Source: Muribaculaceae bacterium (GTDB taxonomy: Bacteria > Bacteroidota > Bacteroidia > Bacteroidales > Muribaculaceae). From it: a stretch of DNA of 64,000 bases. A program made the position numbers and the translations under genes. The stretch is taken from the NCBI GenBank assembly GCA_017626045.1, contig JAGAJP010000040.1:1-64000 (forward strand). The letters run 5' to 3'. The first letter of the stretch is position 1; each line of letters starts with the position of its first letter. Below are positions 1 through 64,000 of the stretch, piece after piece. The notes below the pieces were generated by a model. It was not told the DNA's origin and searched no databases. It saw only the letters and a program-made list of their open reading frames with translations.

Positions 1-165
1 ATCATATATGATTACCTTAAGGACTTGTTGCCATCTAATAAGTCACAGGAACAACAGCTTCGATATTTGGGTAGGCTTCTTGTTGAAATGAATGAAGAAG
101 GGACAATTGAACGTAGTGGGCTTAGATGGTTGCTTTCAAGTCCATCCGACCGAAAACAGACATAA
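1..165 (+). CDS. 3' end of an unidentified protein (partial)
   Basis: The frame is open from the window edge to a TAA at 163-165 and gives 54 residues. The end is charged and helical-looking (LLVEMNEEGTIERSG), which resembles the winged-helix tail found at the C-terminus of some Bacteroidales ATP-binding (AlbA/AAA_4-type) proteins, but too little is visible to name it. The last residues (SPSDRKQT) are encoded by the first copy of the ATCCGACCG repeat that follows, so the original stop may lie elsewhere in relatives. Family assignment is a guess. Confidence 0.45.
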   Translation: MIYDYLKDLLPSNKSQEQQLRYLGRLLVEMNEEGTIERSGLRWLLSSPSDRKQT

Positions 166-240
166 TCCGACCGTTTTTATCACATCCGACCGAAATTTCG
201 GTCGGATGCGCATTGATTAGCCGTAATCCGACCGTTTTTG
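142..240. repeat. ATCCGACCG repeat cluster with central palindrome
   Basis: The core ATCCGACCG occurs at about 144, 166, 184 and 227. Two copies are identical 16-bp direct repeats (TAATCCGACCGTTTTT at 163-178 and 224-239), 61 bp apart. Between them, 184-207 is a perfect 24-bp palindrome built from the same core facing its own complement. It could be an operator, a recombinase or transposase binding site, or the edge of a small mobile element. No protein in the window is obviously linked to it. Confidence 0.75.
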
Positions 241-267
241 AGAGTAAGAATTGGAAGATATGGACAA

Positions 268-307
268 TCATTCAGATGGTAAGTCAGACGGTCAATCATC
301 TGAATGA
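268..307. repeat. 11-bp perfect inverted repeat
   Basis: TCATTCAGATG at 268-278 is matched by CATCTGAATGA at 297-307 with an 18-bp spacer. It lies between the ATCCGACCG cluster and the left end of the IS element, in DNA with no convincing gene. Function unknown. Confidence 0.5.
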
Positions 308-593
308 ATGGCAAATCTGTGGAGAGACCGGAGCATACTGGGACAGTATGAGAGCCGAAAAAAGAGTGCAGATCAAGCATTTTGGTAGTGTTTCACTGAG
401 TGTGTCTGAGTCGAGATCACTCAAGCCTGCAGACCTCAGATGACGATGCAAATTTAACGATTTTATCTCATAATTTCGTAGAGATACAAAAAATTAGTAA
501 TTTTGGATTGCAACCGGACGAGGAAACGGGCTCTGCTGAGGAGCAACCCGCCAGCAACATGGCTGCGCCCACACTGGAAACAGTTGGATAATA

Positions 594-626
594 GAACCGC
601 TTCACAAGAGGCGGTTCCACTGTTTT
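594..626 (+). terminator. Rho-independent-like terminator inside the IS left end
   Basis: GAACCGC (594-600) pairs with GCGGTTC (611-617), followed by ACTGTTTTT. The T-run lies on the plus-strand side, so it would stop transcription entering the element from the left. It would not end the transposase message. Confidence 0.5.
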
Positions 627-660
627 TAGGAGGGCCGTTCCGCTAAGAAAACCTTTACCG

Positions 661-1818
661 TCAGTCGGGAAAAAGCTTTTTATCAACTGTAATGTTCGGC
701 AAGGCTCTGTCGAAGGCCTTATGATCCATGGCCACACTGCCCATCAGTGTCAGTACCGATTCCTCGTTTGGCATGGCTGTTCTCATTCGGGTCACACGGC
801 GAAAGTCGCGGTTGAGACGTTCAATCCAGTTGGTAGTGTATATCATCCCCTGAATCTCAGGGGCATAGTTGAGATATGTAAGATAGGCTTTGTAATCGGA
901 GTTGTCTCGCAGACGCTTGATTGACAAGTAATCTTTGCCCCATCGGTCGCACATATCCTGCCATTTTGACCATGCCGTTTCCACAGTGTAGTCACGTTGT
1001 CCGGTACGGAATATGTCTCGCAGGTCTGCGGCGAGGGCGGACTTGTCACCATGCCGTACTTTGGCAAACATGTTGCGTTTCAGATGGGAGACACAACGCT
1101 GCAAGGGTGTGCTGGGGAATTTTTCTCCGACGACTGTGTCAAGCCCCTTGATGCCGTCGGCAACCATAAGGCCCACCCGCTGAAGTCCTCTGTCCTTGAG
1201 GGCATCGAAAATCTCACCCCGGCCAGTGGCGCTCTCCTCTGGCATATTGCCGATATAGATGACTTCTCGGGTACCTTCCTCGGTTATGGCCAGCGCGACG
1301 TAGAACGCCTCTGACGCAACTGAACGTTTGCGGTGAATCTTGATGTGGACGCAGTCCACGAACACAACCGGATAATATTTCTCCAGTCCTCTTTCAAGCC
1401 ACTCGTTGACCTGGGCACGGACGCATTCAACCATCCGGCTGATGCTGGCTTTCGAATAATGCTGGCCGTAAATCTGGTCGAACACATCACTGACCTGTTC
1501 CTGTGTAAGTCCTTTGGTATAAAGGACTCCGGCCAGTCGATCGCATTCCTCCTCCTGATCGCGCAATATGGCAAGAATCTGCGGATGAAAGTTGCCGTAA
1601 CGGTCTCGCGGTATACGGAACTCAAGTTTTTTACCTTGGCCGTAACTGTGCCCCGGACGGTATCCGTTACCCTTATTGCCCGGATTTTCAGCCAAAAACT
1701 CGCCGCGTTCAGCGACCATCATACTCTCGAGCATGATCTCCATCAGATCGTGAAGACCATTTTTCTTCTCAGCATGCTTGCGCATTTGCTCAGAAATTTG
1801 TTCCTTTGTAAGAAGCAT
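661..1818 (-). CDS. IS256-family transposase (DDE/MULE)
   Basis: A 385-residue protein of the usual length for the family. The DDE catalytic triad is visible: Asp in VVFVDCVHIKIH, Asp in MVADGIKGLD, and Glu in TTNWIERLNRDFRR. The region around RCVSHLKRN matches the conserved CxxH stretch between the second Asp and the Glu of IS256 transposases. The N-terminal part (KEQISEQMRKHAEK to MLESMM) resembles the DNA-binding region. The reading frame is intact, so the element may be active. It is the only gene in the element and reads towards its left end. Confidence 0.93.
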   Translation of the reverse strand: MLLTKEQISEQMRKHAEKKNGLHDLMEIMLESMMVAERGEFLAENPGNKGNGYRPGHSYGQGKKLEFRIPRDRYGNFHPQILAILRDQEEECDRLAGVLYTKGLTQEQVSDVFDQIYGQHYSKASISRMVECVRAQVNEWLERGLEKYYPVVFVDCVHIKIHRKRSVASEAFYVALAITEEGTREVIYIGNMPEESATGRGEIFDALKDRGLQRVGLMVADGIKGLDTVVGEKFPSTPLQRCVSHLKRNMFAKVRHGDKSALAADLRDIFRTGQRDYTVETAWSKWQDMCDRWGKDYLSIKRLRDNSDYKAYLTYLNYAPEIQGMIYTTNWIERLNRDFRRVTRMRTAMPNEESVLTLMGSVAMDHKAFDRALPNITVDKKLFPD

Positions 1819-1863
1819 TTTTTGTAGGTTTTAAGTTTGGTCACCTAAAACTACAAACTTCTG

Positions 1864-1897
1864 GGGACTTGTCCAAATTGGACAGGTCCTTTTTTTA
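1864..1897 (+). terminator. Hairpin terminator at the IS right end
   Basis: GGACTTGTCC and GGACAGGTCC form a 10-bp stem with one G-U pair around AAATT, followed by seven T residues on the plus strand. It sits just upstream of the transposase start on the opposite strand. It may insulate neighbours from transcription crossing the element. Confidence 0.6.
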
Positions 1898-1974
1898 GTG
1901 CCCCATCTCAGACACACTCAAAGAAACAGTATCGGAAATTTCGAAGTCAGGAAATGATCGGCACAAACCAATAA

Positions 1975-2006
1975 AAAGGCAGGACGGATGAAGAAGTCCT
2001 GCCTTT
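1975..2006 (-). terminator. Terminator after the caspase operon
   Basis: AAAGGCAGGAC (1975-1985) and GTCCTGCCTTT (1996-2006) form a perfect 11-bp stem with a 10-nt loop, with A/T runs on both sides. It lies about 30 bp past the stop of the caspase-like gene and would end the minus-strand transcript. It could also work in the other direction. Confidence 0.8.
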
Positions 2007-2035
2007 ATTGTCTTTACAAGCATTGATGAGTAATG

Positions 2036-3553
2036 TCAGAATCGCAGTCGGCGCCAATAATCCTGCAGCTGGCTTGAGGCATTGGTCGAAGGAGTCTGTC
2101 TTTTTCTTAACTTCATCTGCGATGCTTTCTGCGAGACATTGGATGAGACGCGGTCAGAGAGCGCGCCCAGCGAAATCACGCCTCCTGTATCACGAAGCTC
2201 CTTGAGGAGATAATAAGTGAAAAGGCCGTGTCCCTCTTCAGGAAAGCCCTGAGCGGTCTCGTTGCCCTGTGCTGCGGAAAACACCACAACGTTGCCTCCA
2301 CCCAGTTCAGTGTCCTCTGCATCTATCTCAACGCCGCGGAGTCCTTCCGTGACACCTTCGTTTTCACGGTTAACCCCGCTAAAGCAAGCGTCAAGAAAGA
2401 CTGTGGTCTGATTGAATGCCAAATCGCCTAATTTTTTGTAAAACTCATCAAGAGCGATACCACGCTGAGGACTTGTGCCACGTACATCGGTAGGAAGGAG
2501 ATAAGCCTTATTGCTGTTCTTCACGTCCGGAACTCCATGACCAGCATAATAGACAATAAGTTTCTTTTCCTCGGGATTGGGAATATTTCCAATCCAATCC
2601 TCTAGTTCCTCCTCTACGATCATCTGCTTTGTGGCATCCTCCGACAGATGGATATTCTCAATCGGAATGCCGAGAGTCTTACTGCAGTAGTCGGCGAAAA
2701 CACGCGCGTCATGGATGGCGTATGGCACATCGGAGGCGAACCGGTAATTCTGGTTGCCAATGATGAGGGCGTACGTGTCATTTCTCGTCATCTGTCCAGT
2801 AGGTATTTCCTTGTCGATCTCAGATGTCTCATAATCGTAGTCAATGTCAAGTCCTCGATTCTCGGTAAGTTTCTCAATCGAGGAAGGAGCCAGGCCATAT
2901 TCATTGCAGTTCTGCTGATTCACGTATGCCGGAATACGCTGTACTTCACCGGCATAAAGAGTGTGTCGCGGTTTGCCTTCCACATCCGTCTCACCGGCAA
3001 ACACGTAATGTCCAAGGATTGCGGTAGGGCTAAGGTCGATGCTCTTGAGATTGTCGCAAGAAGCGTAAGCTTGGTCACCCACACGACACTGGTCGGGAAT
3101 AGCAACCGTGGCAAGGGCATCACAGTTGGCAAACGCGATAGTCTCGATATTCCTCAGGTTCACGGGAAGTGAAATAGTCCTGAGATGGGTATCATTTAGA
3201 AAAGCACCCCATCCTATGGTGTTAAGATTCGGGTCGTCAAACACCACCTCCTGAAGCTCAGGCATGTTCGCAAAGGCGCAAGATCCAATCTTGCTGATGC
3301 CGGCACCAATCCGGACTTTCTTGACATTAAGTTTTTTCTTCACCCATGGGGCGAGTTGGGTAGATGTATTGTAGTCGGACATCTCGACTCTTATACCCTT
3401 CTTATTGGAATTTGAGATTGAAAGCGTGTATCCGTCAAAATACCATTTGCAGTCGGATCCGCAGTTGCCACCTATTCCGGAATGCGCTATCTGGGGAAAT
3501 ACATTAAGTGCAAAGCAAAGCGATAAGGCAATCGCCAAAATACGATACTTCAT
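2036..3553 (-). CDS. Secreted caspase-fold (C14) peptidase with BspA-type leucine-rich repeats
   Basis: The ATG at 3553 is preferred over the longer frame because it starts directly with a signal peptide (MKYRILAIALSLCFALNVF); this gives 505 residues. Residues about 75-200 are LRR_5/BspA-like repeats (FANCDALATVAIP, YASCDNLKSIDL). Residues about 255-490 are a caspase-fold domain with the start motif YALIIGNQNY and the catalytic pair His339 (YYAGHG) and Cys390 (FLDACFSG). Both are present, so the peptidase is probably active. The predicted place is the periplasm or cell surface. It is the last gene of a three-gene minus-strand group. The combination of surface-type repeats with a caspase is unusual; the substrate is unknown. 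Confidence 0.85.
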   Translation of the reverse strand: MKYRILAIALSLCFALNVFPQIAHSGIGGNCGSDCKWYFDGYTLSISNSNKKGIRVEMSDYNTSTQLAPWVKKKLNVKKVRIGAGISKIGSCAFANMPELQEVVFDDPNLNTIGWGAFLNDTHLRTISLPVNLRNIETIAFANCDALATVAIPDQCRVGDQAYASCDNLKSIDLSPTAILGHYVFAGETDVEGKPRHTLYAGEVQRIPAYVNQQNCNEYGLAPSSIEKLTENRGLDIDYDYETSEIDKEIPTGQMTRNDTYALIIGNQNYRFASDVPYAIHDARVFADYCSKTLGIPIENIHLSEDATKQMIVEEELEDWIGNIPNPEEKKLIVYYAGHGVPDVKNSNKAYLLPTDVRGTSPQRGIALDEFYKKLGDLAFNQTTVFLDACFSGVNRENEGVTEGLRGVEIDAEDTELGGGNVVVFSAAQGNETAQGFPEEGHGLFTYYLLKELRDTGGVISLGALSDRVSSNVSQKASQMKLRKRQTPSTNASSQLQDYWRRLRF

Positions 3554-3629
3554 AAAAACAAGTGTTTTATCAGATAAGTCAAAATAAAGATGTTGTTTAA
3601 ACAGCTTCAAAAAAACAAAATAAAAGACC

Positions 3630-4487
3630 TCAGTATCTTATCGAAATAAATATTCTGCTGGAGGGGTTTTTGAACTTATATCCGGACTTGGGGCCATTGC
3701 CGTCAAACGACTTGAACTTCGGATCATAAGCGAACCTTGATTCCCAACCAAGTCCGATCGTCTTCCATGACAGAGAGAGTCCGAAAGACTGGCTCAGGCC
3801 AAGGCTCCAGGCGACATTGTCGAACGAAGTATTCTTCATGTCAGCATCCCTCTTCTGATCCATAACCAGCAGCCCGGCATGATAGCCAACATGGTAATAT
3901 AGATTTAACTTAAAAAAGTGGAGCTGCCTGTTGTCAAGCATTACGAGAGGCGCGACCGTAACCGAAGGGCCAAGAGTCATACCATAGGCAATATTGTATT
4001 TTTTAGCGGCCCAGGGAAGATTCTCGTTTGTTTTGGGATCAAAGCCACCAGCGTAAGGCTCAGCGTCAAAGTAGTTGAAATTTAGGTCGATGTATGTAAA
4101 ATCGATATTAAACTGCAGCATATTTGCGATAGCTCCTCTGTGAAGGGTATAGTTATGACCGAGTTGGAGCATCGCGCCGCCGTCGGCCTTGAACTCGTCT
4201 GCCGTGCGGTTATCATAACCCAGAGGTATCCCCTGCTTTGCAGTCATCCTGGAAGACATATTGTATCCAAGATTGAAGAAAGTCTTCCTTGACCACACAT
4301 TTTCGAAATGAGCGTCTTTCGAATTGCTTTTAGACACTAATTCCTGAATCTCGATAATATCCTGAATAGTGTTCACCTGCGTTGTATCCTCCGCAAGATC
4401 GATGACTGCGGGATTCTCCGAGTCGATCTGGGCAACTGCGACAAAAGTCCAGAGCGACATAAACAACAGTAAATAAGATTTTTTCAT
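3630..4487 (-). CDS. Predicted outer-membrane beta-barrel protein of unknown function
   Basis: 285 residues from the ATG at 4487 (the longer frame would start with TTG). An N-terminal signal peptide (KKSYLLLFMSLWTFVAVAQ) is followed by a short charged region and then about 220 residues of alternating polar and aromatic stretches typical of transmembrane beta-strands (FFKLNLYYHVGYHAGLLV, SFGLSLSWKTIGLGWESRFAY). The protein ends in an aromatic residue (IFISIRY), as many barrels do. I recognise no named family. It lies between the caspase-like gene and the DUF4384-like gene, 76 and 26 bp away, and is probably co-transcribed. A role as a membrane partner of these two is inference. Confidence 0.65.
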   Translation of the reverse strand: MKKSYLLLFMSLWTFVAVAQIDSENPAVIDLAEDTTQVNTIQDIIEIQELVSKSNSKDAHFENVWSRKTFFNLGYNMSSRMTAKQGIPLGYDNRTADEFKADGGAMLQLGHNYTLHRGAIANMLQFNIDFTYIDLNFNYFDAEPYAGGFDPKTNENLPWAAKKYNIAYGMTLGPSVTVAPLVMLDNRQLHFFKLNLYYHVGYHAGLLVMDQKRDADMKNTSFDNVAWSLGLSQSFGLSLSWKTIGLGWESRFAYDPKFKSFDGNGPKSGYKFKNPSSRIFISIRY

Positions 4488-4513
4488 CAATGTGAATATT
4501 AAATTGATTGGTT

Positions 4514-5401
4514 TTAATTTTCATTTCCATTTATTGTCAGCCACTTTCTATTCACCACCATTTCGTTGTCGGCACGTTGGTTTTTAAGCAGCCATTTGGC
4601 GAAGTCTTTCTGACTGAGGTAATTCGGCCTGCTGGAGTCTCCGCTTGTGTCAAGACATTTTGTGAATGGATTTGGAGAATATATCAGCACCAGCTGATTG
4701 TATTCCTGCGGGTGCCGGGTAGTAAGTTTGTAATATGAGGCTGTATAGTCCAGAGCCTTGTCAAAGAAGACATATTCTTTGTTCGCCTTGACCGGCACTC
4801 GTCCGGAGTTGTCTTTTCTATAAGGCAGCAGACAGGATGTCTCGTTATCCCCGGAAATAAGATATATGGCAATGTAGCCGTCGGCGGGGCTTCGGAACCT
4901 CACGAAAAACCTTTGACCGTAGTCGAACGAGTCTGATTCGACCTTTACGTTGTCGACAAGCTTCATAATCTGCCACTGAATGTCAGTTGCGGCACGGCAT
5001 ATCTCTCTGGCGGTGCCCCAGACCTCGGCAGTAAAGTGCAGCTCCCCGTTTACGCATTCGATAGATATTTCCGGGTCACGCTCATCTCCTAGCCACTCGC
5101 CTTTAACCGAAGACGATGTGTCCATAAGATAGTATGAACTCAGATCATCGTTTTGCTGTCTTTCGGTGTTAATGAAGTCTGAAGCCACAAGCGTTCCGAA
5201 CTCGGCCTTTATCGCCTCCGCCTTTGCCATCTCGGTTGCCCTGATTTTTGCCTGCTTAATGGTAACGTCATCGTTTTCGGTGAGTACGTATGTATACTTT
5301 CCACTCACCTTTGCGGTTTTTTCTGCATTCGCACCGGATATTCCCAGAAAGCAAAGAATAGTGATAAGTAATATCGGGCCTTTATAGAACTTCAATTTCA
5401 T
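4514..5401 (-). CDS. Exported DUF4384-like protein
   Basis: The ATG at 5401 starts a signal peptide (KGPILLITILCFLGISGANA); the protein has 295 residues. Residues about 30-140 look like an LPP20/FlgT-type fold (KIRATEMAKAEAIKAEFG). Residues about 160-260 match the DUF4384 pattern (FFVRFRSPADGYIAIYLIS, LLPYRKDN, VFFDKALDY, LVLIYSPNPF). DUF4384 domains are often found beside or fused to caspase-like peptidases, and here the caspase-like gene is two genes downstream. It is the first gene of the operon, with a strong promoter about 110 bp upstream. The molecular role of the domain is not known to me. Confidence 0.7.
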   Translation of the reverse strand: MKLKFYKGPILLITILCFLGISGANAEKTAKVSGKYTYVLTENDDVTIKQAKIRATEMAKAEAIKAEFGTLVASDFINTERQQNDDLSSYYLMDTSSSVKGEWLGDERDPEISIECVNGELHFTAEVWGTAREICRAATDIQWQIMKLVDNVKVESDSFDYGQRFFVRFRSPADGYIAIYLISGDNETSCLLPYRKDNSGRVPVKANKEYVFFDKALDYTASYYKLTTRHPQEYNQLVLIYSPNPFTKCLDTSGDSSRPNYLSQKDFAKWLLKNQRADNEMVVNRKWLTINGNEN

Positions 5402-5432
5402 GATTGATACTCCTCGGTTCATCTGCATGAGG

Positions 5433-5479
5433 GAGGTTCTGCAATTAAATTACCGTGCCGACATTCGAGACAGAACCTC
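5433..5479 (-). other. Leader hairpin upstream of the DUF4384/caspase operon
   Basis: GAGGTTCTG (5433-5441) and CAGAACCTC (5471-5479) form a 9-bp stem in the untranslated leader between the promoter and the ATG at 5401. It could affect translation or message stability. No known riboswitch is recognised. Confidence 0.4.
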
Positions 5480-5511
5480 TACACGCCTCGGACACCGACC
5501 TCTTTCACGCG

Positions 5512-5543
5512 CAAAATTAGCATTCTTTTTTGTTATTTCCAAA
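5512..5543 (-). promoter_or_regulatory. Bacteroidales-type promoter for the caspase operon
   Basis: Minus strand TTTG (5543-5540), 20 bp, then TAATTTTG (5519-5512) matches the TTTG-N19-21-TAnnTTTG consensus. The predicted leader is about 105 nt. The rest of the 389-bp stretch 5402-5790 holds the leader hairpin, the hairpin at 5586-5628 and the inverted repeat before the recombinase, with no gene seen. Confidence 0.8.
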
Positions 5544-5585
5544 CAAAATCTTCTTATTGAGCAGCTTTATTGTCCGGAGAAGAGA

Positions 5586-5628
5586 TAAAAACTTGATTAC
5601 ATGTCATTTATATTCAAGTTTTTTTTTT
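5586..5628. terminator. Hairpin with T-run between caspase operon and recombinase
   Basis: AAAACTTGA (5587-5595) pairs with TCAAGTTTT (about 5614-5622), followed by a run of T on the plus strand. The complementary strand also ends in a T-run, so it may be bidirectional. No gene obviously needs it on the plus strand; it may mark the boundary of an inserted segment. Confidence 0.5.
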
Positions 5629-5737
5629 ATGGCAATTTGACAGTATCACTGCACCGACACCCGCGCGGGATCCACTGTCGGAGCCTTGCGACTGATGCAA
5701 TTGCGGCAATATGGCGTCATTACGGAAGACTTGAATT

Positions 5738-5783
5738 AATTTAGAAGGAAAATTGGGATTTCACAATTTTCAATTCTAAATTC
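5738..5783. repeat. Imperfect inverted repeat with 8-nt centre just before the recombinase
   Basis: AAAATTG (5749-5755) and CAATTTT (5764-5770) flank an 8-nt centre. The arms extend outward with TTCTAAATT on the right and its near complement on the left (offset by one base). This geometry is typical of a tyrosine recombinase crossover core, and it ends 8 bp before the recombinase ATG. It could instead be an operator for that gene. Confidence 0.5.
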
Positions 5784-5790
5784 GAACCGC

Positions 5791-6996
5791 ATGTCTTCAA
5801 TAAAAATTAAATTCCGACCGTCAACAGTTACCGATCAGGAGGGATCCATCTACTATCAGATAATCCACGATAAGAAAGTGCGTCAGCTGCCTACCGACTA
5901 CAAAGTCCTTCCTGCAGAATGGGATGAAAAGCACAATAGGGTGACCACTACCCCGACAAGTGAACGCAGGTCTCTTATCCTCTCCATCCGCGAGCGCATA
6001 CGGTGGGACATAGAACGGCTGACGAAGATCAATCGCCAGCTAGATTCCAATGGCATGACCTACACCGCCGACGACATAATCGACTACTTCAACCGGTATG
6101 CGCAGGAATACTCTCTGTTTAACTATATGGAAAACCTCATCGCCAGGCTGAAACATAACGGCAAGATCAGGACATCGGAGACTTATAAGTCCACACTCAA
6201 CAGTTTCAAGAAATTCCGGAAAGACAAGGACATAATGCTCGACTGCCTCACGTCCGACCTAATGGAAGAGTATGAGGCGTGGCATAAGAACCGGGGCCTT
6301 ACGCCCAACAGCATATCGTTTTACACCCGTATCCTGCGCGCGGTTTATCACCGAGCAGTAGACGATGACATCATCGAGAACCGCAACCCGTTTCGAAAGG
6401 TCTACACGGGGGTCGACAAGACCGTAAAACGAGCTCTTCCGCTGTCAGTGATCAAGAAAATCAAGATACTCGACCTGTCGCTGACACCGACCATCGACTT
6501 CGCCCGCGACATCTTTCTGATTAGCTTCTACCTCCGCGGGATGAGCTTCATAGACATGGCGTTTCTTAAGAAAACAGACCTCAGGAACGGGTATGTGACA
6601 TATAGGCGTCGCAAGACCGGACAGCGGCTAACAATCGAGTGGACCAAGGAGATGCAGATGATACTCGACAAATATCCGGAGAATGCCACAGAATACCTGC
6701 TTCCCATCATCAGGAATCCGGACACCAACGAGCGGTATACCTACCGCAACGTTGGCTACAACATCAACCACAACCTGAAGCATATAGCCGGGATGGTGGG
6801 CGTGACCATCCCGCTGACGCTCTATGTGGCGCGCCACAGCTGGGCTTCGGCGGCTAAGGCCAAGGGCATCCCCCTCTCCGTGATCTCAGAAGGGATGGGT
6901 CACGACAGCGAAACCACCACCCAGATCTACCTCGCGAGCCTTGACACCTCCATAGTGGACAAAGCCAACAGCATCATCCTGAAGGCGCTTAGTTAA
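5791..6996 (+). CDS. Tyrosine recombinase / site-specific integrase
   Basis: 401 residues. Residues about 1-100 are the arm-binding-type domain of Bacteroidetes recombinases (KIKFRPSTVTDQEGSIYYQI). Residues about 105-205 are the SAM-like core-binding domain. Residues about 215-395 are the catalytic domain with Arg249 (FYLRGMSF), Lys in RRRKTGQ, Arg348 (YVARHSWAS), His371 (GMGHDS) and the nucleophile Tyr380 (TTQIYLASLD). The His that usually precedes Arg348 by three is Tyr, as is common in this group. No phage, conjugation or excisionase genes are adjacent, so it may serve a DNA inversion or be the remnant of an island that carried the AbiE and Fic genes. Confidence 0.92.
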   Translation: MSSIKIKFRPSTVTDQEGSIYYQIIHDKKVRQLPTDYKVLPAEWDEKHNRVTTTPTSERRSLILSIRERIRWDIERLTKINRQLDSNGMTYTADDIIDYFNRYAQEYSLFNYMENLIARLKHNGKIRTSETYKSTLNSFKKFRKDKDIMLDCLTSDLMEEYEAWHKNRGLTPNSISFYTRILRAVYHRAVDDDIIENRNPFRKVYTGVDKTVKRALPLSVIKKIKILDLSLTPTIDFARDIFLISFYLRGMSFIDMAFLKKTDLRNGYVTYRRRKTGQRLTIEWTKEMQMILDKYPENATEYLLPIIRNPDTNERYTYRNVGYNINHNLKHIAGMVGVTIPLTLYVARHSWASAAKAKGIPLSVISEGMGHDSETTTQIYLASLDTSIVDKANSIILKALS

Positions 6997-7031
6997 GGGG
7001 AAATAAAATTTTATAAAAACATCAATATAAA

Positions 7032-7063
7032 TTTGCTTTCATTTCCGATTTGTTGTAAATTGC
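7032..7063 (+). promoter_or_regulatory. Candidate promoter for the abiE pair
   Basis: TTTG (7032-7035), 20 bp, TAAATTGC (7056-7063): the spacing fits the Bacteroidales consensus, but the -7 box lacks one T. The start codon follows 18 bp later, so the leader would be very short or absent. Confidence 0.45.
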
Positions 7064-7081
7064 ACCAAATTAGAAATAGAA

Positions 7082-7699
7082 TTGAACTATCTTGAATTTC
7101 ATAAACAATGGTATCGGTTGGGTTGCTTCAATGTCCAACAGATATATTCATGGTGTCCTGAATTTAACAGGCACAATCTGCGCACATGGGAAAAGAAGGG
7201 ATATATAGTCTGGCTCAGAAAGGAATACTACGCATTTTCAGAATGCAAGGCAATTCCAGACTTCCAGCGCTACATAGCCAACCGCATCTACCGTCCATCA
7301 TACATCAGTCTGCATTCTGCACTTTCCTACTACGGGATGATTCCGGAGGCCGTGGTTCAGACAACGAGTGTTACCTCGTTGAAGACCTCGTCGTTCAATA
7401 ATGAATTCGGGGAATATAGCTACCATTCCGTCAAGGCAGCCTTGATGTTTGGATATGAACCGAAAAAGATGATAGACGGACGAGCAATTTTCTATGCCAC
7501 CCCAGAGAAAGCCCTTCTTGACTTGCTGTATCTTTATCCTTTTTACGAAACAGAAAGCGACATGAGAGACCTACGTCTTGACGAGGATTTCATGGCGGAA
7601 GACTTCAATATAGAAAGATTCAAAGAATACACAGAAAGGATTGGCAATAAAGCTTTAACCAAAAGAGTCTCGACATTATTGACAGCATACGGATTATGA
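7082..7699 (+). CDS. abiEi: AbiEi-like antitoxin (type IV toxin-antitoxin / abortive infection)
   Basis: 205 residues with the family's typical opening (NYLEFHKQWYRLGCFNVQQI), a winged-helix N-terminal half that ends in a basic-aromatic stretch (LRTWEKKGYIVWLRKEYYAF), and a C-terminal half with ATPEKALLDLLYLYPF. AbiEi proteins repress their own operon and counter the AbiEii nucleotidyltransferase. The only start that fits the family is a TTG at 7082; the frame is open upstream to 7031 but contains no ATG. Its TGA overlaps the ATG of the next gene (ATGA at 7696-7699), the usual coupling. The partner toxin gene is broken, so the antitoxin is probably without its target. Confidence 0.8.
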   Translation: MNYLEFHKQWYRLGCFNVQQIYSWCPEFNRHNLRTWEKKGYIVWLRKEYYAFSECKAIPDFQRYIANRIYRPSYISLHSALSYYGMIPEAVVQTTSVTSLKTSSFNNEFGEYSYHSVKAALMFGYEPKKMIDGRAIFYATPEKALLDLLYLYPFYETESDMRDLRLDEDFMAEDFNIERFKEYTERIGNKALTKRVSTLLTAYGL

Positions 7700-8279
7700 T
7701 TGACCTAAAATATATCTCAGGATTAAATATATCTCAGGATTCTTCTCCGGTCCACTCAGGGAGAATCCGTTATTTGCCAAGCACATAGTAAAGGAATACA
7801 TCCAATTGATGGTACTTGACTACCTTTCATCAACAAATTATATAAAAAAACTGGCTTTCATCGGAGGCACTAATATTCGATTGGTCAAAGGTATCGACAG
7901 ATTCAGTGAAAATCTTGACTTTGACTTACGCGATATGTCGGAAGAGGAATTTATCAATATGACAAATGATGTCATTCTTTTTCTTCAGCGAAGCGGACTA
8001 AATGCCGAAGCAAGAGACAAAAGCAATGCCAACCTTACGGCATTCAGACGCAATATATATTTTCCCCAACTTCTGTTCGATCTACAATTGACCGGGCATA
8101 AAGAAGAACGGTTTCTATTAAAAATAGAAGCCCAGGATCAAGGTGTTCCATACGAACCCATAACAGTAAACGTAGACGGATGCGGATTCTTCTTCCCATT
8201 GCCAACCCCTCCTGACAGTATACTTCTTTCAATGAAATTGGCGGCATTGCTTTCAAGAGCCAAAGGGAGGGATCGATAA
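7696..8279 (+). pseudogene. abiEii: AbiEii-like nucleotidyltransferase toxin, frameshifted and truncated
   Basis: The start ATG overlaps the antitoxin stop. The first nine codons (MIDLKYISG) are followed by an exact 17-bp tandem duplication (7708-7724 and 7725-7741), which shifts the frame and leads to a stop at about 7786. Removing one copy restores one continuous frame (GFFSGPLRENPLFAKHIVK then LMVLDYLSS) into the nucleotidyltransferase core FIGGTNIRLVKGIDRFSENLDFD, which holds the GG-T and DxD active-site residues. The 3' end also stops early (SRAKGRDR) where relatives continue with RDFYD, so about 70-100 C-terminal residues are missing. An internal start at 7806 could give a 157-residue fragment containing the active-site motifs. 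Confidence 0.85.
7708..7741 (+). repeat. 17-bp perfect tandem duplication in abiEii
   Basis: AAATATATCTCAGGATT occurs twice in direct succession. Because 17 is not a multiple of three, it inactivates the toxin frame. Such duplications can revert by slippage. Confidence 0.95.
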
Positions 8280-8356
8280 CGATATTGATTAAACTTCAGT
8301 ATAAAATTATCTCGTTTCTCAGACGTTCATACCCTAAATATAACTTGATATTCAAT

Positions 8357-8387
8357 AAAAAAAGCAGCCCGAAGGCTGCTTTTTTTA
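8357..8387. terminator. Bidirectional terminator between abiEii and fic
   Basis: AGCAGCC (8363-8369), CGAA loop, GGCTGCT (8374-8380), with A and T runs on the two sides. The genes on either side converge on it, and it overlaps the end of the Fic gene. Confidence 0.85.
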
Positions 8388-9491
8388 TTTCGTCTGGTCG
8401 GGAATCGGGGGGATGTCAATTCTCTTCACTTTCCAGTAGCCTGATTTATTACTTCCTATGCGTTCGATTATGCCAAGATTGCGAAGAGTTGCGATATGAT
8501 TGCGTACCATACGACCACTCAACCCTAACGCCTTGCCAATTTTGTCGGCACTTGTTCCCGGAGTATTGTTAATAAGAGAGGCGATGTTCCATACCACTTC
8601 TGCAACCTGTGGATATTTTGAACGAATGTTATTAGGAAATATATTAGGAATGTTATTAGGAAATATATTAGGAATGTTATTAGGAAATATACCGGACACT
8701 TTAATAGGAACACATTCAACCTTTTCTCTTATTGTCTCAGTTTCACCTCTTGAAAGTGTTGCCAGAATTATTTCAAGCATAAACTCAACGAATGGTGTTG
8801 ATTCACCTGCAACCGTAGATGAAGCGATAGCATCGTAATAGGCTTGCTGATTCGAAAACACCATATTCTCTACAGGAAGATGTGCAAATAAGGAATTAAG
8901 TTTAGAAAGTATAAGAGATTGCCATAAGCGGCCGGTTCTACCATTCCCATCTATAAAGGGATGGATAAATTCAAATTCATAATGAAAAACGCATGACCGA
9001 ATCAGAAGATGGTCATCAGCATTTTTCAGCCAATCAAATAAATCGGACATTAAAGCCGGAACTCGATCCGCAGGTGGAGCCAAATGTACACATCCAGTTT
9101 CGCCAAACACTCCGACACCACCACATCTCCAGTGTCCCGGATTGTCTACCAATGATTGCATCATCGTCTTATGAGCCAGAAGCAAGTCCTTTTCGTTGAA
9201 AGGATTTAGATTCGGAAATAGATCGTATGTGGCTATCGCGTTCTTGACCTCCTGTATTTCTCGCAACGGGGCAACCACGTTTTTACCATTGATAATGTCA
9301 TGTACTTGTCCTTCCGTAAGTTCGTTGCCTTCAATAGCAAGTGAACTGTGAATCGTCTTTATTCGATTTGCCTTACGCAAGCGCAATTCCGTGTCATTTT
9401 CCAACAATATAGAGTAGCGCTCAATCTTGGCTGATATTTCCGCCACAAGATTGAGAATCCGTGAAGTAATTTTAAACGGAGGAGTATACAT
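8385..9491 (-). CDS. Fic-domain protein (AMPylator) with C-terminal winged helix
   Basis: 368 residues. The Fic N-terminal part carries an inhibitory motif SLAIEG (Ser50-Glu54) of the S/TxxxE(G/N) type, so it is a class II Fic that self-inhibits. The active-site loop is complete: HPFIDGNGRTGR from His177. After the Fic core lies a linker made of an 8-residue repeat (NIFPNNIP, nearly three copies, about residues 267-290), followed by a winged-helix region (SADKIGKALGLSGRMVRNHIATL). It probably transfers AMP from ATP to a protein; the target is unknown. It has its own promoter and is a single-gene unit. Confidence 0.9.
   Translation of the reverse strand: MYTPPFKITSRILNLVAEISAKIERYSILLENDTELRLRKANRIKTIHSSLAIEGNELTEGQVHDIINGKNVVAPLREIQEVKNAIATYDLFPNLNPFNEKDLLLAHKTMMQSLVDNPGHWRCGGVGVFGETGCVHLAPPADRVPALMSDLFDWLKNADDHLLIRSCVFHYEFEFIHPFIDGNGRTGRLWQSLILSKLNSLFAHLPVENMVFSNQQAYYDAIASSTVAGESTPFVEFMLEIILATLSRGETETIREKVECVPIKVSGIFPNNIPNIFPNNIPNIFPNNIRSKYPQVAEVVWNIASLINNTPGTSADKIGKALGLSGRMVRNHIATLRNLGIIERIGSNKSGYWKVKRIDIPPIPDQTK
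8624..8691 (-). repeat. 24-bp in-frame tandem repeat in the Fic gene
   Basis: A 24-bp unit runs for 2.8 copies without mismatch (8624-8647, 8648-8671, 8672-8691). Each copy encodes eight residues, so gain or loss of units keeps the frame and changes the length of the linker between the Fic core and the winged helix. Confidence 0.95.
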
Positions 9492-9525
9492 TATTTTTCT
9501 TTTCTAAAATGCGATACTTACATTG

Positions 9526-9556
9526 CAAATTTAGTAAAATTTCGCGATAACACAAA
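9526..9556 (-). promoter_or_regulatory. Promoter of the Fic gene
   Basis: Minus strand TTTG (9556-9553), 19 bp, TAAATTTG (9533-9526) matches the Bacteroidales consensus. The start codon is 34 bp downstream of the -7 box. Confidence 0.8.
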
Positions 9557-9636
9557 ACCATATACATAAGAAGTATGCCTCGCAAGCAAGTTTATCGTAA
9601 AGCATGCATCTTGCCATTCGTGTGTGTGTGGAGGGG

Positions 9637-9671
9637 GGACGCCGATGAATCGGCTGAACGGTGACAAAGGG
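9637..9671 (+). repeat. Dispersed intergenic repeat, copy A
   Basis: These 35 bases match 32 of 35 at 21660-21694. The core GCCGATGAATCGGC is a short inverted repeat in this copy. Both copies are followed by G-rich DNA and lie in gaps between operons. Confidence 0.8.
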
Positions 9672-9717
9672 GGATTGGGGTGAGAGGATGTGGGAAGGGC
9701 GGAGAGGAGGATATGGG

Positions 9718-9744
9718 AAGGGCGGCGGGGATGCCGCCGCCCTT
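9718..9744 (-). terminator. Terminator after the LPP20-like gene
   Basis: AAGGGCGGC (9718-9726) and GCCGCCCTT (9736-9744) form a GC-rich stem 7 bp past the stop codon of the last gene of the envelope operon. There is only a weak T-run, so termination strength is uncertain. Confidence 0.55.
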
Positions 9745-9750
9745 TGGGGA

Positions 9751-11685
9751 TTAGCCGAAGTAGCCGTTGGAGAAGATGCCGCTGTAGGGAGAGTCCTTGG
9801 GGAGGTTGGGGGTCAGGTCGGGCTTGCGCTCGGGCTGCCAGGTGCGGACCTTGATGATGGGCTCGTCGGGGTTAAGGAAGTCCACCATCAGATAGAGGTA
9901 GCCGACATCGCCGTAGGAGGAAGAGAAATACTCCTGGCGCAGCTGGATGCCGTAGGTATCCTCGCCTACATCCACCGCACCAACCTCGGTGTTGGCAAAG
10001 CGGATGTTGACAAACTGGTTGGAGGCGAAACACCTCTTGAGCTGGGCGAGATATTCCGCCTTCGACTTCCTTGCATAAGTCACATGCTCCTTGTTTTCGA
10101 TGATCTCAGCGTCGCCGACGCGCCGTTTCTCTGCCTTCTTCACCACATGGCCCACGATGATGACGGCATCGTCGTCAAACATTGTCTCGATGAAGTCGAG
10201 ACGCTTGAGGGCGAAGGCGGTGCGATAGTTTTCAAGGAATGTCACCACCACCATCTTCATATAGTCTGACCACGCCTCGCCCTGCATCGAGAAGATATCC
10301 TTGCGCGCCACGCTGCCGAGTCCGAAGGCGAGACTCTCGATGAGTCCGTCGGAGTTGAACGTGAAGGTGACGTCTTCGGTAAACTTACGTTTGCCGCCCT
10401 CGAAACTGAACTGCATGGGAATAGAGCGGCACACCGTGCGGTCTTTCATGGGATAGAAGCCGTAGGTGTCGCGCGTAGCCTTTCCGAGAATCCTCGCGTT
10501 GCCATAATGGATGAGGCTTTCAAACATGCTGTAGCCCTCGTCGGTGAAGAGTTCCTTGATGCCGTCGTATTTTTTATTGACAATCGCATACACGATTTTC
10601 TCCATAGCGCCGACACAAGGCGCGCTCTCCTCTTTCGATGTCACGGATATGCCCTCGTCGGCACCTGCCGACACTGCCTCCTTGAAAGCCTTTGTCTCCT
10701 GCTTGTCGCTCTTGAGCGCCTTGGCGCTCTTGGCGAGAGTGACGTGCGCGTTAGGCACGAGTCCGGCGCCGTTGAAACTGTCGAGGAGCGGCTCGAACTC
10801 CGGCACGAGATGGTTCTCGTCGGGGAAACGATACTCTATGTCGAGGGCGAGAGGGTCGAGCGGTGTCGCGGGACCAACCTCAATTTCCGACATACCGTCG
10901 CGCGCTGTCAACACGGGCGACTGCCCCTGAGGTCCGCGCCAGTAGCTGAAGCCGATGCTCGTTACCGGCTCGTCTTTGTAGTGCGCCATTATCGACACGG
11001 TGCGGCCGCCGGCATCATCGGGTTTCGAGACCTCCGCGATGCCGAACCTCACGCCGGCGCAGATGTCGCGCATCTGCTCCGGAATCCATGCCGAGAGCAG
11101 GCGGGGCGTTCCGTCGATGTCCACAGTCAGCGAGCGGGCATCAGGAAGGCTTCCGAGGATGGCGTATGCATGATAGAGATAACGCAGCGCGAGGTCGATC
11201 TTACCCCCCTCCTCGGCGCGGATACCCTCGCGCACAAGGTTTGCCACGTTGTCGCGACGGCGCTCAAACATCTTCTCCACCTGCGACCGCTTGAGATATG
11301 TCATCACGCGGAAATCGGGAGCCTTGTCGGAAAGCCATACGCTCTCCACACCCTCAAGGTTTGCGGGAGCCGAATAACTTTTAATCACCATCGACATACG
11401 GTTATTGGAGTCGATAGAACCGTCGCCATGCATAGTCTCGTCTGCAGTGTAGGAAGAAGACGAGGCGATATTGACTGAAATCTTACCGATCATGTCGGCG
11501 AGAGCCGACTGCATCGCTTCCTGGCGGTCGTTTCCTACACCGTTGCCATAGATATAGCTGTCGTCTGCCATGATGGCGTCGGCTGTCTGCTGCGCCTTGG
11601 AAGCCCGGTTGTCGGCAGATGCCACTCCCGTCCAGACAGACGGGAGGGCAAGCGCCAATATCAAGGTCATTACAAATCTTTTCAT
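9751..11685 (-). CDS. Exported LPP20/FlgT-like protein, multidomain
   Basis: 644 residues with a signal peptide (FVMTLILALALPSVWTGVASA). Residues about 45-140 match the LPP20 pattern (YIYGNGVGNDRQEAMQSALADMIGKI followed by a YLKRSQVEKMFERRR helix). The middle region looks like beta-rich repeats and the last 200 residues like an NTF2-like fold (NYRTAFALKRLDFIETMFDDDAVII, and EYLAQLKRCFASNQFVNI). The family's role is unclear; similar proteins occur in envelope operons of Bacteroidales. It is the last gene of the four-gene minus-strand operon, 26 bp after the BspA-like gene. Domain calls are by eye. Confidence 0.65.
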   Translation of the reverse strand: MKRFVMTLILALALPSVWTGVASADNRASKAQQTADAIMADDSYIYGNGVGNDRQEAMQSALADMIGKISVNIASSSSYTADETMHGDGSIDSNNRMSMVIKSYSAPANLEGVESVWLSDKAPDFRVMTYLKRSQVEKMFERRRDNVANLVREGIRAEEGGKIDLALRYLYHAYAILGSLPDARSLTVDIDGTPRLLSAWIPEQMRDICAGVRFGIAEVSKPDDAGGRTVSIMAHYKDEPVTSIGFSYWRGPQGQSPVLTARDGMSEIEVGPATPLDPLALDIEYRFPDENHLVPEFEPLLDSFNGAGLVPNAHVTLAKSAKALKSDKQETKAFKEAVSAGADEGISVTSKEESAPCVGAMEKIVYAIVNKKYDGIKELFTDEGYSMFESLIHYGNARILGKATRDTYGFYPMKDRTVCRSIPMQFSFEGGKRKFTEDVTFTFNSDGLIESLAFGLGSVARKDIFSMQGEAWSDYMKMVVVTFLENYRTAFALKRLDFIETMFDDDAVIIVGHVVKKAEKRRVGDAEIIENKEHVTYARKSKAEYLAQLKRCFASNQFVNIRFANTEVGAVDVGEDTYGIQLRQEYFSSSYGDVGYLYLMVDFLNPDEPIIKVRTWQPERKPDLTPNLPKDSPYSGIFSNGYFG

Positions 11686-11711
11686 AAAAATCTATAAATC
11701 ATTCATTATCA

Positions 11712-14700
11712 CTATCTCACAATTATCTTACGTCCTGCCACAATGTAGATGCCTCTCGTGAGGTCATCCACAACGCGGATCTCGCCGCCCTTGAGGTCGA
11801 CTGTCCTGAGCAGCATGCCCTCGGGAGTGTGGATCGTAACCCTACGGTCGTCAACGCTCCTGAGTGTGATGCTCGACACGCCGCCCCTAACATCGAGGCT
11901 TCCGACTACGGGGAGCGGACGAACCATCGACTGGCCGCCGCCGATCCTCAATGCCCGAGAGGAGTCGAGACGCGTCACATACGCCTCCAAAGGACGCGGA
12001 GTCACATCTGCATGGAAGGCGGAGCCGGGAAGCAGTTCCTCGCCGTCGTCGGCGTAGAGACCGCTGATGCCGGCGTTAAGGCCCATCGCCTGCGAAGCCT
12101 CCTCGTCGGTGAGCGGAAGCCACAGGGGACAGAACTCGCGGCCGCTCTGCCATCCCACTGCGTATGGCTCTGTCACTACCGGAGTGATGGTGATGGAATC
12201 ATTGCCAAGGAACGTGACGGGGCCGTCGATGCGGTAACGCTCGTCGTATGCCGCATTGTTGGGCATGGACAGCACGTAGGGGACTCCGGCAAGGATGGCG
12301 TCGGTGTCGCGCCACAGTCCGTCGGGATTAGCCTCGCAGAGCCAGAAGGGATACTGTCTGTCGATGTCGGAGAGGGAGGCAAACGGTGTGAGCGTCCTGC
12401 CGTCGTCGGTCACTATCGTCTTCACGTCAAACGGCAGCACGAGGCTCTCCCATCCGGAGCATCCGTCGATCGGGGTGGTCTGCGTGAACTCCTTCGTCAT
12501 ACGGCTGCGGATTGCGGTGAACGCGCGAAGCGGGGTGAAAGGATAGCCCGGGGTCAGCACGAAATCGGTGCAGACGCCATCGGGACCAACCACGTTTCTG
12601 TCGACGCTCGCCGGCACAGTCCCGTATGCAGCCGTATATATCATGAGGTTAGGATTGCCGATCTCGGAAATGAACGTTTCGGGTATCTCTGTGGAGCCTT
12701 TCCATAAGATGGAGGTAAGTCGCTCACAGCCGGCGAAGGCTTCTGAGCCGAAGTCTTCCACTGTTCCGGGAATGATGACAGACAGAAGGTTCGGGCATGA
12801 ATTGAAACTGCGAGTGCCTATGCCGACAACCCAGTAGTCGTAGCCATTGTAGGGAACGACATCCGGAAGCACGAGTTTTCCCTCCGCGATATTTCCGGGG
12901 AAGTCTGCCGACGCGTCCTTGGTCCGACAGGTCCTGGCATCAGAATCCAACACTGTATAGACAATGCCGTCATACTCAAAGTCCTCGCCACTGACAGTCA
13001 AGCCGACACTTCCGTCCTTCGCCGCTATCTTACCGAACTTATTCCACGGAACAGTTGCCTGAATATCGGCAAGAGTCGCGCTGGGGGTGTTGAGGGTTGC
13101 AGTCTCATATGTATTGGCATCAAATACATTATCAGAAGCAGGAATTGGGTTTTCTGCATTATAATCAATTTGTTTCAAATTTGAGCAATCACCAAACGCT
13201 CTTTGGCCGATATGGTTAAGAGACTGCGGCAAGCTAATTTCTGACAAACTACTACATCCTTCAAAAACGCCATCTCCAATAAATACCAGATTATCCGGCA
13301 ACTCAATTGATTTCAAACTTATGCAATTCATGAAGGTCAAACCTTCTATTGAAGTTATTGACTTCGGAATATTAACAGTTTCAAGTCTTGAACAGTTCTG
13401 AAATGCACTAAATCCAATTGCTGTGACAGATTCGGGGATAATGGCACTATTCAAAGCATAACAATTATTAAAGACAACCGCACCAATAGTTGTCACTCCT
13501 TCTGGAATGACAATAAACTGCAATGCGTTGCATTCACTAAATGCGAAGTCTCCAATTGAAGTCAGTCCTTGGGGAAGATTTATTGAAGTCAGGCTTGAAC
13601 AATTTTGGAAAACAGCACCCTCTATAGAAGTCAACCCCGAAGGAAGAATGACAGACGACATTTTTGAGCAATCGGAAAAAGCGCCTTCCCCAATTTCAAT
13701 GACTGATTCGGGGATAACTATAGATGTCAAACCGGTGCATCCTTCAAAAGCGGAATTCTGTATAGAAGAAAGATAAGCCGGGAGATCAATCGTGGTCAAG
13801 CCAGAACATCCTTTAAATGCCTCAACGCCTATAACCTTAAGAGATGAAGGGAAGATAATCTCAGTCAAACCTGTACATCCTTCAAATGCACCCCATCCAA
13901 TAGTAGTGAGACTTTCAGGAAATGCGACCGAAGTAAGGCCGGAAGATTGATAGAAGCCATTATCTCCTATCTCAACGACCGTATAATCAGATGTTCCGCC
14001 AGAAACTACCGAAGGAATAACCAAATCGCCTTCACAAGTATTACCTGCCACAATCAACCCTTCCTCATTTACGCCTGCCCCCTTCGTCTTACATGTCTTG
14101 GCATCCGCGTCAAGGACGGTATACCAGATGCCTTCGTATTGGAAGTCATCGCCTGCCACCAGACTCGGTTTCATCGTGCCGTCCTTAGCCACGATATGCT
14201 TGAACTTGTTCCAGGGCACAGTGGCCTGCACATCGGCAAGCGCGGCGTTTGGCATGCTGAGGGTGGCTTTCAAGTAGGTATCGTCGTCGAATATTCTTTC
14301 AGGAGCACTGACGGGGGACACCCCCCTGTAGTTTACTGATGTTAGATTGTAGCAATATGTAAAGGCTGATTCCCATATAGATTCGATGGTGCCCGGAATG
14401 GTTACAGTGGTCAGACCGGTACACATATTGAATGCGCCTGTTATAATTGATTTTATGCCCTCAGGAATATTGATATTTGTCAGGCTTGAGCAACCACTGA
14501 AAGTATACTCATTCACAATTGAAATATTACTCGGAAGTATGATTGATGTAAGACTGGAACAGGTTTGGAAAGCTATAGCGCCAATCGATTCAACTCCATC
14601 GGGAATGTTTATTGTTTTAAGCCCAAGACAAAAATCAAATGCTCCCATTCCAATAGATGTCACAGTTTCGGGAATATTGACGGATATCAACTCTTCACAA

Positions 14701-16397
14701 TCATGAAAACTCAGAGTTCCTATCTCAGTAACAGAATATGTATCTGTATCACATGATACAACTGCGGGTATCACAATATCTCCCGAACAAACATTCCCGG
14801 AGATGTAATCTCCGGTGCCATCTCCATTTGAAATATATTTTCCTTCCTTCGTCCTGCATGTCTTATTCTCCGCGTCTATAACGGTATACCAGATACCTTC
14901 GTACTGGAAATCATCGCCGGCGGCAAGAGGCGGAGTTACGGAGCCGTCTTTAGCAACGATATGTAAGAACTTATTCCAAGGCTCGGCAGCCTGCACTGAG
15001 GCGAGAGTCGCATTGGGCATTTTGAGGGTAGCTTCTGAATATGTTTCTTCTACAAAAATGTCTGAAGTCGTCAGTGGTGTCACTGCGTCATATTCTATTG
15101 ACTTCAACAATACACATCCTCTGAATACGAGTTCTCCAATTTCTGTAAGCGAGCCCGGCAAAATGACATCCCGCAAGTGGTTACATCCGTCGAATGCCCA
15201 GTTTCCGATAGAAGTGACACCTTCGGGCAGTTTGATACTCTCAAGGCTTCTGCACTCGCCAAAAGCAGTATACTCAATCGTGGTCAAAGACTGCGACAAT
15301 GTGACACTTGTCAGACCGGTACACATGTCAAAAGCACCGAAAGATATTTTTTTAACGGAATTTGGAATAGTTACAGAGGTAAGTTCCTGAGAATAAAAGA
15401 ATCCATGAGATCCAATTTCAACCACAGTATATTCATTGGCACCGTCGGAAACTTTTTCCGGAATAACCAAATCGCCAACGACTGTATTTCCACCTCCATA
15501 ATTGACAGCCTCATCGCTGCCTTCCTTTGTCTTGCAAGTCTTGGCGTCGGGGTCGATGACGGTATACCAGATGCCTTCGTACTGAAAGTGCTCGCCGGCG
15601 GCAAGAGGAGGAGTAACGGAGCCGTCTTTGGCTTCAATATGCTTGAATTTATTCCAATACGGTGTGGCTTGAATATCGGCAATGGATGCGTTGGGAGCAT
15701 AAAGAATTGCCGACTCATAAGCATTTTCATGAAAATTGTTTTCAATCATTTCATATGGGACACTTGCCGCATATGTAATCGAAGTTACTTCATTACTATG
15801 AGTGAATGTCCAATTTGCCAAAGAGGCCAGAGAGGCGGGAATATATATATTTTTAATTCCCATACAGGATCCAAACGCGGATGAACCAAGGGAGGTAAGA
15901 GATTCCGGCAGGATTGCGGAGGTTATAGCCTCACACTGGTTAAACGCTCCGTATTCTATTGTTGTCAAGGATGGAGGGAACTCTACAGTCGTTAACCCTT
16001 TACATTGACCGAACGCAGATTCTCCAATTGAAATAAGATTGGGAGAAAGAGACAGAGACGTAATCCCCGAACATCCTATAAACGCACTGTTTTCAATTGT
16101 CGTCAACGTCTCAGGAAGAGTAACAGATGTGATTCCTTTACAATAATAGAAACTACTGTATCCAATACCCACAACCGAATACTCTTCCGATCCGTCATTC
16201 ACTTTAGAAGGAATTATAAGATCTCCTTCAAAGGTATTTCCAGCAGATGCAAATTCACCTTCCTTTGTCTTGCAAGTCTTGGCATCGGGGTCGATGACGG
16301 TATACCATATGCCTTCGTACTGGAAGTCCTGGGCGAGCGCCGGCAGTGCGAAAAGCACTGCCAGCACCGCTGTCAGATTCTGTTTTATATAACGCAT
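11712..16397 (-). CDS. Giant BspA-like leucine-rich repeat surface protein
   Basis: About 1561 residues with a signal peptide (LTAVLAVLFALPALA). It consists of five modules, each opening with a FQYEGIWYTVID-type strand pair (module starts near 16330, 15595, 14917, 14150 and 12985) and continuing with LRR_5 repeats of the form AFxxCxxLTSVxIPxSVTxIG. The fourth module is the longest. The C-terminal 80 residues (VTIHTPEG, GIYIVAGRKIIVR) resemble a type IX secretion sorting domain, so surface export is likely. Such proteins often bind host or bacterial surfaces. Start could also be the ATG at 16403. It is third in the operon. Confidence 0.88.
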   Translation of the reverse strand: MRYIKQNLTAVLAVLFALPALAQDFQYEGIWYTVIDPDAKTCKTKEGEFASAGNTFEGDLIIPSKVNDGSEEYSVVGIGYSSFYYCKGITSVTLPETLTTIENSAFIGCSGITSLSLSPNLISIGESAFGQCKGLTTVEFPPSLTTIEYGAFNQCEAITSAILPESLTSLGSSAFGSCMGIKNIYIPASLASLANWTFTHSNEVTSITYAASVPYEMIENNFHENAYESAILYAPNASIADIQATPYWNKFKHIEAKDGSVTPPLAAGEHFQYEGIWYTVIDPDAKTCKTKEGSDEAVNYGGGNTVVGDLVIPEKVSDGANEYTVVEIGSHGFFYSQELTSVTIPNSVKKISFGAFDMCTGLTSVTLSQSLTTIEYTAFGECRSLESIKLPEGVTSIGNWAFDGCNHLRDVILPGSLTEIGELVFRGCVLLKSIEYDAVTPLTTSDIFVEETYSEATLKMPNATLASVQAAEPWNKFLHIVAKDGSVTPPLAAGDDFQYEGIWYTVIDAENKTCRTKEGKYISNGDGTGDYISGNVCSGDIVIPAVVSCDTDTYSVTEIGTLSFHDCEELISVNIPETVTSIGMGAFDFCLGLKTINIPDGVESIGAIAFQTCSSLTSIILPSNISIVNEYTFSGCSSLTNINIPEGIKSIITGAFNMCTGLTTVTIPGTIESIWESAFTYCYNLTSVNYRGVSPVSAPERIFDDDTYLKATLSMPNAALADVQATVPWNKFKHIVAKDGTMKPSLVAGDDFQYEGIWYTVLDADAKTCKTKGAGVNEEGLIVAGNTCEGDLVIPSVVSGGTSDYTVVEIGDNGFYQSSGLTSVAFPESLTTIGWGAFEGCTGLTEIIFPSSLKVIGVEAFKGCSGLTTIDLPAYLSSIQNSAFEGCTGLTSIVIPESVIEIGEGAFSDCSKMSSVILPSGLTSIEGAVFQNCSSLTSINLPQGLTSIGDFAFSECNALQFIVIPEGVTTIGAVVFNNCYALNSAIIPESVTAIGFSAFQNCSRLETVNIPKSITSIEGLTFMNCISLKSIELPDNLVFIGDGVFEGCSSLSEISLPQSLNHIGQRAFGDCSNLKQIDYNAENPIPASDNVFDANTYETATLNTPSATLADIQATVPWNKFGKIAAKDGSVGLTVSGEDFEYDGIVYTVLDSDARTCRTKDASADFPGNIAEGKLVLPDVVPYNGYDYWVVGIGTRSFNSCPNLLSVIIPGTVEDFGSEAFAGCERLTSILWKGSTEIPETFISEIGNPNLMIYTAAYGTVPASVDRNVVGPDGVCTDFVLTPGYPFTPLRAFTAIRSRMTKEFTQTTPIDGCSGWESLVLPFDVKTIVTDDGRTLTPFASLSDIDRQYPFWLCEANPDGLWRDTDAILAGVPYVLSMPNNAAYDERYRIDGPVTFLGNDSITITPVVTEPYAVGWQSGREFCPLWLPLTDEEASQAMGLNAGISGLYADDGEELLPGSAFHADVTPRPLEAYVTRLDSSRALRIGGGQSMVRPLPVVGSLDVRGGVSSITLRSVDDRRVTIHTPEGMLLRTVDLKGGEIRVVDDLTRGIYIVAGRKIIVR

Positions 16398-16417
16398 GAT
16401 CATTTTTTGTCAGAATT

Positions 16418-17881
16418 TTAATTGACGGAAGGAGGATTATTGTCGCCTGAACCCGGCTGGCCGGTCTTGTCGGGTGTGGTAAAGTAGACAGCACCTCCGG
16501 TGGTAACCATGCTCTGCCCTTCGAAGGTGTATTCAACGTAGCACCATACGCAATACTCCGTATTGGGAGTAAGGTCTGTCAGATCCACGATTATCTGGTT
16601 GTTTTCGCCGAGAGAGCCGTGAACGTTCCTCACGTCGTCGGGATTGTCTACCGGATGACAGAACGCGCCGCAGCCGGTCACGGTGATATATGGGGAGCTG
16701 TAGTATGCCCTGACTTGCGCCCAGGTCTGGGTCCAGCCGCTTATCACCCACGGACTGCTGACACTTGGATGTGGATCCACCTCCGGAAGATCCGGAGTGA
16801 CGGGAACATCGGGATTGCCGTTCTGGTCTATCGTGACAATCGTCTCGCCCATCCCTCCGGCTCGGGTGAAGATGACACCTGCCTGACGGGAATCCCTCTC
16901 TTCATTCTGAAGCACCTTGGCACGAATCGTCACTGCCTCGGAAGAAGCCTCGCCGGATGTACGGTCGAGCGACACCCACTCGCCGGCGGATACCGCTTTC
17001 ACCGTCCATGCCTCGCGAGGCGAGTAAACCCGGAACTCGATTGTGTCGCCACGCCAACTGACAGTAGGTGTAGAGGTCGGTGTCACGAAGAACGTGTCAG
17101 AGGATCCCTCCTGCGTCACATTAAGCCTGATGGGTGTGAACGCCGATGTCGGACTGCTCACAGTCACCTCTGCATATCGCACTGACGTACCGGGATTGCC
17201 CTCGACGCTCAGACGGAAACTTGCCTTGGCGTTTTCCGAAGAACCGGCTACGGGAGTGAAGCCGTCGCCGTCCATTCCGTCGCCCGGTATAACGGTAACC
17301 CATGAGTGGGAGCTCGACACTTTCCATGCCTGGTTGGCGGTGACTGTAACCTGTGGCTGTGTGGCGGGCGTGGTGCCCAACGGTGATATCACGTCGCCGG
17401 CATAGTCCACCTGTATGCTCTGACGGTCCTGCTCCACATGTATCAGCACGCTGCGGCCGGAAAGGTGGTTGCCCTCACTGTCGACAGCGTAGACTGTGAC
17501 GTCACACTCGCGAACATTGCCGCTTCTGTTGGGAGCTGCCTCTATCCTGAAGATGCCGCTGCCAATGTGTCCCGCCTCGTCGGAGGTCATGTCGCCATAC
17601 ACTATCTGGCACCATGCGCCCTCGCAGTTGGAGACCTCTACGGTCCAGCGCGTGGTGCTGGTGACGTTTACCACCGTCGACGACTGCGCCGACCCTATCT
17701 CGATGAGACCGTTTGCGAGGCCGGAAGCCACCACGGCGAGAGAAATGTTTGAATTGTCGGCGGCATAGAGTCCCGGCTCATCGTTGTCGGAACACCCGGC
17801 GGGAAGCACCGCCATACCCGAGACCATCAGGATCCCGAGCGCCGTCCTTATTGTCTTTGCTGTATATTGTTTCAGTTTCAT
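16418..17881 (-). CDS. BACON-domain lipoprotein
   Basis: The ATG at 17881 gives 487 residues with a lipoprotein signal ending in LPAGCSDND. Three beta-sandwich units follow the BACON pattern (TRWTVEVSNCEGAWCQI, QAWKVSSSHSWVTVIPG, REAWTVKAVSAGEWVSL), and the C-terminal 100 residues are fibronectin-III-like (NNQIIVDLTDLTPNTEYCVW). BACON domains are thought to bind carbohydrates or mucin in gut Bacteroidetes. The gene starts 17 bp after the PEGA-protein stop and ends about 20 bp before the BspA-like gene, so the genes are co-transcribed. Confidence 0.82.
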   Translation of the reverse strand: MKLKQYTAKTIRTALGILMVSGMAVLPAGCSDNDEPGLYAADNSNISLAVVASGLANGLIEIGSAQSSTVVNVTSTTRWTVEVSNCEGAWCQIVYGDMTSDEAGHIGSGIFRIEAAPNRSGNVRECDVTVYAVDSEGNHLSGRSVLIHVEQDRQSIQVDYAGDVISPLGTTPATQPQVTVTANQAWKVSSSHSWVTVIPGDGMDGDGFTPVAGSSENAKASFRLSVEGNPGTSVRYAEVTVSSPTSAFTPIRLNVTQEGSSDTFFVTPTSTPTVSWRGDTIEFRVYSPREAWTVKAVSAGEWVSLDRTSGEASSEAVTIRAKVLQNEERDSRQAGVIFTRAGGMGETIVTIDQNGNPDVPVTPDLPEVDPHPSVSSPWVISGWTQTWAQVRAYYSSPYITVTGCGAFCHPVDNPDDVRNVHGSLGENNQIIVDLTDLTPNTEYCVWCYVEYTFEGQSMVTTGGAVYFTTPDKTGQPGSGDNNPPSVN

Positions 17882-17898
17882 GTTATTGCTGTTTAGGG

Positions 17899-19419
17899 TT
17901 ATAGATTGACTGACACTCCTATGTACGCGCGGAAACCGCCTCTCGTGATGCCGGCGAGACGGCATACCTCGTCTATGTCGCCTTTCGAGCCTACGGGTAT
18001 TCCGTATTCAGGCGTCACGAATATGCCGAAGTGCTGTACCGGATACCATGACAGGCGCGCGCCTACCGTCACGCTGCTGACGGTGAAGCCGTTGCCGGCG
18101 TGACCCTTGGAGATGAGGCGCTGCTGCATGAAGCCAACCTGCGGCGTCAGTCCGAAGCGCTCGGCGAAACGCAGGCCGTAGCCGGCCCTTATCCCCCATT
18201 CGTCCACGCGATAGGTCGTGCTCTGGTCGAAGATGTTGTCGGATTCGTTATACCAGTTGACCTCCTTCGACTTGCCGAGACCCAGGGTGTAGGTCGCCGA
18301 CAGGTCGATGCTCCTGAACATGCCTCCGACCGTGAACGACACGCCCATACCGGACGCCGCCTTCAGCGCGGCGGACGCGTAGACGGTGCTGCGCGGAACA
18401 TACTGTATCTTCTTCAGCACTACCGTGTCGACAAGCGTCTCCCCTCTCGTGATATGGAAGTTGCGCGTCACAGGGGTGTAGCCTCTCCGTGAGAAGGTCC
18501 ATTCGTAGTTGGCTACCGGAAGCTGCATCTCCGGGTTGGTGGCGATGACAGTGTCGGCCTGCGTAACGGTCACGCCGTGCTCGGGGGTCGTGGCGAGCAT
18601 GAGATACCCTAAGTGGGGTGTCGGGGCGTTCGCCTGAACGTGGGTCTTCTTGCCGGGGACTACGCGGAACGTAGTGGTCGCCGGCTCGTGGTCGGGCTTG
18701 CGCGTCTCGACAACATAGTCGTCGCCGCGAAGATGCGCCGCGAACTGGCCGACGCCCTCGCGCCTGCCCTGGAACCAGAGCTCCGCGCCGCCGTCTACGT
18801 CGACCACCACGTCACCATACTTGAGGTTCTCGTCCTCCATCTTTAGGCTGAACTGTGTCGGTCCCTCGCGCTCAACCACTATGTCGTCGTCAAACAGAAG
18901 GGAGCCGAGCTTGGCGCGTACCGCGTGGGTGCCGTAGGGGATATAGGTGTTGACGGGACTGATGCCGATGCTGTCGCCGTCGACCCATATCGCGGCGTTG
19001 CGCGACGACGCGGACAGAGACACCTCCTTGCCCTCCGGCGACAGACGCATGAAGTAGACGCGCCCTTCCTTGATCTCCGAGGGATAGTAGAACGTCAGAG
19101 GGTCGTATTTGGGATGCGAGATGGTAACCTTCTGGGAGGCGCGGGGTACATAGAGCCATATCTGGCCCGGCGCGTGCTGCTCCTGCGCCACGAAGCCCTG
19201 GCCTGAGCCGCCGAACGTCAGCTCGGAGTTCGGAAGTGACGTGAAGATCTTGATGATGGCGGCCCGCTTGCCGTTGCGGTCCCGCTTCTCGAGCGTGTTG
19301 CTCTGGGCGTCCATGTCCTGGGGCCGTGCCTCGAAGTCGCGCACTGCCAGTTTCTGGGCGTGAGCAGAGAAAGCGGCAAACATGACGAGAAACGTCAGAA
19401 TAGAATAGAACTTGGTCAT
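17899..19419 (-). CDS. PEGA-domain outer-membrane protein with C-terminal beta-barrel
   Basis: 506 residues with a signal peptide (MTKFYSILTFLVMFAAFSAHAQ). Residues about 120-330 hold PEGA-type repeats (AAIWVDGDSIGISPVNTYIPYGTHAVRA, and YEWTFSRRGYTPVTRNF). The last 160 residues are amphipathic strands (AALKAASGMGVSFTVGG to GGFRAYIGVSVNL) ending as an outer-membrane barrel. First gene of the envelope operon; with the three downstream genes it may form a surface complex in which this protein is the anchor. That role is inference. Confidence 0.8.
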   Translation of the reverse strand: MTKFYSILTFLVMFAAFSAHAQKLAVRDFEARPQDMDAQSNTLEKRDRNGKRAAIIKIFTSLPNSELTFGGSGQGFVAQEQHAPGQIWLYVPRASQKVTISHPKYDPLTFYYPSEIKEGRVYFMRLSPEGKEVSLSASSRNAAIWVDGDSIGISPVNTYIPYGTHAVRAKLGSLLFDDDIVVEREGPTQFSLKMEDENLKYGDVVVDVDGGAELWFQGRREGVGQFAAHLRGDDYVVETRKPDHEPATTTFRVVPGKKTHVQANAPTPHLGYLMLATTPEHGVTVTQADTVIATNPEMQLPVANYEWTFSRRGYTPVTRNFHITRGETLVDTVVLKKIQYVPRSTVYASAALKAASGMGVSFTVGGMFRSIDLSATYTLGLGKSKEVNWYNESDNIFDQSTTYRVDEWGIRAGYGLRFAERFGLTPQVGFMQQRLISKGHAGNGFTVSSVTVGARLSWYPVQHFGIFVTPEYGIPVGSKGDIDEVCRLAGITRGGFRAYIGVSVNL

Positions 19420-19509
19420 AAAAGATATGTTGTTATTGTTTGAATTTCAGATATGGGCATAACTATACCCCAAGTAAGTCATAATTTAGAAGTAAAAAAT
19501 TCTTAAATG

Positions 19510-19517
19510 CAAAGTTA
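19510..19517 (-). promoter_or_regulatory. Possible -7 element for the envelope operon
   Basis: Minus strand TAACTTTG fits TAnnTTTG, but no good TTG lies 19-21 bp upstream. It is the best candidate in the gap between the helicase gene and the operon. About 90 nt of AT-rich leader would precede the start codon. Confidence 0.4.
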
Positions 19518-19619
19518 TGAAAATTTTTTGTAATATTCAGCATTGAAGTTGTCTAAACTTCATTTTTTGAATTTTGCCTTCATATTTGTCCAAAATCAAT
19601 ATTTATCTGCGAAATACAA

Positions 19620-19640
19620 ATGGCGGCATCCTGCCGCCAT
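19620..19640 (-). terminator. Hairpin after the helicase gene
   Basis: ATGGCGGCA and TGCCGCCAT form a 9-bp stem with a 3-nt loop directly after the helicase stop codon; TTTGTATTT follows on the minus strand. Confidence 0.6.
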
Positions 19641-19641
19641 A

Positions 19642-21573
19642 TTATGGGCAGCGGGAGTGGAGGCGGCGGTAGAAGGGATGACGGGTGAGGGTGGAGGCGT
19701 CGCCTATTATGATGAGCTTCATGCAGGCTCGGGTCATTGCCACGTTCATGCGCCGGAGGTCGCGGAGAAAACCGATGTTGCCGTCGGTGTTGCTGCGCAC
19801 GAGGGAGATTACTATGACGTCGCGTTCCTGTCCCTGAAAGCCATCGACGGTGTTGACGGAGATCAGGTGGCGCAATTGACGGAAATATGGGGTATTCTTA
19901 AGCAGACGACGAAGATACTGCACCTGCGCCCTGTAAGGGGATATGACTCCGACATCGATTCGCTCGTCAAGGAACCTTTGTTTTCCAATTTTCTCTATAT
20001 ACTCGTAAAGCTTGAGCATCGTGAAGAGAGCCTCGTCGGGATTGACCCTGCCGTGACTCTCGCCGGCGAGCCGTTCTCTGAACGCCTGCGACGAAGCTTC
20101 GGGGGTCTCTCCCACTTCCCCCTCTTCTCCATCGCCTCCGGAAAGCGATAGGGCAACGCCCGCTGTATCTATCCACTCTATTGGATTGTCGAGGTCAAGA
20201 ATCCCTCGGTGCATTACCTCGGGAGCCGCCTGCATCGCGCCGTGATAGAACCATTCGTTGGAAAATCGCATAATCTCCTCGTTCATCCGGTATTGCATCC
20301 TGAGGAGAGACACCGCCTCGGGATGATTCTCCACAATTCGCTCCATAAGCGACTTGCCGAGTCCCTGCTTCAACGCCTCGTAAGACTTGACAGTCGGGGG
20401 AAGCTGGCAATGGTCTCCGGCGAGCACCACCCTACCCGCCCTGCGCATGGGAATCCAGCATGCCGCCTCGAGAGCCTGCGCCGCCTCGTCGATAAAGAGC
20501 GTATGGAACTTCATGCCGTCGAGAAGCCGGCTGGCACTCCCGGCGAGAGTGGAGGCAATGACGTGCGCCGAATTGAAGAGGTCGGCGTTGATACGTATCT
20601 CAAGTTCCGTGGCACGACTTTTCAACCGGTCCATTTTCTGATGCCACTGGTCAGTGCCGTGCCGCTTCGCACCGCGCAGCTCACGGATAGCCTTGCGGAC
20701 GCTCCAGAGGTCGGGATAGTCGGGGTGTGCCTCGAAACGACGCTCATAGGTGAACTCCAGCATCCTGTCGTTTACCCTCGCGGGGTTTCCGAGCCTCAGC
20801 ACATGCACTCCCCTGTCGGTGAGTTTCTCGCAAATCCAGTCAACCGCCATATTGCTCTGGGCGCACACGAGCACCTGGCTCTCGCGCCTGAGAGTCTCGG
20901 CAACAGCCTCCACCAGGGTTGTGGTCTTGCCGGTGCCCGGAGGACCATGGACTATGGCGACATCCTTGGCACACAGCACCTTGTTGACGGCATCTTCCTG
21001 CGACCTGTTGAGGTAGGGAAAAGTCATCGGTGAAATCGACAGGCACTCCGCGGGGCGGCGAGAGTATATCAGGTCGCGGATCTCCGCGAGGCGTCCCTTC
21101 GCTTTCATGGCATATTCGAGGGCGTTGAACATGGCGCGATAGGTAGTCTCGTCAAACGACAGCATCACACCCGCGGAATGCGCCGACTCAAGTCTCGAGA
21201 TGTCGGCGTCTTCCGGGATAGCGACGAGCATGCGGTCGCCGTCAACAAGATTGACAACACCGGTAAAGGGAAACTGCGGGGCGGAGTCATCTTTGTCAGG
21301 GAGAGTGAAGAAGGCAACCGGCCTGCCGAATTCGAAGCTATGGTCATCGTCGGAGGATGAGTCGTCGGTATGGCGGGAGATTTCGAGAACCCGCTGGTTG
21401 ACGGAGTTGTAGAAGACGCGATGGACGTGTATCGGGAGCCATGCGTCGCCACGCTCCACGAGCCGGGTCAAGCCGATGCTTGCGGAGGACTGCGAGAAAG
21501 CCTTTTTTTCTTCGTCGTATTCTATGCGGAGGAGACGTATTTGCTCCTGAAGAGACTGAGTAGGGGTAATCAT
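19642..21573 (-). CDS. DNA2/NAM7-like superfamily 1 helicase
   Basis: The ATG at 21573 is chosen because the upstream extension is encoded by AT-rich intergenic repeats; this gives 643 residues. Visible motifs are Walker A (HGPPGTGKTTTLVE), motif II (FIDEAAQALEAA), motif III (LAGDHCQLPPT), motif IV (LLRMQYRMNEEIM), motif V (VNTVDGFQGQERDVIVISLVRS) and motif VI (NVAMTRACMKLIIIGD). These place it with IGHMBP2/DNA2/NAM7-like helicases that act 5'-3' on DNA or RNA. It stands alone between two operons. Its biological role in Bacteroidales is not established. Confidence 0.9.
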   Translation of the reverse strand: MITPTQSLQEQIRLLRIEYDEEKKAFSQSSASIGLTRLVERGDAWLPIHVHRVFYNSVNQRVLEISRHTDDSSSDDDHSFEFGRPVAFFTLPDKDDSAPQFPFTGVVNLVDGDRMLVAIPEDADISRLESAHSAGVMLSFDETTYRAMFNALEYAMKAKGRLAEIRDLIYSRRPAECLSISPMTFPYLNRSQEDAVNKVLCAKDVAIVHGPPGTGKTTTLVEAVAETLRRESQVLVCAQSNMAVDWICEKLTDRGVHVLRLGNPARVNDRMLEFTYERRFEAHPDYPDLWSVRKAIRELRGAKRHGTDQWHQKMDRLKSRATELEIRINADLFNSAHVIASTLAGSASRLLDGMKFHTLFIDEAAQALEAACWIPMRRAGRVVLAGDHCQLPPTVKSYEALKQGLGKSLMERIVENHPEAVSLLRMQYRMNEEIMRFSNEWFYHGAMQAAPEVMHRGILDLDNPIEWIDTAGVALSLSGGDGEEGEVGETPEASSQAFRERLAGESHGRVNPDEALFTMLKLYEYIEKIGKQRFLDERIDVGVISPYRAQVQYLRRLLKNTPYFRQLRHLISVNTVDGFQGQERDVIVISLVRSNTDGNIGFLRDLRRMNVAMTRACMKLIIIGDASTLTRHPFYRRLHSRCP

Positions 21574-21606
21574 GATGCAAAAATAATAAAAAAACCTTAA
21601 TTCAAT

Positions 21607-21643
21607 GCATAATTCATAATGCATAATTCATAATGCATAATTG
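21607..21643. repeat. AT-rich 14-bp tandem repeat
   Basis: The unit AATTCATAATGCAT repeats about 2.6 times just upstream of the helicase gene. Its interleaved palindromes (ATGCAT, TGCATAAT/ATTATGCA) could form hairpins. No function seen. Confidence 0.7.
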
Positions 21644-21659
21644 GCTTCGCGCCGTGGAA

Positions 21660-21694
21660 GGACGCCGGGGAATCGGCTGAACAGTGACAAAGGG
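21660..21694 (+). repeat. Dispersed intergenic repeat, copy B
   Basis: This 35-bp stretch differs from the copy at 9637-9671 at three positions. It is followed by about 110 bp of G/T-rich DNA with runs of four to six G separated by CTTTT-like spacers, which leads into the pectinesterase promoter. Confidence 0.8.
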
Positions 21695-21805
21695 CTTGGG
21701 GCTCGCTTTTGGGGGGCTTTTTGGGGCTGCCTTTTGGGGACTGGCTTTTGATGGGCTTTGGGGGCTGGCTCGGGTAGCTTTTGGCAGGATTTTTGGGGAG
21801 GCTAA

Positions 21806-21837
21806 TTTGCGGGGGTGGGGGAATTTTTGTAAATTTG
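21806..21837 (+). promoter_or_regulatory. Promoter of the pectinesterase gene
   Basis: TTTG (21806-21809), exactly 20 bp, TAAATTTG (21830-21837) matches the Bacteroidales consensus. The ATG at 21871 follows 33 bp later. The spacer is G-rich, unlike the other promoters here. Confidence 0.88.
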
Positions 21838-21870
21838 CGGAAGATTTTTATTAACCTTAAAATAACTTTA

Positions 21871-24800
21871 ATGGACTCAAAAAGTATTACTTCAAGCGCG
21901 ATGAGGCTGCTGATGACGGCACTCGTCCTGACGTTGGGGCTTACAGCAAAAGCCCAGACGTATGTGAATGAGCCGGCAAAGGCATTCTGGCCAATGGACG
22001 TGGCTGACGGCTACGAGACGCCGACTGTATTGTCGCCCGAAGGGGCATTCTCAGTAGCATCGTTCGACCTGTGCGGCAACAAAGCAGTGGGCACAAGCGG
22101 TGTCAACTGGACAGACTACACCTTTATCAAGCTGCAGCCCGCCAACGGTGAAAGCGATGTGGTAAAATGGGATCTGAAGCCCGCCAAGGGTCTGACCTTC
22201 ACACCTACCAAGGTCAGCTCGTGGATAACCAAATTCGGCACTGACGCGGCTCCGAGCAAGACAGTGGTCACAGCCAAGACAGCCGAAGGAAAGGCGGTGG
22301 TGCTGGGCACCTTCACGGCTGCCCGCAACAACCGCGAGCAGGAAGACGACAAATATGGCTCGCAGCCAGACTATGCGAAGAAATTCGAGATAACGCTCAC
22401 CGACGAGCAGCGTCAGGAACTCTCTACATCCGACGGTTTCTCGCTTGAAATCACACTTGGAGTCAACAGTTCCAAGCAGTCCGGCTTCAGCCAGGTAAGC
22501 ATCGAGGGTCTTGTAAACGGCGAGGCTGTGGCTGTCAACAAATATCCGGTCAAGATATCCGCCAACCCTGAAGATGCAGGAGACGTGGCAATCAAGCCGC
22601 TCTCGGATACTTACGACGAAGGATCCGAGGTGACACTCAAGGCCACGGAGAAGTTCGGCTACGACTTCGTGAACTGGACTGACGCCGAAGGCAAAGTTAT
22701 GTCGGAAAAGCCGGAATTCCAGCTGACAGTGACACGTACCGAGAGCCTCACCGCCAACTTCAAGGCAGTCAAGACATACGAGCTGAAGGCACTCGTGACC
22801 AACGGCGCCAACGACTACATGGTGCAGATGACACCCGCTCCGACAGTCATAGACACGAAAAACATGTATGAGGAAGGGACAGAGGTAACACTCAAGGCTT
22901 CATCCAATCCTATACTGACATTCACCAACTGGAGCGACGGCCAGACCACATCTGAGATAACCGTGGTCATGGACTCCGACAAGACCTACACCGCCGACTA
23001 CACAGCAGCCGACTATGTGGTGGGATGGGACTTCTACCGCAAGGGCAACAACGGACGCCCGGCAGACTTCGCCTATGAAGAAAACGACGCCGTGACCCTC
23101 AACATGAGAGACGAAAACGGAGAGACCTCCGGTTGGCTTGACAAGAGCCAGCTTGGTGCGGGCGGCTATGAAGGACGTCCGGCAGCGGTAAACTGGATGA
23201 AGACCGGACTTGGAGACTACTACTGGCAGACAAAGTTCAACGCCTCAGCCTTCAAGAACCTCAAGGTGATCACCGCCATGGTGTATAATTACAACGCCTA
23301 TACTAAGCAGAACATAGAGTATTCACTCGACGGCGAGACATGGGAGCCTGTGGGCACCATCACTCTCGAGGGAGCGAAGAACTGGGCGGACGCCGAGTTC
23401 AGCATCCCGGCAGCCGCCGACAACAAGACGGAGGTCTACCTGCGCTGGAAATCGGACAAGAGCTCCGAGGTAGCCGGCACCAAGTCTGACAACGACGGCA
23501 TCGCGCTCGGCGCCTCCTACATCATAGGCGACAAGGAGATAATCAACGACGGCAAGGCACCGGTGCTCACAGCCACAGTTCCGACAGAAGGAGCCACCTC
23601 CGCCTCCATCAACGGCAAGATAGTGCTCACATTCGATGAGAAAGTAAAACTTTCCGATACCGCCAAGGGCAACATCAGCGGCAAAGAAATCACCGGCGAG
23701 GCAAACGGAAAATCTGTGATTTTCAAATATAAGAACCTTGAGTTTGGCAAGGAATACCTGTTCACGCTTCCCGGCAACAGCATCAGCGACCTTACCGACA
23801 ACTATATGACGGAAGAAATCTCGATCAAGTTCACCACCCGCACCCGTCCGGAGGTAGCCAAGGCGACACCCGATTTCATAGTTCCCGACGACGGTGACTT
23901 CCGCGCAGCCATCACGGCAGCCAACAGCCGCGCCGACAATACAAAGCGTTTCCGCATCTTCGTAAAAGACGGGAAGTATATGATTCCGATGGATCCGGAA
24001 CATCCGGTAAACGTCAACGGCGGCACATATCCCGACGTGACACTTCGCCTGACTGCCTCCAACGTGTCGATAATCGGCGAGAGCATGGATGGCACAGTCA
24101 TTGTCAACGAAGTTCCCGACATGGACGGCATCGGATCACACCCGATGGAAGGCATCGGCAACGCCGACCTGCTGCAGATTCAGCCCGGCGCAAGCGGCAC
24201 ATATTTCCAGAACATTACCCTCAAGCACGGCATCAGCGACAACCGCGGACGCAACATAGTGCTTCAGGACAAGGGTGACAAGACCATCATGAAAGACGCG
24301 TGCCTCTGGGGATACCAGGACACCTATACCTCCAACAATCAGAACGCACGCTACTACTTCGAGGGAGGCGTTCTTCGCGGACGCACCGACTTCCTGTGTG
24401 GCAAGGGCGACGCGTTCTATCAGAATGTCACGCTCCAGATGTGTGGAGACGGCTATCTGGCTGTTCCGTCGGTTCCCAAGAAATACGGCTACATCTTCAA
24501 GGACTGCGAGATTACCGGAGAGAACAGCACCATCGACGGCAACTACACGCTTGGGCGTCCGTGGGGCGAGGGAACGCCAATCGCACTCTTCATCGACACC
24601 AAGATGACAGTGAAGCCGAAAGCCATCGGCTGGAACGATATGGGCGAGGACGGCTATCCCGCCCGCTTTGCCGAGTACAACTCCATGACAGCATCCGGCA
24701 CTGTAATCGACCTTTCCGAACGCAAGACAACCTTTGGATCCGGCAAGCATCCCAACAATCCGGTGCTGACTAAGGAAGAGGCAGACGCCAACAACTATGC

Positions 24801-25218
24801 GGCAGTGATGGGAGGCGACGATGACTGGGATCCGGCATCCGACTGCGAACAGGCACCGGTAGCCACAGGCCTCCAATATGCAGGCGACACCCTGACATGG
24901 GACGACAGCAAATACGCCCTCTGCTGGGCAGTATATGCCGACGGCACCCTGCTTGGATTCACCACAGAGCCGAGCTACACCACATGGGTGAAAGCTGGCT
25001 CCTACGGCATCCGCGCGCTCAACGAAATGGGCGGCCTCGGCGAGATGGTGACCACCACAGGGTCGAGCGTCGATACTATCGGCGATGCAGAGGCAAAGAG
25101 CGTACGCTACTACAACCTGCAGGGCATCGAGACGCGTCCCGGCGACATCCCCACGACTCTTGTGAAAGTGGTGACCGATGTCAACGGCGATACACATGCC
25201 ACCAAGGTAGTGGAATAA
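21871..25218 (+). CDS. Secreted multidomain pectinesterase
   Basis: 1115 residues from the ATG at 21871, which starts the signal peptide (SAMRLLMTALVLTLGLTAKAQ). Residues about 220-390 contain two InlB-type B-repeats (VTLKATEKFGYDFVNWTDAEGK, VTLKASSNPILTFTNWSDG). Then come a carbohydrate-binding-like sandwich (about 400-560) and an SbsA-type Ig domain (about 565-665). The catalytic pectinesterase beta-helix is at about 670-985 with GYQDT, GRTDFLCGKG (Asp catalytic; usual DFIFG) and LGRPW. The tail (VRYYNLQGIETRPGD) resembles a short type IX sorting region. It would remove methyl esters from pectin outside the cell. The only large plus-strand gene in this half; no other pectin genes are nearby. 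Confidence 0.9.
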   Translation: MDSKSITSSAMRLLMTALVLTLGLTAKAQTYVNEPAKAFWPMDVADGYETPTVLSPEGAFSVASFDLCGNKAVGTSGVNWTDYTFIKLQPANGESDVVKWDLKPAKGLTFTPTKVSSWITKFGTDAAPSKTVVTAKTAEGKAVVLGTFTAARNNREQEDDKYGSQPDYAKKFEITLTDEQRQELSTSDGFSLEITLGVNSSKQSGFSQVSIEGLVNGEAVAVNKYPVKISANPEDAGDVAIKPLSDTYDEGSEVTLKATEKFGYDFVNWTDAEGKVMSEKPEFQLTVTRTESLTANFKAVKTYELKALVTNGANDYMVQMTPAPTVIDTKNMYEEGTEVTLKASSNPILTFTNWSDGQTTSEITVVMDSDKTYTADYTAADYVVGWDFYRKGNNGRPADFAYEENDAVTLNMRDENGETSGWLDKSQLGAGGYEGRPAAVNWMKTGLGDYYWQTKFNASAFKNLKVITAMVYNYNAYTKQNIEYSLDGETWEPVGTITLEGAKNWADAEFSIPAAADNKTEVYLRWKSDKSSEVAGTKSDNDGIALGASYIIGDKEIINDGKAPVLTATVPTEGATSASINGKIVLTFDEKVKLSDTAKGNISGKEITGEANGKSVIFKYKNLEFGKEYLFTLPGNSISDLTDNYMTEEISIKFTTRTRPEVAKATPDFIVPDDGDFRAAITAANSRADNTKRFRIFVKDGKYMIPMDPEHPVNVNGGTYPDVTLRLTASNVSIIGESMDGTVIVNEVPDMDGIGSHPMEGIGNADLLQIQPGASGTYFQNITLKHGISDNRGRNIVLQDKGDKTIMKDACLWGYQDTYTSNNQNARYYFEGGVLRGRTDFLCGKGDAFYQNVTLQMCGDGYLAVPSVPKKYGYIFKDCEITGENSTIDGNYTLGRPWGEGTPIALFIDTKMTVKPKAIGWNDMGEDGYPARFAEYNSMTASGTVIDLSERKTTFGSGKHPNNPVLTKEEADANNYAAVMGGDDDWDPASDCEQAPVATGLQYAGDTLTWDDSKYALCWAVYADGTLLGFTTEPSYTTWVKAGSYGIRALNEMGGLGEMVTTTGSSVDTIGDAEAKSVRYYNLQGIETRPGDIPTTLVKVVTDVNGDTHATKVVE

Positions 25219-25236
25219 TCCCCACCCAACCACAAT

Positions 25237-25265
25237 AAAAAAACGCGCCAATGGCGCGTTTTTTT
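25237..25265. terminator. Bidirectional terminator
   Basis: ACGCGCCA/TGGCGCGT hairpin with A and T runs of seven on either side. It lies between the converging pectinesterase and GLUG-protein genes. Confidence 0.9.
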
Positions 25266-25281
25266 ATTGGACTATAGTCTA

Positions 25282-28158
25282 TCAACGGAATGGGCAGTTG
25301 CGAAGCACCGGCCCGTCGGATGAGATGTTCCACACGTTTGTGAAGTCGAAGTCGCTGTAGACTGATTTGTCGGCGATTCTGTCTTTTTTCACCTCCGTCG
25401 ACGACGGCCATCCACCTCCCGTACCTTCGAGAAAGTAATTATACTTGTGGTGAAAGAGAGATCCGGAATGATGTGTGCCTATTATAGCGTTGCCATGCGA
25501 GACCTTTCCCCGGTTGAAAGTGCGGTAGGTATTGCTGTAATTGGCGGCATACCCGAGAATGCCTCCGGTGTCGTCCTTCTGGTCAGAAGGAATATCGCCG
25601 GTGTTGTAGCAGTCCATGATTTCATTGTTGTAAGAGAGGTCGCTGGAGTGCATGTGTCCCACCACTCCTCCGATGTGTGTTGACGACGCGGATGCCGAGA
25701 CCCGTCCGGAATTCATGCATTGTGAGACCTTGCCGAAATTAGGACCGCTGCGGGTACCGAAGTCACCGACCACTCCGCCCACCGCATATTGATCGGCGCC
25801 GGAGACCTCGCCATGATTGGCGCAGGATGTTAGATATGCCTGCCGGTAATTGAACCTTCCGATTACGCCACCCACGGAATTATCGCTTCCGCCCGTTCCT
25901 TCGACTCGTCCGACATTGCCGCATTCCGTGACATAGGGAAAGGAATATTCTGAAGCGACAACCGCCGCGACGCCTCCGGCGCATCCCCCCTTGATATGTC
26001 CTGAATTATAGCAGCGTGTAATCACCAAGTCATTGTTGCTGTATATACTGCCGTAGCCGGTCACACCTCCGGCGTTATAGCCGGCGGTGATATCGCCGTA
26101 GTTGACACAGTCGCTAATCTGAAAATCACCGTCGGAAGCCACCGCCACGATTCCGGCGCCCGATTTATTTGCGGTGACATTGCCGGTGAAGGCACAACTA
26201 CCTATTGTACCGCGGAAGCGTCCCACGATGCCGCCAGCGTCAACTCCGGAAGAGGTGATTGTGGCATCCGAAGACACTCCATACACGGTGCCTATCATAT
26301 ATCCCACCACTCCTCCTACGGTACCGGGAGAATATAGAACACCACCGAACCCTTTCGGAATTGATTCACGTGAAGGGATGTTTTTAACCGGATTGATTTC
26401 AAGACTGCCTCTGATAGATCCCGACTTGGCGTATCCAATGACACCTCCGGCGTAGTTGTCGGAAGCCTCCACCCTCATCGTCGACGATGAGAAATTGAGT
26501 CCGGCAGGATTGAAATCATCAAGCCTGTTGCCGTAGCCGACAGCTCCCCCAACATTTTGACGTCCTTTGACATTGACAGCAAGCTCCACACTGCCTTTGA
26601 AAAGCATTTTGCCATTGTCGGAATCGAAATAGCCCACAAGTCCACCTACATGCAAATCACCGGTGACACCGGCATCCGCCGACGACTTGACGACAAAGCG
26701 GTTCGCTCCTTTCTCGCTATCGAAAGTTATTACAGAGCCGGGGTCACGAAATCCAAGATAACCCATAAATCCTCCGATTGTGGAATTTCCGTCGACCACT
26801 GACGCGAGCGTGACAGACGACACTGTCATTTCCGACACATAGGCATGGCCGCACAACGCTCCTACATCGCCGTCTCCGCGCACCGGAGCCTTGACCGTTA
26901 TACCGCTGATGTCGATATTCCCGCTTTTATCTGTAAATCCTATCAGTCCTCCTACATACTTTCCGGAACCGTATATCACCTTGGTAGCACTGCTTTCGTC
27001 ATCCACACTATGTTCCAAAGCCACGTTACACACACTGATGCCGTCGCTGACATTGACCTCGCCTATCAGTCCGCCCACCTTGTCACGACCGCTTATCTGG
27101 AATATATGGTTGGGCGTGGAGACGTTTTCAATAGAGAGCGACTGCCCCGAATGACTTCCTGCCAGCAGCCCTATGCAGCAGCCGGAACCCTCACTGCCGT
27201 CAACCACCAGCGAATTCATCCTTATATTCCTCACTGTCAGTGAACCGGAGGATTTACCGACAAGTCCCCCCGCCATGTTGCCGGAGAAAGACAAGGTCCC
27301 GTTCAGAGTGATATTCTCCAGAAGCGTGTTGCCATCGCAACTCCCGGCAAGTATGCCGACATTGTCCACTACATTGATGACCAGAGCGTTGGTAAGAGCA
27401 AGATTGCTTATGGTCGATGAATAAAGGCTTTTGAAGAGTCCGATGCCGCTGTCGGCCTCGCTGTCGTCAGAGCCCATATATATCAGATTGCGCAATTCAT
27501 TACCACCTCCGTCATAATTACCGGAGAAGGTGACCGGATGCCACACATGTCCGTCGATCATCTGCGAGAGGCTTGGAAGCTCAAACGATGCCGTCTGACG
27601 GAAATACTTGCCGTATGCATGATCCGCGTCATCCATCAGGTACCATACAAGAGTGACGAAATCATCCGCACTTCCAATCAAATACGGGTCTTCCTTCGTT
27701 CCATGTCCCTGAAGATCATCGTAGCTCATTGATTCTGCCTGAATCTCGCTCCCCTTATTGCCATGAAACGACACCTTCCTGAGATGAATGTCAGGAACAT
27801 TTTCTCCGCGAACAGCCAGATAATACTCTCCGTCGGGAATGTCACTGTCACCGATGCCTATATGGCAGACTATCGCCGCAGGCGAACCAAGCACCTTCAG
27901 GTTCCTGTCGAGATGGAGATTGCCGTTGAAGCTGAAACTGACGCGATTCTGAGGGTCTTCAAGCAGAAACTCCACATTGTCGGTATCCGCCAGACTCATT
28001 ATGTCGCGGCAGCCAAGATGCAACACCGATACCCGGCTGTCGCCATCGTATTCAAGGCGACCCGGCACAGACACCACGGGCTCATCGCCGCAACTGTTCA
28101 ACATTATGCCTGCCAATATTAACGCAACGGCAGCTATGGCTTTCGAAAAAATTCTCAT
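25282..28158 (-). CDS. GLUG-repeat surface lipoprotein
   Basis: 958 residues from the ATG at 28158 (the longer frame starts with TTG). The lipoprotein signal is IAAVALILAGIMLNSCGDE. From about residue 150 on it is a chain of 25-35-residue units of the GLUG type (GGVVGYMIGTVYGVSS, AGGIVGRFRGTIGSCAF, IGGVVGHMHSSDLSYNN), expected to fold into a beta-helix or stacked strands. GLUG repeats occur in surface adhesins and proteases. It starts 5 bp after the stop of the next upstream GLUG gene, so both are in one operon. Confidence 0.85.
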   Translation of the reverse strand: MRIFSKAIAAVALILAGIMLNSCGDEPVVSVPGRLEYDGDSRVSVLHLGCRDIMSLADTDNVEFLLEDPQNRVSFSFNGNLHLDRNLKVLGSPAAIVCHIGIGDSDIPDGEYYLAVRGENVPDIHLRKVSFHGNKGSEIQAESMSYDDLQGHGTKEDPYLIGSADDFVTLVWYLMDDADHAYGKYFRQTASFELPSLSQMIDGHVWHPVTFSGNYDGGGNELRNLIYMGSDDSEADSGIGLFKSLYSSTISNLALTNALVINVVDNVGILAGSCDGNTLLENITLNGTLSFSGNMAGGLVGKSSGSLTVRNIRMNSLVVDGSEGSGCCIGLLAGSHSGQSLSIENVSTPNHIFQISGRDKVGGLIGEVNVSDGISVCNVALEHSVDDESSATKVIYGSGKYVGGLIGFTDKSGNIDISGITVKAPVRGDGDVGALCGHAYVSEMTVSSVTLASVVDGNSTIGGFMGYLGFRDPGSVITFDSEKGANRFVVKSSADAGVTGDLHVGGLVGYFDSDNGKMLFKGSVELAVNVKGRQNVGGAVGYGNRLDDFNPAGLNFSSSTMRVEASDNYAGGVIGYAKSGSIRGSLEINPVKNIPSRESIPKGFGGVLYSPGTVGGVVGYMIGTVYGVSSDATITSSGVDAGGIVGRFRGTIGSCAFTGNVTANKSGAGIVAVASDGDFQISDCVNYGDITAGYNAGGVTGYGSIYSNNDLVITRCYNSGHIKGGCAGGVAAVVASEYSFPYVTECGNVGRVEGTGGSDNSVGGVIGRFNYRQAYLTSCANHGEVSGADQYAVGGVVGDFGTRSGPNFGKVSQCMNSGRVSASASSTHIGGVVGHMHSSDLSYNNEIMDCYNTGDIPSDQKDDTGGILGYAANYSNTYRTFNRGKVSHGNAIIGTHHSGSLFHHKYNYFLEGTGGGWPSSTEVKKDRIADKSVYSDFDFTNVWNISSDGPVLRNCPFR

Positions 28159-28163
28159 GATTT

Positions 28164-30989
28164 TCAATTCTGCATTTCTGATTTATTCGGATATGGATAT
28201 TTGGGACCAAAGATCCACGGGCATCCCTCCCCTACGCTTATATCCATGTATTTCATGGAATTCTTGTTTGTGAAGTCTCCCGCCGACACGAAGAAACTTC
28301 CGTTTTCGATATAGTAGCCCACATGCTCATGCGAATTGTAAAACAAACATGAGTGGAGATACTCGGAAACGGATGAATCACCATCCCGGTCTTTGATATC
28401 AATGCAGGAACTCACTGTGCATTCCTTATGGAGTTCAGCCACAAAATTCTTTGATCCTGCATCGGGAGAAGTATTCAGACAACTATACATCAGGCTTCCG
28501 TCGCACATTCTTCCTGCCATAGGTCCGGCTTTTCCGCCTGTGACATGAGCACCGTTGAAACACTGAGATATGAAGACGGCGTTTTTCTCGAATTTTTCAC
28601 AACTCTTGACTATGGCGTTGACTCCTCCTATGATAGCGGCGGATGACGACGCCACCAGGATCGGCACCGCCGCGCCGCCCGACGCGACTGTTCCCGCCAC
28701 AAAGGCAATCGTACTCACCACTACCGCCACACCTGCAATCACAGTATGACGCACCTCGCTCTGATGCGCAATCTCCTCCAAGTCTTCGGCACGCTCCCGT
28801 CGCCGTTCGTTCATCGCCTTGTTGAACTTCTCGTCGTTTCCGTCGAGAGTGTACCAGTCGGCAAGAGCTGTTACATTGGCGCTGTAGGGAGTAGCGACAT
28901 CGCCGGCGAAAATCTCAGGCGAGTCTATACTGAAAGAGGCCCGGCAGGCTGTCATGAATTCCGTGTTTATTCCATTACTGTCAGATGCGTCGGCTTTCAT
29001 ATCCGCTTCAAGTTCTGCCTCGCATTCGGGATTGATAATCTCGTCTATGCTGAAACCCACGAGGCATGCATCAGCGCCGATGAGAGCCATTTCGGCAGAC
29101 GACTCTACAATTTTTATGGCAATCTCAACCGCATGTGCCATTTCAAGCGAACCTTCCGCTACAGCCAGCAACGGACCTGCCAGCCCCATTACACATTCAA
29201 GAGACCCCACCACACATTCCGCGATGTCAAGACCGGTCCATTCGCGCGGGTCGCCGATATCACCGACAATACCCCCGGTATATCCACCGTTGCTTTTCAC
29301 CTCATTGAAATTGGCGCAATAATGAATGGAAGTGTTGTTGCCGGCACGCCCTACGATTCCGCCGGTACATCCCCGGTCGGATATGACGGCACCAGTATTC
29401 TGGTCAATCGCAAGTGAGCCCCATGTGCATTTGCCCACGATTCCACCCGCGTATTCCTGAGCGCTTATCTCGCCACTGTTCAGCGAATTGTGGACCACCG
29501 CCAAAGATGAGCCGCCCACGATGCCTCCCACATAGCTGACGCCATTCACCTTGCCACCGTTGCCGATCGAGAAACCGCCTGCCTGCGCCTCGCCTACGGC
29601 ACCTCCCACAAATCGTGTGCCGGTGATTTCTCCCGTGTTGGTGCAATAGCGCAGAAGAGTCTGATTATATACGAGCGACTCGCCCTCGTCGCCTTTGACA
29701 CGAGTGCTCCCTACAATTCCGCCCACACCTTCGTAACCTTTGACGTTTCCACGGTTATAGGAACTCGTTATCCATGAAAAGCCCGTTCCGCCTGCAATTC
29801 CACCGACTCCAATTCCGGGAGTGCTCTTTCCTTTTGAGAGGGGACCCTCTATATCGGCATAATTTCGCGAGCCCACTACCATAAGCGTGTCGGCAGTGCC
29901 GACAATGCCACCGGCTCCGGATTCCAGGCTTTTTACCGGCATGCGGTTCTCGCATCCCGACACCATCAGCATGGAATAAATAGCCGAGCCTCCGCAAATG
30001 CCGCCTACCGACATTCCACCGGAAACAGAACCGTCGTTTACCTCGCAATTGCCGATCAATGCCTTGGCGTGCATATCGACGCCGCCAATGATTCCGCCAA
30101 CCATGGCGCTTGTCTCGTCACCACTGACCGTGCAGTCCTCGAGTCGACAGTTGGTGATAGTGACAGTCCCCCTCACATTGCCACCGGAACTGATTGCCGC
30201 GCCGGCGATCGCGCCCACTGCAAATTGTCCCTGAATGGAGCCTCCATGCATGTCGAGACTGTCGACCGACGCGTTTATCATGAAACCGAAAAGTCCCACG
30301 CCGGGAGTGTGAGGACGTTTTATCATCAGATTCCTGACAGCATATCCACCTCCATGATATACTCCGCGAAACGGAGTGTTGGTATCAGCTCCTATAGGCA
30401 TCCATCCGTATTCCGCATCACAACTGCGCGACATGTTTTTCATGTCGATATCCGTCACCTGGCGGAAATAAGTCTGCGGAGTTATGTTTCTGTTGTAATC
30501 ATAGTCGTTGACCGCCACCATCAGGTTGAAGAGATGAGAGGAACTTGAAATGATGAAAGGGTCTTCTTTAGTGCCGGAACCGGCGGACCCCATCGTACGA
30601 TTGTAGCTATCGATCACCTCTATTCCACCTTCAGATACGCGGATGCGGCTGCCGAACCCGAATTCCATGTCATCCCCGGAATCCGAGGAGATGTTTTTTG
30701 CCCACAAAAGACGGTATATACCCTCCTTGAGTCCGACCGACAGTTTTATCCGGGATTTGTCAGACCGACGCACATGATACGCACTACGAGTAAATTCCTT
30801 TCCGTCTTCCGCCGATAGTCTTATCATGATGTCGCCCGGGAAAAGTCCGATTCCTTCTTCGCCGAGCTCAATGTCGGTCTGACTGCCGGCGTATTGGTCG
30901 GGACGTTCTGTCGTGCCGCACGGTTCGTTGGAAGCGCATCCCATCAATAGAAGTATAACGGTCAGGCTCAAATAGTTAAAAATTTTCAT
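28164..30989 (-). CDS. GLUG-repeat lipoprotein with embedded hydrophobic segment
   Basis: 941 residues from the ATG at 30989 (lipoprotein signal NYLSLTVILLLMGCASNE); the long upstream frame starts with TTG and is rejected. Residues about 140-590 are GLUG units (GGIIGGVDMHAKALIG, VGGIVGGSSLAVVHNS, TGGIVGRAGNNTSIHY). Then the pattern changes: a helical Glu/Ala/Asp-rich region (about 600-740) and two hydrophobic Gly/Ala-rich helices (VIAGVAVVVSTIAFVAGTVA and AAVPILVASSSAAIIGGVNA) preceded by a charged helix (ERRRERAEDLEEIA). After this, short repeat units resume. Such a membrane-type hairpin inside a beta-helix protein is unusual. Confidence 0.8.
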   Translation of the reverse strand: MKIFNYLSLTVILLLMGCASNEPCGTTERPDQYAGSQTDIELGEEGIGLFPGDIMIRLSAEDGKEFTRSAYHVRRSDKSRIKLSVGLKEGIYRLLWAKNISSDSGDDMEFGFGSRIRVSEGGIEVIDSYNRTMGSAGSGTKEDPFIISSSSHLFNLMVAVNDYDYNRNITPQTYFRQVTDIDMKNMSRSCDAEYGWMPIGADTNTPFRGVYHGGGYAVRNLMIKRPHTPGVGLFGFMINASVDSLDMHGGSIQGQFAVGAIAGAAISSGGNVRGTVTITNCRLEDCTVSGDETSAMVGGIIGGVDMHAKALIGNCEVNDGSVSGGMSVGGICGGSAIYSMLMVSGCENRMPVKSLESGAGGIVGTADTLMVVGSRNYADIEGPLSKGKSTPGIGVGGIAGGTGFSWITSSYNRGNVKGYEGVGGIVGSTRVKGDEGESLVYNQTLLRYCTNTGEITGTRFVGGAVGEAQAGGFSIGNGGKVNGVSYVGGIVGGSSLAVVHNSLNSGEISAQEYAGGIVGKCTWGSLAIDQNTGAVISDRGCTGGIVGRAGNNTSIHYCANFNEVKSNGGYTGGIVGDIGDPREWTGLDIAECVVGSLECVMGLAGPLLAVAEGSLEMAHAVEIAIKIVESSAEMALIGADACLVGFSIDEIINPECEAELEADMKADASDSNGINTEFMTACRASFSIDSPEIFAGDVATPYSANVTALADWYTLDGNDEKFNKAMNERRRERAEDLEEIAHQSEVRHTVIAGVAVVVSTIAFVAGTVASGGAAVPILVASSSAAIIGGVNAIVKSCEKFEKNAVFISQCFNGAHVTGGKAGPMAGRMCDGSLMYSCLNTSPDAGSKNFVAELHKECTVSSCIDIKDRDGDSSVSEYLHSCLFYNSHEHVGYYIENGSFFVSAGDFTNKNSMKYMDISVGEGCPWIFGPKYPYPNKSEMQN

Positions 30990-31138
30990 AATATCTTTGG
31001 AATTCTTGCTGAAGTTGTTTAGAGTCCATCTAATAAAAATGTTAACGCAGGGGTCGCAGATTTCGGTCATATTTGGCCTTGCAGGTGAAGGAGCATAGCG
31101 GGCTATCTTAATCGGCTTCAAGGGAAGTTTGAATAAAT

Positions 31139-32560
31139 TCAAAGTATCGGAGAGAAGAGTCGCACGAGGGCTTCGAGCGTCTTCTCGTATGCCGACCTAT
31201 GGCGCCATTCGGAGATTCGTATTTTCCGGCAAGCCTCGAGATCGGTGAAGAAGATGTCGCGCATACGGCGATTTACATCTTCTGAATATATGAGGAGGTT
31301 GCCTTCGAAATTATTCTCGAAACTCCTGAAATCAAAATTGACGGAGCCGGTGGTGACGAAACTGTCGTCGATCGTCATGGTCTTGGCATGTAGCATGCCC
31401 GGGAGATAGAAATAGAACTTTATTCCTGCCTTGAGGCAGTCGGTGATGTAGGAACGGCTGCCGAAACCGAGCATGACGCTGTCGGTCTTTTCAGGAATCA
31501 TTATCCTTACATCTACGCCCGAGAGAGCGGCACCCTGAAGAGCCTTGAGCAGCGCGTCGGTGGGCAGGAAATAAGGAGTCTGGATATAAATTCTCTTTCT
31601 TGCGGAAATAATAGCCTTCTGGAAGCAAAGCACAAGGTTGCTCCATGCGTCGATAGGACCGGAGGTGACCAGCTGCATAGGCACGTCTCCGGCATCGGGA
31701 TAGTCATCGCCTGCTATCGCGTAGACATCATCGTCGGGACGCAGGAAATTCCAGTCGACTGTAAAGCTATAGAGCATAGACTCTATCACCGGGCCGCACA
31801 CCCTGAGATGAGTGTCGCGCCATATTCTGCCGTCGGGAGCCGTCTCAACATATCTGTCGGCGACATTCATGCCCCCGATATAGCCGATTCTGCCGTCGAT
31901 GACAGCGATTTTACGGTGGTTTCTCCAGTTGATTCTATTCGCGAGTTTACGGAATGTCACCTTGAAAAACGGGTGGGCGTCGACACCGAGCTGACGCATA
32001 CGTCTGAAGAAAGAGTTTGGGGTGGAAAAGGAACCGACATGGTCATACAGCACCTTGACCTGGACCCCTTCGGCCGCCTTGCTCGCGAGAAGATCGAGAA
32101 GCTCGTTGCCCAGCCGATCGTCGCTGTAGATATAATATTGAATGAAGACATATTGACGGGCATTGCGGATATCGTCCATAAACCGACGGAACTTCTCGGA
32201 GCCGGAAGTAAAGATTTCCACTGAATTGTTTCGGTCGAGATGGGCATGGCATAGGGTATGGGCGAGCTTGACCATCTGACGGCTGTCCGGGTCGAGACAT
32301 GAATTGTCGAGGTCGTGCTGCCTGGGACGCGACTTTTCGAGAAGTTTTCGTCTGACCTTTCTGCTTACCATCCTTGTACCCTTCATGCTTCTGCCGAAAA
32401 AGAAATAGAAGACTACGCCAACGACGGGTAGAAACAGAAGCGCAAGAGTCCATGCCACCGCGCGAATGGGGTTTTTGTTTTCCGCAATCACGACAGAGAC
32501 GCATGAGACCACGATTACAGCGTAGAATACGAGCAGCACGAAAATAATCCAGCGAGACAT
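31139..32560 (-). CDS. cls: Cardiolipin synthase (phospholipase D family)
   Basis: 473 residues from the ATG at 32560. Two N-terminal membrane helices (WIIFVLLVFYAVIVVSCVSVV and AVAWTLALLFLPVVGVVFYFFF) precede two phospholipase D domains with HKD motifs NHRKIAVIDG and HAKTMTIDD, each followed by GGMN/GSVNFD. It joins two phosphatidylglycerols to cardiolipin at the inner membrane. Length and order match bacterial ClsA-type enzymes. The frame is open further upstream to 32692, but that extension lacks family features. It lies 150 bp upstream of the GLUG pair and may share their transcript. Confidence 0.92.
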   Translation of the reverse strand: MSRWIIFVLLVFYAVIVVSCVSVVIAENKNPIRAVAWTLALLFLPVVGVVFYFFFGRSMKGTRMVSRKVRRKLLEKSRPRQHDLDNSCLDPDSRQMVKLAHTLCHAHLDRNNSVEIFTSGSEKFRRFMDDIRNARQYVFIQYYIYSDDRLGNELLDLLASKAAEGVQVKVLYDHVGSFSTPNSFFRRMRQLGVDAHPFFKVTFRKLANRINWRNHRKIAVIDGRIGYIGGMNVADRYVETAPDGRIWRDTHLRVCGPVIESMLYSFTVDWNFLRPDDDVYAIAGDDYPDAGDVPMQLVTSGPIDAWSNLVLCFQKAIISARKRIYIQTPYFLPTDALLKALQGAALSGVDVRIMIPEKTDSVMLGFGSRSYITDCLKAGIKFYFYLPGMLHAKTMTIDDSFVTTGSVNFDFRSFENNFEGNLLIYSEDVNRRMRDIFFTDLEACRKIRISEWRHRSAYEKTLEALVRLFSPIL

Positions 32561-32632
32561 AAGGAGATGAAGGAATAAGATAAGGAGACGAGGGAAAAAG
32601 TTAATAAAAAGAAAAAAGCTGAGAATAAATAC

Positions 32633-32678
32633 GCCGACCCGACAGGCTGCAACAAAAGTGCGGACTGACCGGGTCGGC
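32633..32678 (-). terminator. Hairpin after rplQ (end of the ribosomal superoperon)
   Basis: GCCGACCCG (32633-32641) and CGGGTCGGC (32670-32678) form a 9-bp stem; an AT-rich tail follows on the minus strand. It lies about 45 bp past rplQ and likely ends the spc-alpha transcript before cls. Confidence 0.65.
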
Positions 32679-32722
32679 AGTAGTTTTATCAAGCGATGGC
32701 AAAAGCCATCAAATCAGCGTAA

Positions 32723-33220
32723 TCACTCAGCGGCGGGAGCCTCAGCCTCGGGAGCCTTCTCAGCGGGAGCCTCGGTCTGGGGAGCGTCGGCAGACTTCTT
32801 GCCACCACGGCGGCTGCGGCGAGTCTTCTGGGTCTTAGCCTCTTTTTCGGCGAGCATAGCCTCGTTGAAGTCCACGAGTTCGATCATAGCCATTTCGGCG
32901 TTATCGCCAAGACGGTGACCGGTCTTGAGGATACGGGTGTAACCGCCGGGACGGTCTGCGACCTTTTCAGCAACCACGCCGAAAAGTTCCTTGATAGCCT
33001 CTTTATTCTGAAGATAGCTGAAAACGAGACGACGATTGTTCATGTCGTCTTTTTTGCAGCGAGTGATAAGAGGTTCGGCATAAACTCTCAGAGCCTTAGC
33101 CTTAGCCAGAGTCGTGAAGATTCTCTTGTGCATGATGAGAGAGATAGCAAGATTGGAGAGCAACGCCTCGCGATGTCCTTTCTTACGGCTCAGGTGGTTG
33201 AATTTCTTATTGTGTCTCAT
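32723..33220 (-). CDS. rplQ: 50S ribosomal protein L17
   Basis: 165 residues. The core ([23 protein letters not shown] onwards, to about residue 120) is canonical L17. About 40 extra C-terminal residues are Lys/Arg-rich then Ala/Pro/Glu-rich ([11 protein letters not shown]), an extension common in Bacteroidetes. Last gene of the alpha operon, 8 bp after rpoA. Confidence 0.97.
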
Positions 33221-33228
33221 CGTAGTGT

Positions 33229-34233
33229 TTATTCTTTATCTAATTTATACTTTGAAATATCCATGCCGAACGAGAGGTTGTTGTTCTGGAGAAGCTCGTC
33301 GAGTTCAGTAAGCGACTTCTTGCCGAAATTACGGAATTTGAGGAGGTCGTTTTTCTGGAACTGAACGAGTTCGCCGAGAGTTTCAACTTCAGCGCTCTTC
33401 AAGCAGTTGAGAGCACGGACACTAAGATCCATATCGACGAGTTTGCTCTTAAGGAGCTGACGCATCTTAAGAATTTCCTCATCGAACTCTTCAGGAGCTT
33501 CATCAGCGGGAGCCTCGATGGAGATTTTCTCGTCGCTGAAGAGCATGAAGTGGTGAATCAGGATTTTAGCAGCCTCTTTAAGAGCATCTTTCGGAAGGAT
33601 GGAGCCATCGGTGGTCACTTCGAGTATGAGTTTCTCATAGTCGGTTTTCTGCTCGACGCGGAAATTTTCGACAGCGTATTTCACGTTTTTGATAGGCGTG
33701 TAAATAGAGTCGACGGCTATGACAGATGGATCTGCACCCTGCGCGCGAAGCATTTCGCGGTTTTCATCGGCAGGCACCCAGCTGCGTCCCTTGTTGATGG
33801 AGAACTCCATGTTGAAGGAAGCAGATGAGTTAAGATGACAGATCACAAGGTCGGGGTTGAGGACCTCAAAACCCGAAAGAGCTTTACCCAAGTCTCCTGC
33901 TTTCAATACATCAGTACCCGCCACAAGAAGTTTACCGGTCTCTTCGTCATGATCTTCAGCGATCTGCTTGAATCTGACCTGCTTGAGATTAAGGATGATA
34001 TTCGTAACATCCTCCTTCACACCCGGGATAGAATCCAGTTCATGAGCCACACCGTCGATGCGGATGGAGCATATAGCGAAACCGCCGAGGGAAGAGAGGA
34101 GGATTCTGCGGAGTGCGTTACCGATAGTCTGGCCATATCCGGGCTCGAGGGGACGGAATTCGAATTTACCGAATTTGTCGTCCGCTTCAAGCATCAAGAC
34201 CTTGTCGGGTTTTTGAAATGCTAATATTGACAT
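33229..34233 (-). CDS. rpoA: RNA polymerase alpha subunit
   Basis: 334 residues: N-terminal assembly domain (about 1-230, with [14 protein letters not shown] in the dimer interface), acidic linker ([12 protein letters not shown]), and C-terminal domain (about 255-320, [21 protein letters not shown] and [13 protein letters not shown]) that contacts upstream DNA and regulators. It sits in the usual place between rpsD and rplQ, 16 bp after rpsD. Confidence 0.98.
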
Positions 34234-34249
34234 GGGTTACAACAGTTTA

Positions 34250-34855
34250 TTATTTAGAATAGAGCTCGACGATCAGCTGCTCCTTGATGTTCTCAGGAAT
34301 ATCCTCACGCTGGGGGAGATGAAGGAACTTACCGCCCTTGACGGATTCGTCCCACTCGATCCAGGGATATTTGCTGTGGTTGAAGCCGGCGAGATTATCG
34401 GCGATAACCTCGAGCGACTTAGCCTTTTCGCGGACAGCGACTACGTCGCCGGGCTTAACCTGGAAAGAAGGGATATTCACTACGTCGCCATTTACAGTGA
34501 TGTGCTTGTGGAGCACGAGCTGACGAGCGGCAGGGCGTGTAGGAGCGATACCGAGACGATATACTACGTTGTCGAGACGGCTTTCGAGGAGCTGGAGGAG
34601 CACTTCACCGGTAATACCTTTAGTGCGGGCAGCGCGCTCGAAAAGATTGCGGAACTGACGCTCGAGAACACCGTAGGTATATTTGGCTTTCTGCTTTTCC
34701 TTGAGCTGAGTTCCATATTCGGAAGTTTTACGACGGCGGTTGTTGCCGTGCTGGCCCGGTGGATAATTCTTTTTGGTCAGAACTTTGTCTTCACCGAAGA
34801 TAGCCTCGCCGAATTTACGGGCGATTTTGGTTTTGGGGCCTGTGTATCTTGCCAT
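34250..34855 (-). CDS. rpsD: 30S ribosomal protein S4
   Basis: 201 residues starting [17 protein letters not shown], without the N-terminal zinc cysteines (C-minus form). The S4 RNA-binding domain is at about 90-155 ([29 protein letters not shown]). S4 starts assembly of the 30S body and in many bacteria represses its own operon. The 152-bp untranslated gap upstream of it is unusual for this operon and could hold such a control site. Confidence 0.98.
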
Positions 34856-34924
34856 TTTAAAATTCTTAGTTTTGTTTTGACTTTAATAAAAGAGTGTCAA
34901 ATAAGGGAGCTGAGTTCGGGTGCC

Positions 34925-34996
34925 TTGCCGTCCTTAGCGCAGCCGCGACCCCTCGAGAGAAAGAACCGTGAGGGTCATTCGCATTCCGACGGCAGA
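34925..34996 (-). promoter_or_regulatory. Structured intercistronic leader before rpsD
   Basis: In the rpsK-rpsD gap, TGCCGTC (about 34926-34932) pairs with GACGGCA (about 34988-34994), enclosing a second stem GACCCCTC/GAGGGTC. The nested stems directly upstream of the S4 gene suggest an autoregulatory S4-binding RNA, as known at this position in other phyla. No sequence match to a known leader was tested. Confidence 0.4.
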
Positions 34997-35007
34997 CTAC
35001 GGGAGCA

Positions 35008-35397
35008 TCAGACTCTTCTTCTCTTGGGAGGACGGCAACCGTTGTGCGGAAGCGGAGTAACGTCGATGATCTCGACTACCTCGATACCGGCGCCGTGTAC
35101 GGAACGGATAGCTGATTCGCGACCGTTGCCGGGACCCTTCACATAAGCCTTGACTTTTCTGAGTCCGAGGTCATAAGCGACCTTAGCGCAGTCCTGAGCC
35201 GCCATCTGAGCGGCGTAGGGAGTATTTTTCTTAGAACCGCGGAAGCCCATCTTGCCGGCGGATGACCAAGAGATCACCTGGCCTTCAGAGTTGGCTAAGC
35301 ACACGATAATGTTGTTGAAAGAGGAGTGAACGTGAAGCTGACCCATAGCGTCGACCTTGACGTTTCTCTTCTTAGCTGCGACTGTCTTTTTTGCCAT
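35008..35397 (-). CDS. rpsK: 30S ribosomal protein S11
   Basis: 129 residues with the conserved ITDVTP-like stretch ([22 protein letters not shown]) at the C-terminus and [26 protein letters not shown] near the start. It belongs to the 30S platform. It starts 10 bp after rpsM. Confidence 0.98.
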
Positions 35398-35406
35398 ACT
35401 TTAATA

Positions 35407-35787
35407 TTATTTAGTAGCTTTCTTCTTGTTAGCAACAGTTTTCTTGCGACCCTTGCGAGTGCGGGCATTGTTTTTCGTGCTCTGTCCGCGCACGGGGAGA
35501 CCGAGACGGTGACGGATGCCACGGTAGCAGCCGATATCCATGAGGCGCTTGATGTTAAGCTGGATTTCAGAGCGGAGGTCACCTTCAACCTTGTATTCGT
35601 TCTGAATCACCTCGCGGACAGCAGCGGCCTGGTCATCGGCCCAGTCCTGGACCTTGATCATAGGATCTACACCGGCTTTCTTGAGGATAGTAGAAGCTGC
35701 GCTACGGCCGATGCCGTAGATATATGTGAGGGCGATATCGCCTCTTTTGTTTTGCGGCAAATCAACGCCGACTATACGTACTGCCAT
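35407..35787 (-). CDS. rpsM: 30S ribosomal protein S13
   Basis: 126 residues ([59 protein letters not shown]). The protein lies in the 30S head and contacts 50S and P-site tRNA through its basic tail. It follows rpmJ by 34 bp. Confidence 0.98.
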
Positions 35788-35821
35788 ATTTGTGTATTAC
35801 GTTTTTAGTGCGTTGGGCAAA

Positions 35822-35938
35822 TTAGCCCTGGCGCTGTTTGAGTTTAGGGTTCTTTTTGTTGATTACGTACAATCTTCCTTTACGACGCACGATCTTGCTG
35901 TCGGGAGTGCGCTTTTTGATTGATGCTCTTACTTTCAT
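35822..35938 (-). CDS. rpmJ: 50S ribosomal protein L36
   Basis: A 38-residue protein read directly from the sequence: [20 protein letters not shown] then [18 protein letters not shown]. It has none of the zinc-binding Cys residues of classical L36, so it is the zinc-free form. It lies between infA and rpsM, its canonical place. Confidence 0.96.
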
Positions 35939-35952
35939 ATCTGGGTTTGAAT

Positions 35953-36171
35953 TTATTTGTAACGGAATGCGATTCTGCCCTTGGAGAGATCGTAAGGAGA
36001 CATCTCCACCTTGACCTTGTCGCCGGGAAGAATCTTGATGTAGTGCATTCTCATCTTACCTGAGATATGCGCGGTTATTTCGTGGCCGTTCTCAAGTTCG
36101 ACCTTGAACATCGCGTTGCTCAGTGCTTCGAGAATCACACCGTCTTGTTCGATTGCTGCCTGTTTAGCCAT
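35953..36171 (-). CDS. infA: Translation initiation factor IF-1
   Basis: 72 residues, a single S1/OB domain ([31 protein letters not shown]) that blocks the A site during initiation. Full family length; 24 bp after map. Confidence 0.98.
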
Positions 36172-36195
36172 AAATTGGATAAAGATTAAAAATCT

Positions 36196-36978
36196 TCAGA
36201 ATTTTCTATCACCCAACACTTCCTCGATATAGGAGAATGTGGTCAGGATTTCGGGTTTGTCTTCAGTAATGACAACAGTATGTTCGAAATGGGCTGAAGG
36301 CTTACGGTCTTTCGTCCGCGTCTGCCAGCCGTCATCGCCAAACACAATGTTTTTTGATCCCATGTTTATCATCGGCTCGATGCAGATGCACATGCCGGGT
36401 TTGAGTACAGGACCGATGCCCTTTCGTCCATAGTTGGGAACCTCCGGGTCCTCGTGCATAGACTTGCCGATACCATGACCGCACATCTCGCGAACGACGG
36501 AATAACCGTGATGCTCGCAGAATGACTGCACGGCGTTGCCGATATCGCCAACTCTCTTGCCGGCGCGCGCTGCGTCGATACCCTTGTAGAGCGACTCCCT
36601 GGTGGTCTCGAGGAGAGCCATCACCTTCGGGTCGATATCGCCGACAGCGAAAGTATAGCATGAGTCTCCATTATATCCGTCGAGTTCAACAACACAGTCA
36701 GTTCCGACGATATCGCCTTCCTTGAGCACGTATTGCGACGGGAAGCCATGAACCACAGTCTCGTTCACCTCGATGCAGAGGGTACCGGGGAAACCATGAT
36801 AACCGAGGCAAGCGGGTTTACCGCCGTTGTCGAGGATGAACTCCCTTGCCACGGTGTCGAGTTGAAAAGTAGTGACCCCGGGCTTGACCCACTTAGCCAC
36901 CTCAGCGAGAGTGCGGCTAACGAGGTCGGAAGCCCGACGCACCAATTCAATTTCCTCCGGAGACTTAATATAGATCAT
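36196..36978 (-). CDS. map: Methionine aminopeptidase type I
   Basis: 260 residues. Metal ligands are visible in order: Asp in DCVVELDGYNGD (two), His in EMCGHGIGKSMHEDP, Glu in CICIEPM, and Glu in AHFEHTVVITE. It removes the initiator Met from new proteins. Position between secY and infA is typical; 33 bp after secY. Confidence 0.97.
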   Translation of the reverse strand: MIYIKSPEEIELVRRASDLVSRTLAEVAKWVKPGVTTFQLDTVAREFILDNGGKPACLGYHGFPGTLCIEVNETVVHGFPSQYVLKEGDIVGTDCVVELDGYNGDSCYTFAVGDIDPKVMALLETTRESLYKGIDAARAGKRVGDIGNAVQSFCEHHGYSVVREMCGHGIGKSMHEDPEVPNYGRKGIGPVLKPGMCICIEPMINMGSKNIVFGDDGWQTRTKDRKPSAHFEHTVVITEDKPEILTTFSYIEEVLGDRKF

Positions 36979-37011
36979 TCCAAAAGTCCTGTTAATGACA
37001 AATTAAAGCAA

Positions 37012-38343
37012 TCAATACGGACCGGAGGCCCTGCCCTGGATTCTCGTTCCCTTCATGAGACCATCGTAATGGCGCATGAGGAGATGGCCTTCCACGATAC
37101 GCAGGGTATCGAGGATCACGCCCACCATAATCAGAAGAGAAGTACCGCCGAAGAAAGAGGCGAAGCTTCTGTTGAGTCCGAACACGTAAGCGATGGCCGG
37201 CATCACAGCCACGATACCGAGGAAGAGTGAACCCGGGAGAGTGATACGCGACATGATGGAGTCAAGATAGTCTACGGTCGGCTTGCCGGGTTTGACGCCG
37301 GGAATAAAGCCGTTGTTGCGCTTCATATCCTCTGCCATCTGCGCGGGACGCACTGTAATGGCGGTGTAGAAATATGTGAACGCCACAATCATCAGGAAGT
37401 AGACTATATTGTAAGTCCAGCCATACATATCGGTTAGAGCTCCCCAGAAACCGGTCTGGGTAGTGCTGTATCCCACAAGAGTGATGGGGATAAACATGAT
37501 AGCCTGAGCGAAGATGATAGGCATCACACCGGCAGCGTTGACTTTCAGCGGGATATACTGACGAACGCCACCATACTGCTTATTGCCGACAATCTTCTTG
37601 GCATACTGCACGGGCACCTTTCTCACACCCTGAACGAGGAGCACCGCACCAGCGATGACCGCGAGGAGGATAACGATTTCCACGAGGAAGATCACGAGGC
37701 CGCCACCTGTAGAATTAAGCAGACGGCTTGTGAATTCCTGGAAGAAAGCCTCCGGGAGACGTGCGATGATACCGATAAGAATGATGAAGGAAATACCATT
37801 TCCGACACCTTTCTGGTCGATACGCTCGCCGAGCCACATGATAAACATAGATCCGGCTGCGAGCACGATGGTCATGAAGAGAATGGTCCAGAAGGAGAAC
37901 TCTACATTACCGCCGGCTGCCGTCACCTGATATCTTAGGTTCATCAAATAGGCCGGACCCTGAACGAGAAGGATCAGCACAGTCAGATAACGGGTATACT
38001 GATTGAGTTTCATTCTTCCGCTCTCGCCCTCGCGCTGCATCTTCTGGAAAGAAGGGAGCACCATGCCGAGAAGCTGTATCACGATCGAAGCCGTGATGTA
38101 AGGCATGATACCGAGTGCGAAAATCGAAGCCTGCGAGAATGCGCCGCCCGAGAACATATCGAGCAGCTGCATGAGGCCGTCGGAAGTGAAATTCTTGAGT
38201 GCCATGAGGTCATCGGGGTTGATTCCCGGGAGGACCACATAGCATCCGAAGCGGTAGATGGTCACGAGCAGCAGCGTGATGCCGATTCTCTTGCGCAGAT
38301 CCTCAACGCTCCAGATATCTTTGATAGTTTGTGTAAATCCCAT
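37012..38343 (-). CDS. secY: Protein translocase subunit SecY
   Basis: 443 residues with ten predicted membrane helices. Signatures include GINPDDL in the plug region, PYITASIVIQLL, and GMVLPSFQKMQREGESGR. It forms the channel for exported proteins and membrane insertion. It follows rplO by 11 bp. Confidence 0.98.
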   Translation of the reverse strand: MGFTQTIKDIWSVEDLRKRIGITLLLVTIYRFGCYVVLPGINPDDLMALKNFTSDGLMQLLDMFSGGAFSQASIFALGIMPYITASIVIQLLGMVLPSFQKMQREGESGRMKLNQYTRYLTVLILLVQGPAYLMNLRYQVTAAGGNVEFSFWTILFMTIVLAAGSMFIMWLGERIDQKGVGNGISFIILIGIIARLPEAFFQEFTSRLLNSTGGGLVIFLVEIVILLAVIAGAVLLVQGVRKVPVQYAKKIVGNKQYGGVRQYIPLKVNAAGVMPIIFAQAIMFIPITLVGYSTTQTGFWGALTDMYGWTYNIVYFLMIVAFTYFYTAITVRPAQMAEDMKRNNGFIPGVKPGKPTVDYLDSIMSRITLPGSLFLGIVAVMPAIAYVFGLNRSFASFFGGTSLLIMVGVILDTLRIVEGHLLMRHYDGLMKGTRIQGRASGPY

Positions 38344-38354
38344 TTGATTGAAAG

Positions 38355-38801
38355 TTATTTTTTGATTACAGAGCCGCCTGCCGCTGTAATAGCAGCCTCA
38401 GCAGACTTGGAGAAGGCGTCGGCCTCCACCACGATTTTGCGAGTCAGGGCACCGTTACCAAGGATTTTCACGAGGACATTCTTAGGTACGAGTCCAGCCT
38501 CACGCAGGTCGGCAACAGTAATCTTCTCGAGATTTCTGGCAGCAGCCAGAGCCTCGAGGGCATCGATATTGAGCGCCTTGTATTCGACTCTGTTGATATT
38601 GTTGAAGCCGAACTTAGGAAGACGGCGCTGGAGGGGCATCTGACCGCCCTCGAAACCGATTTTACGTTTGTAGCCGGAGCGTGACTTAGCTCCCTTGTGG
38701 CCACGGGTTGAAGTGCCGCCGTAGCCGGAGCCGGTGCCGCGACCGATTCTCTTGTTACCCTTGTTGCTGCCGGGTGCTGGCTTAAGGTTATGTAGTTCCA
38801 T
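38355..38801 (-). CDS. rplO: 50S ribosomal protein L15
   Basis: 148 residues from the ATG at 38801 (MELHNLKPAPGSNKGNKRIG). The frame extends five codons further, but the family starts here. Gly-rich N-terminus (GSGYGGTSTRGHKGAKSR) binds 23S rRNA. 17 bp after rpmD. Confidence 0.97.
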   Translation of the reverse strand: MELHNLKPAPGSNKGNKRIGRGTGSGYGGTSTRGHKGAKSRSGYKRKIGFEGGQMPLQRRLPKFGFNNINRVEYKALNIDALEALAAARNLEKITVADLREAGLVPKNVLVKILGNGALTRKIVVEADAFSKSAEAAITAAGGSVIKK

Positions 38802-38818
38802 TGGAATAAAATACAATT

Positions 38819-38998
38819 TTAAAGTTTTGTTACTTCTACGAGATGATGCACGGCCTTAACCATACCGAGGATCGCGGGGTTATCCTCTTTCACAACGGTG
38901 TGGTTCATTTTGCGGAGACCGAGGGCGTCGAGAGTACGCTTCTGCACTGCGGGGCAGTTGATGCGGCTTTTAATCTGTTTGATTGCTATCTGTGCCAT
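38819..38998 (-). CDS. rpmD: 50S ribosomal protein L30
   Basis: 59 residues read from the sequence (MAQIAIKQIKSRINCPAVQK at the start, GLRKMNHTVV in the middle, HHLVEVTKL at the end). It matches L30, which lies between rpsE (8 bp upstream) and rplO. Confidence 0.97.
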   Translation of the reverse strand: MAQIAIKQIKSRINCPAVQKRTLDALGLRKMNHTVVKEDNPAILGMVKAVHHLVEVTKL

Positions 38999-39006
38999 AC
39001 CATGAA

Positions 39007-39525
39007 TTATTTGCCGTTAAACACTTTTTCAACAGAAACGCTTCTGTTCTGCGCCACCTGAGCCGGGCTACGGAGCTCGGCGAGAGCTGCGATAGTAGCC
39101 TTCACGAGGTTGTGGGGGTTGGAAGAACCCTTCGACTTGGCGAGCACGTCGGAGATTCCGGCGCTTTCGAGAACGGCACGCATAGCGCCGCCGGCCTTCA
39201 CACCGGTACCTTCGGAAGCGGGACGGAGGAAAATGCGGCTGCCGCCAAACTTAGCCTCCTGCTCGTGAGGGATAGTGCCTTTATGCACGGGGACACGGAT
39301 AAGGTTTTTCTTAGCGGTCTCTACACCCTTGGCGATAGCGGCCTGTACTTCATTAGCCTTACCGAGGCCCCAGCCGATCACACCGTTTTCGTTACCAACC
39401 ACGACGATGGCTGCGAAGCTGAAAGCGCGGCCACCCTTAGTAACCTTGGTGACGCGGTTTATAGCGACCAGGCGGTCTTTAAGGTCGAGGTCATTAGTGG
39501 ATTTAACTCTATTATTCTTTGCCAT
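39007..39525 (-). CDS. rpsE: 30S ribosomal protein S5
   Basis: 172 residues with the dsRNA-binding N-terminal domain ([19 protein letters not shown]) and the C-terminal domain ([17 protein letters not shown]). It helps decoding accuracy and the helicase activity of the ribosome. 9 bp after rplR. Confidence 0.98.
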
Positions 39526-39534
39526 GACTTACGA

Positions 39535-39876
39535 TTAAAATTTAAGACCGGCCTTGCGGGCAGCGTCGGCCAAAGATTTAACGCGACCGTGGAACAGATA
39601 GCCGTTACGGTCGAAAACAACTTCTGATATACCTTTTTCCTGGGCTTTTTTGGCAATCTGCTCGCCAACTTTGGCAGCGATTTCAGTCTTGGTTCCCTCG
39701 GCGATGCCTTTGGAAGAAGCGGCAACGATAGTATTGCCTGCGAGGTCGTCGATCACCTGGACATAAATAGCCTTATTGGAACGGAACACGCTCATGCGGG
39801 GACGCTGTGCGGTGCCGGAGATTTTGCCGCGGATGCGGGTTTTGATTTTATTTCTTCTATCTATTTTGGATACCAT
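39535..39876 (-). CDS. rplR: 50S ribosomal protein L18
   Basis: 113 residues ([41 protein letters not shown] to [21 protein letters not shown]). Binds 5S rRNA. 13 bp after rplF. Confidence 0.98.
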
Positions 39877-39889
39877 AACTTCCTAAGGA

Positions 39890-40444
39890 TTATTTAGCGT
39901 TGGCAGACTTGCCGGACTTGCGGCGGATAACTTCACCTACGAACTTGATACCCTTGCCCTTGTAAGGTTCAGGCTTACGGAGCGAGCGGATCTTGGCACA
40001 TACCTGGCCGAGGAGCTGCTTGTCGCTTGATTCGAGAATGATAAGGGGGTTTTTGTTTCTTTCAGACTTAGCCTCTACCTTGATTTCCTGGGGAAGCTTG
40101 ATATAGATGGCATGAGAGAAACCGAGAGAAAGTTCGAGGACCTGACCGGTAGCGTTTGCACGGTAGCCTACGCCCACGAGTTCCATTTCTTTCTTATAGC
40201 CTTCAGAAACGCCTACCACCATATTGTGGATAAGGGCGCGATAGAGGCCGTGGAGAGCGCGGTGCTCGCGTTCGTCGTCGGGGCGGGTCACGTGGATGTG
40301 TCCGTCAGCCACCTCTACCTTGATATCGGGATTGATTTCCTGGGAAAGAGTACCCTTGGGGCCTTTCACTGTCACTACGTTGTCTTTTACAGACACTTCA
40401 ACCTTTGCGGGAAGTTCGATCGGAGCTTTACCTATTCTTGACAT
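39890..40444 (-). CDS. rplF: 50S ribosomal protein L6
   Basis: 184 residues with the two L6 repeats and the C-terminal signature KPEPYKGKGIKF. Located near the sarcin-ricin loop. 18 bp after rpsH. Confidence 0.98.
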   Translation of the reverse strand: MSRIGKAPIELPAKVEVSVKDNVVTVKGPKGTLSQEINPDIKVEVADGHIHVTRPDDEREHRALHGLYRALIHNMVVGVSEGYKKEMELVGVGYRANATGQVLELSLGFSHAIYIKLPQEIKVEAKSERNKNPLIILESSDKQLLGQVCAKIRSLRKPEPYKGKGIKFVGEVIRRKSGKSANAK

Positions 40445-40462
40445 AATTGAATCCTCCAGACA

Positions 40463-40861
40463 TTAATAAACGTAGCATAATACTTCGCCACCGACCTTGA
40501 GTTCGCTGGCTTCCTTATTTGTCATCACGCCACGCGAAGTGGAGATGATGGCGATACCGAGACCGTTGAGCACGCGCGGCATGTCCTTGTAGCCGGTATA
40601 CTGGCGAAGACCGGGACGAGACACGCGGCGAAGCGCCTTGATAGCGCTGACCTTGTCGACCGGATCATACTTGAGGGCAATCTTGATGGTGCCCGAAGGA
40701 GTCGGGCCTTCCATGAACTTGTAGTTCAGGATGTAGCCCTGTTCGAAAAGGATCTTGGTGATCTCTTTCTTCATTTTCGAAGACGGAACCTCCACCACAC
40801 GGTGACCCGCATGGATGGCGTTGCGCAGTCTTGTCAAATAATCTGCAATTGGATCAGTCAT
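40463..40861 (-). CDS. rpsH: 30S ribosomal protein S8
   Basis: 132 residues (MTDPIADYLTRLRNAIHAGH; C-terminal STSRGVMTNKEAS signature). It binds the central domain of 16S rRNA. In most bacteria it directly follows rpsN; here 12.6 kb separate the two. It is the first gene of the downstream ribosomal unit and has its own promoter. Confidence 0.98.
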   Translation of the reverse strand: MTDPIADYLTRLRNAIHAGHRVVEVPSSKMKKEITKILFEQGYILNYKFMEGPTPSGTIKIALKYDPVDKVSAIKALRRVSRPGLRQYTGYKDMPRVLNGLGIAIISTSRGVMTNKEASELKVGGEVLCYVY

Positions 40862-40920
40862 TTGTTTTTTTGTTTTAAATTGATTCAGATGTACCGAACA
40901 ATATTTAATACTCTCGCGTC

Positions 40921-40954
40921 AAACGCAGACCGTACCTGGGCACGACCTGCGTTT
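40921..40954 (-). other. 5' leader hairpin of the rpsH unit
   Basis: AAACGCAG (40921-40928) and CTGCGTTT (40947-40954) form an 8-bp stem that would lie at or near the very 5' end of the rpsH transcript. It could stabilise the message or bind a ribosomal protein. Confidence 0.5.
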
Positions 40955-40962
40955 TAACCTCG

Positions 40963-40993
40963 CAAAATTACTAAAAATTTGCTGATTATGCAA
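40963..40993 (-). promoter_or_regulatory. Promoter for rpsH and the downstream spc/alpha genes
   Basis: Minus strand TTG (40993-40991), exactly 20 bp, TAATTTTG (40970-40963) is a near-consensus Bacteroidales promoter. It lies between the synthetase cassette and rpsH, so the downstream ribosomal genes do not depend on transcription through the cassette. Confidence 0.88.
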
Positions 40994-41071
40994 GAATTGT
41001 TCATCCGAGGAGAGAATGGTTAGACCTATTTAACTTTATTTAACTATTTTTAAGAGTCTATTATTCCCCTT

Positions 41072-41572
41072 TCAGTGCTCTCCGGGGGATGAGACGGAGA
41101 TGGAGAAGACATAGCGGAGGGTCTGACCGGTCTGAGTGAACGGGTCGTCTGACGGCCATTGACGGGGGTCGTCGGGAATATTGCCACTTCGCTTGACGGC
41201 AGACTCCTTGCGGGTCCAGAGAGCGGTGAAAGTCTCACCCGGAGCGGTGGACGACTCTACTGCACGCGACTCTTCCGGGGAGAGCGCGACTGCAAGCAAC
41301 TCTGCAAAAGGGGGACTCTGGATGTCCTCGATATCGCAACCCACAGGTGCAGAGTCAACTGCCGCCATCACCGCCGACTCACAATGGGAAAGGGAAAAGT
41401 GTATGTCGTGACGCGACGGGAAAAACGGTTTTCCGAAGTCATCAACCTGAATGGCAGGTAAGACCGTGATGCCGCAATACTGCGCAAGGAGAGCGCCGAG
41501 CGTTCTCCTTGCCAAAATACTCTTCACGTCCGGCGAACAGCCGGGAGGAATATCGTCGATTCTGTAAAACAT
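41072..41572 (-). CDS. Sfp-type 4'-phosphopantetheinyl transferase
   Basis: 166 residues from the ATG at 41572, two bases past the exporter stop; the longer frame would overlap the exporter. Motifs: GKPFF, HFSLSHCESAVMAAV, the Mg-binding VGCDIE, and FTALWTRKESAVKRSG (the W-KEA-K motif). It loads phosphopantetheine onto carrier domains and surely serves the T domains of the neighbouring synthetase. It is shorter than classical Sfp (about 220 residues), closer to compact family members. Last gene of the cassette. Confidence 0.88.
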   Translation of the reverse strand: MFYRIDDIPPGCSPDVKSILARRTLGALLAQYCGITVLPAIQVDDFGKPFFPSRHDIHFSLSHCESAVMAAVDSAPVGCDIEDIQSPPFAELLAVALSPEESRAVESSTAPGETFTALWTRKESAVKRSGNIPDDPRQWPSDDPFTQTGQTLRYVFSISVSSPGEH

Positions 41573-41574
41573 AA

Positions 41575-43326
41575 TTACCGCTCCCCCTCGGAAGCATCGC
41601 TCTGCCATTTCATGGTGAGGAGATTCTGTCCGAACAGATATTCGTAGTTCATATCGTCGCAAGTCTTCTTCATCAGAAGGAGACCGATGCCGGTGCCGGG
41701 ATCCTGCTCTATGGGATTGAAGGGCGCGCCCTCGTCTCTGACGAGCACCGAATAACCGGAACCGGACTTGACAATCCGCATATCGATCATCGAGCGTCGC
41801 TTTCCGGCAAGTGCATGACGGATGACATTACCGAGACTCTCCTCGCAGGCGAGCACAATCTTGTTGCGCAGTTCGTGGGAGACACCGCGAAGCTTCAGCC
41901 AGTCTTCCGCCTCTACAAGCACCTCCATCTGGTCTTCAAGCGAAGGATGCAGCGAGACATCGAGCATCATTTCAGGATTCTCTGAAGGGATGAGCAGGAA
42001 AGGCATGTGTTCACCCTTTCGGGTGAGCGCAAAGGGAAGAAGGATGAGTACCACGCACATCTGGCCGCATGCGAAGCCCCACCACGGATTCAGCCATTCC
42101 CTTCCGGAAACCGAGAGCGCGGAGAAAAGCCAGAAAAACACCATCGGCAAGAGCGGCTGTCCGAGGGAGATGACGAGAGCCAGCGACTTATGGCCATAGA
42201 TCTGATATACCGGGATAAGCACATACACCACGCACTGCAGTATGATGTTTGCGGCAAAAGCCGGAAGAGCCAAATGAATCATCGCCACGGAACCGGGCTC
42301 GACAATGCCGAAAAACGACACGATCCAACCCGGGAAAAGGATAAGGATGAGGGCGAGAGCCGAGAGGCCGACCGCAAGGAAGGAATAAGCCTTGCCAAGC
42401 ACGAGCGCCACTCCCCTATTGTCGCCGGACCCCTTCAATATCGCCGCAACAGGCTGGAATGACTCGAGGGTGCCGGTGAGGATGATCATCGAGAACTGCA
42501 GTAGATACATACAGATGGACAGGGTAACGATGCCGTCCGAGCCGAGATAGCGGATGGCGACGGTGTTGTTGCCGAGCAGCTGCACGGCTATGAGCATGGT
42601 GGCGATACCGAACGGGAGTCCCATAGCGGCTATCTTGCCAAGGTTTCGCAGCGAGCGGGGCATCATGAACGAGAGGGAGCCTTTCTTCAGGAAATGCGGA
42701 GACATCACGGAGAGAGCAGCCACATAACTGAGCACAGTGGCGAAAGCCGCGCCTGTCATACCCCAGTCGCACCAAACGATGAACGCATAGTCGAGACACA
42801 GGTTTACAAGAGTGCATACAGCGACGGCGGCGGTAACACGCTTCGGTTCTCCGTCAAGAGTCACGAACATCTGCGTCACAGCCATCACCATATAGACAGG
42901 AGATGCCGGCACTATAACCCTAAGATATGCGGCGGCATAAGGCTGGAGTGCGGGATCGGGACACAAAAGTGCCACCAGACTGTCGAGAAACATGAATCCG
43001 AAGACACCGATAAGGATGCCGACACCGGCAATGACGGACAGTACAATAGAGAAGAGGCCCGAAGCCTCTTCCCTTTTGTGATTGCCCATAGCCACTCCCG
43101 CGAGCATCGATCCTCCCGTGCCTATCAGGATGCAGATCGCAAACAGCGTCTGCATCACCGGCGACGCTATGTTGATGGCGCTCATAGCCGTCTCGTTGAT
43201 GAAATGGCTGAGCATTATGCCGTCGACAAGCGTACCCACCTGCGAAGCCGCAGCGGTCAGCACCGAGGCGAGGAGGAAGCCGCGAAACGCCTTACCTACA
43301 AGATAAGAAGAGCGTGTCGATGTCAT
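41575..43326 (-). CDS. MATE-family exporter fused to an RsbW-like kinase (HATPase) domain
   Basis: 583 residues. Residues about 1-445 are a 12-helix MATE transporter (LVDGIMLSHFINETAMSAINIASPV; ILIGTGGSMLAGVAMG; second half VVYVLIPVYQIYG). Residues about 455-580 are a GHKL ATPase of the anti-sigma kinase type, with N-box (IVLACEESLGNVIRHA), G1 (RDEGAPFNP) and G2 (GTGIGLLLMKKTCD) boxes intact. The fusion is real by frame: no stop or start separates the parts. MATE proteins expel small molecules using H+ or Na+. Here the attached kinase probably phosphorylates the STAS protein of the same operon or is held by it. ATG overlaps the synthetase stop (ATGA). Confidence 0.88.
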   Translation of the reverse strand: MTSTRSSYLVGKAFRGFLLASVLTAAASQVGTLVDGIMLSHFINETAMSAINIASPVMQTLFAICILIGTGGSMLAGVAMGNHKREEASGLFSIVLSVIAGVGILIGVFGFMFLDSLVALLCPDPALQPYAAAYLRVIVPASPVYMVMAVTQMFVTLDGEPKRVTAAVAVCTLVNLCLDYAFIVWCDWGMTGAAFATVLSYVAALSVMSPHFLKKGSLSFMMPRSLRNLGKIAAMGLPFGIATMLIAVQLLGNNTVAIRYLGSDGIVTLSICMYLLQFSMIILTGTLESFQPVAAILKGSGDNRGVALVLGKAYSFLAVGLSALALILILFPGWIVSFFGIVEPGSVAMIHLALPAFAANIILQCVVYVLIPVYQIYGHKSLALVISLGQPLLPMVFFWLFSALSVSGREWLNPWWGFACGQMCVVLILLPFALTRKGEHMPFLLIPSENPEMMLDVSLHPSLEDQMEVLVEAEDWLKLRGVSHELRNKIVLACEESLGNVIRHALAGKRRSMIDMRIVKSGSGYSVLVRDEGAPFNPIEQDPGTGIGLLLMKKTCDDMNYEYLFGQNLLTMKWQSDASEGER

Positions 43327-46300
43327 ATATCAAAGAAGTTTAGTGACTTGATCGCCTTGATAAAGCGGCTCACATACTCATGCGAAGTCGGATTCCAGCG
43401 GAACCCGATACGATATAGAATCTGGCTGGTGAAGTCAGACTCATATCGGATGAAGGTGGTCTGTGAAGACTGGTCCGAATCATAGGCAAGGAGTGGCTGG
43501 AGGGCATTGACCTTCTCCGGCACATCCATTGCCTCGCGCTCCGCATCCATGAACTCTTCATTCTCAACAGCCTTGACAGGGCATCCCGCGCCGTTGAGGA
43601 TATAGAGCACGTCGCCGAGCGGCAGGCGGTGGTTGTTGCAGGGATGGAACACCACCATCTCCTTAGGCGTCGAGGCAAGGAGGAGAATAGCCGCGCACAC
43701 CTCGTCAATCGGGGAGAACTCGCATGGAGCATCGAGCACGGCATAGGGAGCGCATCCAAGCGCCACGTATGCCTTCAGACGACCCATAAACGCGTTGCTG
43801 CTGAAATTAATCTGGAACTCGCCGTCGGAAGCGCGCGCCGAAAGGTTGCCCACGCGCATGATCTTCGCGCTGAGCCCGCGGTCGCGCACTGCGGTAAGGA
43901 TTAGCTCCTCAGCCTTGTACTTGGAGCTCACATACTGGTTGGCGAGGCTCTGTCCGAAATCGAACATGTGCTCCGAGAGCAGAATCTCCGGGTCCGGATA
44001 TCCGTTGACGCTCTCGCCGGCGATGCTCACGGTGGACACATGCACCAGACGGGCGTTCTTCTTCATACAGAAATCAATCAGGTTTCTCACACTCTCCACG
44101 TTGACAAGCTCTATATCGTTGCCGGCGGAGAAATGCTTCACGTTTGCGGCGCAGTTCACCACTGTATCCACGTCGATAGCCGCAGCCACCTCCTCGGGGA
44201 GCGGCGTCGTCACATCGTTTTCTACGATAGAGATTCTTCCGCTTTCGAATGCCTCCTCGAACGAGTCGTCGAAATAATAGAAGAGAAGCGTGCGGAGCCT
44301 GCTTTCCGGGGAGATGTCACCTTTCCGGCGCAGGAGACATACGATCTTGCCGTCATGCTCCGTGAGCAGATGGTGTAGCATGTGTATGCCCATGAAACCG
44401 GTGGCTCCGGTGAGCAACACGTCGCCGAGTTCCTGACGCTCTCCAGTGAGATATGCGTCGATGGAGTTGCGTGCGAGCACATCCTCGAATTCCGACTCGC
44501 GGTGATCGCCGGAAGTCAGCGAGACGTCGGAAGGCGTCACTGCGGCGGCAGTGTGTTTCTTGCCCTCTATCAGTTCCGCGAGCGCACGTGGGGTACGAGC
44601 CTCAAACACGTTCTTATATGTCACGCTATATCCTGACAGCGAAATGGCAGCCACCACCTTGATGGCGCTGATGGAAGTGCCTCCGATGGAGAAGAAATCG
44701 TCGTTGGCGCCAATCCGGTCGTTGGCAAGGACAGATGAGAAGGCATCCGCGATGATGCACTCGAGCTTTCCTTCCGGCTGCACATATTCAGCACCTCCGG
44801 CAATCTCCGGAACAGGAAGAGCCTTGCGGTTGGTCTTGCCGTTGGGAGTCAGCGGCATCTCGTCGATCCTCATGAAGGTGTCCGGCACCATATATTCGGT
44901 GAGTCTTCCGGCAAGATGCTCTTTGAGCGCGTCATTGTCAATCTCGGCAGCCGAAGTGTAATAGAGGCAGAGGTGCTGGATCTTATTGACCTCGCACACG
45001 TTTGCCGCCACCTTTCCGATGCCGTCAAACTCGAGCGCCACGCTCTCGATCTCGCCGAGCTCGATACGCAGGCCGCGGAGTTTCACCTGATGGTCGATGC
45101 GGCCGAGAATCACGATATCTCCGTCGGGAGTCCAGCGGGCAAGGTCGCCGGTACGGTAAGCCTTCTCGCCCTGATATGTCACATAAGCCTCGGCGGTCTT
45201 CTCCGGGAGGTTGTTGTAACCCAGGCCGAGGCCTCTGCCGAAGATATACAGTTCGCCGACAGCGCCTACGGGCAGTTCCCCGCCCCAGGCGTCGACCACG
45301 CGCTGCGAATCGTTGTAGAACGGAGGACCGGCGATGACCGGGGTATATGGAGTCAGCTCGAAATGGTTGCTTCCGACGGTGGTTTCCGTAGGACCGTATT
45401 CATTTACAGTTCTGCCATGGAACCCGGCGTCATACAGTTTTGCGATAAGCGCGGTCTGGAAACCCTCGCCGCCTATATTCAGGTGAGTACATTCTGACAC
45501 CGCCTTTCTGAACTCAGGCAGGTCGAGCATTGCGTCCAGACGGCTCGGCGTGATGTCGAAAGCATCCACATTCTTGTCGAGCATCAGTTTGGCAAGCATG
45601 ATCACATCCTTGCACTCCTCCTCGTTGGCGAGCACCAATGTGTGGCCGCATGTCAGCGAAACACCGAGATTGTTGAGCGACGCGTCAAACGAGATAGTCA
45701 CCAGAAGCATCTCCACCTTCGTCTCGGGACGGTTTCTGAAATACTTGTCATAGTAGCCGTAGAGGTAGTTGGAGATCGCCCTCTGCGGAATCATCACACC
45801 CTTCGGGCGTCCGGTGGACCCCGAGGTATATATCATGTAAGCCACGTCTTCCGGACCTACCGGCACGTTCGGCCTCGAATCGTCTGTCTCCTCAAGTAGC
45901 GACTCGATATCCACGGCGTTCTCATAAAGATGCAGGCGGTCGGCGGTGGTGATGATGAACCGGGCCCCGCTGTCTTCAGTGATGAGGCGTATGCGCTCTG
46001 CGGGATAGTCGGGATCACACGGTATATATGCCGAGCCGGTCTTCATCGCGCCATAGATGGCAGAGATCAGGCTTGCTCTTCTCGGGAGAAGTATCACTAT
46101 CCTGTCGCCGTGGACCACGCCGCGCTTTATCAGCGCGTTGGCGATACGGTTACATTCGTTGTCAAACTCGCGGTAAGACAGTGTGCGGTCGCAAGCCACC
46201 ACTGCATCCACATCCGGAGTCTCGTCGGCTCGTTTCTCCATCTCGCCGTGCATCGATGTGTATGGCACATCACATTTCTTGCCGTTTCTGATGCGGCCGA

Positions 46301-49300
46301 GGATTTCAAGTGCGCGTGAATCGGTCATCACGCCGTCTGCCACTGTCTTTGCCGACACGAGGCTCAGCGACAGGCTCGACATCATCCTGAGGAGCACAGC
46401 CATGTCGTCGAGTCCGAAGCAGGATGTATCGTATTCCAGCACAAGTTCGAAATCATGGGCGGCGTCTTCATACACAAGGAGGGTGAGGGGAACCTTCGCG
46501 GTGTTGAGCGCCAGCGGAATCTCCTCCGCCGACAGAGCCCCCGAGCCCATCGACATATCGATTCCACCCTCGTAGACATACATTATCTCGGGATGTATTC
46601 CCTTGCGGTCCACCAGAGACGTAAACGGATAGAAGTCGTTGTCCTGAGTGGTCAGGAACTGCTTCTGAACGTCAGCTGCGAAATCGGCGGGCGACACCTC
46701 GCGCGGCTTCGCGCAACGCGACACCACCGGAAGAGTCTTCACGAACATACCGGTGGAGCCAAGCAGACGCACGTCGTTTCTGCCGTTGTTGACAGTAGTG
46801 ATCTGTATCGTCTCCTCCCTCACGAGTCTGTGGAGGAGCTGTAGGAACGCCGACAGAAGATAGTTGCTGACGGTAAGACCTCTCTCTGTGCAGAACCGTC
46901 TGATCTCAGCCGACTTCATACCCAGTCTGATGCGGCCCATGCCGCCGGCTATATCATTGTCGGGATGCGCGCTGCGCGGATAGGATGTGGACTCGGAGTC
47001 GCCGACAAGTGTGTCGAACCACTGCTCCGCCTTGTCGAAGGCGTCGCTTTCGAGAAGGTCTTTCTCATAGAGGGCGTGGTCGAGGGCGCTGTATTCCTCT
47101 TCCTCGAGCGCCTCGCCGGCGTAAGCCTTGCGTATTTCGTCCATCAGCAGCATCGCCGACATACCGTCGAAGATGATGTGGTGGCTGTCCATCAGCATAT
47201 ACACATTGTCGAGATACGTGAAGATCTCGCAACGGAAAAGCACGTCGTTATAAAGATGGAAAGGACGGATACGGCTTTGGAAGAAATCAGCGTCGGGCAT
47301 CCTGTCGAGCGCGGTGATCTCGATATGGAAATCCTCGGGTCCGTGAGGCTCCTGCATGACGTCGCCGTTTCGCCACACCATGCGGGTCATCATTCCGGGA
47401 TGCGCCTCGAGGGCTTTCAACACTGCATCGCGAAGTCGCTCGACGTCAGTGCCCGGAGCGAATCGGAACGCCTGCGGGATATTATACTGCAGGGCATCGC
47501 GGTTCATCTCCCAGTCGATATACACGCCCCGCTGATTCTCGGTGAGCGGATAGAACTTGCGCTTGGGAGCGCTCTTGCACTCCTTCGGGACGGTTTCGGA
47601 CTCTGCCTCGGCAATCTGAGTCGCCATGGCGCGGATGGTGGGCGAAGACATGATTCCCTTGGCTGAGAGCTTGACTCCTAGGCGCTTCGCCACGGCAGCC
47701 ACAAGGCGCATCGACATCAGCGACGTCAGGCCTGCCGAAAGGAGGTTGCTTGTGACGCCGAAGCTGTCGTGGCCGAGCACTTCCGCCGTTATGTCGAAGA
47801 GCGTCTGCTCCGTCTCCCCCTCGGGAGCCACTGTCTCCTCAAGTTTCTTCTCGGGTGTAGGAAGTCGCTTGCGGTCTACCTTGCCGTTGGGAGTCAGCGG
47901 CATCTCGTCGATCTTCATGATAAGTTCCGGCACCATGAACTCCGTCAGGTCTGAGCGCATGTATTCCTGAAGCTGCTCGGGGGTAAGGTCGCTCCCTTCG
48001 GCGGGAGTATAGTATCCGACGAGCATCTCGAGGTTGCCGATCTGCTTCACGGCAGCCACAAACGTCTTCACTCCGGGATGTCGGGAAGCCACGGCATCGA
48101 CCTCACCGAGCTCGATGCGGAGGCCGCGTAGTTTCACAAGTCCGTCTGAACGTCCGATAAATTCTATGTCGCCATTGGGCATGAAGCGCGCGTAGTCGCC
48201 GGTGCGGTAAGCCTTCACGCCGTCAATTTCTGTAAATTTCTCGGCCGTGAGTTCCGGACGGTGCAGATAGCCTCGTCCCACTCCGGCCCCGAGGATCACG
48301 AGCTCGCCGGGCAGTCCCTTCGGGATCACCCTGAGGTATCGGTCGAGGATACGGACATCATATCCCTTGATGGGGCGTCCGATGTCCTTGCCGTCGGTAG
48401 CGCCTTCCACCTTGAGCGCGGTGCATATGACAGAGCACTCCGTAGGGCCGTAAAGGTTGAAGAACTGGTAAGGGAGCGCCTTCAGCGGCGGAAGTTTCTC
48501 GCCGCCTCCGCAGAGCACCCGGAGCGACGAGAACTCGAAGAGCGTAGCCATCTGCCAAACGATCTGCGTAGTCATGAAGGTGACGGTGATCTTCTCGCGC
48601 TCCATGTATTCATACATGGCGGTAAGATCCATGCGGATCTCGCTGTCGAAGACATGCACGGTAGCGCCATTTGCGAGAGTCGGATAAAGGTCCATCATGT
48701 GAGCGTCGAAGCCGAAGTTGGCGTAAGCGCCGGTTCGGTCTTCGGAAGTCATGCCCACAAGATTGGTATAGGCCGCCACATAGTTGGCTATGTTATGCTG
48801 GTCAAGCACAACACCTTTCGGTTTTCCGGTAGAGCCGGAGGTATAGAGATAGACCATCGCCGAGTGGGGAGCCGGACCGTCGGCGATCGCGGCGGCAGGC
48901 TCCGGGAGGGTATCGATCACTGAGGCATCTATCACCTCGCCTTTAAAGGCGGGAACAATGGACTTTGCTAGGCCGTCGTCGGAAAGGACAATGCTCACGC
49001 CCGCGTCCTCGATCATGAACATCAGGCGCTCCTCGGGGAAATGGGGGTCGAGAGGCATGTAGGCGCCACCCGCCTTCATCACCGCGATGGGGAATATCGC
49101 CATCAGTTCGGACCTCTCTATCATGATGCCTACCACAGACTCGCGACGCACGTCGAATTTCTCGCGGAGAATGGCGGCAAGGCGGTCGGTGATGTCGTCA
49201 AGCTCGCGGTATGTGAGTTTCCTGTCGCGGTAGACCACGGCGGTATTTTCCGGCCACTGGGCTACAGCCTTGCGGAACATGCCGACGACAGTTGCGTCTT

Positions 49301-50636
49301 TTCCGGCTGAAGACTTGCCTCCTTCGGAAAGGAGGAGTGCCTCATGCGCCTGCGCCTCGTCGGCAAGGGCGAGCCTTGACACGGGGGTGTCGGCGGGAAG
49401 CGTCATGAACTGCCTGAGCACGGTCTCGAACACTGAGGCGAGCGTACGCATCAGCTCCTCGCTGAAGAGGTCGCTGCGGTATTCCACCTCAAGCACGGGA
49501 CGATTTCCGTAGAAGAACAGCTGTCCCGTGATCTTGGCTCCTGTGGCGAGCATGTCGAGATGAATCTCGTCGGGGCGCTCGCCGTTGATGTCGGGCATAT
49601 CGAGGAAACTTCCCTGGTATGAGAACATGAAATCGGAAGAGATTCCGAAATCGGCAGCCGCGTCCATGAAGGAATAGATGTCGAAGTCGCGGGCTGTCTT
49701 CATGTCCTTCTTGGTCTGCGCGAGCAGTGACTCCACGGTGGTGTCGCGGTCGGTCTTGACCCTGACGGGAAGAGTCTTCACCATCATGGCGAAAGTATTG
49801 TCGTAATCGTGGCCTTTTCTGCCGTGATATACAGTGGCGAGAACCACGTCCTCGCGGCGGTTGAGAAGCTGGCACACTATTCCCATTGCAGCTGTTGCGG
49901 GGACGCTCAAAGGCATTCCGGCAGTCTTGCAGTATGCGGCGTATTCCTCCTGGGTGAACGCGAGGTCCACCGCGACCTTATTGTAGGTCTCCCCGGCACC
50001 GGGTTTTTGCGACGCAACATCGGGAAGGATGTCGAATGTAGCGTCGGCTCCCTCGAGCATGGCGGAATAATGGTCGCGAGCCTCTTTCCATGCCTCGCCG
50101 GCGCGGTCTGCCTGCTCGCGCCTTGCCAGCTCATGGATCGACACTGTTTCCTCCGGAATGTCGATGCCTCTAAGGGCGGCGTCGAGGGCGCGGAGTGTCA
50201 CTTTCATGGACGAGCCGTCGAAGATGGTGTGATGGAAGTCCATGAAGAGATATGTGGATTTTTCAGTCTTGATTACCTTTACTCTCGCGAGGGGAGACGC
50301 GTCGGTGAAATCAAACGGAACCACCATTGACTGGGCGGACTGAAGGAGTGCGTCGTCTTCCATCTCCAGCATCTCCACCTGCACCGGCTCAGTCTGAGCG
50401 GGATCTTTCCAGAGGGGATTGCCCTCGGCGTCGAGGATGATTCGGGCCGAGATTCCGGGATATGCCTTAACCAGACTGCGCATAGCGTCGGCAAGGCGTT
50501 CGGGAGTCACGTTGTTGAAACGGAAGAGAAACGGAATGTGATACATCAGTTTCTCCGGATTCCTGACACTCTCGAGATAAAGTCCGAGCTGCGACTGGGT
50601 CAGCGGCAGGCCGGAATATACAGAGTCGTTTTCCAT
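43323..50636 (-). CDS. Two-module non-ribosomal peptide synthetase with terminal reductase
   Basis: 2437 residues. Order by eye: C1 (about 1-430, HHTIFDG at 135), A1 (450-930, YTSGSTGKPKG, YRTGD, NGKVDRK), T1 (940-1010, Ser972 in AGLTS), C2 (1025-1450, HHIIFDG at 1152), A2 (1465-1945, YTSGSTGRPKG, YGPTETT, NGKTNRK), T2 (1955-2025, Ser1988 in GGTS), reductase (2070-2437, GATGFMG, Tyr2235 and Lys2239 in YVSSK). All active-site motifs are intact. The first C domain suggests that the first residue is N-acylated or that a substrate is received. The NAD(P)H reductase would release the chain as an aldehyde or alcohol. Pocket residues by eye: A1 D-A-M-F-V-C-L-V-I (hydrophobic), A2 D-A-N-D-L-I-E-V-G (acidic pocket, perhaps a basic or polar residue); low confidence. 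Confidence 0.95.
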   Translation of the reverse strand: MENDSVYSGLPLTQSQLGLYLESVRNPEKLMYHIPFLFRFNNVTPERLADAMRSLVKAYPGISARIILDAEGNPLWKDPAQTEPVQVEMLEMEDDALLQSAQSMVVPFDFTDASPLARVKVIKTEKSTYLFMDFHHTIFDGSSMKVTLRALDAALRGIDIPEETVSIHELARREQADRAGEAWKEARDHYSAMLEGADATFDILPDVASQKPGAGETYNKVAVDLAFTQEEYAAYCKTAGMPLSVPATAAMGIVCQLLNRREDVVLATVYHGRKGHDYDNTFAMMVKTLPVRVKTDRDTTVESLLAQTKKDMKTARDFDIYSFMDAAADFGISSDFMFSYQGSFLDMPDINGERPDEIHLDMLATGAKITGQLFFYGNRPVLEVEYRSDLFSEELMRTLASVFETVLRQFMTLPADTPVSRLALADEAQAHEALLLSEGGKSSAGKDATVVGMFRKAVAQWPENTAVVYRDRKLTYRELDDITDRLAAILREKFDVRRESVVGIMIERSELMAIFPIAVMKAGGAYMPLDPHFPEERLMFMIEDAGVSIVLSDDGLAKSIVPAFKGEVIDASVIDTLPEPAAAIADGPAPHSAMVYLYTSGSTGKPKGVVLDQHNIANYVAAYTNLVGMTSEDRTGAYANFGFDAHMMDLYPTLANGATVHVFDSEIRMDLTAMYEYMEREKITVTFMTTQIVWQMATLFEFSSLRVLCGGGEKLPPLKALPYQFFNLYGPTECSVICTALKVEGATDGKDIGRPIKGYDVRILDRYLRVIPKGLPGELVILGAGVGRGYLHRPELTAEKFTEIDGVKAYRTGDYARFMPNGDIEFIGRSDGLVKLRGLRIELGEVDAVASRHPGVKTFVAAVKQIGNLEMLVGYYTPAEGSDLTPEQLQEYMRSDLTEFMVPELIMKIDEMPLTPNGKVDRKRLPTPEKKLEETVAPEGETEQTLFDITAEVLGHDSFGVTSNLLSAGLTSLMSMRLVAAVAKRLGVKLSAKGIMSSPTIRAMATQIAEAESETVPKECKSAPKRKFYPLTENQRGVYIDWEMNRDALQYNIPQAFRFAPGTDVERLRDAVLKALEAHPGMMTRMVWRNGDVMQEPHGPEDFHIEITALDRMPDADFFQSRIRPFHLYNDVLFRCEIFTYLDNVYMLMDSHHIIFDGMSAMLLMDEIRKAYAGEALEEEEYSALDHALYEKDLLESDAFDKAEQWFDTLVGDSESTSYPRSAHPDNDIAGGMGRIRLGMKSAEIRRFCTERGLTVSNYLLSAFLQLLHRLVREETIQITTVNNGRNDVRLLGSTGMFVKTLPVVSRCAKPREVSPADFAADVQKQFLTTQDNDFYPFTSLVDRKGIHPEIMYVYEGGIDMSMGSGALSAEEIPLALNTAKVPLTLLVYEDAAHDFELVLEYDTSCFGLDDMAVLLRMMSSLSLSLVSAKTVADGVMTDSRALEILGRIRNGKKCDVPYTSMHGEMEKRADETPDVDAVVACDRTLSYREFDNECNRIANALIKRGVVHGDRIVILLPRRASLISAIYGAMKTGSAYIPCDPDYPAERIRLITEDSGARFIITTADRLHLYENAVDIESLLEETDDSRPNVPVGPEDVAYMIYTSGSTGRPKGVMIPQRAISNYLYGYYDKYFRNRPETKVEMLLVTISFDASLNNLGVSLTCGHTLVLANEEECKDVIMLAKLMLDKNVDAFDITPSRLDAMLDLPEFRKAVSECTHLNIGGEGFQTALIAKLYDAGFHGRTVNEYGPTETTVGSNHFELTPYTPVIAGPPFYNDSQRVVDAWGGELPVGAVGELYIFGRGLGLGYNNLPEKTAEAYVTYQGEKAYRTGDLARWTPDGDIVILGRIDHQVKLRGLRIELGEIESVALEFDGIGKVAANVCEVNKIQHLCLYYTSAAEIDNDALKEHLAGRLTEYMVPDTFMRIDEMPLTPNGKTNRKALPVPEIAGGAEYVQPEGKLECIIADAFSSVLANDRIGANDDFFSIGGTSISAIKVVAAISLSGYSVTYKNVFEARTPRALAELIEGKKHTAAAVTPSDVSLTSGDHRESEFEDVLARNSIDAYLTGERQELGDVLLTGATGFMGIHMLHHLLTEHDGKIVCLLRRKGDISPESRLRTLLFYYFDDSFEEAFESGRISIVENDVTTPLPEEVAAAIDVDTVVNCAANVKHFSAGNDIELVNVESVRNLIDFCMKKNARLVHVSTVSIAGESVNGYPDPEILLSEHMFDFGQSLANQYVSSKYKAEELILTAVRDRGLSAKIMRVGNLSARASDGEFQINFSSNAFMGRLKAYVALGCAPYAVLDAPCEFSPIDEVCAAILLLASTPKEMVVFHPCNNHRLPLGDVLYILNGAGCPVKAVENEEFMDAEREAMDVPEKVNALQPLLAYDSDQSSQTTFIRYESDFTSQILYRIGFRWNPTSHEYVSRFIKAIKSLNFFDI

Positions 50637-50637
50637 A

Positions 50638-50937
50638 TCAGTCGAGATTGAAGAGTTTCGAGAAACCGGTCATGTCAAACACCGGACGCACGGCGGGTAT
50701 AACATTTACCACGCTAAGGTCTTTGCCGGAAGCCTTGACACCTTTAAGAAGCGTGATGAAAGACCGTAGTCCGGCACTGCTTATATATTCCATCTCCGCG
50801 CAGTCGAGCACCACGTCGCCGAGGTCGCCGCCGAGATTCTTCACTTGAGAGTCAAATTCCTGAGACGTCACCGTGTCGAGTCTTCCCTTGACTGCGATTC
50901 GGGTGCCGTTGTCGATTTTTTCGATGTCTAACGTCAT
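50638..50937 (-). CDS. STAS-domain protein (anti-sigma factor antagonist type)
   Basis: 99 residues, a single STAS domain of the SpoIIAA/RsbV type. The phosphorylation loop is MEYISSAGLRSF, with Ser54 in the place of the Ser phosphorylated by RsbW-type kinases. It starts 13 bp after the phosphatase stop and ends 1 bp before the synthetase start, so translation is coupled. Expected partners are the kinase domain of the exporter fusion and the SpoIIE phosphatase. In known systems the unphosphorylated form binds the kinase. Confidence 0.92.
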   Translation of the reverse strand: MTLDIEKIDNGTRIAVKGRLDTVTSQEFDSQVKNLGGDLGDVVLDCAEMEYISSAGLRSFITLLKGVKASGKDLSVVNVIPAVRPVFDMTGFSKLFNLD

Positions 50938-50950
50938 GATATTTACGATT

Positions 50951-53236
50951 TTATTTTTGTATTATGATTTTCAGAATGTTTCTGCCGTCGACTCGGGAGT
51001 ATTCCACCTTTTCTGATAGACGGCGGATCAGGAATATGCCGAGACCACCAACCTTGCGCTCCTCAAGCGGAAGGTCGGTGTCCACATCCGGGGCAGAGAC
51101 GAGGGGATTGAACTCCGGTCCGGAGTCCGAGACGGTCATTGCCTCGGTAGCGGCATCCGACGAGAGCCGGAACTCAATTCTTTCTTCCGGGTCGGCGGGC
51201 GTGGAATAGTTTATCACATTGCTTACCGCCTCCTCGGCTACGAGCATCACCTTGTTGAGCAGACCGTCGTCCCAGCCTTCCCTCTGAGCGGCAAGCTGGA
51301 TTCCCGATATGAGAGTTCCTATTTCTGCGCTGTCATATTTCAGATTCATGGAAACACCGGTGGCTGAGGAGGATATGCACAGCATTGTGATGTCGTCGGC
51401 ATATACGTTGTCGCAATATCTCTTGACTTCGTCGGCAAGAGACGCCACAGCCGTTGATGGCTCCGGCAGACGGTTCATAGTCTCCGATACCGTTTCGAGA
51501 AGTTTTTCCTGGCCGTAAAGCACTCCTTGCGGACTCTCTGCCTCCGACATGCCGTCGGTGTAGAGGAAGAGTGTGTCGCCGGGAGCGAAGGGGCAAGCCG
51601 TCTCGGAATAGGGCATGCCGGGCATCACGCCGGCGGGGAGGCCTGCCGGAAGGTCAAGATAACGGCATCCGTCGCCGGAGCAGACCACTGCGGGATTATG
51701 TCCGGCATTTGCCATGACCATAGTATTGGAGACAGCGTCGATATATCCCACCAGCATGGTGACAAACATATTGGTGGAGTTGTCGGCACACATATTGTCG
51801 TTGATGCGGGTGACGATGTCGGCGGGAGCCATCGCCTGCTGGGCGGCGAAATGGAAGAGGCTCTTGACATAGCTTGTCATGAGGGCGGCGGGAATACCCT
51901 TGCCGCTCACGTCGGCGATTATGAAGTATAGCCTGCCGGCGGACTCCACATAGTCGTACAGGTCGCCGCCGACCTCCATAGCCGACTCCTGATAGGCTGC
52001 GAGAGAGAGCAGCGTTCCTTCCCTTTTGAAGGACGCGTCGCCGGGAGGAAGCAGCGAGCGCTGGATGTCGCGGGCTATCCGGAGCTGTGTCTCCATGTGC
52101 TCTCGCGCTCTCGTGCTTTCCTCTATCTGCACGATATACCTGTTGATGGAGTCGCGCATGTCGGTCATGGCGCGGCTAAGGTTGTCAAGGTCGGAATATT
52201 CGGGAGCCGGAGGTATCGGAGTGTCGAAATCGCCGCTGCCTATTCTTGTGGCGGCATCCGTGAGTCCGTTGAGCGGGCGAAGCGCGCGCCGGAGCGTGGC
52301 ACGGAGCAGGAATATGAGAATCGCAAAACCGAGCACTAAGATGATGAGGAGGGGCAGACGGATTCGCGAGGTCACTTGCGTTACGGAAGTGAGGGGCGAG
52401 GCAGTGCAGAGCACCAGGTTTATGTTTTCAACAGGCGTGAAGGTGCAGATGAAGTCTCTGCCGAGAAATATGCTTGTCTCCCCCTCCTGCAGAGATTTCG
52501 AGATTGCCGGGAGGTTGAGTCTTTTGCTTTTGCCCCTGTCTTCCTCGCGATAAGGGCTCATGGGGTAGCCTTCAAGGAATTTACCCTGTTTTGTCAGGAT
52601 GAACGCATAACTCTCGGGATAAGGGATGAGGCGGTTGAGCTGCTCGTCGAGATAACTGACGGCGACATCGGCTGTTACCACACAGAAGATTTCACCTGCC
52701 TCATTCCTGACCGGGCAGGCGAAAGTTACCATCAGGCAGTCTCCAGCGCCTTCATCGAAATAAGGCTCGCTCCAGATGCCGGAGTTTGAATCGAGGGCGG
52801 CGGTGTACCACTGCTGGCGGGTGTATCTGTAGTCGGTGTCTCCGAGCTGCATGGTGTGGACGCCATCGCCTTCATGACGCATATATTCCATCCATTCCTT
52901 GCCTTGGGACATTCTTTCGGGCACCATCACGATGCCGCAGCCGGAGATAATCGAGTCACTGTCGACAAGAATGCCGAGAGACTCGGAAGCGCTGCTTTTG
53001 ATTTCCTCCGTGGTCTCCTTCTGAAGTTCCTTGACGGAACGCCTAACATTCTGCTCCACGGAATAGAGTCTTGTATCAATGGTGCCAACAAGTTCACTTT
53101 GGAGAAGTCGGGTAATATCCTCAGCCTGCCGCGACTCGTTTTTCACGGCATACAGTTCGACAATCACAGCAATTGCGATGAATATGCCGAAACTAACGAT
53201 TACTTCATATAGAGACAATTTATCCGACAGTTTCAT
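50951..53236 (-). CDS. Membrane sensor SpoIIE/PP2C phosphatase with C-terminal HATPase domain
   Basis: 761 residues. Membrane helix about 8-30; periplasmic Cache-like sensor about 35-285 (PYFDEGAGDCLMVTFACPVRNEAGEIF); second helix about 290-312; HAMP about 312-370; coiled linker; PP2C/SpoIIE domain about 390-615 with metal-binding motifs (EVGGDLYDY, IADVSGKGIPAAL, ANAGHNPAV, FLYTDGMSEAES); then an RsbW-like ATPase domain about 630-760 (LVAEEAVSNVINYS; SDSGPEFNP; GGLGIFLIRRL). It would remove phosphate from the STAS protein in response to an outside signal. Having both phosphatase and kinase-like domains in one chain is a notable layout. First gene of the cassette. Confidence 0.92.
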   Translation of the reverse strand: MKLSDKLSLYEVIVSFGIFIAIAVIVELYAVKNESRQAEDITRLLQSELVGTIDTRLYSVEQNVRRSVKELQKETTEEIKSSASESLGILVDSDSIISGCGIVMVPERMSQGKEWMEYMRHEGDGVHTMQLGDTDYRYTRQQWYTAALDSNSGIWSEPYFDEGAGDCLMVTFACPVRNEAGEIFCVVTADVAVSYLDEQLNRLIPYPESYAFILTKQGKFLEGYPMSPYREEDRGKSKRLNLPAISKSLQEGETSIFLGRDFICTFTPVENINLVLCTASPLTSVTQVTSRIRLPLLIILVLGFAILIFLLRATLRRALRPLNGLTDAATRIGSGDFDTPIPPAPEYSDLDNLSRAMTDMRDSINRYIVQIEESTRAREHMETQLRIARDIQRSLLPPGDASFKREGTLLSLAAYQESAMEVGGDLYDYVESAGRLYFIIADVSGKGIPAALMTSYVKSLFHFAAQQAMAPADIVTRINDNMCADNSTNMFVTMLVGYIDAVSNTMVMANAGHNPAVVCSGDGCRYLDLPAGLPAGVMPGMPYSETACPFAPGDTLFLYTDGMSEAESPQGVLYGQEKLLETVSETMNRLPEPSTAVASLADEVKRYCDNVYADDITMLCISSSATGVSMNLKYDSAEIGTLISGIQLAAQREGWDDGLLNKVMLVAEEAVSNVINYSTPADPEERIEFRLSSDAATEAMTVSDSGPEFNPLVSAPDVDTDLPLEERKVGGLGIFLIRRLSEKVEYSRVDGRNILKIIIQK

Positions 53237-53265
53237 AAAGCTAAATACAAATGTTAAGCATTCTG

Positions 53266-53273
53266 CAAATTTA
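53266..53273 (-). promoter_or_regulatory. Possible -7 element of the synthetase cassette
   Basis: Minus strand TAAATTTG (53273-53266) fits TAnnTTTG and lies 29 bp before the first ATG. The -33 region is weak (TTTAG about 22 bp upstream), so it may be a poor or regulated promoter. Confidence 0.5.
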
Positions 53274-53326
53274 GCAATAAAAATTCAAATTCCGCTAAAT
53301 TTCGGACAAAATTCTGCCTTCGACAG

Positions 53327-53398
53327 CTGAGATAGGAGAAATAAGAGCAATAGGAGCACTATGAGAAATAAGAGGATCGCTCATATTGCTCATGGGAG
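53327..53398 (-). repeat. Degenerate 9-bp tandem repeat between rpsN and the cassette
   Basis: On the minus strand, units such as TTTCTCATA, GTGCTCCTA, TTGCTCTTA, TTTCTCCTA follow each other with a 9-bp period, with more diverged units upstream. The tract lies between the rpsN terminator and the cassette promoter. A weaker similar purine-rich stretch lies at about 32560-32600 near cls. Confidence 0.6.
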
Positions 53399-53415
53399 TA
53401 ATGCCAATATATGAA

Positions 53416-53451
53416 AATCAGGATATAGCTTTTGCAAGCCATATCCTGATT
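53416..53451 (-). terminator. Terminator after rpsN
   Basis: AATCAGGATATAGCTT (53416-53431) and AAGCCATATCCTGATT (53436-53451) form a 16-bp stem with one mismatch and a 4-nt loop, followed by TTTTC on the minus strand. It lies 20 bp past rpsN and would end the S10 half of the ribosomal operon before the cassette. Confidence 0.85.
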
Positions 53452-53470
53452 AATTATTTATAATACTGTA

Positions 53471-53773
53471 TTACCAGCTTGCTTTCTTTACACCGGGGAT
53501 GAGACCGGCGGAAGCCATTTCGCGGAACTGGATACGTGAGATACCAAACTGACGGATGTATCCTTTGGGACGCCCGGTCATCATGCAGCGGTTGTGCAGA
53601 CGCACGCGGGAAGCGTTCTTCGGGAGTTTCTGGAGCTTGGTAAGAGCCTCGTAGTCGATATTGCCTTCAGCGTCAGCGAGAGCAGCCTTCTTGAGAGCGG
53701 CCTTCTTTTCAGCATATTTGGCAACCATCTTCTGGCGCTTCAGTTCGCGCGCCTTCATAGATTCCTTAGCCAT
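53471..53773 (-). CDS. rpsN: 30S ribosomal protein S14
   Basis: 100 residues, long zinc-free form ([21 protein letters not shown] near the C-terminus, ending GVKKASW). It lies in the 30S head. It is the last ribosomal gene before the cassette; 9 bp after rplE. Confidence 0.98.
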
Positions 53774-53782
53774 ATCACTAAA

Positions 53783-54331
53783 TTATTTTTCGGTTTTGAA
53801 AGGAAGACCAAATTTCTTGAGAAGAGCAAAACCCTCGGCGTCAGTCTTAGCTGAAGTCACGAAAGTGATGTTCATACCCTGAAGTTTGGGCACATTGTCG
53901 ATATTGATCTCGGGGAAGATGATCTGCTCGGTGATGCCGAGAGTGTAGTTGCCACGGCCGTCGAGCTTCGAGTTGATACCCTTGAAGTCACGGATACGGG
54001 GAAGAGCCACACGGATCAGTCTTTCGAGGAACTCATACATCTTCTCGCGACGCAGAGTCACCATCACGCCGATGGGCATTTTCTTACGGAGCTTGAAGTT
54101 AGAGATATCCTTTCTAGAAAGAGTAGGCACAGCCTTCTGACCGGTGATTGCAGTGATTTCATTGAGAGCGGTCTCAATCAGTTTCTTGTCCTGAGTTGCA
54201 GCGCCAAGACCCTGGTTGATGACGATTTTCTCGAGGCGGGGCACCTGCATCGGTGTAGTGTAATTGAACTCTTTGGTGAGTTCGGGAGCAATTCTTTCCT
54301 TATACTCCTTAGCTAATGTAGTCACGCTCAT
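53783..54331 (-). CDS. rplE: 50S ribosomal protein L5
   Basis: 182 residues from the ATG at 54331, which overlaps the rplX stop by one base (TGATG); the upstream GTG gives one residue more. Signature [13 protein letters not shown] and [11 protein letters not shown]. Binds 5S rRNA. Confidence 0.97.
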
Positions 54332-54651
54332 CACTTAATCTCCTCTCCTGATTTTTTAGCCACACGAATGAGTTTACCGTTCTCGTCACGCTTGTGGGCC
54401 ACGCGAGTGGGCTTGCCGCTCTTTGGATCCACGAGGTTGAGGTTGGAAACATGAACAGGGGCTTCCATTTTAACAATACCACCCTGGGGGTGCTTTGCAC
54501 TGGGTTTAGTGCTTTTTGACACTATATTGACGCCTTCTACGATAGCGCGGTTCTTCTTCACCTGGACCTCGAGTACACGTCCTGTCTTGCCCTTGTCGTC
54601 GCCGGCATTGACATAGACAGTGTCACCTTTCTTAATATGAAGTTTTGACAT
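54331..54651 (-). CDS. rplX: 50S ribosomal protein L24
   Basis: 106 residues with the KOW motif near the start ([22 protein letters not shown]). An assembly-initiating protein of the 50S subunit. 20 bp after rplN. Confidence 0.98.
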
Positions 54652-54671
54652 GATTTAAGTCTGATTGATGA

Positions 54672-55037
54672 TTAAAGTACTTCGGGAGCCAGCGACACGA
54701 TCTTCATGTTTGTGGCGCGGAGTTCGCGAGCCACGGGGCCGAAGATACGGGTGCCGCGGATTTCACCGGCATTATTGAGGAGCACGCAAGCGTTGTCGTC
54801 AAAACGGATATAGCTACCGTCGGCTCTGCGGATTTCCTTTTTAGTTCTCACAACGACAGCCTTAGAGACTGTGCCCTTTTTCACGTCGGATGAAGGGATG
54901 GTGCTCTTTACGGTCACCACAATGATGTCGCCTACCGAAGCGTAACGGCGGCCTGTGCCACCAAGCACATGGATGCAGAGTGCTTCTTTCGCTCCGCTGT
55001 TGTCAGCTACTGTGAGGCGTGATTCAGTCTGTATCAT
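54672..55037 (-). CDS. rplN: 50S ribosomal protein L14
   Basis: 121 residues ([33 protein letters not shown]). Located at the subunit interface. Two bp after rpsQ. Confidence 0.98.
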
Positions 55038-55039
55038 AG

Positions 55040-55300
55040 TTACTTAACTTTTTCGATAATTTCAACAAGTCTCCATCTCTTAGTCTTGCTCAAAGGACGA
55101 GTCTCCATCAGGCGGACGGTATCGCCTACAGAGCATTCATTGTTTTCGTCGTGAGCGTGGTATTTCTTTGTCTTGTTGACAAACTTACCATAGATCGGGT
55201 GCTTTTCCTTCCACTTGATTTCGACAGTAATTGTCTTGTCGCACTTGTTGCTGGAAACAACCCCAATTCTTTCTTTTCTCAGATTTCTCTTGATTTCCAT
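55040..55300 (-). CDS. rpsQ: 30S ribosomal protein S17
   Basis: 86 residues, OB-fold ([36 protein letters not shown]). Binds the 5' domain of 16S rRNA. 27 bp after rpmC. Confidence 0.98.
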
Positions 55301-55327
55301 TTTTTCGGATGTTGTTAGCTGGGATTA

Positions 55328-55543
55328 TTACTTTGCAGAAGATTCAGCCATGGCGGCGATTTCCTTCTGGCGCAACACTGTCTTCAATCGAGCGATATCG
55401 CGGCGATCCTTAGTGATCTTGGCGGGGTTGTCGACGGGAGAGATCGCGTGCGCTACTTTCAATTCACGATAAGCCTTCTCTGCAGCCTCAATCTGGGCTT
55501 TCAGTTCCTGAATGCTTAATTCCTTGATTTCTTCCTTTTTCAT
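55328..55543 (-). CDS. rpmC: 50S ribosomal protein L29
   Basis: 71 residues, two-helix L29 fold (ELSIQELKAQIEAAEKAYREL; PAKITKDRRDIARLKTVL). Near the peptide exit tunnel. It starts 188 bp after rplP, a strikingly long gap for these two genes. Confidence 0.97.
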   Translation of the reverse strand: MKKEEIKELSIQELKAQIEAAEKAYRELKVAHAISPVDNPAKITKDRRDIARLKTVLRQKEIAAMAESSAK

Positions 55544-55664
55544 AGGTTATATAAAAATATTAACGGATGCATGATGCATATCCAAATAAAAACGGCCGAG
55601 AAGCGGGAAATATTGTGCCTACTTGCCCAAAAAATTTTTGAATTCGGCGATTTCCCGGAATCCG

Positions 55665-55698
55665 GGGCGATGCGGACCCGATGGCGTCCGCATCGCCC
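55665..55698 (-). promoter_or_regulatory. GC-rich hairpin between rplP and rpmC
   Basis: GGGCGATGCGGAC (55665-55677) and GTCCGCATCGCCC (55686-55698) form a perfect 13-bp stem with an 8-nt loop. A TTTTTTGGG stretch lies about 25 bp further downstream on the minus strand. It may be a processing, attenuation or ribosomal-protein-binding site. The rest of the 188-bp gap shows no gene. Confidence 0.6.
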
Positions 55699-55731
55699 GC
55701 CGGGATATTCATTCACTCAGCCAAAGCCTTT

Positions 55732-56163
<432 letters not shown>

Positions 56164-56177
56164 ATTCGGAGTCTACT

Positions 56178-56915
56178 TTATTGACGATTGTTGTTTTTCT
56201 TATTGCGGAATCCATTGCGGCGACGGTCTTCGCGTGCCGGGCGGCCTGATTCCTTCTGACCGATGGCGTAGGAAGGAGTGAGTTCCTTCTTGCCATAGAC
56301 CTCACCACGGCAGATCCAAACCTTGATACCGATGATACCCACCTTGGTGAGAGCCTCTACGAGAGCGTAGTCGATATCGGCGCGGAGTGTGTGGAGAGGC
56401 GTGCGGCCTTCCTTGAACATTTCAGAGCGAGCCATCTCGGCGCCGTTGAGGCGGCCTGACACCTGCACCTTGATGCCTTCGGCACCCATGCGCATGGTGG
56501 AAGCGACAGCCATCTTCACGGCGCGGCGGTAAGCCACCTTGCCCTCAATCTGACGGGCGATGTTGGTAGCCACGATTTCCGCATCCAGTTCCGGGCGCTT
56601 GATCTCATAGATGTTGATCTGAACGTCTTTGTCGGTGATCTTCTTAAGTTCTTCCTTAAGAGCGTCGACATCCTTACCGCCCTTGCCGATGATCATGCCG
56701 GGGCGAGAGGTGCAGACAGTCACAGTGACCATCTTGAGCGTGCGCTCGATGATGATTTTAGAAACGCTTGCCTTGGCAAGACGAGTGCGGAGATACTTGC
56801 GAATCTTGGAGTCCTCAAGGAGGGTGTCGCCGTATTTCTTTCCGCCGAACCAGTTAGAGTCCCAGCCGCGGATCACGCCGAGGCGGTTGCTGATTGGATT
56901 AACTTTCTGTCCCAT
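56178..56915 (-). CDS. rpsC: 30S ribosomal protein S3
   Basis: 245 residues with a KH domain ([18 protein letters not shown]) and the C-terminal S3 domain ([14 protein letters not shown]). The tail is basic and Asn-rich ([14 protein letters not shown]). Part of the mRNA entry pore. 8 bp after rplV. Confidence 0.98.
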
Positions 56916-56923
56916 CTTGCTGA

Positions 56924-57325
56924 TTATTTATCGTTGTTTAAAGTATCCACGAAAACTGTCACGTGGTTGGAGCGTTTACGGATTCTGTATCCACGACCCT
57001 GGGGAGCAGGGCGAAGGCGCTTGAGCATGGGGGCAGCGTCTACGAAGATAGTCTTCACATAGAGCTCGCCGGCCTCAGCCTTGCGACCGTTCTTTTCCTC
57101 CCAGTTGGCGATTGCCGAGCGGAGAAGTTTCTCTACGCGGCGGGCAGCCTCCTTATTGGAGAATTTAAGGATGCCAAGTGCCTTGAACGCTTCCTGACCA
57201 CGCACCATGTCGACAACAAGACGCATCTTGCGGGGCGAGGAAGGGACATTGCGCAACTTAGCGAAATATTCGGTTTTGCGCGCAGCCTTGATTGCGTCGG
57301 CTGCTTCTCTTTTTCTTAAACCCAT
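56924..57325 (-). CDS. rplV: 50S ribosomal protein L22
   Basis: 133 residues ([19 protein letters not shown]; tip of the hairpin [20 protein letters not shown]). The hairpin lines the exit tunnel. 30 bp after rpsS. Confidence 0.98.
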
Positions 57326-57355
57326 TGTAATTAAAACTGTTTATGGTGAGTGGCC

Positions 57356-57625
57356 TTATTTCTTCTTATTGCCTGCATGGCCGCGGAATGTGCGGGTGAG
57401 GGCAAATTCGCCAAGTTTATGACCCACCATGTTCTCAGTGACATAGACAGGTATGAACTTGTTGCCGTTGTGCACGGCGAAAGTATGGCCGACGAAATCG
57501 GGAGAGATCATGGAAGCGCGGCTCCAGGTCTTGATTACCGATTTCTTGCCGGATTCTTCCATAGCTGCGACTTTCTTTTCAAGCTTGACGCTGATGAAAG
57601 GTCCTTTCTTTAATGAACGACTCAT
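57356..57625 (-). CDS. rpsS: 30S ribosomal protein S19
   Basis: 89 residues ([35 protein letters not shown] signature). Head of the 30S subunit. 23 bp after rplB. Confidence 0.98.
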
Positions 57626-57648
57626 AATTGATGTCTTGATTTAGGAGA

Positions 57649-58521
57649 TTACTTCTTACGTCTTTCGATTATATACTTCGAAGACTGCTTCTTCTTGTTC
57701 CTGGTCTTAAGACCCTTGGCGTAAAGACCTGTGCGGCTGCGCGGATGGCCACCTGACTGACGGCCTTCGCCACCACCCATCGGGTGATCCACAGGGTTCA
57801 TTACGACACCACGGTTGTGGGGCCTGCGGCCGAGCCAGCGGCTGCGGCCTGCCTTACCGCTCTGCTCGAGGGCATGGTCGGAGTTGCCGACAACGCCCAC
57901 AGTGGCGCGGCATGTAAGGAGCACCTTGCGGGTTTCGCCTGAAGGAAGCTTGATGATAGCGTAATCTCCTTCGCGAGAAGTCAACTGAGCGAACGTACCG
58001 GCGCTGCGAGCCATGCATGCTCCCTGGCCGGGACGAAGTTCGATACAATGGATAAGAGTACCTACGGGAATCTTGGCGAGCGGGAGAGCGTTGCCGACCT
58101 CAGGTGCGACATCTTCGCCGCTTACCACCTTCTGACCAACCTCGAGGCCGTTGGGAGCGATGATGTATGCCTTGGAACCGTCTACATAGTAGAGCAGCGC
58201 GATGCGCGCTGAGCGGTTGGGGTCATACTCGATGCTCTTGACGACAGCCTCAACGTTGTCGTAGTTTCTCTTGAAATCGATGAGACGCAATTTTCTCTTA
58301 TGGCCGCCGCCACGGTAGCGGGTGCTGAGTTCGCCGCTTGTGTTACGGCCGCCGGTGGAACGCTTTCCAACCGTAAGAGACTTTTCCGGTGCGTTAGCAG
58401 TGGTCTTGCGCACGATCTTCTTGCCTTCGGCATCGACGCCGAGGAACTCTTCGCGCTTAAACACACCGATAATCTTGTGCCTTTGGCCCGGAGTAGTGGG
58501 CTTGAATTTTCTAACTGCCAT
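57649..58521 (-). CDS. rplB: 50S ribosomal protein L2
   Basis: 290 residues versus about 274 usually. Canonical regions include [19 protein letters not shown] and the peptidyl-transferase-near [12 protein letters not shown]. The extra length is an insertion close to the N-terminus, after [10 protein letters not shown] ([18 protein letters not shown]), before the usual [15 protein letters not shown]. 5 bp after rplW. Confidence 0.98.
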
Positions 58522-58526
58522 TTTAT

Positions 58527-58817
58527 TTAGATGTTGCTGTAGTAGTCAATAGTCTGTCCGTCTGCCACTGTGACATAAGCCTTCTTAAACTCGGGTCTGC
58601 GGCCACGAACGATACCTGAACGGGTGTAGCGCTGTTTGCGCTTTCCGCCGTATACGCATGTGCTGACGCTTGTGACGCGAACATTGTAGAGTTTCTCCAC
58701 GATGTCCTTGATCTGGAACTTGTTGGCATCAGGAGATACGAGGAACACGTAGCGATTCTCCTTTTCGCTGAGGGCGGTAGCCTTTTCAGTCATGAGAGGT
58801 TTGATGTTGATATCCAT
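58527..58817 (-). CDS. rplW: 50S ribosomal protein L23
   Basis: 96 residues ([40 protein letters not shown]). Docking site for trigger factor and SRP at the tunnel exit. 17 bp after rplD. Confidence 0.98.
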
Positions 58818-58834
58818 ATTCTTATCTCCTAAGT

Positions 58835-59467
58835 TTAAAATTCGTTACAGATATTCACGCTGTCTTCGGTCAGAAGGATTGCGTCGTTGTTGAGCACTGT
58901 GAAGGCGTTGAGGTCCTTAGCCTGAGCGAGCAGGGCGTTAGGCACGTTTCTCACAGAGAGAAGAACGTTGCGGTCATAGCCTGCAAACACGAGAAGCACC
59001 TTCTTGTCTTCGAGCTTGAAGTTTTTGGCGATCTCCATGTAGCTCTTGGTCTTCGGAGCTTCGAAAGTGAAGTTCTCCACAACGATAACCTTCTTGTCGG
59101 CAACGCTTGAGGTAAGCGCGAGACGACGGGCGAGAGCCTTCTGCTTCTTGTTGAGTTTGGTACGGTAGTCGCGGGGACGGGGACCGAAGACGGTGGCACC
59201 GCCGCGGAGCAGCGGAGAGTTGATGTCGCCCCTGCGCGCGCCGCCGCCGCCCTTCTGGCGACCGAGCTTGCGAGTGGAGCCTGAGATCTCGCTGCGTTCC
59301 TTCGACTTATGAGTACCCTGACGCTGGTTGCCGAGATACTGCTTTACATCGAGATAGAGAGTGTGTTCAGCGTTTCCCTGATTAAGATCGCGACCAAACA
59401 CTTCGTCGTTGAGGACGACCTTGCGTCCGGTGTCTTCACCTTTAATGTTAAAAACTGCTACTTCCAT
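58835..59467 (-). CDS. rplD: 50S ribosomal protein L4
   Basis: 210 residues ([22 protein letters not shown] loop; [19 protein letters not shown]). L4 reaches into the exit tunnel and controls the S10 operon in gamma-proteobacteria. Its ATG overlaps the rplC stop by one base (TAATG). Confidence 0.98.
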
Positions 59468-60084
59468 TATTCCTCTACTATAACGATTGAACCTTTTGCT
59501 CCGGGTATGGAGCCTTTGATCACTAACAGGTTATGCTCGGGCAGCACCTTGATTACCTGAAGGTTCTGCACTGTGACGCGTTTGTTGCCCATCTGGCCCG
59601 CCATGCGGAGGCCCTTGAACACCTTTGCGGGGTAGGAGCAGGCACCGATAGAACCCGGCGCGCGGAGACGGTTGTGCTGGCCGTGGGTAGACTGACCAAC
59701 GCCGCCGAAACCGTGGCGCTTTACAACGCCCTGGAAGCCTTTACCCTTGGAGGTACCGACAACATCTACAAAACTGCCCTCCTGGAAGAGGTCTACAGAG
59801 AGAGTCTGTCCCAGTTCGGGAAGAGTCTCAAACGAATTGAACTCGGCCAAGTATCTCTGCGGGGCCACGCCGGCTTTCTTGAAGTGACCGGCCTCGGGCT
59901 TGGTGGTGTGCTTTTCCTTCTTCTCCTGGAAACCCACCTGGACAGCCTCGTAACCGTCGTTCTCAAGAGTCTTTACCTGAGTGACAACGCAGGGACCAAC
60001 TTCGATAACAGTGCACGGCACATTTTTGCCGTCGGCACTGAAAACGGATGTCATTCCGATTTTTTTTCCTAATAATCCTGGCAT
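59467..60084 (-). CDS. rplC: 50S ribosomal protein L3
   Basis: 205 residues ([56 protein letters not shown]). Its loop lies near the peptidyl transferase centre. 91 bp separate it from rpsJ and carry a hairpin. Confidence 0.98.
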
Positions 60085-60108
60085 TTCTTTGAAAAATTAT
60101 TATAATTT

Positions 60109-60141
60109 GTCCGGCGGGAAAGCGGGGCTCGCCCGCCGGAC
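60109..60141 (-). promoter_or_regulatory. GC-rich hairpin between rpsJ and rplC
   Basis: GTCCGGCGGG (60109-60118) and CCCGCCGGAC (60132-60141) form a perfect 10-bp stem with a 13-nt loop. On the plus strand it shares TCGCCCGCCGG with the flank of the rplP-rpmC hairpin. It precedes rplC by about 25 bp and could be an intercistronic control or processing site. Confidence 0.6.
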
Positions 60142-60175
60142 CATATAGGTTGCTTTGGTCTTGAATCGTTTGCTA

Positions 60176-60481
60176 TCAGACCTTGATGCTCACGTCAACG
60201 CCGCTGGGGAGTTCCAGCTTCATGAGGGCGTCCACTGTCTTGGTGGTGCTGCCGTCAATGTCGATGAGACGCTGGAAACTGCTGAGCTGGAACTGCTCGC
60301 GAGATTTCTTGTTGACGAAAGTCGAACGGTTGACGGTGAAGATGCGTTTGTGAGTGGGGAGAGGTATAGGACCCTTCACTACAGCGCCGGTAGCCTTCAC
60401 TGTCTTTACGATCTTCTCAGCCGACTTGTCGACGAGGTTGTGATCGTAGCTCTTCAGTTTTATTCTAATTTTTTGGCTCAT
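60176..60481 (-). CDS. rpsJ: 30S ribosomal protein S10
   Basis: 101 residues ([37 protein letters not shown]). Also known elsewhere as the NusE antitermination factor. 19 bp after fusA. Confidence 0.98.
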
Positions 60482-60500
60482 ATTATTGAAGATACATTAA

Positions 60501-62624
60501 TTACTTGATGAGGTCTACACGGCCGTTGCATTCTGTCAGCACAGCCTTGGCGATAGAGTTGGACACTTCAGCATAGTGGCTGAAAGTCATCGTGGATGTG
60601 GCGCGTCCGGAAGTGATGGTACGGAGAGCGGTCACATAACCGAACATCTCTGCAAGAGGAGCCTTTGCCTTGACGATACGTGCGCCGCTGCGGCTTGTCT
60701 CCATTCCTTCCACCTGACCGCGACGCTTGTTGAGGTCGCCGATCACATCACCCATCGACTCTTCGGGGGTCACAACCTCCACGTTCATGATAGGCTCCAT
60801 AAGCACCGGACCTGCCTTCTCGCTGCCCTTCTTGAATGCCTGGATAGCAACGAGCTCAAACGAAAGCTGGTCGGAGTCCACGGGGTGGAACGAGCCGTCG
60901 AGCAGTGTCACTTTCAGGCGCTCGAGAGGATAGCCTGCGAGCACGCCGTTTTTCATCGCTGTCTGGAAGCCCTTCTGAACTGAGGGGATGTATTCCTTAG
61001 GCACATTTCCACCCTTCACTTCGTCTACGAACTGGAGAGAGCCCTGGAAATCCTCGTCGGCGGGTTCGATACGGAAGATGATGTCGGCGAACTTACCGCG
61101 ACCACCGGTCTGCTTCTTGAAGACCTCGCGGCCCTCATAGCTCTTGGTGATGGCTTCCTTATAGGTAACCTGCGGACGGCCCTGGTTGCACTCTACCTTG
61201 AACTCGCGGCGGAGACGGTCGATGATGATGTCGAGGTGAAGCTCACCCATACCGCTGATTACGGTCTGACCGGTCTCCTCGTTGGTCTCAACGCGGAATG
61301 TCGGGTCTTCCTCGGCAAGTTTCTGAAGACCTACGCCGAGTTTGTCGAGGTCCTTCTGAGTCTTGGGTTCTACGGCGATACCGATAACGGGATCGGGGAA
61401 CTCCATAGCCTCGAGAACGATAGGAGCGTTCTCATCGCAGAGTGTGTCGCCGGTGCGGATATCCTTGAAACCAACGCCTGCGCCTATATCGCCGCAGCCG
61501 ATGCGTTCCATCGGGTTCTGCTTGTTGGAGTGCATCTGGAAAAGACGCGAGATGCGCTCCTTCTTGCCGCTGCGGGAATTGAGGCAGTAGCTGCCGGCGT
61601 CGATGTTGCCGGAATAAACGCGGAAGAACACCAGACGGCCTACATACGGGTCAGTGGCGATCTTGAACGCGAGGGCACACATCGGAGCCTCGGGCACCGG
61701 TTCGCGTGTGATGACCTCATCGGGGTCGTCAACAGCATGGCCTTCGACAGCGCCGCTGTCTTCGGGCGACGGGAGATATGCGCAAACAGCGTCGAGCAGA
61801 GTCTGCACGCCCTTGTTCTTGAACGAAGAGCCGCAGATCATCGGGTTGATGTCCATCGCGAGAGTACCCTTGCGGATGGCTGCCTTGATCTCGTCTACAG
61901 TGATGGTGGAGGGGTCGTCGAAATACTTCTCCATGAGGGCCTCGTCGAGCTCTGCGAGGGTCTCGAGCATCTTGTCGCGATACTGTTCTGCCTCTTCGCG
62001 GAGGTTGGCGGGGATTTCCTCAACTGAATATTCGGCACCCATGCTCTCGTCGTGCCAGAAGATAGCCTTCATGAGCACGAGGTCGATGACGCCCTTGAAA
62101 GTCTCCTCAGCGCCGATAGGGAGCTGGATGGGGAGCGGATTGGCGCCGAGCACCTCCTTGACCTGACGGCAAACCTCGAGGAAGTTTGCGCCGGAGCGGT
62201 CCATCTTGTTGACATAACCGATACGGGGCACATTGTACTTGTCTGCCTGACGCCATACTGTCTCAGACTGGGGCTCAACGCCGCCTACTGCGCAGAATGT
62301 AGCGACAGCGCCGTCGAGCACGCGCAGCGAGCGCTCTACCTCGACGGTGAAGTCAACGTGTCCCGGGGTGTCAATAAGATTGATCTTATACTTGTTGTCA
62401 TTATAGTTCCAGAACGTTGTGGTGGCGGCAGAAGTAATTGTGATGCCACGTTCCTGCTCCTGTTCCATCCAGTCCATGGTGGCGGCGCCGTCATGCACCT
62501 CGCCGATCTTGTGGGTAAGACCGGTATAGAAAAGGATTCGTTCTGAAGTAGTCGTCTTACCGGCGTCGATGTGAGCCATGATGCCGATGTTACGAGTAAG
62601 CTGGAGATTATCGTGTTTAGCCAT
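60501..62624 (-). CDS. fusA: Elongation factor G
   Basis: 707 residues with all GTPase motifs: [15 protein letters not shown] (G1), [18 protein letters not shown] (G2), [11 protein letters not shown] (G3), NKMDRSGAN (G4). The C-terminal domains include [21 protein letters not shown] and [12 protein letters not shown]-like end. It moves tRNA and mRNA through the ribosome. 15 bp after rpsG. Confidence 0.98.
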
Positions 62625-62639
62625 TTGAAAAATCCGGGA

Positions 62640-63116
62640 TTAGAATCTGAAATGAGCGAATGCGCGGTTGGCCTCGGCCATACGGTGCATATCTTCCTTG
62701 CGCTTGAATGCGCCGCCCTGGTCGTTGAAAGCGTCCACGATCTCGGCAGCGAGCTTGTCTGCCATTGTCTTTCCGCCACGCTTGCGGGCATAGATGATAA
62801 GATTCTTCATGGAGATGGACTCCTTGCGGTCAGCGCGGATTTCGGTAGGCACCTGGAAAGTAGCGCCTCCGACGCGTCTTGACTTCACCTCCACCTGAGG
62901 AGTGATGTTCTCGAGCGCCTTCTTCCAGATTTCGAGAGCGCTTTTCTCCTCGTTGGGGAGTTTTGACTTCACGATTTCGAGTGCGGTATAGAAGATAGAG
63001 TAGGAAGTGTTCTTCTTTCCGTCATACATGAGGTGATTGACAAACTTAGTCACTCTCACGTCGTGAAAAACGGGATCGGGGAGGATCACACGTTTTTTCG
63101 GTTTTGCTTTTCTCAT
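62640..63116 (-). CDS. rpsG: 30S ribosomal protein S7
   Basis: 158 residues ([76 protein letters not shown]-type end). Starts assembly of the 30S head. The 157-bp gap to rpsL contains short GC-rich stems (CTCC/GGAG near 63180) but no gene. Confidence 0.98.
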
Positions 63117-63273
63117 TACGAAATGTTTAAGTTTTGATTTTGGCTGCTTTGATAAAACTTCAACGCACTTAGGGAACTCCTCGCGGAGCGCCGGACGGGC
63201 GTTTACTCAACCGAACAGCTGTCAAAGAATCAAAAACCGGTTAAAGATAAATGATTACTCAAACGACAGCTTA

Positions 63274-63657
<384 letters not shown>

Positions 63658-63791
63658 TTTAGTTTGTTAAAAATTAAAAAATATCTAAATCGTTATTGTT
63701 TTCTACTCTTTTTGGACTCAGCCGCCTGCGAGAGCCGACCGAAACCCGCATCCCGGAGCGTTTCACTTTACACCGCGAAAGCACGCTAACC

Positions 63792-63806
63792 GGCTATGTC
63801 ATAGCC
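63792..63806 (-). other. Leader stem-loop upstream of rpsL
   Basis: GGCTATG and CATAGCC form a tight stem in the roughly 190-nt leader between the promoter and rpsL. The rest of the 63658-63840 leader shows no gene. A ribosomal-protein-responsive leader is possible but not recognised. Confidence 0.4.
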
Positions 63807-63847
63807 TGATAGCGAACAATACGGATGTTTTTGCTCCTAAGACGATG

Positions 63848-63878
63848 CAAAGTTACGAAATTTCAACGAATTATGCAA
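63848..63878 (-). promoter_or_regulatory. Promoter of the str-S10 ribosomal unit
   Basis: Minus strand TTG (63878-63876), exactly 20 bp, TAACTTTG (63855-63848) matches the Bacteroidales consensus. It would drive rpsL through rpsN. Confidence 0.85.
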
Positions 63879-63920
63879 CCAATTCTCAACAATTTTTTCA
63901 TCGGGGCTTCCCGATGGCGC

Positions 63921-64000
63921 TCATACCGGTTCCAGTCCGCGCCGACGCCATTCGGGCAGCGCGTTGTGGTCGCGCACTATATTGTTGGCGAGCAGGACTG
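63921..64000 (-). CDS. 3' end of an unidentified upstream gene (partial)
   Basis: A minus-strand frame is open from the window edge to a TGA at 63923-63921 and encodes 25 residues ending EWRRRGLEPV. It does not look like the C-terminus of RpoC. A small hairpin (CATCGGG/CCCGATG near 63898-63915) follows. Too short to identify. Confidence 0.45.
   Translation of the reverse strand, partial: VLLANNIVRDHNALPEWRRRGLEPV

Follow-up and report, generated by a model that had tools for sequence, protein, structure and literature searches.

The spc ribosomal protein operon is split between rpsN and rpsH in part of a genus of the Bacteroidales, and the split is likely a recurrent cargo site, at which the peptide-synthetase cassette described here is one guest. 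Accordingly, what looked like a single cassette lodged in the ribosomal superoperon is better read as a visitor to a site that takes up cargo recurrently. The lasting feature is the site, an operon split that holds different cargo by species, and not the cassette. Textbooks cite the S10-spc-alpha cluster as an example of selection preserving gene order. In a genus where accessory operons are repeatedly loaded into it, one can see how an essential operon may turn modular, the candidate steps being a split, an autonomous leader and then cargo.

The locus between rpsN and rpsH

The stretch analysed (the window, 64,000 bp) comprises positions 1 to 64,000 of a 75,445-bp contig (C21) of its own genome, G000, a draft assembly of 70 contigs and 94% completeness. 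In the window, the gap between rpsN and rpsH holds five genes, all on the minus strand, at 41072–53236. From the rpsN side, the features of the locus are:

53471–53773 (−), rpsN (S14), final gene of the upstream half (Pfam PF00253, NCBIfam NF006477)
53416–53451 (−), intrinsic terminator hairpin 3′ of rpsN with a T-rich tail, about −22.7 kcal/mol
53258–53273 (−), weak −7-like element, in a stretch starting TAAATTTG, upstream of the first cassette gene
50951–53236 (−), membrane sensor phosphatase with PDC/dCache, HAMP, PP2C (SpoIIE) and C-terminal HATPase_c_2 domains (domain matches)
50638–50937 (−), STAS protein, anti-anti-sigma-like (domain matches and homologue alignment)
43323–50636 (−), two-module NRPS, C-A-T-C-A-T-R, 2437 aa (domain matches)
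41575–43326 (−), MATE exporter with a C-terminal HATPase_c_2 (kinase-like) domain (domain matches, Pfam PF13581)
41072–41572 (−), 4′-phosphopantetheinyl transferase (PPTase), Sfp/AcpT-like (Pfam PF01648)
41024–41056 (−), AT-rich element of GTTAAAT repeats, 5′ of the rpsH promoter and alignable with empty-site relatives
40963–40993 (−), rpsH promoter, TTG (−33) and TAATTTTG (−7)
40875–40909 (−), candidate r-protein leader RNA, a conserved hairpin ahead of rpsH (covariation)
40463–40861 (−), rpsH (S8), opening gene of the downstream half (gene call, domain match)

The original prediction had placed five same-strand genes in this gap, namely a sensor phosphatase, a STAS protein, a two-module synthetase, an exporter-kinase fusion and a PPTase, and both their coordinates and their domain matches agree with it. 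The predicted tight packing is likewise seen: phosphatase and STAS genes are separated by 13 bp, STAS and NRPS by 1 bp, and pump and PPTase by 2 bp, while NRPS and pump overlap by 4 bp. We read the PPTase start as the ATG at 41572; the listed 196-aa open reading frame begins at an earlier TTG. Both ribosomal halves are left undisrupted by the insertion, again as had been proposed, and chance does not account for such a gene order.

At the left edge, no well-spaced −33 element was seen for the TAAATTTG stretch upstream of the first cassette gene; here and in the rpsH promoter, the −33 and −7 elements were assigned by what we take to be the Bacteroidota promoter consensus. The right insert edge is the AT-rich GTTAAAT element, and alignable sequence begins 15 bp past the PPTase stop.

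Variation of the interval and its cargo

A search of 111 genomes of the genus (G000 included) with the uninterrupted rpsN–rpsH DNA of G061 gave matches in 85, and the interval was readable, with rpsN and rpsH on one contig, in 75 of these drafts (70 as listed and five after fetching). Genomes left out of the 75 include G020, with only rpsN present, and G022, G027, G108, G109 and G131, in which a contig boundary falls within rpsH or under 30 bp ahead of the gene. The gap measures 62–500 bp in 67 readable genomes and 1.3–12.6 kb in eight: 12.6 kb in G000, 9.4 in G021 and G103, 9.0 in G034, 2.6 in G017, 2.2 in G011, 1.9 in G004 and 1.3 in G030. In four more genomes (G029, G065, G066 and G085) rpsN and rpsH lie on separate contigs, with 0.9–4.8 kb of other DNA from rpsN to the contig end.

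Beyond the genus, five other genera of the family have gaps of 73 to 323 bp, all cargo-free (three of the five by hand). In the order-level sample 89 of 89 genomes matched; among the matches listed, both parts were found in 55 genomes, with a median gap of 36 bp, and 54 of these span −15 to 131 bp as extrapolated from partial matches. The remaining genome, G195, has a cluster interrupted precisely at rpsN|rpsH, and the halves lie about 110 kb apart.

Every other measurable pair of neighbours between rpsL and rplQ lies no more than 434 bp apart, in a sample of 15 genomes made up of eight with cargo (picked for it) and seven without, many pairs being unmeasurable. Four of these junctions (rpsL-rpsG, rpsJ-rplC, rplP-rpmC and rpsK-rpsD) exceed 200 bp in some genomes and yet hold zero cargo, and therefore width alone cannot account for the choice of site.

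The eight complete inserts comprise five kinds of cargo: the peptide synthetase, an operon for arginine, a gene resembling threonine aldolase, a phosphoethanolamine transferase and secreted proteins. G021 and G103 carry a GNAT protein with arginine biosynthesis genes, which by Pfam are argC-, argD-, argF-, argB-, argE- and argH-like in G103; an argG-like gene was identified in both by reading, without a family scan, and argC is listed as an open reading frame only in G103, the pick of the longest frame possibly having masked it in G021. The threonine-aldolase-like beta-eliminating lyase occurs in G034, G030 and G004 (by Pfam in the first two, by reading in G004), followed in G034 by three secreted-looking proteins. 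G011 holds an EptA-like phosphoethanolamine transferase and G017 two secreted-looking proteins. The four contig-split genomes add four further kinds, all partial: a GH31/CBM26 glycosidase with a small open reading frame on the opposite strand (G029); a 94-aa peptide with an outer membrane protein (G065); MBOAT and DHHW/AlgX-like proteins at one flank with an Eco57I-like methylase at the second (G085); and a 169-aa open reading frame that has no family assignment and reaches the contig end (G066).

With unrelated cargoes between the same flanks and an empty site in close relatives, rpsN|rpsH is an insertion hotspot of the same-flank, different-cargo type. It lacks the marks of an integrative mobile element: a Pfam scan of 27 cargo proteins, part of all cargo open reading frames, found neither integrase nor transposase, and flanking direct repeats between the ends of the eight inserts do not exceed 8 nt, the shuffle median. 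Site-specific integration, considered as a candidate, is unsupported by the same repeat lengths. Repeated use of one site by unrelated cargo would also fit a dedicated site-specific recombinase that acts in trans and targets rpsN|rpsH. Weak evidence for such an enzyme comes from two 12-nt inverted matches between insert ends (G021 and G017; in the direct test, 95% of shuffles give no more than 10) and from an AT-rich match of 17 nt that the right ends of G000 and G004 share, but no recombinase is among the scanned proteins either, and together with the short direct repeats this makes the explanation unlikely. Plasmid origin of the cassette was also considered and is unsupported: a plasmid collection yielded no DNA match to the first two cassette genes and no protein match to the pump-kinase.

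The recurrent site also bears on the suggestion that the insert reflects long-term selection, that is, that gene dosage or growth-linked expression retains the cassette next to the ribosomal genes. In line with such stable placement, the main genes of all eight complete inserts are co-directional with the ribosomal genes and reading frames are intact. However, the synthetase cassette lies at rpsN|rpsH in only one of the 75 readable genomes (G000), and relatives carry its genes elsewhere (G006, G023, G061 and G086); a terminator stands between rpsN and the cassette, cargo is unlike between close species, and the contig-split cargo of G029 is on the opposite strand. The presence of the cassette here thus does not resemble long-term placement, and we regard adaptive retention as quite improbable.

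Known insertions into ribosomal superoperons, including ilv-leu, are, in the accessible part of their description, single events known from Gammaproteobacteria and Bacilli, lying between operons or at rplL-rsmC (PMC8046335). Like those, the inserts described here are small gene sets, amino-acid biosynthesis operons among them, that enter the superoperon without destroying it; unlike the single events in that part of the source, they share one point within spc, with five complete and four partial kinds of cargo in one genus. Among the best-ranked matches of a literature search on ribosomal-operon insertions, on the synthetase and switch, and on leaders, whose coverage excludes most subscription journals, there was no matching hotspot, gene system or rpsH leader.

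Operon split, candidate rpsH leader and entry of the cassette

A tree of seven ribosomal genes from 44 genomes of the genus and one outgroup nests G000 (99–100% support) with G101, G112, G110 and G123, all of which have empty sites of 257–470 bp. The AT-rich element, the rpsH promoter and the leader are common to G000 and these four relatives, and their terminators after rpsN occupy the same place with different sequences. The terminator after rpsN and the promoter before rpsH are found where the original prediction located them; as marks of the insertion they fail, being present in the four nearest empty relatives too. Since terminator, promoter and leader occur in those relatives, the operon was most likely already split when the cassette entered.

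The tree likewise speaks for turnover of cargo. G021 and its close sister G065 (100% support) have unlike cargo, arginine genes versus a peptide and an outer membrane protein, the G065 interval being split over two contigs and its content known in part. The argG gene was not found in the G065 genome (84% complete); among 14 genomes searched, G021 and G103 have it at the site, five others (G110, G061, G123, G101 and G017) have it elsewhere, and in seven it was not found. Deep nodes of the tree are weak (9–33%), and the number of independent insertion events is therefore approximate.

These relationships also bear on whether the cassette was misjoined into the ribosomal cluster by assembly or binning. 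The draft state of G000 would allow this, and the tetranucleotide correlation of the cassette with four window blocks (r 0.79–0.82) is lower than that of the blocks among themselves (0.84–0.95, some blocks overlapping one another). Against it, the junctions lie deep inside the 75 kb contig, the PPTase end adjoins promoter sequence homologous to empty sites, and other cargo occupies the same place in seven other genomes. Both ribosomal flanks, moreover, have the same nearest relatives (G101, G112, G123 and G110), so that the contig is not a join of two lineages. We consider an artefact very improbable, and take the cassette as a true insert at the recurrent site.

We scored 40 intervals (8 filled, 14 wide empty and 18 narrow empty) by a strict rule, whose terminator part overlooks hairpins of G021, G103 and G004 that are convincing by eye. 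Terminators were present in 5/8 filled, 10/14 wide empty and 4/18 narrow empty intervals (shuffled background 1/400), and promoters in 6/8, 8/14 and 2/18, respectively. Both go with width: wide versus narrow intervals gave 15/22 versus 4/18 for terminators (p 0.005) and 14/22 versus 2/18 for promoters (p 0.001), and wide empty intervals alone still differed from narrow ones (p 0.011 and p 0.008), all uncorrected for kinship. Between filled and empty intervals, in contrast, there was no significant enrichment of terminators (5/8 versus 14/32, p 0.44) or of terminator and promoter together (4/8 versus 9/32, p 0.40); promoters alone differed marginally (6/8 versus 10/32, p 0.04), and G004 and G011 carry cargo without a promoter match. 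As a separator of filled from empty sites, the pair of terminator and promoter thus fails under the strict rule, whereas it separates wide from narrow. The operon split goes with interval width, and we cannot claim that the split alone predicts cargo.

The leader directly before rpsH has the form TTAAATATTG–5 nt–loop–5 nt–TCAATTTAA. It was matched in 59 of 73 loci, comprising 39 of 40 loci of the genus and 20 of 33 others, the latter being best DNA matches and so a sample that favours detection. All 95 of 95 inner-stem pairs hold in 19 unique rows, and three of the five positions show several types of pair; pairing with shuffled partners averaged 77 and reached a maximum of 86 in 2000 shuffles. 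A search of Rfam 15 gave no match to the hairpin. A covarying hairpin stands before rpsH in several Bacteroidales families. Similarly to the S4 and L13 leaders described in Bacteroidia (BMC Microbiol 2020, PMC7247131), this is a cis hairpin before a ribosomal protein gene; in that paper, the accessible table rows hold no rpsH leader and the word rpsH is absent from the main text. For E. coli, the accessible part of PMC4176348 places the action of S8 at the 5′ region of rplE. That S8 binds the hairpin before its own gene here is a guess from position.

Taken as a recurrent cargo site, the locus is best explained as follows. The spc operon of the genus is wider at rpsN|rpsH and, in some of the species, clearly split there; the upstream half closes with a terminator, while the rpsH half starts from a separate promoter and leader RNA. 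The intervening DNA is needed by neither half, which makes the interval a safe landing place where unrelated cargo has repeatedly been taken up, probably by illegitimate insertion and then exchange by homologous recombination in the conserved ribosomal flanks. We tentatively suggest, as something short of probable, a more specific form of this reading: an integrase-free cargo port, in which the leader makes rpsH onward self-regulating, the terminator closes the upstream half and the ribosomal flanks act as homology arms for swaps between species.

The peptide-synthetase system and its relatives

Genome mining around ribosomal genes can turn up biosynthetic clusters, and here it brings out a peptide-synthetase system whose exporter bears its own kinase-like domain. 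The NRPS has the parts of a reductase-terminated dipeptide synthetase, two A-T modules and a C-terminal thioester reductase, with the AusA reductase (4f6c) among its matches and the HHxxxDG motif, by eye, in both C domains. Substrate codes of its A domains, likewise taken by eye, were discarded as too unsafe. Its best NCBIfam match is NF047350 (AusA), with 1065 bits against a cut-off of 2500. From the domains, the PPTase would arm the synthetase, and the C-A-T-C-A-T-R order would give a possibly N-acylated dipeptide; reduction would release this as an aldehyde, perhaps followed by cyclisation to a pyrazinone. The product is thus probably a peptide aldehyde or pyrazinone, which the MATE pump would export.

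AusA has the domain order A-T-C-A-T-R, and the cassette NRPS differs from it by an extra N-terminal C domain. In common with the aureusimine synthetase AusA/AusB and the gut dipeptide-aldehyde NRPSs (Guo 2017 and Schneider 2018, as cited in the accessible part of PMC12327764), the system has two modules, a terminal reductase and a PPTase. Unlike AusA/AusB, the cassette has the fused pump-kinase and partner-switch genes. Judged by its domains, it is a variant of the reductase-ended NRPS clusters in which pump-kinase and partner-switch genes form an unusual set.

SpoIIE/RsbU–STAS–RsbW partner-switching modules consist of a PP2C phosphatase, a STAS protein and HATPase_c_2 domains. The cassette similarly unites a PP2C phosphatase, a STAS protein with a conserved serine and a kinase-type HATPase domain in one set, as read from sequence with the motif by eye. 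It differs from such modules in that no sigma-factor gene is among its five genes, and in that its HATPase domains are fused, one to the MATE exporter and the other to the phosphatase. The sensor phosphatase would dephosphorylate the STAS protein and the HATPase domain of the pump would phosphorylate it. In an alignment of 10 STAS homologues, Ser54 and Gly56-Leu-Arg58 are invariant, and we infer Ser54 as the candidate phosphorylated residue, an assignment that leans on what we take to be the SpoIIAA motif. The HATPase domain of the pump, which is presumably akin to RsbW, has residues that by eye resemble the N-, G1- and G2-boxes of such ATPases; searched alone, it gave no PDB sequence match at E 0.01. 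The switch would tie export or synthesis to an external ligand. A PDC sensor match is present in the phosphatases of G000, G086 and G091 and absent in those of G006 and G061, so that the external-ligand step would not be general.

The pump-kinase occurs in nine of the 111 genomes of the genus, and eight of these nine have the five components, in several gene orders. All five stand together in G000, G006, G023, G061 and G086, and G091, G092 and G096 have all five plus an extra gene of 448–451 aa; in G094, the phosphatase and STAS genes were not found in the 19 kb examined. G135 has the phosphatase, STAS and pump genes, an uncompared 2431-aa open reading frame at the synthetase position, and a contig end at the PPTase position. 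A search of 393 genomes of the order for the pump-kinase gave five matches, G000 included. Outside the family, G361 has all five genes, and G448 has five with a pump open reading frame that lacks the kinase domain; G491 and G140 encode a pump-kinase-like protein, with no synthetase in the 19 kb examined. Four relatives of the pump-kinase carry a taxonomic label: Muribaculaceae for two of them, Porphyromonadaceae for one and Bacteroidales, the order in which the genus is placed, for another.

Widened intervals and a hairpin within the ribosomal protein cluster

Two further intervals of the cluster are widened in the window, and a covarying RNA hairpin lies directly 5' of rpsH:

34856-35007, rpsK-rpsD interval
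55544-55731, rplP-rpmC interval
40875-40909 (-), RNA hairpin supported by covariation

In the genomes measured, the spacing is 128-434 bp for rpsK-rpsD and 26-331 bp for rplP-rpmC and, although widened, neither interval carries cargo. The rpsK-rpsD widening fits the published Bacteroidia S4 leader preceding rpsD (PMC7247131). The hairpin, present in the window's genus and in several further Bacteroidales families, has no Rfam match and is a candidate rpsH leader, possibly for S8.

Cargo and interruption at rpsN|rpsH

Cargo at rpsN|rpsH is unlike between the sister species G021 (locus L081) and G065 (L091 and L092, two contigs across which its interval is spread), which are close relatives (100% support). 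The G065 insert encodes a Cys-containing peptide with a VRGG motif:

L091 1994-2275 (-), 94-aa peptide

Its neighbour in the insert is an outer membrane beta-barrel protein. The 94-aa peptide has no Pfam match and looks like a precursor whose product is secreted or modified.

In G195, a genome of a different family, the ribosomal cluster is interrupted precisely at rpsN|rpsH, and about 110 kb separates its two halves:

L174, rpsH at 9175
L175, rpsN at 9097

Additional gene and pump-kinase relatives

Distant versions of the synthetase system come with an additional gene of 448-451 aa, and a distant relative of the pump-kinase occurs in genome G491:

L171 490-1833, 448-451-aa gene
L172 8724-10079, 448-451-aa gene
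L173 2717-4072, 448-451-aa gene
L168 8999-10741 (-), MATE-HATPase-like protein, G491

AMP-binding similarity of the additional gene, measured on the L171 copy, is weak. Within the 19 kb examined, the G491 locus has no synthetase; its MATE-HATPase-like gene lies directly past rplQ, at the opposite end of the ribosomal cluster.

Follow-up and report, generated by a model that had tools for sequence, protein, structure and literature searches.

The window analysed, a stretch of 64,000 nt from contig JAGAJP010000040.1 of a Muribaculaceae bacterium (genome assembly of 2.66 Mb in 70 contigs, 94% complete), contains a tightly packed operon on the minus strand. It runs from 53236 to 41072 and encodes, in this order, a sensor, a STAS protein, a non-ribosomal peptide synthetase (NRPS), a MATE exporter with a C-terminal HATPase domain and a phosphopantetheinyl transferase (PPTase). 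Both the sensor and the STAS open reading frames were found where the initial annotation had placed them, and the order of sensor, STAS, NRPS and HATPase-bearing exporter was as claimed there; its gene list had missed the downstream Sfp/AcpT-type PPTase (Pfam/NCBIfam; 41072..41572, minus strand). The NRPS gene starts 1 nt past the STAS stop, the MATE start and the NRPS stop overlap by 4 nt, and the likely ATG of the PPTase at 41572 lies 2 nt past the MATE stop, in an ORF that opens at TTG 41662. Junctions of this size make translational coupling along the NRPS operon likely.

The NRPS (43323..50636, minus strand) showed the domain order C-A-T-C-A-T-R in Pfam and NCBIfam searches, which is that of AusA-like, aureusimine-type dimodular synthetases with a terminal reductase. 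Its nearest NCBIfam model was AusA (NF047350), and the score of 1065 bits against an equivalog cut-off of 2500 points to an enzyme of AusA architecture that is not the aureusimine synthetase itself. The terminal reductase of such enzymes normally releases an aldehyde; AusA-type dipeptide aldehydes cyclise to pyrazinones, and peptide aldehydes and pyrazinones include known protease inhibitors. Manual inspection of the motifs for specificity codes gave DAMFLGLVI as the start of the code of the first A domain, which we take to be nearest to Leu-type codes, and no confident match for the second A domain; neither was counted as evidence.

The sensor (50951..53236, minus strand; 761 aa) was predicted by Pfam to comprise a transmembrane segment, a periplasmic dCache domain (MCP-like_PDC_1/dCache_1, residues 91-276), a second transmembrane segment, a HAMP domain (residues 315-365), a SpoIIE/PP2C domain (PF07228, residues 433-622, E 1.5e-49) and a HATPase_c_2 domain (residues 637-758, E 8.8e-23). 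The last of these is RsbW-like (50963..51328, minus strand; PF13581, 85.2 bits) and is the first candidate STAS kinase, with intact N, G1 and G2 boxes. All metal-site Asp motifs that characterise PP2C/SpoIIE phosphatases (GGD, DVSGKG, YTDG and ADDIT) are likewise intact. The best NCBIfam match of the whole protein was SiaA, at 74.5 bits far under the cut-off of 700. That the sensor might both add and remove the phosphate, as proposed in the initial annotation, is compatible with both domains residing on it, and the arrangement has a precedent in SypE/SypA (PMC12826045). The Cache pocket has mostly retained an aromatic pair, a later Tyr and the final Asp, and there is no Arg at the position aligned to R126 of PctA, the carboxylate-binding residue in the described amino-acid-sensor motif (PMC10104139). 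The missing Arg spoke against an amino-acid-sensing Cache domain, which we rejected, and as a lead only, the ligand may be a carboxylate-free amine, such as an amino aldehyde.

The product of the second gene (50638..50937, minus strand; 99 aa) is a STAS-only protein of the anti-sigma-antagonist fold (PF01740, E 2.7e-14), which scored 62.1 bits with TIGR00377 (ant_ant_sig) at a cut-off of 53.45. Its predicted phosphorylation site, Ser54 (codon AGT, 50776..50778, minus strand), was aligned with the phospho-serine of SpoIIAA (Ser58 position) and was unchanged in 24/24 cluster STAS proteins, with the adjoining Ser53 replaced by Ala in 8/23.

The MATE exporter (41575..43326, minus strand; 583 aa) matched PF01554 with 75.4 bits (cut-off 24.9) and stayed under the TIGR00797 subfamily cut-off (108.5 versus 147.4 bits). 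Its C-terminal RsbW-like HATPase (41605..41928, minus strand; PF13581, 60 bits), covering residues 467-574 (Pfam HATPase_c_2, E 6.2e-15), is the second candidate STAS kinase and a candidate docking target. Residues E495/E496, N500, D531 and G533 of this domain were invariant among 11 homologues, the G2 region being loose in some relatives. The catalytic Glu, the Mg-binding Asn and the G1/G2 boxes of HATPase_c_2 serine kinases were found in both HATPases of the operon. Domain searches thereby upheld the initial count, by which a single STAS protein is served by one phosphatase and two kinase-like domains, and Pfam and NCBIfam confirmed a full partner-switching set adjoining the NRPS gene at a locus without a sigma factor.

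An AlphaFold2 model of the MATE protein (pLDDT 82.4, pTM 0.76) matched MATE structures over residues 8-452 with a Z-score of about 36, and ClbM (4z3n) was among the fold matches, so that both domain and fold place it with the MATE transporters. Outside the MATE/flippase superfamily, the first fold match was a chain of the RsbV/RsbW complex of B. subtilis, 6m37_C (rmsd 2.5; TM-score 0.86 when normalised to the length of the target), whose length of 115 suggests RsbW rather than RsbV. The aligned-structure list of the whole model was filled by the MATE part, and no RsbW entry was among the matches listed. For the fusion of MATE and HATPase, no description was found in the open-access literature (open-licence papers, which is weak evidence) and no further case at E 1e-60 in a phylum-wide sample of 395 (at most three scored candidates per genome), and a plasmid search returned only partial matches, to ordinary MATE proteins.

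Within the family, the A-T-R half of the NRPS was detected in 13/149 genomes (E <= 1e-100) and the STAS protein in 15/149. All 13 NRPS-bearing genomes carry the STAS gene (hypergeometric P = 6e-17), on the same stretch as the NRPS in 12/13 and on different contigs in G146. The search for the same gene order in other genomes, suggested at the outset, gave a divided answer, since the linkage is found again in further genera, spans at least three bacterial families and keeps its gene content, but the order is shuffled. The order sensor-STAS-NRPS-(MATE-HATPase)-PPTase is shared by the window, L049, L050, L051 and L034, the last being the one relative found by a scan of genome contigs. L052 has STAS-sensor-(MATE-HATPase)-NRPS; L080, L077-L079 and, from another family, L095 have (MATE-HATPase)-NRPS-sensor-STAS; L023 has sensor-STAS-OMP-NRPS-MATE, and L092, from a third family, has the same with PPTase at the end. 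The additional gene in the latter two, encoding an outer-membrane barrel (Alginate_exp-like, about 440 aa; L023:10028-11329, L024, L026, L027, L029, L030, L092), occurs in clusters whose MATE lacks the HATPase; in L026, it lies beside the STAS and sensor genes though the NRPS is on another contig.

Partial Mantel correlations with the ribosomal-protein distance removed were 0.81 for NRPS and STAS, 0.92 for sensor and STAS and 0.72 for NRPS and sensor (p <= 4e-4, 13 genomes). This agreement of distances beyond the species signal indicates that the cluster moves as a unit. The same follows from G189, whose ribosomal proteins are 87-90% identical to those of the window's genus, and whose NRPS shares 65% identity with its counterpart in G026, a member of another genus, and 37-39% with those of its own genus. 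A chance neighbourhood, in which the module would have been captured at the NRPS locus without function, might be entertained because sensor and STAS pairs alone are common in the order, where the STAS profile matched 90/393 Bacteroidales genomes (E <= 1e-18). The 13/13 co-occurrence and the partial Mantel correlations led us to reject this as very improbable, given also that gene content was kept while gene order was shuffled and that no cluster with such an NRPS but lacking the module was encountered. Domain scores far over curated cut-offs and intact active-site motifs, together with the recurrent linkage, likewise speak for more than chance.

The protein that bears the HATPase differs between clusters. 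Eleven clusters (the window, L034, G156, G204, G149, G184, G189, G190, G194, G026 and G514) have it on both the sensor and the MATE protein, and ten have it on the sensor only, with a MATE protein devoid of the domain in seven (G001, G017, G040, G079, G109, G122 and G604) and with no MATE gene seen in the fetched stretch in three (G049, G060 and G135); for G514, G604 and L034, the locus alone was read rather than the whole genome. In G101, the HATPase is on the MATE protein only, the sensor being a Cache-PP2C protein that ends there and is followed by a gene on the other strand, and the only HATPase_c_2 domain over the cut-off in that genome sits on the MATE protein. G101 thus encodes the predicted classical triad of phosphatase, STAS protein and kinase, with the kinase on the exporter. 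In G156, the G1 box of the sensor HATPase is broken by loss of its Asp and that of the MATE protein is intact. Every cluster keeps at least one predicted RsbW-like domain. Dependence on two kinases, as the two kinase-like domains of the initial annotation might imply, was rejected, because the HATPase of relatives may be confined to the sensor or to the MATE protein, besides occurring on both. The strongest argument for the MATE tail as a working partner of STAS is that it is the only copy in G101; gating via this domain cannot be universal, since the MATE proteins of seven clusters lack it.

An inventory of the window's genome revealed one SpoIIE-family phosphatase and two HATPase_c_2 domains over the cut-off, all of them in the NRPS operon. 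Two STAS matches were obtained, the operon protein, which is the only free-standing STAS gene of the genome, and a domain within a frame of 580 aa that lies at the right edge of the window. A single sigma-70 region-3 protein was found (RpoD-like, 286 aa; the ECF type lies outside this count), and the NRPS operon encodes no sigma factor. As no cognate sigma factor is encoded with the partner-switching set, we file it as a sigma-free relative rather than among the sigma-controlling Rsb systems. None of 21 searched relatives that carry the cluster or module yielded a stand-alone short RsbW over the cut-off; all HATPase hits over the cut-off were in long frames, the strong ones being sensors and MATE proteins.

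These data bear on the classical output, in which STAS and HATPase would control transcription via a remote sigma factor (ECF or primary) and the MATE HATPase would only tether anti-sigma activity. HATPase_c_2 and STAS proteins are the anti-sigma and anti-anti-sigma families, a set of such kind controls the housekeeping sigma66 in Chlamydia (PMC8256260), and in L127, a related STAS gene has an ECF sigma gene nearby. Against this, the operon is without a sigma factor, the genome has the one region-3 protein, neither the genome nor the 21 relatives have a soluble RsbW above the cut-off, and the only such kinase domain of G101 is part of a membrane transporter; we regard control through a remote sigma factor as unlikely. 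A distant sigma factor as the real target, named in the initial annotation as a refuting condition, is a less likely but possible reading, for instance with a factor of the ECF type.

Our preferred reading, to which we assign a probability of about 0.45, is a partner-switching circuit that works without a sigma factor and serves a single exported NRPS product, in which STAS would gate export. The parts, their intact motifs, the closed inventory of the genome and the co-inheritance with the NRPS are well supported by the sequences; gating rather than transcription as the output is what we infer from the MATE-only kinase of G101, the broken G1 box of the G156 sensor and the fold match of the MATE tail to RsbW, together with the precedent for non-sigma outputs (SiaC/SiaD, SypA). 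The initial annotation had spoken of a synthetase locus under such control; as the second HATPase belongs to the exporter, the exporter is a better candidate target than the synthetase itself. In a more specific form, which we put forward tentatively, the RsbW-like kinase of the MATE protein would be the docking target of STAS, providing sigma-free gating of peptide-aldehyde export, possibly with feedback of the product through the Cache domain. The periplasmic Cache domain would bind a ligand, possibly the exported peptide aldehyde, the cyclised pyrazinone or another amine, and binding would alter the activity of the sensor PP2C domain. The latter would strip Ser54 of STAS of its phosphate, which the RsbW-like HATPases of the sensor and the MATE protein would restore. 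Unphosphorylated STAS would gate export by docking on the MATE protein's HATPase, located at its cytoplasmic end, and phosphorylation would release STAS, so that production and export would be matched after translation and not via a sigma factor. In clusters with a HATPase-less MATE, the sensor HATPase would be the kinase, and STAS might act directly on the exporter or the synthetase.

The HATPase-less clusters are accounted for by an action of STAS on the synthetase or PPTase, which it would activate allosterically as SiaC does SiaD, or on the MATE body, with the HATPases serving only as kinases. The strong co-evolution of STAS and NRPS (partial r 0.81), the activation of the enzyme SiaD by SiaC (PMC8457831) and the presence of STAS-sensor modules also with LuxE/LuxC-type clusters argue in the same direction. 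Such a target leaves both the MATE-HATPase fusion in many clusters and the MATE-only state of G101 unexplained, and we consider it doubtful. The MATE HATPase might also be a transport-reporting kinase, whereby the substrate load would set STAS phosphorylation as feedback to the sensor, which would make the exporter an input and not the output. This reading agrees with the same parts and motifs, and the sensor is present in every fully read cluster, with its HATPase intact in most; this arrangement is inseparable from gating by sequence. We know of no precedent for a MATE protein signalling transport in such a manner, and we judge it improbable.

Among known systems, SypE-SypA of Vibrio fischeri is similar in that one protein with an RsbW-like kinase and a PP2C domain sets STAS phosphorylation, with no sigma factor known and a post-transcriptional output (PMC12826045, PMC8256260). 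SypE is a soluble response regulator with a REC domain, whereas the sensor of the window is a transmembrane dCache-HAMP protein; the window further has a second kinase domain on the exporter, and its cluster makes a non-ribosomal peptide. SiaABCD of Pseudomonas aeruginosa shares the line from a membrane PP2C sensor phosphatase via a phospho-switch protein to an enzyme (PMC8457831). It differs in that SiaC, which is phosphorylated on threonine (PMC7647112), activates a diguanylate cyclase and the kinase SiaB is a separate protein. With RsbU-RsbV-RsbW and SpoIIE-SpoIIAA-SpoIIAB, the operon has in common the three domain families, the phospho-serine site and the fold of the MATE tail (6m37_C), yet it is without a cognate sigma factor and its kinase is fused to the sensor and the transporter. 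For an NRPS product, the functional precedent that comes closest is TciR of the TciK-TciR pair in Vogesella indigofera, where an RsbW-like HATPase protein is needed for indigoidine, likewise in a Gram-negative bacterium; TciR is a REC-RsbW response regulator without PP2C, the Vogesella genome is without an RsbV homologue, and the organism is not a member of Bacteroidales (PMC12826045).

The AusA/AusB pathway has the C-A-T-C-A-T-R NRPS and the PPTase in common with the operon, and ClbM-type MATE exporters serve other NRPS products; unlike the window, these clusters have a MATE without HATPase, and to our knowledge, neither kind contains partner-switching genes. In agreement with the initial annotation, no synthetase locus under such control was found described in the open-access literature (open-licence papers; weak evidence). 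The known role of RsbW-like kinases is that of anti-sigma factors, and the sigma-free examples (SypA, TciR) are mostly without a known target; the occurrence of the kinase on the sensor, the exporter or both in relatives forms a natural series that points to the transporter as a concrete one. If our reading is true, direct post-translational gating of a natural-product exporter would join the known controls of biosynthetic clusters, and the switch by which gut-type Bacteroidales probably control their reductase-terminated NRPS clusters would be named.

Sensor and STAS pairs also occur apart from the NRPS, sometimes with a stand-alone HATPase, which implies that the module has other outputs. 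No NRPS of the window type was present in 20 further regions read from the 90-genome list. STAS lies beside a CitMHS/TrkA_C transporter in L127 and L135 and beside RelA/SpoT-like and Na/Pi-cotransporter-like genes in L139 and L141, and the HATPase is a separate small gene in L135, L138, L139, L141 and L144. Accordingly, it is not the module itself that is new, but its tie to one NRPS type in the family and the MATE-HATPase fusion. A second type of biosynthetic locus, a LuxE/LuxC-AMP-binding/GNAT/MFS cluster, was observed beside sensor and STAS genes in L020:7249-19042 and L142:144-10185. In L145:5680-7197 (minus strand), a HATPase_c_2 domain joined to a weak GNAT domain adjoins a sensor and a STAS gene and is possibly a second case of a predicted RsbW-like domain fused to an effector. 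The modules of L137-L139, L141 and L129 adjoin RelA/SpoT-like or HD-type ppGpp-hydrolase-like genes (partly by eye) as well as transporters, and L126:11448-12641 (minus strand) encodes a fusion of STAS with an APH/choline-kinase-like domain, beside a sensor and a second STAS gene.

The NRPS operon sits between rpsN and rpsH (window 40862-53470) and thereby splits the S10/spc ribosomal operon. These two genes were adjacent, 68-249 nt apart, in 14/14 family relatives read across the junction, and the insertion at this place was seen in no relative, G156, G204 and G149 carrying the operon elsewhere. The G+C content of the operon is 56%, that of its surroundings 51-53%. An assembly chimera is unlikely, because both junctions lie between rpsN and rpsH and relatives have the same operon elsewhere.

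A hairpin followed by T-rich DNA after rpsN (53416..53451, minus strand), recognised by eye and absent from the list of a consensus scanner, is possibly a terminator shielding the inserted operon. Upstream of rpsH, a Bacteroidales-type promoter-like site, TTG-N20-TAnnTTTG, was found at 40963..40993 (minus strand); the pattern is weak, occurring 9 times in the window on both strands, and the consensus scan gave no more sites than in shuffled DNA. Together, the hairpin and the promoter-like site may shield the ribosomal genes, for which the support is weak. Directly upstream of rpsH, at 40875-40908 (minus strand), lies a further hairpin of the form TTAAATATTGTTCGG-loop-CTGAATCAATTTAA, which is present at the same place in L062-L075. 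It had no Rfam match; 12 pairs were kept in 15/15 genomes, four with changes on both sides, and the loop was variable in length. It looks like an undescribed leader of a ribosomal protein, perhaps S8.
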